From Acidobacteriales bacterium 13_1_40CM_3_55_5 (lineage in GTDB: Bacteria > Acidobacteriota > Terriglobia > Terriglobales > Acidobacteriaceae): a stretch of 32,598 nt of DNA. Numbering within the stretch: position 1 is the stretch's first letter; every line of letters begins with the position of its first letter. The translations under genes and the position numbers were made by a program. The DNA is taken from assembly GCA_001918935.1 (NCBI GenBank), contig MNGW01000054.1, positions 1 through 32,598 of the forward strand, in the 5' to 3' direction. The notes under the pieces were generated by a model, which searched no databases, was not told the DNA's origin, and worked only from the letters and a program-made list of their open reading frames with translations. Positions 1-32,598 of this stretch are shown here, piece after piece.

Positions 1-1279
1 CAAACTGTACGCTTTCCAGCACTTTGATTTCCCGCACCGGATCGCCGTTGACTGCAATGACATCTGCATAGGCTCCGGGTGCAATCACGCCGATCTGTCC
101 TTCCATGTCGAGCATTTCTGCCGCCCTCGAAGTTGCGCTCTTGATTGCGTCCATGGGGGACATACCGAATTCCACCATGCGTAAGAATTCTTGTGCCATC
201 GGTTCCGTCCAAGGAATTCCACCGATATCGGTGCCGAAGGCGATCTTCACCCCAGACTTCATCGCCTTTTGAAATGATTGGATATGCACCGCAGCCCTTT
301 TGCGATCGCGTCGTCCGGCAGGCGTATCAGGCGGCCCCCAATCGGTGTAATAGGCGGCAAGCGTCGGACAATACCATGTGCCCTGCTTTACCATCTGGGC
401 GATTTGCGTGTCGGTAATTTCGAGCCCATGCTCAATGGAATCGCAGCCACCGTCCAGAGCGCGCTGCAATCCGATACCGTTATATGCATGACATGCCACT
501 TTCTTGGTCCATCCGTGAGCCTCGTCGACGATCGCCCTCAGCTCCTCCACAGTGAGAGTTGGCTGCGACACCAGTTCCCCGTTCTTTCCGACCCACGACC
601 GGTGCGTCATATATACCTTGATCCAATCAGCGCCATGGTCGAGCTGCTCGCGAGCCGCCTTCCGTGCTTCTACAGGGCCATCGATGATCTGTGCTCCCTT
701 TGGCATTTCCAGCTCCGGAGCGTACCCCTCAAGCGGATAGCCGCCAGTCGTAGAGATAGCTCGAGTAGAGACGAATAGCCGTGGACCGGGAATATAACCG
801 CCCTCAATCGCCTGCTTGATGCCCACATCGCCATAACCCGCGCCCTCGGTCTCGACATCGCGCAGCGTGGTGAAACCCTGCTCCAGTGCACGACGCGCTG
901 AGACCGTCGCCCGGGCCGCACGGAAGGACAGGGGCTGCTTCAGAATGTTGGCGTCATAGCCTCCCTGAGCCGGGTCTTCGCCTTGGAGAAAAATATGGGT
1001 GTGAGAATCGATCAGTCCGGGCAACACCGTGGCGTGGGAGAGATCAATCACTTTGGCGTCAGCCGGCATTTTCGAGCTTCCAGCATCAGAAACGCTTCCA
1101 ATCCGGTTTCCGCGGATTACGATCACTTGATCGTGACGAGGAGTGCTCGATTTGCCATCAATCAGAGTGCCGGCGCGGATCACGGTGATCTGGGCTCCCG
1201 CCGCGCTGGCGGTCTGCTGACCGGTTGCGGCCAGCGGGAAAGCCACGCTAAATATCAACATCCTCTGGAAGATGTTCAT
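1..1279 (-). CDS. Amidohydrolase family protein (imidazolonepropionase-like, secreted), 3' end beyond window
   Basis: Own minus-strand translation from ATG at 1279: MNIFQRMLIFSVAFPLAATGQQ... then LPGLIDSHTHIFLQGEDPAQGGYDAN...; metal-dependent hydrolase motifs DSHTH, ACHAYN, EHG and FGTD. Open at the window edge, so absent from the ORF track. Confidence 0.9.
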   Translation of the reverse strand, partial: MNIFQRMLIFSVAFPLAATGQQTASAAGAQITVIRAGTLIDGKSSTPRHDQVIVIRGNRIGSVSDAGSSKMPADAKVIDLSHATVLPGLIDSHTHIFLQGEDPAQGGYDANILKQPLSFRAARATVSARRALEQGFTTLRDVETEGAGYGDVGIKQAIEGGYIPGPRLFVSTRAISTTGGYPLEGYAPELEMPKGAQIIDGPVEARKAAREQLDHGADWIKVYMTHRSWVGKNGELVSQPTLTVEELRAIVDEAHGWTKKVACHAYNGIGLQRALDGGCDSIEHGLEITDTQIAQMVKQGTWYCPTLAAYYTDWGPPDTPAGRRDRKRAAVHIQSFQKAMKSGVKIAFGTDIGGIPWTEPMAQEFLRMVEFGMSPMDAIKSATSRAAEMLDMEGQIGVIAPGAYADVIAVNGDPVREIKVLESVQF

Positions 1280-1316
1280 CAAACTCTCCTTCGGTGTGGG
1301 ATGAGTGCCGGCAATT

Positions 1317-1715
1317 CTACTCCGTGGATTCAGTGATCACGGCATCGGCCTCGATCTCCACCAACATATCCGGCGAGACCAGCGCGCTGACCGCGATCAG
1401 AGAGGTTGCGGGACGAATATTCCGAAAAAACTCGCCGTGCGCCTTGCCAACTTTTTCCCAATCCGCAATCTGGGTGACAAACATGCGCGTGCGGACCACA
1501 TCCTTCAGACTGGCGCCGGCTTTATGCAACGCCGATTCTATATTCTTCAAAGTTTGTACCGCTTGGGCATACGCGTCGCCGATGCCCACGATCTTGCCGC
1601 CGGTGCCGGTCGCGGTCGTGCCGGCTACATGAACAGAGGTACCAACGCGTACGGCACGCGAGTAGCCAACCACCGGTTCCCAGGGTGCACCGCTGGAGAT
1701 GTTCGTTCGTTTCAT
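1317..1715 (-). CDS. RidA family protein (reactive intermediate/imine deaminase)
   Basis: 132 aa; [10 protein letters not shown]..., [49 protein letters not shown] and VEIEADAVI are typical YjgF/RidA blocks. Confidence 0.92.
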
Positions 1716-1973
1716 GGCTGAAGTCCTCCTCGACGGGTCGTTTTTAGAGTGGTCATTGTAATGTCTTGCCAGTAGAAGGAGATCAATAGTCCCTCATTTT
1801 GTGTGCCAAATCCCGCCCATCAAACCTTGTGGGCCTTTTCCGGTTCTAATGAAATAGCAGCGCGTTGGATGACTTACGAAAGTCACTTGCCAGCACGCCC
1901 AAGGTAAGGTAAGTAGTCGGATAATTGTGCGCGAAATCCGCGACAGATGCGGATTCGAGCAGGAGGGCCCAGA

Positions 1974-2525
1974 ATGATTCAGGAATCGCATCCGCTGCAA
2001 CAGCTCTTCGTTGAGTTAGTTGGCCGGCACTATGCTGAAGAGATCGGCATTCGCGATCCCCAGATCGTTAACTACGTTGCCCACCTCCTGGGAGAGTTCT
2101 GCGAAGCGGAGCAGTTGTTCAAGATCCGCAACGCAGCTGAGCAACCTCTTAGCGACGTCGGCGAGATGCTGGCGGAATCCAACCCTGTGTTTGGCCCTGC
2201 TCCTTCATTCGACCGCGAACGGCAGGTGCGCAAGCACATTGGTGACTACACACTTTTCTTCACCGGAATGTTCCCGGAAAGCATTAATCACTTCCGGCTG
2301 CGCCGCAATCGTCTGGAGAATTTCATCGACTGGATGAAAGCCGGCAAAGAGAGTTATTACATCGTCTCCAAATTCGAGCACTTTGAATACACGAAAGTGG
2401 CGCCTCTGTTCGCCAACCTTTCCAACCATTTCGAGCAGTGCGTCTACGGCCTCAATCGGGTGAAGAATGAGTTGCAAGAGATGCAGCATCCGCTGGTGCG
2501 CCGTGCAGACGAAATTCTGATGTAA
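1974..2525 (+). CDS. Conserved hypothetical protein
   Basis: ORF 1947-2525; ATG at 1974 preceded by AGGAGGG. Coding-like composition; no domain recognised. Confidence 0.75.
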   Translation: MIQESHPLQQLFVELVGRHYAEEIGIRDPQIVNYVAHLLGEFCEAEQLFKIRNAAEQPLSDVGEMLAESNPVFGPAPSFDRERQVRKHIGDYTLFFTGMFPESINHFRLRRNRLENFIDWMKAGKESYYIVSKFEHFEYTKVAPLFANLSNHFEQCVYGLNRVKNELQEMQHPLVRRADEILM

Positions 2526-2539
2526 GGCCGCGACCACTC

Positions 2540-3106
2540 TTATATTTTCCGGTAAAAACTCAGCGCCGCGTCTCCCTGCTCCAGCTTCCTGTAGCGATGC
2601 AGTGAGGGAAACTTCTCTCCAGGATCAAACTTCTTCTGATGTTCTGCGATCACGAGGCCTCCGGGTCTGGGCAATCGAGATTCCCCCAGAAACTGCAAGG
2701 TTCGGCCATAGATTTGTTCCATCCGGTACGGCGGGTCAAGAAATATGAAGTCGGCGGAGACTTTTTCCTCGACCAACCTGCTAATCACCCTCTTCACATC
2801 TTCTTGAATAATCCGAAACCCTTCTTCCAATCCTAACGAATGCAAATTCTGCCGGATCAGTTCCGCTGCCTTCGCCGACTTTTCCACGAAATACACCATC
2901 CCCGCTCCCCGACTGAGAGCTTCGATTCCCACCGCTCCCGTTCCCGCGAACAGATCCAGCCATACCGTACCTTGGAGTGCGTCCGGATTGCCCGCTGTAA
3001 GAACGTCGAACAGCGTCTCGCGCAGACGGTCTGCCGTCGGACGAAGATTCATGCCGCGCAATGAGCGCAGAGGCCTGCTCCGGTATTTTCCAGCAATCAC
3101 TCTCAT
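2540..3106 (-). CDS. rsmD: 16S rRNA (guanine(966)-N(2))-methyltransferase RsmD
   Basis: MRVIAGKYRSRPLRSLRGMNLRPTADRLRETLFDVL, DLFAGTGAVGIEALSRGA, FIFLDPPY motifs. Confidence 0.95.
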   Translation of the reverse strand: MRVIAGKYRSRPLRSLRGMNLRPTADRLRETLFDVLTAGNPDALQGTVWLDLFAGTGAVGIEALSRGAGMVYFVEKSAKAAELIRQNLHSLGLEEGFRIIQEDVKRVISRLVEEKVSADFIFLDPPYRMEQIYGRTLQFLGESRLPRPGGLVIAEHQKKFDPGEKFPSLHRYRKLEQGDAALSFYRKI

Positions 3107-3249
3107 CCGCGAAAACCTGTCCCCAGAAGAAACCCGCCAATCGGTTCACTGATCTCAAGTACCTTCGATTAACCAAATCACAACTCAGGGCTACGGCCCG
3201 GCGTCTAACTATATAGAATGGTGGTAGCGCGAGGCGGTGCAGGTCCTAG

Positions 3250-4371
3250 ATGAGGAACTGGTCCATACCGGCGGGGCGGATTTTCGGAGTAGAAATCCGC
3301 ATCCATTTGACGTTTCTTTTCCTGCTGGTATTCGTATGGCTGACCGATTCCGCGTCTCATCGCACGGTCAACCCCGGGCGCGGACTGGCTCTCGTCGGCA
3401 TCATCTTTGTCAGCGTGCTACTGCACGAACTAGGGCATGCCCTCGCCAGCATGCACGGTGGAGTGGCGGCGAAATCCATAATTCTGTTGCCCATCGGCGG
3501 AGTGACCCTGCTGGATGAAACTCAACGTCCCGTGGAACCCGGCGCCGTCACTTGGAAACGAGACATTCGCATCGCGCTGGCGGGTCCTCTAGTTAATCTG
3601 CTGATTGCTTTTGTCGCCGGTAGCATCCTGCTCGGTGTAGCGCCTGAAATTCAACTCTGGGCGAAACCGTACGTGCTTTCGGGCAACCTGCCGCGCAGCC
3701 TGTTCTGGGCCAATATCTGGATCGCGCTTTTCAACCTGCTGCCTGCCTATCCCATGGACGGCGGCCGCGTACTTCGTGCCCTGTTTAGCCGCCGCATGGA
3801 TCTGGTCCGCGCCACGCGCCGCGCCGTAACCATCGGCCAGGCATTTGCAACCCTCTTCATGCTGGTCGGAATGCTGTGGAACATCTGGCTGACCATGATC
3901 GGTTTCTTCCTGTTCATTGCAGCCCAACTGGAAGAACGCTCCGCCGTTTTCCAATCTGTGCTGGCCACGGTTCGCCTGGAAGACATCATGCTGACCGACT
4001 TTGCCACGCTCTCTCCCGCGGACACGCTGGAAGACGCGCTGGAAAAGGCGGTGCACTCGCTTCAAGACGATTTCCCCGTCATTCGTGGCAGCGACATGGT
4101 CGGCGTGATCTCCAAGCGAAAGATTTTGGAGGCGCTGCGAGGAGATGGAAACAATTACGTTCAGTCAGCGATGAACCGAATCTTCGAAGTGGCCCAGAAG
4201 AAAGAGTCTCTGGCGTCAGCCTTTCGCAAGCTCACCGCCCGCAATCTCAGCATCATCCCTGTGGTTGAAGACCAACGCCTGGTTGGAATTGTCACGCTAC
4301 AAAATCTGATGCATTCCATGGCGCTCCTGGCCGAGAGCCGCAAACTGCGTAAGGAAGCGCTGAACCCCTGA
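3250..4371 (+). CDS. Site-2 protease family (M50) membrane metalloprotease with C-terminal CBS domains
   Basis: HELGHALAS (HExxH), NLLPAYPMDGGRVLRAL (NPDG-like), multiple TM segments, C-terminal CBS-like tandem. Confidence 0.93.
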   Translation: MRNWSIPAGRIFGVEIRIHLTFLFLLVFVWLTDSASHRTVNPGRGLALVGIIFVSVLLHELGHALASMHGGVAAKSIILLPIGGVTLLDETQRPVEPGAVTWKRDIRIALAGPLVNLLIAFVAGSILLGVAPEIQLWAKPYVLSGNLPRSLFWANIWIALFNLLPAYPMDGGRVLRALFSRRMDLVRATRRAVTIGQAFATLFMLVGMLWNIWLTMIGFFLFIAAQLEERSAVFQSVLATVRLEDIMLTDFATLSPADTLEDALEKAVHSLQDDFPVIRGSDMVGVISKRKILEALRGDGNNYVQSAMNRIFEVAQKKESLASAFRKLTARNLSIIPVVEDQRLVGIVTLQNLMHSMALLAESRKLRKEALNP

Positions 4372-4376
4372 GATCA

Positions 4377-4458
4377 GGTTTCTGGTTTCCAGTTTCAAAT
4401 ACCTACTGAAAACATCCGAGCTTCTGACTTCGTAAATCGTAATTCGTCAATAGTAAAT
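4377..4458. repeat. Degenerate heptamer arrays (ggtttct/ggtttcc/agtttca and acttcgt/aaatcgt/aattcgt/caatagt)
   Basis: Two consecutive 7-bp-periodic words filling the convergent intergenic gap between the site-2 protease stop (4371) and the serA stop (4463). Confidence 0.65.
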
Positions 4459-4462
4459 TTCC

Positions 4463-6064
4463 CTAGTAGAGTCTTATCGCTTTCGCCTGATCAATTGCCG
4501 GCACTTTTCTCAGTTCCGCCAGCACCGCCTCCGGCACGCGTCCATCCACGTGCACCACCGCAATGGCACGCCGCGGAGCATTCTGCTTGTCATTGGCAGC
4601 AACACGGCCCAGTGAAAAGTCGGCGATATTGATCTTATGTTTGCCCAGGATCGTGCCCACTTGGCCGATTACACCCGGCACGTCACGATTTCGCATGTAA
4701 ATCAAATTGCGCTCAAGCGGGGCCTCCACGTCAATTCCATCCACATGCAACAACCGAGGCGCATCTTTGTGCAGCACTGCGCCTTTAACCAGATGCTCTT
4801 CTGTGCTGGTCTTAAGCAGCACCGAAAGCACGCTGCCCGCTCCTCCCGTGGAAGTTTTCGGCTTACGTGCTTCATGGATACGCAAACCACGTGACGCCGC
4901 AATCGCCGCCGCATTCACCAGGTTCGCCTTCTCCTCAAGCGCCTCGTTCAAAATGCCTTTGATGGCGGCATTGCGGATCAATTCCGTCTTCCATTCCGCA
5001 ATGTGTCCGCTATAGCGTAGAGAAACTTCTTCCAGCGTGCCTTCGCTGGCCTGCGCCAGAAACGCGCCCAACCGCTCTGCCAGCACAATGTAAGGATGCA
5101 GTTCCAGATACTCGTCGTGCGATACCGAAGGTACGTTTACGGCGTTCTGAATGACTCCATGTTTCAGATATTCCTTCACCTGGAGCGCGATCTGATATCC
5201 CACTGCTTCCTGCGCTTCGAAAGTCGAGCCGCCAATATGCGGTGTGAGGATGACATTCTCGATCGTCGTGAGTTGCGAGTTCTTCAAAGGTTCTTCTTCG
5301 AAAACATCGAGAGCTGCCCCTGCGACGTGGCCCTGCTTGAGAGCCTGAACCAGCGACGATTCATCCACCAGTTCACCGCGCGCGCAGTTCACCAGCCTTA
5401 CGCCGCGCTTGGTCATCTTCAAGGAGTCAGCATTAATCATTCCGGTTGTCTGCGGCGTGAGCCCGACGTGCAGCGTCAGATAATCTGCCGACGCATAGAC
5501 CTCCTCCAGCTTTGCCGTACGAATGCCCTGCTCCTTGGCCACTGCGCTCGAAACAAAAGGATCGTGGGCAATGATTTCCATGCCAAACGCTCTTGCCCGT
5601 CGCGCTACCTCCATGCCAATGCGTCCCAAGCCGACGATTCCCAAAGTCTTGCCGCGCAATTCCGTACCTTGCAGCGACTTTTTCTCCCACTTTCCCGCAT
5701 GCATCAACTCGTTGGCCCGGCCAATTGGACGCGCCATCGCCAACATCATCGCCAAAGTGTGTTCCGCTACTGCAATTGCATTCGCTCCTGGGGTGTTCAT
5801 GACTGCGATGCCTTGTCGCGTGGCCGCGTCCAGGTCGATGTTGTCTACTCCCACTCCCGCGCGTCCGATCACTCGTAGCTTGCGGGCATTGGCCAGCAAT
5901 TCTGCAGTCACGTCTACAGCCGAGCGCACGATGAGCGCATCCGCCGACTCCAGTTGCCCGGCCAACTTGCCGTCTAACTGTTCCGGAGTTACCACTGTCC
6001 AGCGCGCTTCGCGCAGCAAGTCCAGCGCTGACGGCGAGATTTTCTCCGCAACCACGACCTTCAT
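4463..6064 (-). CDS. serA: D-3-phosphoglycerate dehydrogenase (long form with ACT domain)
   Basis: 533 aa; GRAGVGVDNID, GKTLGIVGLGRIGMEVARRA, LTPHIGGSTFEAQ, C-terminal ASB/ACT region. Confidence 0.96.
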   Translation of the reverse strand: MKVVVAEKISPSALDLLREARWTVVTPEQLDGKLAGQLESADALIVRSAVDVTAELLANARKLRVIGRAGVGVDNIDLDAATRQGIAVMNTPGANAIAVAEHTLAMMLAMARPIGRANELMHAGKWEKKSLQGTELRGKTLGIVGLGRIGMEVARRARAFGMEIIAHDPFVSSAVAKEQGIRTAKLEEVYASADYLTLHVGLTPQTTGMINADSLKMTKRGVRLVNCARGELVDESSLVQALKQGHVAGAALDVFEEEPLKNSQLTTIENVILTPHIGGSTFEAQEAVGYQIALQVKEYLKHGVIQNAVNVPSVSHDEYLELHPYIVLAERLGAFLAQASEGTLEEVSLRYSGHIAEWKTELIRNAAIKGILNEALEEKANLVNAAAIAASRGLRIHEARKPKTSTGGAGSVLSVLLKTSTEEHLVKGAVLHKDAPRLLHVDGIDVEAPLERNLIYMRNRDVPGVIGQVGTILGKHKINIADFSLGRVAANDKQNAPRRAIAVVHVDGRVPEAVLAELRKVPAIDQAKAIRLY

Positions 6065-6070
6065 GATGAA

Positions 6071-7270
6071 TTACCGAGCTCCCACGGGTTGACTCTTCTG
6101 CGTGATACTTTTTGCGTAAACCTGCTGCGCCCCCCGCACGCCGGCGCCATACTCTACGAGAGTCGCAGTCACGCTGGCGAGCACTTGTTCCAGTGCGGCC
6201 AATATCCCGATCGTGTCCAGATAGTCGTAATAGCCAATGTGCGCAATGCGAAACAGCTTGCCCTTCATCTCGCCCTGGCCATTGGCCACTACGGCGGCAA
6301 AGGACTCACGAAATTCCTTCACGATCGCTCCGGAATTCACGCCAGCGGGAGCTTTGATCGCCGTGAGCGCGGCTGAGGGGCTGGACGGCGAAAATAATTT
6401 CAAACCCAATGCTTGTGCGCCCGCGCGTGTCATTGCCGCGGCCAATTCTGCGTTATTCACCAGCGCCTCGCGTCCGGCAACCATATCGCCATCCCCCATC
6501 TGACGGACGAAATCCAGCGCCGTGCTTAACGCCGCAAACATCGAAGTAGCCGGCGTAAAAGCCGATTCCCCTTTGGCTGCGGCCTTTCTTTCTTTACGGA
6601 AATCAAAATAATAGCGAGGCGATTTCGCGGTCTCCATGCGACGCCAGGCGCGTTCGCTAATCGCACAGTAAGCCAGTCCCGGCGGAATCATCAGAGCCTT
6701 TTGTGAACCGCCGATGATGACGTCAATCCCCCAGCCGTCAACGTTCAGGTGAGTCGTGCCCAGTCCGGTGATGGCATCCACCACGAGCAACGTATCGTCA
6801 CCAGACGCACGCACCACTTTCGCAATTCCCTCGACATCATGGCGCGCGCCCGTGGAACTCTCCGTCGCCTGCACATAAACTGCGCGGATCTCGGGCGTCA
6901 GCTTGCGGCGAATTTCGTCCAGCGAAAAAGTCTCGCCGTACGGCCCGCTTATGACCTCCACTTCACATCCGAAAGCTTTGGCCAGATCACGCCACCGCTC
7001 GCCAAACTTACCCGCCGATAGCACCAACACTTTGTCGCCGGGCGAAATCAGGTTGGAGACTGCCCCTTCCATTGCGCCCGTTCCGGAGGCGGTCAGGACT
7101 AAGACGTCGTTATTTGTTCCGATGAACTGCTTTAGGTCGGATAGCACGCGGGAAAACAGGGCCCGGAAATCTGCAGTCCGGTGATGCATGGCAAACGACG
7201 CCATGGCCGTCTGCGCCGCCGGAAGTATGGGCGTGGGGCCGGGAGTGAAAAGACGATTCTTGCGCAACAT
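6071..7270 (-). CDS. Class V aminotransferase (alanine-glyoxylate/serine-pyruvate type; possible phosphoserine aminotransferase role)
   Basis: MLRKNRLFTPGPTPILP, MEGAVSNLISPGDKVLVLSAGKFGERW, DAITGLGTTHLNVDGWGIDVIIGGSQKALMIPPGLAY (PLP-lysine region). Ends 6 nt before serA. Confidence 0.93.
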   Translation of the reverse strand: MLRKNRLFTPGPTPILPAAQTAMASFAMHHRTADFRALFSRVLSDLKQFIGTNNDVLVLTASGTGAMEGAVSNLISPGDKVLVLSAGKFGERWRDLAKAFGCEVEVISGPYGETFSLDEIRRKLTPEIRAVYVQATESSTGARHDVEGIAKVVRASGDDTLLVVDAITGLGTTHLNVDGWGIDVIIGGSQKALMIPPGLAYCAISERAWRRMETAKSPRYYFDFRKERKAAAKGESAFTPATSMFAALSTALDFVRQMGDGDMVAGREALVNNAELAAAMTRAGAQALGLKLFSPSSPSAALTAIKAPAGVNSGAIVKEFRESFAAVVANGQGEMKGKLFRIAHIGYYDYLDTIGILAALEQVLASVTATLVEYGAGVRGAQQVYAKSITQKSQPVGAR

Positions 7271-7351
7271 TCAGCGAATCCTTGGAATTGAAATGAATCT
7301 AGTGTACCGGAACCGCGTTGCTCTTCGTGCAGAGGGAAGGCAAAAACCATT

Positions 7352-7431
7352 AACCACCAAGGACACGAAGTCACACAAAAGGTTTTTCGTGGTTGCTTTT
7401 TCTTCGTGTACCTTCGTTCCCTTTGTGGTTG
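7352..7431. repeat. Imperfect inverted repeat, about 20-bp arms (aaccaccaaggacacgaag / cttcgttccctttgtggttg)
   Basis: Arm 7352-7370 matches the reverse complement of 7412-7431 with few mismatches; the arms carry ~10-bp sub-periodicity (accaccaagg/acacgaagtc/acacaaaagg). Confidence 0.75.
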
Positions 7432-7464
7432 TCGCCTTTCGCCGCACGTCTATAATTGCCAATC

Positions 7465-7923
7465 ATGACGCTCAGCGAACAGATACAAAAGGACATCACC
7501 ACTGCCATGAAGGCACGCGATGAGCAACGCCTCTCTTGCCTGCGGATGGTGAAGACCGCGCTCAAGAATCGCGAAATCGAGAAAATGGCGCCGCTCGATG
7601 AGAAAGAAGCACGACAAGTGCTGAGCACGCTGATCAAACAGCGTAAGGATTCCGTCGAGCAGTTCACCAAGGGCGGACGTCAGGAGATGGCCGACAAAGA
7701 AGCTGCCGAAATCAAATTGATTGAAGCTTACATGCCCAAGGCCGCCGGTGAGGAAGACATCGTGGCCGGAGTGAAAGCCGTTATCGCCGAAATGGGAGCG
7801 CCATCGATGAAGGATATGGGAACGGTGATGAAGAATGTCATGGCACGCTTCTCGGCTGGAGGAATGCGGGTAGAAGGCAAGCAAGTCAGCGAGGTTGTGA
7901 AGCGAGAACTGACTCCCAAATAG
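7465..7923 (+). CDS. yqeY: GatB/YqeY domain-containing protein
   Basis: MTLSEQIQKDITTAMKARDEQRLSCLRMVKTALKNREIE..., YMPKAAGEEDI, MKDMGTVMKNVMARFSAGGMRVEGKQVSEVVKREL. Confidence 0.95.
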   Translation: MTLSEQIQKDITTAMKARDEQRLSCLRMVKTALKNREIEKMAPLDEKEARQVLSTLIKQRKDSVEQFTKGGRQEMADKEAAEIKLIEAYMPKAAGEEDIVAGVKAVIAEMGAPSMKDMGTVMKNVMARFSAGGMRVEGKQVSEVVKRELTPK

Positions 7924-7954
7924 CGGAACTAGTGGCTTGTGGTTGCCCAATGAA

Positions 7955-9067
7955 ATGCTAATTTTGACGCCTGATGTATCCACAATCACAGCCATTCTGG
8001 GCGTCTGTGCATATTATGCTGCAGCCTCGGTATTGATCGTGCGGGCCTCGGGGGCGGGCACGATTGTCACTCTCTACGAGCCTCCAGAACATCTCTCGCC
8101 TGCGGCGGTTCGCTATGCCTGGAAAAGAACCTTTGATGACCGAACGTTTTGGGCAGCTGTACTCAGCGTCATTTCCAAAGGCTTGGCGACCATACAGTCG
8201 GAAGATGGTGCTGCAGTGCTTCGCCTAACTCCACCCGCAAATCTGAAACTTCTTCTGCCTCAAGAAGAAAAGTTGTTGTTAGATGAAATGCCGTCTCATC
8301 GCCGTCGCAAGGGGATGAAGGTCAACATGCTCGACGGAAGGATGGCGGTAATCGTGAGTGAAATGGCTGACTTCTTGCGGCGAGAGGCCTTGGGTGTGAG
8401 CTTTAAGGACAACCGTACCTTGCTAATCATTGGAACGATGTTGTCCGCTATCGCCATCCTGGTGGCGGCGCGGCCCCGGTGGGCCAGAACAGTGGTTCGC
8501 ACTCGGGATATCTTTTGCCTTCATGGCGCCGTCGGCGTATTACTTACCTTTTCTATTGCTCCGACTACGCGACTTGTACCGAACAGCCCACGATAAACTT
8601 GATGGTCAGGTTTTCCGCAGGGCAGTCCTCCTCGCCGCGTGGATCGTTCCGTGTATCGCGGGAATTACTTTGGGCTTTGTCGAGCTTGGCGGCACATTCG
8701 GGTGGCCCGTTCTGGAAGCTACCGCAGTTATGGCAATAGTGGATGTCAGCTTCTTACATTTCATGAGGACACCCACGGAAGAAGGCCGGAAACTGCTCGA
8801 CAAAGTTGAGGGGTTTCGCCTGTTTTGCAAGAAGTGGATCAGTTTCCCGTGGATCAGTTCACAGCTCCGCATGAGCACTCAGGAATTTACGAAAAGTTCC
8901 TCCCCTATGCGGTCGCTTTGGAGGTAGAACAAGCGTGGTGCAATCGATTCCTTGCAATTGCTTCGACCTTTCACCAACCGGAACCTTTTCCCAATACGCA
9001 GTCGTTTTATCTTGGAATGTGGGACGGCAAACCTGTCGAGATCGTCTATCGCCCCCTGCCAAAGTGA
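7955..9067 (+). pseudogene. DUF2207-like membrane protein remnant, split across frames by at least two frameshifts
   Basis: Consecutive fragments in frames 2-0-2: (a) YEPPEHLSPAAVRYAWKRTFDDRTFWAAVLSVISKG..., (b) GPEQWFALGISFAFMAPSAYYLPFLLL...TPTEEGRKLLDKVEGFRLF, (c) LQEVDQFPVDQFTAPHEHSGIYEKFLPYAVALEVEQAWCNRF. Together they resemble the C-terminal part of DUF2207 proteins. Confidence 0.75.
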
Positions 9068-9096
9068 CGCTTCATGCCACAACAATAGTGGTAGAC

Positions 9097-9987
9097 CTAC
9101 TTGCTCCTTTGCAGTTCTCGATACGCTTCGCTTTTTGAAACCCCTATCTCTTTCGCGACCTTCTTCAATGCCGCTTTTTCGTCCAGTTTCTGTTCGGCCA
9201 TGATCTGCTCCAGTCGCTGGCGCACTGTCGCGGACGTCTTTACTGTCTTCTGATCGGTTTCTTCCGCTTTGCCGATCAGCAGAGTAATTTCACCCTTGAT
9301 CTCGTCGCGCGCGTTCAGCGTCCGTAGAACTTCGTACGCCCGACCGCGCAGAAACTCTTCGTGAATCTTGGTGACTTCGCGTGCGATGACAAGGTGCCGT
9401 TCCGCGCCCAGGACTTCCACAATGTCCTCGACAGCTTCTTTCACGCGATGTGGCGCTTCATAAAACACCTGCGTTCGCGGCGACCCCTGAATGCTCTCCA
9501 GCATTTTCCGCCGCTGTCCCCGTTTCGCGGGGAGAAATCCGCTAAATCGAAAGGAGTCGGCTGGCAGGCCACTGGCCACCAGCGCCGCTAGAAACGCGGA
9601 CGCTCCTGGAATCGGCACCACGGGAACGTGATGCCGTATGGCAAGCGAAATCAACCGGAAGCCGGGATCGGAAATCCCCGGCATGCCCGCGTCGGTGACC
9701 AAAGCCACACGCGCCCCTCGCTCCAATTCGAGGACCAGTTCGGCAGAGCGCGTCATTTCATTGTGCTCGTGATAGCTGATGGTGCGGGTGGTAATACCGT
9801 AATGGTTGAGAAGTTTCTGACTCTGCCGCGTGTCCTCACATGCGATCAGGTCGCATTCCTTCAGTACTCGCAGCGCTCGCAGTGTGATGTCTTCCAGGTT
9901 CCCGATGGGAGTTCCCACCAGATAAAGCGCCGCTCCAGAGTCCAGACTGCGAGTAGTTCTCGCGGCGTCGCTGTCTCCGGGCTTCAT
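9097..9987 (-). CDS. rsmI: 16S rRNA (cytidine(1402)-2'-O)-methyltransferase RsmI
   Basis: LYLVGTPIGNLEDITLRALRVLKECDLIACEDTRQSQKLLNHYGI, VTDAGMPGISDPG, IPGASAFLAALVASGLP, FYEAPHR. Confidence 0.96.
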   Translation of the reverse strand: MKPGDSDAARTTRSLDSGAALYLVGTPIGNLEDITLRALRVLKECDLIACEDTRQSQKLLNHYGITTRTISYHEHNEMTRSAELVLELERGARVALVTDAGMPGISDPGFRLISLAIRHHVPVVPIPGASAFLAALVASGLPADSFRFSGFLPAKRGQRRKMLESIQGSPRTQVFYEAPHRVKEAVEDIVEVLGAERHLVIAREVTKIHEEFLRGRAYEVLRTLNARDEIKGEITLLIGKAEETDQKTVKTSATVRQRLEQIMAEQKLDEKAALKKVAKEIGVSKSEAYRELQRSK

Positions 9988-10119
9988 GCACGCGAGTCTA
10001 TCACCGGGTAGAGGACCGCACCTGCCTCGTAAATTGACGCCGCTAGTCCCCAATCCCTAGAATCAAAGACAGAGCAATACCGCGATTGCTGTCGAATTCA
10101 AACAAGCCGTTGGCGAACG

Positions 10120-10147
10120 ACCAAAGACCAACGACCGACGACGGTTG
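10120..10147. repeat. Short heptamer array (accaaag/accaacg/accgacg/acggttg)
   Basis: Four consecutive degenerate 7-mers just upstream of the FmdB-like gene. Confidence 0.6.
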
Positions 10148-10158
10148 TTAGGGAGTCC

Positions 10159-10503
10159 ATGCCACTTTACGAGTACGAGTGCAAGAAATGTCATCACCGG
10201 TTTGAGCGGATCCAGAAATTTTCCGATCGCCATTTGAAGAAGTGTCCTGATTGTGGCGGCCCGGTCGAACAGATGATCTCCGCTCCAGCCGTCCAATTCA
10301 AAGGCACCGGATGGTACGTCACCGATTATCCTAAGAAGTCTTCGGGAGATTCGTCCCGAAATGGTGATTCCAGCGAGAAATCGGGCGGCAAGGACGAAAA
10401 GTCAAAGGACGAGAAGTCGAAATCCGGCGCTGCGAAATCTGACAGTTCGAAATCGGATTCTTCGAAATCCGAAGCCGCTCACAAGAAAAGCGAAAAGAAG
10501 TAA
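10159..10503 (+). CDS. FmdB-family zinc ribbon protein with Lys/Ser-rich low-complexity tail
   Basis: MPLYEYECKKCHHRFERIQKFSDRHLKKCPDCGGPVEQMISAPAVQFKGTGWYVTDY, followed by KSKDEKSKSGAAKSDSSKSDSSKSEAAHKKSEKK. Confidence 0.95.
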   Translation: MPLYEYECKKCHHRFERIQKFSDRHLKKCPDCGGPVEQMISAPAVQFKGTGWYVTDYPKKSSGDSSRNGDSSEKSGGKDEKSKDEKSKSGAAKSDSSKSDSSKSEAAHKKSEKK

Positions 10504-10526
10504 GGCCACTATCTCCAACTCATGTT

Positions 10527-11025
10527 CTATCCCAACGCACTCAATATCTGATTTTCGAATTCATATTCCAGAAGGATGGCAAAGTTGTCGCCCTCAAATT
10601 CCCAGGATTCCGCATACCTGGTGAGATGGAGGTCATACTTGGAGAAAGCCGCCGCATAACGTACGTTGCACGGCTGCGGACATGCGATGAGTCCCGTGGG
10701 ATCCATTCGCAGCACACCTGTCGTCCCGAACAGTGTGGCTGAAGTGACATCTGGCTCCCGCGCAACCCCAATCTGATGAGGCGCTTCGCGAAACGCCCGT
10801 GAATCCCCTTGACGCATATCAGCGAGCACACCCGGATCAGAGCGCTGAAGAGGATTGAGCTACCTTCCTTGCCAGACTTTGTTGTGCACTCTTCCAAATC
10901 GTCCACAGGTCCGCCCCTGACTGTTGAGTTCGATTCACAAATCCGATTGGCAGCACCTCCGATTCACCGCCGCCACAGCCCACCAGAACCATGGTTAGTA
11001 TCAGCGTACGCAGACTCCACCCCAT
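10527..11025 (-). pseudogene. Small lipoprotein gene interrupted by a frameshift
   Basis: ATG at 11025 with upstream GAGGAGGG: MGWSLRTLILTMVLVGCGGGESEVLPIGFVNRTQQSGADLWTIWKSAQQSLARKVA, then a reading-frame change to NPLQRSDPGVLADMRQGDSRAF...NVRYAAAFSKYDLHLTRYAESWEFEGDNFAILLEYEFENQILSALG*. Confidence 0.75.
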
Positions 11026-11182
11026 AGCCCTCCTCGGTTCCCTGCTCAATTGAATCGGCAAGTGGAGCTATTTCTCCATGACTGGATTTAATCGAACGTA
11101 GTTGACCCTCGGTGAGAGACTCTCTGAACCCTCGCACTCCGTATTGTTTGCCGCTCCTCGATTTCTGTGTTAACGTCGCGCC

Positions 11183-11971
11183 TTGGTTGCCCTGATGCAC
11201 GCCCTGTTCAGTCATGAACCGCCAACCAAAACGCAGGTGATGCCTGTCCAGTCCGTCATCCCTGTGCTGCAGGACGCGGCGGTAGCCGCGGTCTACTGCA
11301 GCCGGCGCATGGGCGGCGACTTCTACGATTTCCTGCGAGTTTCTCCCGACCGCGTTGTCATCGGACTACTGGATGTGGCTGGCCGCATTGAGGATAACGG
11401 CGCTATCATTTCAGCCGCCCAGCAGACATTTCGTAGTTTGGCCCCCGAGTTGTTTGCTAAAGAAGACATCAACGAAGCAGATGCTATGAGTGAGCTCGCG
11501 CTCGCGCTCAATCGCACTATCCTTCAATCTCAGGGGAATATCCGATCGTGTCCGGCATTCGCCGCTTGTTATAACGAAAGCCTCGGCACTCTTTGCTATT
11601 TCAACGCGGGCCATACTCCCGGACTGCTTCGGGACCGCACCGGCATCACCGAACTGCCCGCCACCGGCCTGCCTCTGGGATTGTTTTCGCACGCTACTTC
11701 CGACGCTCGCATCGTTGCTTTGGAGCCCGGGGCTTCTCTGCTACTCGTTTCCCTGGGACTGTTGGAAGGCAAATATAAAGACGAAGAATTTGGATTGGGC
11801 CGTTTAAAAGACACGTTTCTACATGCCAACTCCGACGATGCCAGAGAACTTTGCGTCAGCATTATCAATAACGTGCAGCAGTTCATGCGAACTCCTCCCA
11901 TCCACAACGATGTGACCGTACTCGCGCTGGTCCGTGCCGCCACCGCCAAAGCCTTAGCTGTAGCCGGTTGA
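11183..11971 (+). CDS. SpoIIE/RsbU-type PP2C-like serine phosphatase (standalone)
   Basis: MGGDFYDFLRVSPDRVVIGLLDVAG, CYFNAGHTPGLLRDRTGITELPATGLPLGLF, NDVTVLALV. The N-terminal start is uncertain (TTG 11183 or a downstream ATG). Confidence 0.85.
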   Translation: MVALMHALFSHEPPTKTQVMPVQSVIPVLQDAAVAAVYCSRRMGGDFYDFLRVSPDRVVIGLLDVAGRIEDNGAIISAAQQTFRSLAPELFAKEDINEADAMSELALALNRTILQSQGNIRSCPAFAACYNESLGTLCYFNAGHTPGLLRDRTGITELPATGLPLGLFSHATSDARIVALEPGASLLLVSLGLLEGKYKDEEFGLGRLKDTFLHANSDDARELCVSIINNVQQFMRTPPIHNDVTVLALVRAATAKALAVAG

Positions 11972-12098
11972 AGCCTATTCCGGGCTCTTCAAGAGGCCCA
12001 GGCACTGGCTCACCCTTCGGGTTCAGAGGTACAATTTACTAAGGTCATCCTCCCAGAAACCTGCGACCAGATACTGTGGCATGGCCTCCGGAATACCT

Positions 12099-13187
12099 AT
12101 GCGAAAATTTTTCCCTTGTTTGTTGCTTTGCCTTCTTTCGGTGCCTACTTTTCTCACTGCGGATACCGTGGTTGAGGAAATCATTGCCCGCGTCAACAAT
12201 CAGATCATCACCCGCACCGAGTATCAACGCAGCAGAGAACAGTTGAAACAGGAGGCGCAACAGCAGGATCCGGCCAATGCGAACAAAACATATTCCGAGC
12301 GTGAGAAGGACGTCCTCCGCGATCTGATCGATCAGCAACTACTCCTGGAGAAAGGCAAAGACCTGGGCATCACGGCGGATACCGAGCTGATCAAAAAACT
12401 GGATGAGATGCGCAAAGAGATGAAGCTGGAGAGCATGGACGATCTGGAAAAAGCGGCTCAATCCCAGGGAATTTCATTCGAAGACTTTAAGCTGAATATG
12501 CGCAATCAGATAATCACTCAACAGGTGATCGGCAGAGAAGTTGGCCAGAGGATGACCATTCCGAAAGAAGAAATTCAGAAGTTTTACGACGAGCACAAGA
12601 GCGAAATGGAGCAGCCCGAACAGATTCGTGTGAGCGAAATCCTGGTCTCGACGGAAAAGAAAGGCGACGCAGACACCAGCGATGATTCGCAACGACTAGC
12701 CGCAGCAGAAGCTAAAGCGAAAGACTTGCTCGCGCAAATCCGCAAGGGGACGAGTTTTGAGGACGCCGCTAAGAAGAATTCCGATGGTCCTACTGCCGCC
12801 CAGGGCGGCGATCTCGGGGGATTCAAGCGAGGCACCTTGGCTAAAGAACTCGAAGACAAGACGTTTGCCATGAAGGCGGGCGAAGTCTCAGATATTATCC
12901 GCACCAAGCAGGGTTTCGTCATCCTGAAAGTCGCGGAGCATCATAACGCCGGCGTCCCGCCCCTGAGCGAAATCGAAGGCCGTATCCAGGACGCGATTTA
13001 TATGCGCAAGCTTCAACCTGCCCTGCGCGCCTACCTGCAAAAACTACGTGAGGAAGCTTACATCGACATCAAAACCGGCTACGTCGACACCGGTGCCAGC
13101 CCCAATCAAACCAAGCCCATCGAGACCCTGGCCAAGGATGCCACCGCCAAACAACTCAAAAAGAAGAAAAAATTCGGGGTGTTTTAG
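12099..13187 (+). CDS. SurA/PpiC-type peptidylprolyl isomerase, exported
   Basis: Signal peptide MRKFFPCLLLCLLSVPTFLTA; SurA_N-like VEEIIARVNNQIITRTEY; parvulin block ILVSTEKK...GGDLGGFKRGTLAKELEDKTFAMKAGEVSDIIRTKQGFVILKV. Confidence 0.93.
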   Translation: MRKFFPCLLLCLLSVPTFLTADTVVEEIIARVNNQIITRTEYQRSREQLKQEAQQQDPANANKTYSEREKDVLRDLIDQQLLLEKGKDLGITADTELIKKLDEMRKEMKLESMDDLEKAAQSQGISFEDFKLNMRNQIITQQVIGREVGQRMTIPKEEIQKFYDEHKSEMEQPEQIRVSEILVSTEKKGDADTSDDSQRLAAAEAKAKDLLAQIRKGTSFEDAAKKNSDGPTAAQGGDLGGFKRGTLAKELEDKTFAMKAGEVSDIIRTKQGFVILKVAEHHNAGVPPLSEIEGRIQDAIYMRKLQPALRAYLQKLREEAYIDIKTGYVDTGASPNQTKPIETLAKDATAKQLKKKKKFGVF

Positions 13188-13273
13188 TTTAAGCTGGTTA
13201 GGATCTCGCATTACAACCCTCCACGAGCTCGGCGATACCGTATGGCGTTTGAAGATCAAAAACATAAGGCCCT

Positions 13274-14368
13274 ATGAAGGATTTTTTTCTAGCGGATTGC
13301 GCTCAGCACGAAAATAAGGTCCTCACTTCCAGCTTCGTAGTGGTCTCCAAACAGGTCAAGCCCAAGAAGACCGGAGAGCCCTACCTCGCGTTAACCCTCG
13401 GCGATCGTACCGGACAGGTGGAAGCCAAAATGTGGGACAACGTCGAGGACGCGCTGGACGTCTTCGAGCAAGACGACTTCATTAAGATCAAGGGCCTCCT
13501 GAACAAATATAAGAACCGTTTTCAGATTACCATCCACAAACTTCGGCGCTTGGGCGATTCGGAAGTTGACTTCGCGGATTATCTACCCAAAACCACCAAG
13601 GATATCGGCGAGCTGTGGCAGACTTTGGCAGGTTTCGTAGCCAATTTTCAGGATCCCTGTCTCAAGGCTCTGGTCGAGGCTTTCATGAGCGATCCCGATA
13701 TCGCCGAAGCTTACCGCACCGCCCCGGCCGCCAAAACTTTGCATCATGCTTACATCGGCGGGCTGCTCGATCACGTAGTGTCACTTTTCCGCTCCTGCGA
13801 TTTGATTTGCCGCAATTATCCTCAGATCAATCGTGATCTGCTGCTTACGGGAGCGTTCCTGCACGACATCGGAAAAATTCACGAACTCGCGTACAACCGT
13901 TCTTTCTCTTACACCACCCGCGGCCAATTGCTCGGACACATGGTGATCGAGTTGGAAATGGTGCACGCCAAAATCGCGCAAGTTCCGAACTTCCCCAGCG
14001 AACTCAAGACGTTGGTCGAACACCTCATCATTAGTCATCACGGTCAGTACGAGTTCGGTTCCCCGAAGCTGCCGATGTTTCCTGAAGCCCTAGTGTTGCA
14101 CTATCTTGACGATCTCGACTCCAAAATGGAGAGTATGCGCGCCCACTTCGCGCGCGAAGTTTGTTCCGAGGGCGTGTGGACGGGCTACAACCCTTCCCTC
14201 GCTCGTCCGCTCTTGAATACGGCCAAATTTCTGGAGAAAAAACCCGCTGCTGAAGCTGCATCCGTCGAGGCTTCCGGAACTCAGGCTGCTGCCACGATGA
14301 CTGAGTCGTCCGAACCAGCCGTGAACACTGATTCGATGGCTGCCGCTGCTGGCCCGGAAAAGATTTGA
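13274..14368 (+). CDS. YhaM-like 3'-5' exoribonuclease (OB-fold + HD domain)
   Basis: OB-like N-terminus LALTLGDRTGQVEAKMWDN; HD motifs HHAYIGGLLDHVVSL, GAFLHDIGKIHEL, ISHHGQYEFGSPK. Confidence 0.93.
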   Translation: MKDFFLADCAQHENKVLTSSFVVVSKQVKPKKTGEPYLALTLGDRTGQVEAKMWDNVEDALDVFEQDDFIKIKGLLNKYKNRFQITIHKLRRLGDSEVDFADYLPKTTKDIGELWQTLAGFVANFQDPCLKALVEAFMSDPDIAEAYRTAPAAKTLHHAYIGGLLDHVVSLFRSCDLICRNYPQINRDLLLTGAFLHDIGKIHELAYNRSFSYTTRGQLLGHMVIELEMVHAKIAQVPNFPSELKTLVEHLIISHHGQYEFGSPKLPMFPEALVLHYLDDLDSKMESMRAHFAREVCSEGVWTGYNPSLARPLLNTAKFLEKKPAAEAASVEASGTQAAATMTESSEPAVNTDSMAAAAGPEKI

Positions 14369-14471
14369 TTCCCGAATGTGGAAATTGCGGTTACTCGCCC
14401 GTCGCGCACTCCATACGACAATTGCACGTGGTCCCATCTTTCTGGTAAACATCCCCAATGGAGGTAATCGT

Positions 14472-15140
14472 ATGCGATCGCGCTGGATAAAACTCACCCT
14501 GGGCCTCTATCTATCTCTCGTATTGATAGCTTGCAGCAACAAAGCTCCCGAATCGACGGATACCAATCAGCCCGCTACTTCTACGACTAACACCGCCAAA
14601 ACTCAGCAAGCCAAACCGAAAGCAGCAGCCGTATCAGTTGTCGTTCCCGCGGGAACTGTGGTGACCGTGCGGCTGGGCCAGGCTTTGGGCTCGAAAATCA
14701 GCACGCCCGGAGAAACCTTCGCCGCCACCCTGGCTAGTCCCGTGACAGTCGGTGGCAATACTGTCATACCGATCGGTGCAAATGCTTCCGGCATAGTGGT
14801 GGATGCGAAGCCTCTGGGAAAGTTCAAGGGCGCTGCCACTCTGGATCTTAAGCTGACTTCGATTAACGTCAACGGCGCCGACCATAACGTTGAAACCTCC
14901 GCTCTGATCCGCACCGCGAAAGGCAAGGGAAAACGCACTGCCACCATGATCGGCGGCGGCGCGGGCCTCGGCGCGCTCATCGGCGGATTAGCCGGAGGCG
15001 GCAAAGGTGCCGCCATCGGTGCAGTCGCTGGCGCTGGCGCCGGCACTGCCGGTACGGTATTCACCGGCAATAAGGACGTTGTCCTGCCTGCTGAGTCCGC
15101 GCTCAGCTTTAGACTCAATCAGCCGCTGGAATTGAGATAG
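14472..15140 (+). CDS. Lipoprotein with glycine-zipper segment
   Basis: MRSRWIKLTLGLYLSLVLIACSNK lipobox; GGGAGLGALIGGLAGGGKGAAIGAVAGAGAGTAG glycine zipper. Confidence 0.85.
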   Translation: MRSRWIKLTLGLYLSLVLIACSNKAPESTDTNQPATSTTNTAKTQQAKPKAAAVSVVVPAGTVVTVRLGQALGSKISTPGETFAATLASPVTVGGNTVIPIGANASGIVVDAKPLGKFKGAATLDLKLTSINVNGADHNVETSALIRTAKGKGKRTATMIGGGAGLGALIGGLAGGGKGAAIGAVAGAGAGTAGTVFTGNKDVVLPAESALSFRLNQPLELR

Positions 15141-15155
15141 GGGCTTTCGGATTTA

Positions 15156-15190
15156 AATAGCCCACGGCCCGGGCCGTGGGTTATTTTTTT
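15156..15190 (+). terminator. Intrinsic-terminator-like palindrome followed by T-run
   Basis: aatagcccacggcccgggccgtgggttattttttt: 20-bp perfect palindrome cccacggcccgggccgtggg, extended to 30 bp with one wobble, then T7. Confidence 0.85.
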
Positions 15191-15196
15191 ACTGCC

Positions 15197-15892
15197 ATGC
15201 TCGACTTAGGTGGCTTCAAAGTTCTGACGTTCGACTGTTACGGCACTCTGATTGACTGGGAAACCGGCATCTTCTCCGCGCTGCGTCCTATCCTCGCGGC
15301 ACATGGCAAGTCCATCACTGACTCCGCCCTCCTTGAGCTATATTCCGACCTGGAAGTTGAAGCTGAGCGGGGAGAATTCCAATCCTATCGTGAAGTATTG
15401 CAGTCCGTGGTCCGCGGCTTCGGACAACGTTTGGGATTTTCTCCCACCACCGCCGAAATACGTTCTCTCCCGCAATCGCTCGCCACCTGGCGCCCCTTCC
15501 CGGACACCTTACCCGCCCTTCTCGAATTGAAACAGCGCTATCAGCTTGCGGTGATTTCCAATGTGGATGATGATCTGTTCGCCTCTACCGCGCCGCAACT
15601 CAAAGTATCTTTCAACCACGTGATTACCGCCGGGCAAGCTCGCTGTTACAAGCCTTGCCTCGAAATCTTCAAAATGGCTCTAGGCCGGATCGGTGTACCC
15701 CCTGCCCAGGTGCTTCACATTGGCCAAAGCATTTATCACGACGTGATTCCGGCCAAATCGCTTGGAATCTCCACCGTCTGGGTAAATCGGCCTTCGCCTA
15801 GACCAGGCGCCGGTGCCGCCAAAGCTGCTTCAGCAAACCCTGATCTGGAAGTTGCCAACCTAACCACTCTGCTCACTCAAACTAAGAGTTAA
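15197..15892 (+). CDS. HAD family hydrolase (haloacid dehalogenase type II-like)
   Basis: VLTFDCYGTLIDWETGI (motif I), AVISNVDDDLF (motif II), CYKPCLEIFKMAL (motif III), HIGQSIYHDVIPAKSLGI (motif IV). Confidence 0.93.
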   Translation: MLDLGGFKVLTFDCYGTLIDWETGIFSALRPILAAHGKSITDSALLELYSDLEVEAERGEFQSYREVLQSVVRGFGQRLGFSPTTAEIRSLPQSLATWRPFPDTLPALLELKQRYQLAVISNVDDDLFASTAPQLKVSFNHVITAGQARCYKPCLEIFKMALGRIGVPPAQVLHIGQSIYHDVIPAKSLGISTVWVNRPSPRPGAGAAKAASANPDLEVANLTTLLTQTKS

Positions 15893-16016
15893 GAACCAGC
15901 AACAGAGAACTGCCTTTTTTCAAATCATGCCCGAATACCCTGCACTCCGGTATTAAACTGCTGTGGTTTGATTCGACGCCGTCATTCTGATTGCCGCTTT
16001 CAAAATTGGAGCTGAA

Positions 16017-17231
16017 ATGTCCGTCACCACACGCATTAATCCTCTTTCCTACCTCACGGAGCAATTGGACGATCTCAAAGCCAAGGGCACGTACTTCCGC
16101 CTCCGAGTGCTGGAGGACGAGCAGGCCCCCGTCTGCACTTTCGACGGCAGGAAAGTGATTAACCTGGCGTCCAACAATTACCTGGGTCTGACTACCCATC
16201 CCAGGCTGCGCGAAGCCGCGCTCGAAGCCACCCGCAAATATGGGGTGGGATCAGGCGCAGTGCGCACTATCGCCGGCACCATGAAAATCCATATGGAACT
16301 GGAAGAGAAAATCGCGCGCTTCAAAAACGTCGAGGCTTGCGTGGTCTTTCAGTCCGGCTTTGCCGCCAATGCGGGCACAGTCTCGGCGGTGCTGGGCAAA
16401 GACGATTTCATCATCTCGGACCAGTTGAATCATGCTTCCATCATCGACGGAGCGCGGTTGTCCAAAGCGAAAATTCTGGTCTTCCGGCATAAAGATATTG
16501 GCCATGCCGAGGAGCAACTGGCCAGCGTCAAGCATCAGCCAGGCAGAAAGTTGCTGATCTCGGACGGCGTCTTTTCCATGGACGGCGACATCGGCCCTCT
16601 GCCGCAACTTTGCGATCTGGCCGAAAGATACGGCGCCATCATGATGGTTGACGACGCCCACGCTTCCGGCGTGCTAGGCCGCAACGGCCGAGGCACTATT
16701 GACCATTTCAACGTACACGGGCGCGTCGATATCCAGGTAGGCACGCTCTCGAAAGCCGTGGGCGCACTAGGCGGATACGTTTGCGGCTCCCGTGATCTGA
16801 TTGATTTTCTGTATCATCGTGCGCGCCCGTTTCTGTTTTCCACGTCGCATCCGCCGTCTGTGGCTGCTACTTGCATAGCTGCATTCGAGGTTCTGGAAAA
16901 CGAACCCGAGCGCATCGAAAAGCTTTGGGAGAACACTCGCTTCTGGAAAAAAGAACTAGGCCTGCTTGGATTTGATATTGGCGGCCGCACCACTCCGGCC
17001 AGTGAGACCCCGATCACGCCCATCATCATCGGCGACAGCAAGCTCACTATGGACTTCTCCCGCGAACTGTTTCAGGAATGCGTCCTAGGCACGGGCATCA
17101 CCTTTCCCACCGTGCCGGAAGGCAAAGCCCGCATCCGAACCATCATGACGGCAACGCACAAAAAAGCAGAATTGGATCAGGCACTCGAGGTGCTAAAGAA
17201 AGTAGGAAAGCGAATGGGAATATTGGCGTGA
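16017..17231 (+). CDS. kbl: Glycine C-acetyltransferase (2-amino-3-ketobutyrate CoA ligase)
   Basis: 404 aa; INLASNNYLGLTTHPRLREAA, GSGAVRTIAGTMKIHMELEEKIARF, SDQLNHASIIDGARLSKAK, DDAHASGVLGRNGRGT, TLSKAVGALGGYV. Confidence 0.94.
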   Translation: MSVTTRINPLSYLTEQLDDLKAKGTYFRLRVLEDEQAPVCTFDGRKVINLASNNYLGLTTHPRLREAALEATRKYGVGSGAVRTIAGTMKIHMELEEKIARFKNVEACVVFQSGFAANAGTVSAVLGKDDFIISDQLNHASIIDGARLSKAKILVFRHKDIGHAEEQLASVKHQPGRKLLISDGVFSMDGDIGPLPQLCDLAERYGAIMMVDDAHASGVLGRNGRGTIDHFNVHGRVDIQVGTLSKAVGALGGYVCGSRDLIDFLYHRARPFLFSTSHPPSVAATCIAAFEVLENEPERIEKLWENTRFWKKELGLLGFDIGGRTTPASETPITPIIIGDSKLTMDFSRELFQECVLGTGITFPTVPEGKARIRTIMTATHKKAELDQALEVLKKVGKRMGILA

Positions 17232-17296
17232 TTAATAGCCAGAAGCTACTTACGCAAACAAAAAGCGTTGCCCGGCAGCAATGCCGACGTCCTGGC

Positions 17297-17314
17297 ATGT
17301 TCCACGTGGAACAT
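17297..17314. promoter_or_regulatory. parS-like centromere site
   Basis: ATGTTCCACGTGGAACAT: perfect palindrome with core TGTTCCACGTGGAACA (17298-17313), matching the bacterial chromosomal parS consensus (TGTTNCACGTGAAACA and close variants). Confidence 0.85.
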
Positions 17315-17334
17315 TACGGCGATTTGTCAGCCGA

Positions 17335-18642
17335 CTACGCCCTGTACTGAATGACCCCGCCGACGATCGTCGCGACTACTTTCCCCGTGAACTGCCAGCC
17401 ATTGAACGGCGTGTTGCGTGATTTGGACAGAGACTTCGAGGCGTCGAAGGTCCAGCGTTTCTTGGGATCGAAAATAGTGACATCAGCGTAGCTGCCGCGC
17501 GCGAGCGTTCCACGACCTCGCAGATCGACCACGCGCGTCGGCCCCGCGGTGAACAACTCCACGATTCGCGCCAGCGGAATCTTCTGCTCACGATGCAGGC
17601 GCGTAATCGCCATTCCCAGCGCCGTCTCCAAACCTATAATTCCGAATAGGGCGCGTTCAAACTCGATAATTTTTTCATGTGGCGCATGCGGCGCGTGATC
17701 GGTGGCAATGGCGTCCACGGTGCCGTCGGCCAGAGCTACGAGCAATGCTTCGCGATCCGCTGCGGAGCGCAAAGGTGGGTTCATTTTGAAGTTGGTGTCA
17801 TACTCGCCGACATTTTCATCGATCAACGCGAAGTGATGTGGAGTGACCTCGCAGGTAACACGGACCCGGCTACGCTTTCCCCGCCGGACCGCCTTCAGCG
17901 CGTCAGCGGTTGAGAGATGAGCGACGTGCAGGCGTGCCCCGGTGAACTGCTGGGCCAATTGCACATCGCGTTCCACGATCGAAGCTTCAGCAGCGGCTTT
18001 CATCCCACGCAGTCCCAGGCGAAAGGCAGTCGGACCATCATTTATCGAACAGTTTTCGGTCATGCGAGTGTCCTCCGCGTGCTGAATTACTGGAAGATTG
18101 ATCTCGGAGGCTACACGCAAGGTCTCGCGCATGATGTCATCACTCAGGATGGGCTTACCGTCGTCAGTGACAGCGACGGCGCCTGCCCGTTGCAAGCCAC
18201 GAAAGTCGGTAAGCACAGCGCCCTTACTGGCATGGGTCGCGGCCGCCACGGGGAAAACGTTGACCACCGCGCCGCGCTCCGACTGCTGCAACCATGTGAT
18301 CCATTCTGGCGAATCTAGTATTGGCTGGGTGTTTGGCATGCAGCAGACAGAGGTAAATCCGCCAGCCGCGGCGGCGGCAGTGCCGGTGGCGATGGTTTCT
18401 TTGTAAACCTGACCGGGCTCGCGTAGGTGAACATGCAGATCAATGAAGCCGGGAGCAATGATAAGACCACGAGCATCAAACTTTTCGTTAGCGCCGCCAC
18501 GAATTTTGTTCGGCAAAGCGATTTCTGCGACGCGTCCATCGCGCAGCAGAACGTCCATGAGAGCGTCGATCTTCGAAGCGGGATCGATAAGGCGACCGCC
18601 CCGGATCAGTAGCGAACCCAAATTGGATTTGTCTCGTGCCAT
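17335..18642 (-). CDS. pyrC: Dihydroorotase
   Basis: 435 aa; APGFIDLHVHLREPGQVYKETI, HAEDTRMTENCSINDGP, HVAHLSTADAL, CEVTPHHF, AIATDHAPHAPHEK. Confidence 0.96.
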   Translation of the reverse strand: MARDKSNLGSLLIRGGRLIDPASKIDALMDVLLRDGRVAEIALPNKIRGGANEKFDARGLIIAPGFIDLHVHLREPGQVYKETIATGTAAAAAGGFTSVCCMPNTQPILDSPEWITWLQQSERGAVVNVFPVAAATHASKGAVLTDFRGLQRAGAVAVTDDGKPILSDDIMRETLRVASEINLPVIQHAEDTRMTENCSINDGPTAFRLGLRGMKAAAEASIVERDVQLAQQFTGARLHVAHLSTADALKAVRRGKRSRVRVTCEVTPHHFALIDENVGEYDTNFKMNPPLRSAADREALLVALADGTVDAIATDHAPHAPHEKIIEFERALFGIIGLETALGMAITRLHREQKIPLARIVELFTAGPTRVVDLRGRGTLARGSYADVTIFDPKKRWTFDASKSLSKSRNTPFNGWQFTGKVVATIVGGVIQYRA

Positions 18643-18654
18643 TCAATCGTGAAT

Positions 18655-19569
18655 CTATCTCGCTCGTCCCAACGCTTTCGCCAGGATCGCCATACGTACC
18701 GGCACACCGTTGCGCACTTCCTCAACGATTACCGACTGCGGACAGTCAGCCACTTCCCAAGTCAATTCCAGACCGCGAATAATGGGGCCAGGATGCATGA
18801 GCAGGGCGTCACGTTTTGCTAGCTTGAGCCGCGTCATAGTCATCTGATATCGCGCAATGTAGTCTTGCAGTTTAATTTTCATGCCGGCGAGCCGCTCTTT
18901 CTGTACGCGCAGCACTATGATGACGTCTGCTTTTCGCGCCGCTTCTTCGACGCTGCGCGTGATGTGCAGGCCGGGAGCCAGACTGGTGGCCAGCTCAGGC
19001 AAGAACTCAGGCGGTCCGCAAAGCGTGATGCGCGCGCCGAACTTGCTGAGCAAATGAATCGCAGACCGGGCCACTCGGCTGTGATAAATATCTCCCACGA
19101 TGACAACTTGCAATCCTTTGAATGATTTTTTGTGACGCGAGATGGTGTATGCGTCAAGCAATGCCTGCGTGGGGTGTTCGTGCATGCCATCGCCTGCATT
19201 GACGACTGGAATATCAAGATGCTTGGCCATCAGCAGAGGAGCACCGGCGTTCGGATGCCGCACGACGATGAGATCAGCGCCTACAGCGCGCAGGGTGTAC
19301 GCGGTATCCAGCAGCGATTCGCCCTTCTCTATACTTGACCCACTGGAGAGGACCAGCGTGGTCATCGCGCCCATGGACTTGGCCGCAATTTCAAAGGAGC
19401 TTCGAGTGCGGGTGGAAGCTTCGTAGAACAGAAGAAGCACGCGTTTTCCCCGCAGCAAAGGGCGGGGCTTAAACGGATTCATTCGCCGTGCCAGCTTGAG
19501 CAGGCCCACGATCTCCGCCGCTTCCATGTGCTCGATTCCCAGCAGGGAACCACGCGCAATTCTGTTCAT
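18655..19569 (-). CDS. pyrB: Aspartate carbamoyltransferase catalytic subunit
   Basis: LLFYEASTRTRSSFEIAAKSMGA, VVRHPNAGAPLLMAKHLDIPVVNAGDGMHEHPTQALLDAYTI, LMHPGPIIRGLEL. Confidence 0.96.
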   Translation of the reverse strand: MNRIARGSLLGIEHMEAAEIVGLLKLARRMNPFKPRPLLRGKRVLLLFYEASTRTRSSFEIAAKSMGAMTTLVLSSGSSIEKGESLLDTAYTLRAVGADLIVVRHPNAGAPLLMAKHLDIPVVNAGDGMHEHPTQALLDAYTISRHKKSFKGLQVVIVGDIYHSRVARSAIHLLSKFGARITLCGPPEFLPELATSLAPGLHITRSVEEAARKADVIIVLRVQKERLAGMKIKLQDYIARYQMTMTRLKLAKRDALLMHPGPIIRGLELTWEVADCPQSVIVEEVRNGVPVRMAILAKALGRAR

Positions 19570-19613
19570 GGCTTGCCTGGGCACCACGTGAAAAAAGTCT
19601 ACAGCTCTGACAC

Positions 19614-20189
19614 TCAGCTTTGCTTTTCGACCAGCAAGACTTTTTCGCTCTGGTCGGTCTCGCGCAATTGGACTTCAATGATTTCCTGTCGAGTGGTTTG
19701 TACTTTGCGTCCGACAAATGTCGCCTCGACTGGTAACTCGCGGTGGCCGCGATCGATCAGCACACAGAGTCGCACTTGCCTCGGCCGTCCTTGCCGGAAG
19801 AGGGCATCAAGCGCAGCACGAGTGGTGCGCCCGGTATAGAGAACGTCATCCACCAGGATTATGTTTTTGCCGGTTATGGGAAAACCGATTTCGGTTTTCT
19901 GCACCACCGGTTTCGAACCGAGAGTGGAAAGATCGTCGCGATAAAGGGTGATATCCAGTGTGCCGACGGGCACCGGACTCTTTTCGATTCGCTCGATGAT
20001 CTGCGCCAGACGCTGCGCCAGGGGCACGCCCCGCCGGCGGATTCCGACCAAACCCAAGTCGGTCGCTCCCTCATTTTTCTCGACGATTTCGTGAGCCAAA
20101 CGAACCAGCGTGCGCTCGATCTCCGATGCAGACATCAGCTGCGACTTCTCTCGCAGATTGGACTGGCGCGGGGAGGGTCTCGCAGTCAT
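19614..20189 (-). CDS. pyrR: Bifunctional pyr operon regulator/uracil phosphoribosyltransferase PyrR
   Basis: MSASEIERTLVRLAHEIVEKN, LVGIRRRGVPLAQRLAQIIE, NIILVDDVLYTGRTTRAALDALF (PRPP loop), LIDRGHRELPVEATFVGRKVQTT. Start 20189 or 20135. Confidence 0.94.
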   Translation of the reverse strand: MTARPSPRQSNLREKSQLMSASEIERTLVRLAHEIVEKNEGATDLGLVGIRRRGVPLAQRLAQIIERIEKSPVPVGTLDITLYRDDLSTLGSKPVVQKTEIGFPITGKNIILVDDVLYTGRTTRAALDALFRQGRPRQVRLCVLIDRGHRELPVEATFVGRKVQTTRQEIIEVQLRETDQSEKVLLVEKQS

Positions 20190-20242
20190 GAACGCAGCAT
20201 CATACGTGGGGGATGTGCCGGGGGGCAAGGTGGAGACAGCAG

Positions 20243-20451
20243 TCAGCACTCAGCACTCAGCACTTAGCACTTAGCACTTAGCCATTACGGGCCGGTGCCG
20301 CGTCGTTCAGATTGGCGCAAACGATTGTTGAGGGGCAACGGCGAAGGGCAGCATTTGGCACTTAGCTCCTCACCGATCGTTTGGACCAACTCTGACGTAA
20401 CCACCAGCGGCCAGTAATGGCTAAATGCTAAGTGCTAAATGCTAAGTGCTG
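20243..20451. repeat. Long imperfect palindrome ending in inverted heptamer arrays (TYAGCAC / GCTAART)
   Basis: Arms 20250-20282 and 20419-20451 are inverted with 30/33 identity; inner pairs ccattac/gtaatgg, ttgg/ccaa, aaacgat/atcgttt and tgagg/cctca are symmetric about ~20350. Confidence 0.88.
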
Positions 20452-20457
20452 CGGAAA

Positions 20458-21114
20458 TCAGTGACGATCTTTGCGTCGCAGCAGAGCCGCTGCGAGTGCG
20501 CCTCCCAGGCTGGAGAAAATCAGAAAGGCTACCCCCATCACGATCAGGCCCAATGCCATCATCAGCGCGAGACCTTGTGGGCTCTTCAGATATTCGAGCA
20601 TCTGTTGCGCCTGCGGGTCGGAGCTTCGCGCGGCGGATTGCTGAATGGCTTGCAACAGGGCATCGCGCAGTTGTCCACCAGTGCGGAAGATCAGCATTCC
20701 AGCGGCAGTAAAGATCGCGAAAATGCCAAACCCTAGTGCTCCGCTCAGCGCCCCTAGCCGTGCGCCGATGCCGGGTGTGACATTGGCGACGGGATTCCTG
20801 CGGCGATAAAACAGCACTGCGAGCGCACCGGACGCAAGCATTCCCAGTCCGAAGGCACCGCCGGGAATGAGCATCATCACGGCGGCGATCAGTCCCGCCA
20901 GAGCCGCCGCGGGCAAAGCATAGGACCACTGCAGCGCGGTAATCTGCGACGTGTTTGTGTAAGACCCTGACGGTTTGATCTCTAAGCCGGAATCAATGGT
21001 AGGGCTGGTGATTGCGTCCCCCACGGCGACGCGAATTTGCGGCGCATTGCATTGCGGACAGAAAGCTATTCCTTCGTCGACTGCAGCACCACATTGATAG
21101 CAGGAATGTTCCAC
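20458..21114 (-). CDS. Zinc-ribbon membrane protein
   Basis: MEHSCYQCGAAVDEGIAFCPQCNAPQIRV (CxxC...CxxC zinc ribbon) followed by hydrophobic TM segments. Confidence 0.85.
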   Translation of the reverse strand: MEHSCYQCGAAVDEGIAFCPQCNAPQIRVAVGDAITSPTIDSGLEIKPSGSYTNTSQITALQWSYALPAAALAGLIAAVMMLIPGGAFGLGMLASGALAVLFYRRRNPVANVTPGIGARLGALSGALGFGIFAIFTAAGMLIFRTGGQLRDALLQAIQQSAARSSDPQAQQMLEYLKSPQGLALMMALGLIVMGVAFLIFSSLGGALAAALLRRKDRH

Positions 21115-21219
21115 TGAATTTCAAGTTACAGCACGACTGCTAGCCAGGCAAGAACGTAGGACCGCGACCGAGCGGGGCGAGTCGATCATTACCCGCTCAA
21201 CCCTGAGATCATCGATCAG

Positions 21220-21825
21220 TTAGATCGTGTCCTTGCCACGGGTCTGCACGTAGACCAGCGCGAAGATGGAACCTTTGCCCTTGTCTCCTGGTCGGACGGA
21301 AACGATGTGCTGGTTATCTTCAGTACCCACCTTCAGTTCGATATCGTCGCCTTTGTTATTGCCCTGGCATTTGAGCTGTTTCGAATCGTTGGAGTGGCGT
21401 GGGTTCATTTCAACATCATCATCGTGGTTGTTGCGGCGACACTCGAGCACGGTGCCATATTTCTTCAATTGATCGGTGTAATAAGAAATCAGTTTTTCCG
21501 GCGGGTCATCGGACTCGTACTCGATAGCGACTACTTTCAGCCCGAAGAGGCCGCTGGAGATATTTACGTTCGCGCTCTTCTCGTCGCCGTCCTTGTCCTT
21601 CTCTTTCTTGCGCGCTCCGGGATAGACCGGCAGGCCGACATCGCGGACGTCGGCGTTCTTGCTGACGTGAAGTCCCCCGATCGGAGTCTGGATATCCACT
21701 TTCTTGTCTTCGCCGTTTTCATTCTTTTTTACGTTGATACTGCAGGCGGACATCACGAGAACAGCAACGAGCGTGACAATGAACCCGAGCCGCGAGTTAA
21801 TGAACAGAGGGTTGGAATTGTGCAT
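21220..21825 (-). CDS. Hypothetical lipoprotein
   Basis: From ATG 21825: MHNSNPLFINSRLGFIVTLVAVLVMSACSINVKK (lipobox) ... LPVYPGARKKEKDKDGDEKSANVNISSGLFGLKVVAIEYESDDPPEKLISYYTDQLKKYG. The track ORF extends further upstream, overlapping the GH3 gene. Confidence 0.8.
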   Translation of the reverse strand: MHNSNPLFINSRLGFIVTLVAVLVMSACSINVKKNENGEDKKVDIQTPIGGLHVSKNADVRDVGLPVYPGARKKEKDKDGDEKSANVNISSGLFGLKVVAIEYESDDPPEKLISYYTDQLKKYGTVLECRRNNHDDDVEMNPRHSNDSKQLKCQGNNKGDDIELKVGTEDNQHIVSVRPGDKGKGSIFALVYVQTRGKDTI

Positions 21826-23701
21826 GCTGCGAACCTCCAGGTGCGACGTAGGCTTGCCGGTCGATGCCGTCGCCACGACGGGCGACGTTTGGAATGCTGA
21901 CCGGTAACCGGCCGCGGATTGCAATTTCACCAAACAGCGCCTTGACGGCGCTGATTTCCGAAACCGTGGCGTTTGAAAACGTGCAAATATAATTTTGTGT
22001 TGCCGCGAAATCTTGCGCCACGTACGGATTACCCATAGCCAGGACTGCGGTCTTTTGTGCGGCGTGGTCCAGAATTTTTTGTAAGAGCATCGCGGTGGCA
22101 TCCGCCAAGCCAACCGAGTTCTGAAGTCCACCGACACCTTTGGTCGCTTTCCCCGCGGTCGGGATCACATATACGGCAGCGATTACGGTCTGGGCCTGAT
22201 CCACGGCGCGCATGATGTCATCCGATAGAGCGGCCGCAATCCGTGGATCCACATAGATGACATTGGCATCGGACACACGGCTGCGAATTTGGCGCTCCAG
22301 CATACGGCCCGCCTCAGTGCGAACGTCGTCGGTAAAAATAACGACGACCACCCGGTTCCGCACTTCGTCCACTGATTGATACGGAAGGCCGGAGTTAACA
22401 GTTCCCATTTGTTTCAGTGGGAGAAGCTTTCCGTTATCACGAACCAGGGTGACGGCATCGTCGGCCATCTGCTGCCCTAGGGCTAGGTTTGCGAGCTCGC
22501 CAATCAAGTTGGATAGTGCTTCCACATTCACCAGGCGCGCTTTCTGAAGATTGAGCGAGGCCTTGGCTTCCAACATTTTGAGGACGGAAGCGTCCAGTTG
22601 GGACTGCGGAATTTCGCCACTGCGGACGGCTGCGAGCATAGCTTGATAGGAAGCATCGAGGTCAGCGGGAATCAACAAGAGATCGTTTCCGGCTTTGAAT
22701 GCATCTACCGCGGCTCGGCCGATGTTCGCGGCGTAAAGGCGAGTGAGTCCTGCCATGTCGAGAGCATCGGTGACGACAAGCCCCTTGAATCCGAGTTGCG
22801 TCTTGAGCAGATCGTTTACGATCGCCGGCGAAGTCGTTCCCACGCGCTTGGGGTCGGGCTCGAGCGAGGGAACGCTGACGTGTGCGACCATGACTGAATC
22901 CACACCCGCCTCGATGGCCTTGCGAAAGGGCGGAAGTTCCACGGATTGCAATCGAGCGAGGTTGCCGGTCACCTGGGCCACGCCCAGATGGGAATCAGTG
23001 GCGGTATCACCGTGGCCGGGGAAGTGTTTGGCAGTGGTCAGCATTCCGTTGGCGCGGGCGCCGCGGATGTAGGCGGCCACAAGATCGCCCACCTGCTGCG
23101 GGTCCTCACCGAAAGAACGGGTGTTGATGATGGGATTAGCGGGATTGGAATTCACGTCGGCTACGGGGAAGAAGTTCCAGTGCACGCCAATGGCGCGAGC
23201 TTCCTGGGCAGTGATGCGTCCGAAGGCTTCGGCATAGTCCAATTTTCCGGCGGCGCCGAAGGCCATGGCGTGGGGAAATACCGTCGCCCCGTAAAGGCGC
23301 ATGGAGACGCCGCGTTCGAAATCAGCTGCGATCAGTAGAGGTAATTTGGAATCCTGCTGCAGACGATTGAGGAGTACGGCCGCCTCATAGGGTTGGTTCC
23401 GGTATAGAAACGGACCTTCGGCGCGCACTGTCATGGCGAATGAGCCAACGTGATATTTGTTGATGCTGTCACGCAACTGGAGATATTCGGGACTATTTAC
23501 ATTCAAGAACTCGGCGCGAACCCAAATCATGAAAAGCTGGCCGACTTTTTCCTCGAGTGACAGGTTGTGCAGAGTTTTCTGCGCCCATTTTTCTCCGTCA
23601 CGATCGAGCTGGATGGGACGTGGCTGGGAGAATTTATCCTTGGCGAAGGCGGGAGTCAGCAGGGACAGAATCACGATGAGACATAGAGCACGTGGAAGCA
23701 T
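21797..23701 (-). CDS. Glycoside hydrolase family 3 protein (beta-N-acetylhexosaminidase/NagZ-like, exported)
   Basis: Signal peptide MLPRALCLIVILSLLTPAFA; PLLIAADFERGVSMRL, TAKHFPGHGDTATDSHLG, VMVAHVSVPSL, LVVTDALDMAGL; C-terminal GH3_C-like region. Confidence 0.93.
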   Translation of the reverse strand: MLPRALCLIVILSLLTPAFAKDKFSQPRPIQLDRDGEKWAQKTLHNLSLEEKVGQLFMIWVRAEFLNVNSPEYLQLRDSINKYHVGSFAMTVRAEGPFLYRNQPYEAAVLLNRLQQDSKLPLLIAADFERGVSMRLYGATVFPHAMAFGAAGKLDYAEAFGRITAQEARAIGVHWNFFPVADVNSNPANPIINTRSFGEDPQQVGDLVAAYIRGARANGMLTTAKHFPGHGDTATDSHLGVAQVTGNLARLQSVELPPFRKAIEAGVDSVMVAHVSVPSLEPDPKRVGTTSPAIVNDLLKTQLGFKGLVVTDALDMAGLTRLYAANIGRAAVDAFKAGNDLLLIPADLDASYQAMLAAVRSGEIPQSQLDASVLKMLEAKASLNLQKARLVNVEALSNLIGELANLALGQQMADDAVTLVRDNGKLLPLKQMGTVNSGLPYQSVDEVRNRVVVVIFTDDVRTEAGRMLERQIRSRVSDANVIYVDPRIAAALSDDIMRAVDQAQTVIAAVYVIPTAGKATKGVGGLQNSVGLADATAMLLQKILDHAAQKTAVLAMGNPYVAQDFAATQNYICTFSNATVSEISAVKALFGEIAIRGRLPVSIPNVARRGDGIDRQAYVAPGGSQHAQFQPSVH

Positions 23702-23726
23702 CAGCAGACGATAGCACGGATGCTTA

Positions 23727-23769
23727 GATCTGGGGTCTCAGGTCTGGGGTCTCAGGTCTGGGGTCGTCA
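23727..23769. repeat. Tandem array of 14-mer (2x7) GGTCTGGGGTCTCA, three copies
   Basis: gatctggggtctca / ggtctggggtctca / ggtctggggtcgtca. Confidence 0.9.
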
Positions 23770-23794
23770 GCATCAGGTCGCGGTACAACTTTGA

Positions 23795-23810
23795 TGTGAC
23801 GGATATCACA
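23795..23810. promoter_or_regulatory. CRP/FNR-family-like operator TGTGA-N6-TCACA
   Basis: TGTGACGGATATCACA located 52 bp upstream of the four-helix-bundle start codon. Confidence 0.5.
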
Positions 23811-23862
23811 GCGGGCGCAGGACCTCTCATGCTCGGATAGGGCTTGAGCAGGAGAACATCCT

Positions 23863-24231
23863 ATGGCTGCCACTTATCAGGACTTAAAGGTTTGGCAACT
23901 GGCAATGGACATGGTTGCCCATGTATATCGCTGTACCGCGACGTTCCCAAAACAAGAGATGTATGGCTTAACCAGTCAAATGAGAAGGTCGGCTGTTTCG
24001 GTTCCCAGCAATATCGCGGAGGGCAAAAGGAGATTTTCGCGGAAGGAATTGGTGCAGTATCTATTTCGAGCCCGAGGATCATTACTTGAATTAGAAACGC
24101 AAATTTTGATTGGACGGAGGCTCGGATACCTTGACGACACGGAAGGCAAACGACTCACGAGTTTAACCAGCGAAGTTGGGCGCCTCCTGAACGGCTTGGT
24201 AAATTCCTTTCAATCGCAGCTGAAACCCTGA
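23863..24231 (+). CDS. Four-helix bundle protein (23S rRNA-intervening-sequence protein / bAvd-like family)
   Basis: MAATYQDLKVWQLAMDMVAHVYRCTATFPKQEMYGLTSQMRRSAVSVPSNIAEGKRRFSRKELVQYLFRARGSLLELETQILIGRRLGYL: hallmark LxVWQ, LxxQMRRSAVSxPSNIAEG, GSLxELETQ. Confidence 0.95.
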   Translation: MAATYQDLKVWQLAMDMVAHVYRCTATFPKQEMYGLTSQMRRSAVSVPSNIAEGKRRFSRKELVQYLFRARGSLLELETQILIGRRLGYLDDTEGKRLTSLTSEVGRLLNGLVNSFQSQLKP

Positions 24232-24240
24232 AACTTCGAT

Positions 24241-24286
24241 ACCTGATATCCCAAGACCTGAGCCCTGAGACCCCGGGACCCGACCC
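24241..24286. repeat. Degenerate heptamer array, inverted relative to 23727-23769
   Basis: acctgat/atcccaa/gacctga/gccctga/gaccccg/ggacccg/accc; reverse complement contains ggggtctcagg and ctcaggtct, as in the left array. Confidence 0.8.
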
Positions 24287-25215
24287 TAACTAGCCAGCTC
24301 ATGCTCAACGAGCTCAACGGCTCTTTGCTGGATGCCCGGTTCGTCCCCAAAGCCGGCGAGCCACGCTACGTGCGGCTCGCGGCGAAACCATGTCATTTGG
24401 CGCTTGGCATAGTTGCGATGGGCCTGCTGTGCGGCTTGAATCGCGGTATCACGATCAACTTCTCCGCGGAATAATTGAACTGCTTGTTTATATCCAAGCG
24501 AGGAAAGCGGGCGGGCCGCATCCCCGTATTTTTCAAGCATGCTTCCAGTTTCTTCGACCAGACCGGAATCGAACATCTGTTGTGCACGCTGGTTGATGCG
24601 TTGATAGAGCGCAACGCGCTCGGGATTCAGTCCCAGACGAAGAATATGGAAGCCCTGCAGCGGGTCGCGGCCTTCTTTCCACATTTCGGACATTTCCTTG
24701 CGCGAGGCCAGGCAAACTTCGATGGCGCGAATCAGTTTGGGAGTGTCATGGGAATGAATCTTCGCTGCTGCCACCGGATCAAGACGGTACAGCAACCGGT
24801 GAAGATAGGATTTGTTTTTTGCACGCCGGCGCAGACGATCACGTAACTCTTCCGAACGCTCCGGTCCCGCAAAGAGGCCTTCCAATAGGGCCTGAAGGTA
24901 GAGTCCGGTTCCGCCAACTACGATCGGCAGGCTGCCGCGAGTTTTGATTTCTTCCAGCACTTTTCGAGCCTGCCTCGAGTATTCTCCGGCCGTGACGTAA
25001 GCAGTAGGACCCACAGAATCGAACAAGTGATGAGGAACACGACCGCGTTCGGCCATGGTCGGCTTGGCGGTGCCTATATCAAAGTCGCGATAGATTGCGA
25101 CTGAGTCGCAATTGACGATCTCCCCGCCGAAATGCTCGGCCAGCGCCAGGGACAGGGCGGTCTTGCCGCTTCCTGTGGGACCAAGCAGGACGATCAAGAG
25201 AGACGAATGAGACAC
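24286..25215 (-). CDS. miaA: tRNA dimethylallyltransferase
   Basis: LLIVLLGPTGSGKTALSLALAEHFGGEIVNCDSVAIYRDFDIGTAKPT, IVVGGTGLYLQALLEGL, YAKRQMTWFRRE. Likely GTG start at 25215. Confidence 0.95.
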   Translation of the reverse strand: MSHSSLLIVLLGPTGSGKTALSLALAEHFGGEIVNCDSVAIYRDFDIGTAKPTMAERGRVPHHLFDSVGPTAYVTAGEYSRQARKVLEEIKTRGSLPIVVGGTGLYLQALLEGLFAGPERSEELRDRLRRRAKNKSYLHRLLYRLDPVAAAKIHSHDTPKLIRAIEVCLASRKEMSEMWKEGRDPLQGFHILRLGLNPERVALYQRINQRAQQMFDSGLVEETGSMLEKYGDAARPLSSLGYKQAVQLFRGEVDRDTAIQAAQQAHRNYAKRQMTWFRREPHVAWLAGFGDEPGIQQRAVELVEHELAS

Positions 25216-25217
25216 AG

Positions 25218-25394
25218 TCAGCGCGCACTCCAGGGGATGTAGCGCCAATAGCGAATCAGGGTGAGAATCAGAAGCAGTATTGCGATAACCACAATACCCG
25301 TCGCCTCCAGACGGTGGATGGAAAAGCTTGGCATGTGGTTGGGGGGGCCGGTCAGATGGCTGCCGCTTTGGTTGGGTGGCGGACACGATGACAT
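25218..25394 (-). CDS. Putative 58-aa single-TM small membrane protein
   Basis: Own translation from ATG 25394: MSSCPPPNQSGSHLTGPPNHMPSFSIHRLEATGIVVIAILLLILTLIRYWRYIPWSAR*; stop lies 2 nt before the probable miaA GTG. Confidence 0.6.
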   Translation of the reverse strand: MSSCPPPNQSGSHLTGPPNHMPSFSIHRLEATGIVVIAILLLILTLIRYWRYIPWSAR

Positions 25395-25480
25395 TGTAGC
25401 GGCCGGAACTCGGGCGCGGGGTTTGACCCGCGATAACGCGAGTTTCAGGCAAGTAGTCAGGGTGTAAACTACGCGGCAAT

Positions 25481-26296
25481 ATGGCTACCCCACACGCCAG
25501 TCCGGCGCCAACGCGGATTGCACGCTTTGGTGTGTTTGAGGCTAATCTCGGAACCGGCGAACTTCGAAAAAATGGGGCGCGAATTAGTCTTCAAGAGCAA
25601 CCCTTCCACTTGCTTGTGCTTTTGCTGGAGCGTCCCGGGGATGTGATCGGTCGAGAGGAAATCACTAAAAAGCTGTGGGATCCCGATGTCTTCGTTGACT
25701 TTGATAAGAGCCTCAACACCGCTGTGAACAAGGTGCGTGAGGCGTTGGGCGACTCGGCAACCAACCCGAAATATGTCGAAACTCTGGCGAAACGAGGGTA
25801 TCGGTTTCTGGGGCAGGTAGTGTGGATCAGGGAAGATCCGCCAAAACCTGATCCTGGTCCGCCTTCGCGTACAGTCACTCGCGGCCTGTTCGGGTTAATA
25901 CAAATCATGTACCTGATTTTTTATGTGGAAGCGCTCTTCCATTTCCGTGAGATTGAGCGGGTTGCGGGCACATTTCTTCCGGGGTGGGCTTCGTTTGCAA
26001 TCATGGCGGCAACAATCGTGACCGCTGGGGTGGGAATTCCGGTGCGCTGTTATTTGCTCTCGGCGGCGGCTTTCGATTACGAACTGCTAGGAGAAAAATT
26101 TCAGCAGTTGTTTCTATTCATCCTGGTGCTCGACGAACTGTGGGGCATCGCACCTTTTCTGATGGCGCAGAAGATCGGGTTTGGAGCGGCCTTCGCGGCT
26201 ACATGCGGCCTTCTCTACGTGCCTTTTTCGGAGAGAACACTGATAAATATGGCCTATCCGAAACTTCGTCTGAGTCGAAGCGTAGCGCTGGGCTAA
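25481..26296 (+). CDS. Winged-helix (Trans_reg_C/OmpR-type) DNA-binding domain fused to a multi-TM membrane domain
   Basis: FGVFEANLGTGELRKNGARISLQEQPFHLLVLLLERPGDVIGREEITKKLWDPDVFVDFDKSLNTAVNKVREALGDSATNPKYVETLAKRGYRFLG, followed by several hydrophobic segments. Confidence 0.9.
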   Translation: MATPHASPAPTRIARFGVFEANLGTGELRKNGARISLQEQPFHLLVLLLERPGDVIGREEITKKLWDPDVFVDFDKSLNTAVNKVREALGDSATNPKYVETLAKRGYRFLGQVVWIREDPPKPDPGPPSRTVTRGLFGLIQIMYLIFYVEALFHFREIERVAGTFLPGWASFAIMAATIVTAGVGIPVRCYLLSAAAFDYELLGEKFQQLFLFILVLDELWGIAPFLMAQKIGFGAAFAATCGLLYVPFSERTLINMAYPKLRLSRSVALG

Positions 26297-26347
26297 GTTA
26301 TTTCCCGATAAAGAGACGGCCTGTGCGAGCCTTAATTTCTGGTAGCG

Positions 26348-27445
26348 CTACCGAAGCTCGGCCCTTTCGGGGTTGTAGTAGAAGTGGAATCGCAATGCAA
26401 GATATTGACCGCTGAACTCACTGGGCAGAGGCGGAAACGGATTGGAACCGGTAACGCCACCCCAGGCGGCGCGATCCAGTGCGACGTCGCCGGAACCGGC
26501 AGCCAGCTTCATACCTGCCACCCGGCCATCCTTGAGAATGGCAAACTCTATCGATACTTTTCCCCGCTTCATGAGTGGGGCTCGGGCGATTTCCGGGATG
26601 AGGTTGTACCAATTCTCCCGTACGTCGTGCAATACGCGCGAGAGGTAAGGACCAAAGTCCACGCCCATGGTATCGCTGAGAACGTCGAGAGGTCCGATGG
26701 CCTGGGCGGGCTGGCGGCCCTGACTTAGTCCCAGATCACCACTATCTCCCCCATAACCACCACGGTTCGCTGCGGCTGCGCGCGCGGCCTGCTCAATTGC
26801 CGATCCAGCCGACATTGGCCTGCTTTCGAAATTGGGCTTTGGACGGTTTATGGGCGGAGTTTCGAGCTTTGCTATCTGATCAGGATTGGACGGAGTCGGG
26901 GTCGGTGGTGGCGGTTGCTGCGCCGGCGAATTTTGGGCTACGGAGGCAGGAGGAGGAGCGGACGGTGTCGGCGGCGGACCCGGAGGTTGAGCGCGAGAGC
27001 TATCCAGAATTTTCTTCAACTCTTTGCGATTAAGCTGTGAGGTACGCGAAGTGGCAATGCGATCCTTATCGGAAATCACATTGGTGTTAGGACGCTTAGT
27101 GATCTTCTGGGCGTCTTTCGGCAGCTCCAGATAAGTGAGCTCTTTCTGCCGCATCCAGTCGTTAGGGCTGACTACCATGACTGGACGTTTTGGAAAATAT
27201 TTCTCCAGCTTTGGAGAATTGACCACCACAATCACCAGGACTAAATGCACGACTACAGAAATCCAAAAAGCTTCGCGCTGGCGGGAACGCGAAAGATCAT
27301 CCTGTAACTGAACCAGCAAGGCAGGAGCCTGATGCATCTCGCGGTAGACAGATTCCCAGCCATGGGAGTCGTACAGATCGCCAATCTCTGCGCGCGGCGC
27401 TGGAGGAACTGGATTTCCCGGCGGGATTTGGGTCGTCGACATCAA
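26348..27445 (-). CDS. TonB/TolA-like energy-transducer protein with Pro-rich linker
   Basis: One TM (AFWISVVVHLVLVIVVVNS), Pro-rich PPGPPPTPSAPPPASV, C-terminal TonB-like GKVSIEFAILKDGRVAGMKLAAGSGDVALDRAAWGGVTGSNPFPPLP. Confidence 0.87.
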   Translation of the reverse strand: MMSTTQIPPGNPVPPAPRAEIGDLYDSHGWESVYREMHQAPALLVQLQDDLSRSRQREAFWISVVVHLVLVIVVVNSPKLEKYFPKRPVMVVSPNDWMRQKELTYLELPKDAQKITKRPNTNVISDKDRIATSRTSQLNRKELKKILDSSRAQPPGPPPTPSAPPPASVAQNSPAQQPPPPTPTPSNPDQIAKLETPPINRPKPNFESRPMSAGSAIEQAARAAAANRGGYGGDSGDLGLSQGRQPAQAIGPLDVLSDTMGVDFGPYLSRVLHDVRENWYNLIPEIARAPLMKRGKVSIEFAILKDGRVAGMKLAAGSGDVALDRAAWGGVTGSNPFPPLPSEFSGQYLALRFHFYYNPERAELR

Positions 27446-27693
27446 ACTGCTTGTCTACCGATTTAACACGAGCGGAGGGCCTTAGTTGCAGGAGGAGGCG
27501 GTGAACGCTCCCCTACCGGCAGGCTAAATTCCTATCGCAATCCGCTGGCGTTTGCGGCCAAGTACTTCTATTTTCGCATCTTTCGGGGAATCTGCGAAGC
27601 GCATAAGGCGGGTCGCAGGAATGGCATCTGCGACGTTAACTGTGGAGTCGGAGACAGATTACAGAACGGGACGCCGGTTCTCAGATTAAGACT

Positions 27694-28701
27694 TTACTGT
27701 TGCAAAGTGTCCAGGTGAATTTTCTTTCCGTGCTCCTGGATGGTGGAGACAATGTCCAATGCCACGGCGAGAGCGCGGCGGCCGTCTTCAAGAGATACCA
27801 GCGGTTGGGAGCGCTGTCGCACTGAGTCCAGAAAAGATTTCAGCTCGGCATAGAGAGGCTCTTCGGCAGTGATTGCTGGTTTAGCGACATTGATTTGAGG
27901 ATTCACTGAAGGAGTCCCACTCTCGTCCCCGCCAACACTAAAAACCAGCACGTCTTGGCGTCCATAATCAACGGATATGTATTGCTTGGGCTGGAAGAAG
28001 CGCAACTTACGGACACGCTCGGTGGAAACGCGGCTAGCTGTGAAATTGGCGACGCAACCGGAGTCAAATTCCATGCGAACGTTGGCGATATCCACTTTGC
28101 CGGACAAGATGGGGAGACCGACGGCACGAATTTCTTTTACCGGCGAATCGACGAAGGAGAGCACGATATCCAAATCGTGAATCATCAGATCAAGTACCAC
28201 ATCCACGTCCAGCGAACGCGGAGTGAAAACGCTGAGGCGATGAACTTCGAAAAACATGGGATGGGTAACAAGAGGCAACGTAGCACGCACCGCGGGATTG
28301 AAGCGTTCGAGGTGGCCGACCTGGCAGATTCGTCCGAGGCGCCGTGCAGACCGCATCAGATCGTCGGCTTCGGCGAGCGATGCAGCCAGCGGTTTTTCTA
28401 TCAGGACATCGATTCCCCCAGCCATTAAGGCGCCGGCGAGCTCAACGTGCTGCGCCGTGGGAACCGCGACGGAAGCCGCTTGCACCTCGCTGCTTGTCTT
28501 GATGAACTGCTCGACCGAGCCAAAGGCGCGCGCTCTATATTCCCTGGCTATGGCATCAGCGCGCGAAACATCGGGATCCACGACCGCAGCCAATGTCACA
28601 GGCTCGCCCTGCTGCGCCAATTGATGGTAAACGCGGGCGTGATTACGGCCGAAAGCACCCACCCCTACGACTGCTACGTTAATGCGGTTCTCGTTTCTCA
28701 G
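27694..28701 (-). CDS. Gfo/Idh/MocA family oxidoreductase
   Basis: INVAVVGVGAFGRNHARVYHQL Rossmann motif, DVLIEKPLAASLAEADDL (EKP), GHLERFNPAV, DLMIHDLDIVLSFV. Start probably CTG at 28701; the track start 28662 cuts off the Rossmann beta strand. Confidence 0.92.
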   Translation of the reverse strand: MRNENRINVAVVGVGAFGRNHARVYHQLAQQGEPVTLAAVVDPDVSRADAIAREYRARAFGSVEQFIKTSSEVQAASVAVPTAQHVELAGALMAGGIDVLIEKPLAASLAEADDLMRSARRLGRICQVGHLERFNPAVRATLPLVTHPMFFEVHRLSVFTPRSLDVDVVLDLMIHDLDIVLSFVDSPVKEIRAVGLPILSGKVDIANVRMEFDSGCVANFTASRVSTERVRKLRFFQPKQYISVDYGRQDVLVFSVGGDESGTPSVNPQINVAKPAITAEEPLYAELKSFLDSVRQRSQPLVSLEDGRRALAVALDIVSTIQEHGKKIHLDTLQQ

Positions 28702-29183
28702 GTTTTAGTTCTCGGATGTAGCGCTTTTTTTAGGAGAGCGATCTGCCCAGCATGATAAAGCTCATGCTGCACGATACCGCTGAACATGTAATAAAAGTCG
28801 TAATAGTCCTCGGTCTTGCCGGGAGCCTGGTCGTTTAAACGGGAATCAGGAAAAGCGGCAACCGCCTTAATGAGTTGGCTGTGAGTCTGATCAAGATAGC
28901 TGAGAGCGCGACGCCAGGCGGCTGGACTGGTGTCTTTTACGGGGGGGAAATCCTGTTGCCTGGTAAGTTCGACGGCTGCGCCACCGATGCGCCGTAAGAC
29001 GGCATCATCCCAGGCGGCGATGTGCAGCGCCAGTTCCCAAATGCTGTGGGCATCCTTGATTGGTTTGGCAGCGGCGGTCTCGGCGGTCACACCGGTCAAC
29101 AATTCCTTAATGGAATCTCCATGCCAGGCGTCCCCCTCGAAGGCGCGCCGAATTTGGTCTGCAAGGCGAGCGGTCTCGGACAT
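28698..29183 (-). CDS. DinB family protein
   Basis: MSETARLADQIRRAFEGDAWHGDSIKELLTGVTAETAAAKPIKDAHSIWELALHIAAWDDAVLRRIGG ... IVQHELYHAGQIALLKKA. Confidence 0.9.
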   Translation of the reverse strand: MSETARLADQIRRAFEGDAWHGDSIKELLTGVTAETAAAKPIKDAHSIWELALHIAAWDDAVLRRIGGAAVELTRQQDFPPVKDTSPAAWRRALSYLDQTHSQLIKAVAAFPDSRLNDQAPGKTEDYYDFYYMFSGIVQHELYHAGQIALLKKALHPRTKT

Positions 29184-29201
29184 GAAAGCCTCCATCGGAA
29201 A

Positions 29202-30056
29202 TCACTCAACTGGATCAGCCACAACCGCAATGTCGAAGCCGTCGGCGGCTGAGACTACGGCCTCCCCATCTAGTAACAGGCACTTGCCTGCATCCAGCGC
29301 CAGACAGGTGGCGCCGGCTTTGTGCATGACTTCAATCGTTTTTATTCCTACTACCGGCACATCGAAACGCATATCCTGATTCGGCTTGGCGATTTTCACC
29401 ACGGTAAGGTCGCGACTCAATGTAGAAGCATCCTGCTGAAGGGAAGCCATGATTTTACCGGCGCGCTCGATGGTGGCATCGGTGCCTTCCATTGCTTCGA
29501 CGGCTACGCAGGCGACTTCTGCGACTATCACGGTTTGCCCAATGTCGTATTTTGCCAGGTTATGAGCGACCAGCCGGCCGTATTGAATGTTCGCCTTTTC
29601 CTGTTCGGTGGGCAAGCGCTTGGTCAGAGTTCCGGATTTGGCGAGCAGCGGTTCCAGAAATGCGGTGGAGTTTTCCAGCAGGATGCCTTCGTCAGCCAGT
29701 ACTTTCGAAATTGCGCCCAGCAAAGCGTCGGTGTTTCGCGTGCTTAACGAAAGCAGCAGCTTGGCCAGACGCCAGTCGGGCCGGATACTGGAGAAAATCT
29801 GTTTATGCTTGACCTGTCCGGCCATGATGGCACGATGCACGCCCTCGCGTTTGAAAGTCTCGATCAGCTTGGACAATTCTCCTAAAGAGAGCCAGTGAAT
29901 TGACGCGGCTCCATGCGATTCGATGTCAGGGAATGCCTCCTCTTTAATGGCCGCAACCACAACGTCAAGCCCTTGGGCACGAGCTGCATCGAGGACGAGA
30001 AACGGAAAGCGGCCGTTCCCAGCGATGAGTCCAATTCTTTCCCTGGCGGCGGACAT
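29202..30056 (-). CDS. lpxI: UDP-2,3-diacylglucosamine pyrophosphatase LpxI family protein
   Basis: IGLIAGNGRFPFLVLDAARAQGLDVVVAAIKEEA, VHRAIMAGQVKHKQIF, EGTDATIERAG, KIAKPNQDMRFDVPVVGIKTIEVMHKAGATCLALDAGKCLLLD. Confidence 0.93.
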   Translation of the reverse strand: MSAARERIGLIAGNGRFPFLVLDAARAQGLDVVVAAIKEEAFPDIESHGAASIHWLSLGELSKLIETFKREGVHRAIMAGQVKHKQIFSSIRPDWRLAKLLLSLSTRNTDALLGAISKVLADEGILLENSTAFLEPLLAKSGTLTKRLPTEQEKANIQYGRLVAHNLAKYDIGQTVIVAEVACVAVEAMEGTDATIERAGKIMASLQQDASTLSRDLTVVKIAKPNQDMRFDVPVVGIKTIEVMHKAGATCLALDAGKCLLLDGEAVVSAADGFDIAVVADPVE

Positions 30057-30079
30057 GGTGGACAGTGTACTGGAGAAGA

Positions 30080-30203
30080 GCACTCAGCCGTCAGCACTTA
30101 GCATTCAGCACCTGCACTTGATTCTTGCGCCCACTCAACTGAATTCTCTTCAATAACCAATCTCTGTTTGGCTGAATGCTGAGTGCTGAATGCCGAATGC
30201 TAC
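30080..30203. repeat. Paired inverted heptamer arrays (GCAYTYA / GCTGAAT)
   Basis: Left 30080-30114: gcactca/gccgtca/gcactta/gcattca/gcacctg; right 30171-30201: gctgaat/gctgagt/gctgaat/gccgaat/gct. Confidence 0.85.
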
Positions 30204-30976
30204 TTAATCACACCTCGTTCTGAAGACTCGATGAACCGGATAAGCATTTCCACGTCCGTTCCGCCATCCGGCTCAGCTTTCAGCATCTTTAGCGCTTGAG
30301 AAGTGTTGAGCTTCGACGCCAGCAAGACCTTATAGGCATGATGAATCTTGCGGATACGTTCCTTGGAAAATCCGCGGCGCTCGAGACCGAGGGTATTCAG
30401 TCCGTAGGCGTGAGTATCACGAGCGGCGACGGTTTTCGAAAAAGGCAGGACATCTTTCGTAATCGTGGTTCCGCCGCCAACATATGAATGCGCGCCGATG
30501 CGGACGTACTGATGCACCGGACACATTGCGCCAACCACTGCCCAATCCTCGACCGTCACGTGGCCACCGAGGGTGGCGGCATTGGCCAGGATCACGCGAT
30601 CGCCGACAACACAATCGTGGGCAACGTGGGTATACGCCATGATCAGGTTGTGATTGCCCACCCGTGTCACGCCACCACCTTTCACCGTTCCGCGATTGAT
30701 GGTGACGAACTCGCGAATCTGGTTGTGATCGCCAATTTCCAATTGAGTGGGCTCGCCGGCGTAAGTGATGTCCTGAGGCGCCAATCCGATGGACGAAAAT
30801 GGAAAGAAGCCGTTATCGGCGCCAATTTTGGAAGGGCCCTCCATCGTGACGTGCGAAACCAGGTGGCATCCTTCGCCAAGTTGCACTTGTGGCCCAATCA
30901 CACAGTAGGGGCCGATTTTGCAGGAAGGATGAATCTTCGCCAGCGGATCGATAATGGCTGTCGGGTGGACGTTCAT
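30200..30976 (-). CDS. lpxA: Acyl-[ACP]--UDP-N-acetylglucosamine O-acyltransferase
   Basis: MNVHPTAIIDPLAKIHPSCKIGPYCVIGPQVQLGEGCHLVSHVTMEGPSKIG, hexapeptide repeats, GNHNLIMAYTHVAHDCVVGDRVILANAATLGGHV, VGGGTTITKDVLPF. Confidence 0.96.
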   Translation of the reverse strand: MNVHPTAIIDPLAKIHPSCKIGPYCVIGPQVQLGEGCHLVSHVTMEGPSKIGADNGFFPFSSIGLAPQDITYAGEPTQLEIGDHNQIREFVTINRGTVKGGGVTRVGNHNLIMAYTHVAHDCVVGDRVILANAATLGGHVTVEDWAVVGAMCPVHQYVRIGAHSYVGGGTTITKDVLPFSKTVAARDTHAYGLNTLGLERRGFSKERIRKIHHAYKVLLASKLNTSQALKMLKAEPDGGTDVEMLIRFIESSERGVIK

Positions 30977-31028
30977 CAGTTGCGAATACCGGATCTCGCG
31001 TGTCGAGTTCCGATTTCTATGAGGAGGA

Positions 31029-31547
31029 TCATTCGCGCTCCGGTTCGCCGTCCACGGCTTCGGGCCGGCTTCGAGAGCGATCCACGAGCTGGCATGTGAC
31101 CGTCGCCTCGGCTACGCGTTTGTCGTCGACAAAGACCTTGCCCTCCATGCGGACGGCCGAAACTCGCCAAGCTTTCACTTCCACTTCGATGCGCAACTGA
31201 TCGCCCGGAACCACCGGACGCCGGAAACGGGCGCGCTCGATTCCGGTGAATACCATCAGCTTATCGGCTCGATCTTCCACTTCGGTGAGCAGCAGTGCGC
31301 CGCCAGCCTGGGCGATAGCTTCAACGATAAGTACACCTGGCATGATTGGGAGATTGGGAAAGTGCCCAGCAAAGAACGGCTCATTGATGGTGACGTTCTT
31401 AATGGCGACGATGCGCTGCTTGCGTGTGATGTCAATCACACGATCGATCATCAGAAACGGAAAGCGGTGCGGCAAGATGCGAAGAATGTCATTGATGTCC
31501 AGCGTAGTTTTGGCTGGAGCTTCGGTCGCCGGGTGAGTATCGCTCAT
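31029..31547 (-). CDS. fabZ: 3-hydroxyacyl-[ACP] dehydratase FabZ
   Basis: DINDILRILPHRFPFLMIDRVIDI, FFAGHFPNLPIMPGVLIVEAIAQAGGAL, RFRRPVVPGDQL. Confidence 0.95.
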   Translation of the reverse strand: MSDTHPATEAPAKTTLDINDILRILPHRFPFLMIDRVIDITRKQRIVAIKNVTINEPFFAGHFPNLPIMPGVLIVEAIAQAGGALLLTEVEDRADKLMVFTGIERARFRRPVVPGDQLRIEVEVKAWRVSAVRMEGKVFVDDKRVAEATVTCQLVDRSRSRPEAVDGEPERE

Positions 31548-31619
31548 TGGGTAACGTCAGGAGCGAAGATTATACTGTACCGCGCTGCCACGGATTGTGT
31601 TGTATCTGACCAGTAGACT

Positions 31620-32598
31620 GTGAAATCCAAGCGAAAAATGTCGGGATCGGGCAAGGATGCTTGGCCAGAGGCAGTCAATCGGTCGAGTTATTTTGAGGAA
31701 CGCAAGGATGACATTGTCGAATGCATCCGGCAGCTAGTAGAGATCGAGTCTCCCAGCGACAACAAACAAGCCGCGGATCGGCTAAGTGCCTTTCTCGCGA
31801 AAAAGTTCGAGGCGCTGGGTGGACAGATCCGCTTTCATAAGAGCTCCAACTTCGGGGATCATTTGCAGGTGGATTTCGCGGGCAAGCGCGGCGGCAAGCC
31901 GGCTTTGCTGCTGGGCCACTATGACACTGTGTATCCCCTCGGCACTCTGGCGAACATGCCGTGCCGGGTGGCCGACGGTCGGCTTTGGGGACCCGGGGTT
32001 CTGGACATGAAGTCGGGCATTGCACTGATGCTGACTGCCATCGATGTTCTGCGGGCAACGCACAGTGATTTGCCTCACCCGATCACAGTCTTGCTGGTGT
32101 CGGACGAAGAAGTGGGCAGCGATTCATCACGGCACATCACGGAGAATCTCGCAAAACAATCAGCAGCCGTGCTAGTACTCGAACCCTCTTATGGGCTTAA
32201 TGGGGCGGTAAAGACGGTGCGCAAGGGAGTTGGCGAGTACACCATTAAAGCCACGGGGCAAGCGGCGCATTCCGGGCTCGATTTCGAAAAGGGCGCGAGC
32301 GCCATTGTCGAGTTGGCGAAACAGATCACGAAGATATCTCAAATGGTCGACTTGAAGCGCGGCCTGACCGTGAATGTCGGCCGGGTACAGGGTGGCACTC
32401 GGGTCAACGTTGTCCCAGCAGAGGCAACAGCCGTCTTGGATGTGCGAATCGCGAAGATGAAGGACGCTACGGCTATAGATCGTAAGCTCCGCGCCCTGAA
32501 GCCGTTCAATCGCAAGTGCAAGCTCAAGATCGATGGCGGGATGAATCGTCCGCCGATGGAACGGACTGCGGGTGTAGCTGCGCTATATAAAAAAGCGT
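31620..32598 (+). CDS. M20 family metallopeptidase (glutamate carboxypeptidase-like), 3' end beyond window
   Basis: Own translation from GTG 31620 (or ATG 31638): LLLGHYDTVYPLGTL, GRLWGPGVLDMKSGIALML, SDEEVGSDSSR, GQAAHSGLDFEKGASAI, NVGRVQGGTRVNVVPAEATAVLDVRI. Confidence 0.93.
   Translation, partial: MKSKRKMSGSGKDAWPEAVNRSSYFEERKDDIVECIRQLVEIESPSDNKQAADRLSAFLAKKFEALGGQIRFHKSSNFGDHLQVDFAGKRGGKPALLLGHYDTVYPLGTLANMPCRVADGRLWGPGVLDMKSGIALMLTAIDVLRATHSDLPHPITVLLVSDEEVGSDSSRHITENLAKQSAAVLVLEPSYGLNGAVKTVRKGVGEYTIKATGQAAHSGLDFEKGASAIVELAKQITKISQMVDLKRGLTVNVGRVQGGTRVNVVPAEATAVLDVRIAKMKDATAIDRKLRALKPFNRKCKLKIDGGMNRPPMERTAGVAALYKKA

What the first reader, a model, noticed from the sequence alone, without database searches (positions are those of the whole stretch)
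23727..24288. Four-helix-bundle (23S-IVP-like) gene bracketed by inverted heptamer arrays: an rRNA-IVS-like cassette outside rRNA
In 23S rRNA intervening sequences (e.g. Leptospira, Coxiella), an ORF of ~120 aa of this family sits between inverted repeats that form an RNase III-processed stem. Here the same family (122 aa, 23863-24231) sits between an array of GGTCTGGGGTCTCA (23727-23769) and its degenerate inverse (24241-24286; reverse complement ...ggggtctcagggctcaggtcttggg...). The ~560-bp cassette is inserted between a GH3 gene and miaA, with no rRNA nearby. Hypothesis: a mobile or RNA-processed cassette whose protein recognises the terminal stem. Seen: gene and arrays. Established: family and IVS architecture. 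Inference: function and mobility.
Basis: partly seen in the sequence, partly recalled or inferred. Interest (0 to 1): 0.72.

Follow-up and report, generated by a model that had tools for sequence, protein, structure and literature searches.

The report
Four-helix-bundle gene between inverted heptamer arrays
A small gene of unknown function, best known from inserts in ribosomal RNA genes, turns out in very many bacteria to sit between two mirror-image strings of a 7-letter DNA repeat whose wording changes from gene to gene, and the same strings are scattered through the genome without the gene, which suggests that the protein and the long-unexplained 7-letter repeats form one system.

Summary
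The 122-aa gene at 23863-24231 is a PF05635/TIGR02436 protein (23S-IVP, S23p, four-helix bundle). A heptamer array lies on its left (23727-23770) and the inverted array on its right (24241-24286). On its own the bracket is weak (p about 0.035). What makes it convincing is that it recurs. Of 70 family members in the same order or class, 57 have an inverted-flank score of at least 30, as do 63 of 90 from other phyla. Only 1 of 519 other ORFs of this genome and its sister does. The unit is usually 7 nt. It is the same on both sides of one gene, differs between genes, and follows the protein lineage. Gene-less inverted pairs are dispersed in the genome and carry the units of the resident genes. 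In Xanthomonas the arms are the published GGGAATC repeat. In Dokdonella the orthologous gene has GGGATTC arms, and that genome is filled with GGGATTC instead. One member lies inside a 23S rRNA gene, so the rRNA IVS looks like one case of a general element. Most likely the toroidal S23p protein binds its own tandem heptamers, and the element disperses like a REPtron with its REPINs. Movement, the nucleic acid bound and the enzymes involved are not shown.

The parts
23727..23770 (+). left arm: tandem heptamers GGTCTGG/GGTCTCA, reading inward
   Evidence: TRF period 14/7; sequence; arm of inverted pair
23795..23810 (+). CRP/FNR-like palindrome TGTGACGGATATCACA, 52 nt before the start codon; probable promoter region of the gene
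   Evidence: Similar site 83-113 nt before the four-helix domain in 7 of 9 family genes of this genome and its sister; one of 3 exact matches to TGTGA-N6-TCACA in 355 kb sampled, 2 of which belong to these genes
23863..24231 (+). gene for S23p/23S-IVP four-helix-bundle protein, 122 aa
   Evidence: PF05635 E=3.2e-37, TIGR02436 E=2.6e-34, nearest solved structure 2GSC Xcc0516 E=1e-24
24241..24286 (-). right arm: inverse heptamer array (reverse complement GGGGTCTCAGGGCTCAGGTCTTGGG), abutting the miaA stop codon
   Evidence: inverted repeats I1-I4; sequence
20231..20454 (.). gene-less inverted pair of heptamer arrays (CAGCACT/CTTAGCA class), dispersed relative of the arms of the C44 family gene
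   Evidence: inverted score 66; a shorter version lies at the same site in the sister genome
30083..30202 (.). second gene-less inverted pair of the same class
   Evidence: inverted score 37

Best explanation
The cassette at 23727-24286 belongs to a very widespread family of small elements of about 0.45-0.6 kb. Each has an S23p/IVP four-helix-bundle gene between inverted tandem arrays of a short repeat, usually 7 nt and sometimes 8 or 9. SHOWN: gene and arms occur together; the unit is shared by the two arms; the order of variant units tends to match between arms; the polarity is fixed; the unit differs between genes but follows protein lineage across genomes; gene-less inverted pairs of the resident gene's class are dispersed in the genome; the protein is under purifying selection. 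INFERRED: the protein, a toroidal homopentamer in the one solved close relative (literature), binds the tandem heptamers of its own element, perhaps about one repeat per subunit as TRAP binds spaced GAG repeats. This recognition ties gene, arms and dispersed arrays together, as RAYT transposases do with REP/REPIN sequences. The element spreads and leaves gene-less hairpins with the help of other enzymes (host nuclease, polymerase or a reverse transcriptase in trans), because it encodes none. 23S rRNA intervening sequences are the members that landed in rRNA helices, where RNase III trimming of the arm stem makes them tolerable.
For: Bracket: 57/70 family genes of the order or class and 63/90 from other phyla score at least 30, against 1/519 other ORFs of the two array-rich genomes; own plus sister Fisher p=3e-14. 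Of the two ORF hits at least 30, one is itself a family gene. Swapped-flank nulls: 99% points 37 and 34. Arms match in register at 0.894 identity, against 0.767 unit to unit within an arm and 0.67-0.68 shifted by one unit (the best register was chosen by the aligner). Protein similarity and unit similarity correlate, Mantel r=0.213 (2000 permutations: sd 0.027, max 0.096; reverse-complement control 0.001). Gene-less pairs resemble resident gene arms, 0.67 and 0.66 against 0.33 and 0.34 for random sets, 0/5000 each. Xanthomonas arboricola has GGGAATCx2 188 times and GGGATTCx2 15 times, with one family gene whose arms are GGGAATC. Dokdonella has 19 and 170, with GGGATTC arms on its gene, and both genes sit next to accB/accC. 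Close pairs are ordered (+,-) 18 times and (-,+) never. dN/dS is 0.07 for the C44 orthologues and 0.06-0.21 in Xanthomonas. One member is inside 23S rRNA. The Coxiella IVS has heptamers in its stem and S23p is a homopentamer (PMC4990558).
Against: No insertion event with a clean empty target and a target duplication was found. At the sites compared, the sister genome has another array element, same-class arrays or a deletion remnant. Gene-less pairs share arms but not cores, so they are not simple deletion copies. Array density tracks gene number only loosely: G008, with nine hits, had no lag-7 array in the 40 kb sampled. 13/70 and 27/90 genes fall below the score cut. The arms lie on different sides of the putative promoter in different loci, so no single RNA structure fits all. 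Coxiella S23p is reported as probably not translated (PMC4990558). The unit-protein correlation is modest in size.
Confidence: 0.66

Rival explanations
1. Host regulatory network. S23p is a resident nucleic-acid-binding regulator; heptamer arrays are its binding sites at many gene borders, and the pair around its own gene serves autoregulation. Arrays spread by slippage and selection, not by mobility.
For: Strong purifying selection and vertical inheritance of some copies (C44/C121; the accB/accC locus in Xanthomonas and Dokdonella). Concerted change of all arrays with the gene's arms. A TAACTGA-binding protein was proposed for Beggiatoaceae heptamers (PMC4679880).
Against: Several unrelated units and genes in one genome. 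Gene-bearing and gene-less elements of different classes alternate at the same sites. Location within rRNA, between subunit genes and inside cas operons, and on plasmids looks like insertion.
Confidence: 0.2
2. Target preference. Heptamer arrays are independent intergenic features, and a mobile S23p gene merely inserts into arrays.
For: The sister genome has a same-class array at this junction without the gene. Arrays are common in intergenic DNA.
Against: Inserting into a one-directional array gives direct flanks, not inverted ones: 11 inverted against 1 direct pair. The unit follows protein lineage across genomes and phyla, and arms match in register.
Confidence: 0.08
3. Chance or ordinary terminator hairpins next to an unremarkable gene.
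For: The window bracket alone is only marginal (p about 0.035).
Against: 1/519 control ORFs; zero inverted pairs for arrays of period 6, 8, 10 or 11; recurrence across phyla. No terminator-like site in the region.
Confidence: 0.02

Closest known systems
23S rRNA intervening sequences with an S23p/IVP ORF (Leptospira, Coxiella, Brucella)
   Same: Same protein family; ORF between terminal inverted repeats; about 430-560 bp. In Coxiella the stem contains tandem heptamers GACAGAT (PMC4990558)
   Different: Not in rRNA; unit unlike Coxiella's; probable own promoter; gene-less relatives dispersed in the genome
Orphan heptameric repeats: GGGAATC of Xanthomonas, GGGGATT of Nostoc (PMC4692102), TAACTGA of Beggiatoaceae (PMC4679880), heptamer elements of Geobacter (PMC2700814)
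   Same: Tandem 7-mers between genes. Xanthomonas has many inward-facing pairs, and its S23p gene has the same GGGAATC arms
   Different: None of the passages I read in these papers links the repeats to a gene of this family (S23p terms were searched for in two of the three); in the window the unit is GGTCTCA/GGTCTGG
REPtrons: RAYT (TnpA_REP) genes with flanking REPs and dispersed REPINs (own knowledge)
   Same: One gene bracketed by inverted repeats, with dispersed gene-less inverted pairs of the same repeat
   Different: The protein is a four-helix bundle with no nuclease motif; the repeats are tandem arrays, not imperfect palindromes
Avd of diversity-generating retroelements (PF22296/NF033474)
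   Same: Homologous four-helix bundle (E=6.6e-8)
   Different: Below curated cut-offs; the phage Avd control has no heptamer arms

Membership tests
PF05635 / TIGR02436 (S23p, 23S-IVP) | profile match above curated cut-off | tested here: met
   127.4 bits against 33.8; 117.7 against 24
PF05635 / TIGR02436 (S23p, 23S-IVP) | toroidal homopentamer | not testable with these tools
   known for Xcc0516 (cited in PMC4990558); the window protein is related to it, E=1e-24
23S rRNA intervening sequence | located within 23S rRNA | tested here: not met
   no Rfam match in the window
23S rRNA intervening sequence | terminal inverted repeats bracketing an S23p ORF | tested here: met
23S rRNA intervening sequence | excision of the RNA by RNase III | not testable with these tools
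   needs RNA data
REPtron / RAYT-REPIN | gene flanked by inverted copies of a repeat that is dispersed in the genome as inverted pairs | tested here: met
   own and sister genomes; Xanthomonas and Dokdonella
REPtron / RAYT-REPIN | encodes a Y1 (HUH) transposase | tested here: not met
   only a PF05635 ORF in the element
DGR accessory protein Avd | match to the Avd model above cut-off | tested here: not met
   30.5 bits against cut-off 80
classical insertion sequence / MITE | clean empty site with target duplication | tested here: inconclusive
   sites in the sister genome hold other arrays or remnants

The most novel reading that the evidence does not exclude
S23p/IVP proteins are sequence-specific readers of tandem heptamers, each tuned to its own unit, and together with arms and dispersed gene-less hairpins they form a previously unrecognised, kingdom-wide class of REPtron-like element that accounts for many orphan heptameric repeats in bacteria and includes the 23S rRNA intervening sequences as a special case.
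Probability: 0.5. Interest if true: 0.92.

Novelty: new variant of a known kind. Interest (0 to 1): 0.82.

Why it matters
S23p and rRNA intervening sequences have had no known function for over 30 years, and the abundant heptameric repeats of Xanthomonas, cyanobacteria and others have had no known maker. The comparison links the two and gives simple tests: a pull-down of each protein with its own repeat, and deletion of the single gene in an array-rich laboratory strain. Matched pairs of protein lineage and 7-nt unit also offer natural material for learning how the protein reads sequence.

Tried and rejected
Chance juxtaposition: rejected by the control ORFs and other lags. Gene-less pairs as deletion copies with a shared core: cores are not homologous between loci; only a short AGCCATTAC edge recurs. 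Inversion of the inner part of the 20231-20454 element in the sister genome: suggested by BLAST but better explained as a compound, longer version in this genome. Array density as a proxy for gene number in relatives: only loosely related. A 133-aa ORF between inverted arrays in the sister (L091 17852-18253) as a second gene type: no family match and palindromic DNA, not followed. An alignment query for the genome collection failed for lack of a conserved block, so the Xcc0516 sequence printed by the PDB search was used instead. My first arm distances from ORF ends were unreliable because right arms often overlap the stop codon, so domain boundaries were used. The literature searched is open-access PMC only; earlier reports in subscription journals cannot be excluded.

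Full report
OBSERVATION. The ORF 23863-24231 (+) encodes a 122-aa PF05635/TIGR02436 protein. The left array 23727-23770 reads GGTCTGGGGTCTCA. The right array 24241-24286 is its degenerate inverse, in arms of 21-30 nt at 77-86% complementarity. GH3 lies to the left and miaA to the right, and there is no rRNA in the window. The arms pair in the predicted RNA of both strands, with z -1.5 and -3.5. On its own the inverted match is marginal: score 27, p about 0.035 against swapped flanks.

IS IT SPECIAL TO THE GENE? The genome (a 74% complete assembly of 2.87 Mb) contains many intergenic 7-mer arrays: 25 in 323 kb against 0-1 for lags 5, 8, 10, 11 and 13, and 35 of 43 lie between genes at a looser count. 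So the arrays alone are not peculiar to this gene. The bracket is. All five family places in this genome and the three complete ones in the same-genus genome G001 have inverted heptamer arms on both sides. Each has its own unit: GGTCTCA, CAGCATT, AGTGGCC, AGTTTCT and ACGATTG in this genome; CAGCATT, TAGTGGC and AGTTCTC in the sister. Among 520 ORFs of the two genomes, two reach a score of 30: one is itself a family gene and the other an unrelated palindrome.

HOW GENERAL? In 70 family genes from 41 genomes of the same order or class, 60 reach a score of 27 and 57 reach 30. A scan of the genome collection with the Xanthomonas homologue, plus plasmid hits, gave 90 usable members from Xanthomonas, Bacteroidota, Clostridia, Planctomycetota, Chloroflexi, Nitrospirota, Gemmatimonadota, candidate phyla, Cyanobacteria and others: 72 reach 27 and 63 reach 30. 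The dominant period above the 99% null point is 7 nt (40), 8 (9) or 9 (2). The Avd protein of a phage retroelement, a distant homologue used as control, has no arms. Members lie between ribonucleotide reductase subunit genes, between cas6 and cas4, between cas10 and cmr3, between carA and carB and between accC and accB (own reading of the flanking sequence), and in Azospirillum inside a 23S rRNA gene.

WHAT THE ARMS LOOK LIKE. The two arms of one element match in register at 89% identity, better than neighbouring units within an arm (77%) and much better than when slid by one unit (67-68%); 84 of 103 elements exceed every shifted comparison. The aligner picked the register, so part of the excess is selection, but the gap is large. 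Reading inward, arms are G-rich and C-poor (35% and 14%). Nearby arrays are always inward-facing: 18 (+,-) against 0 (-,+) in Xanthomonas arboricola and Dokdonella, and 11 inverted against 1 direct in the window's genome sample.

GENE AND UNIT GO TOGETHER. Across genomes, proteins that are more alike have more alike units (Mantel r 0.213, permutation maximum 0.096; the reverse complement gives 0.001). Gene-less inverted pairs in the window's genome and in the sister carry the units of their resident genes: mean best similarity 0.67 and 0.66 against 0.33 and 0.34 for random sets, 0 of 5000 in each. The Xanthomonas family gene has GGGAATC arms, the unit published as an unexplained abundant repeat with about 70 inward-facing pairs per genome (PMC4692102). 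X. arboricola holds GGGAATCGGGAATC 188 times and GGGATTCGGGATTC 15 times. Dokdonella, whose orthologous gene sits at the same accB/accC place but has GGGATTC arms, holds them 19 and 170 times. I expected this switch before running.

TURNOVER. Four sites were compared between this genome and its sister. The window junction has same-class arrays without the gene in the sister. Where this genome has the AGTTTCT element (contig 4), the sister has at the same spot a gene-less hairpin of AGTGGCT arrays. Where the sister has a TAGTGGC element, this genome has a gene-less GGTCTCAG pair. Where the sister has an AGTTCTC element, this genome keeps one arm and the 3' end of the gene, a deletion remnant. 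So elements come, go and replace one another at the same intergenic places; a clean insertion with a target duplication was not found. Gene-less pairs do not share their inner sequences, so they are not simply deletion copies.

THE PROTEIN IS KEPT. dN/dS is 0.07 between the C44 orthologues of the two genomes and 0.06-0.21 among Xanthomonas species. In this genus a CRP-like palindrome precedes 7 of 9 genes by 83-113 nt from the domain start. In the window it lies at 23795-23810, between left arm and start codon. A transcript from there would not contain the left arm, whereas in C44 the arm lies after the site. The arms therefore need not act as one RNA stem in every element.

MECHANISM. Shown: arms, gene and dispersed arrays form one co-varying system. 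Inferred: S23p binds its own tandem heptamers. The nearest solved relative is a ring of five four-helix bundles (cited in PMC4990558), which suits a run of four to six repeats in the way TRAP suits spaced GAG repeats. The closest working analogy is the REPtron: one gene between inverted repeats that are also dispersed as gene-less inverted pairs. Unlike RAYT, the element encodes no nuclease, so any movement needs help from elsewhere. The rRNA intervening sequence then is a member caught in rRNA; its published heptamers in Coxiella (GACAGAT x3, cut by RNase III at the first repeat) fit. The main rival is a host regulatory network without mobility.

KNOWN OR NEW. Protein family, rRNA IVS, heptamers in one IVS, and orphan heptameric repeats are each known. 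I found no paper that links them; the search covered open-access papers only, and papers naming the family were few. Filed as a new variant of the IVS kind, because location in rRNA was tested and not met.

Noticed in passing
window 20231-20454: Gene-less inverted heptamer pair; the sister genome has a shorter, simpler version at the same site, while here it is a compound about twice as long.
   Followed up: partly
window 4373-4459, 10111-10148, 30083-30202: Further intergenic heptamer arrays of other unit classes (TTTCCAG, TCGTAAA, AACGACC, CAGCACT).
   Followed up: partly
window 23795-23810 and equivalent sites in L033, L034, L106, L107: CRP/FNR-like palindrome TGTGAYGGNNNTCACA precedes most family genes in this genus; a shared regulator of S23p genes.
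   Followed up: partly
L279 (Xanthomonas dyei): A second S23p element with GGGACC arrays lies between carA and carB, identified from the carB start in its flank.
   Followed up: no
C-termini of several family proteins in relatives (e.g. L126, L139, L145): Reading frames run into the right array and end in peptides such as TQHSALST, NPKSEIRN or ITQLPDYPITQ, likely the source of such low-complexity tails in protein databases.
   Followed up: no
L150, L235, L236: S23p elements sit inside CRISPR operons (cas6/cas4, cas10/cmr3) of cyanobacterial plasmids; this may be why the family appears among repeat-associated proteins in a CRISPR screen (PMC10910872).
   Followed up: no
L091 17814-18286 (sister genome): Inverted TAGTGGC arrays bracket about 370 nt of palindromic, apparently non-coding DNA instead of an S23p gene.
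   Followed up: partly
L320 9921-11171 (sister genome), between window 21186 and 21212: About 1.25 kb present in the sister genome and absent from the window.
   Followed up: no
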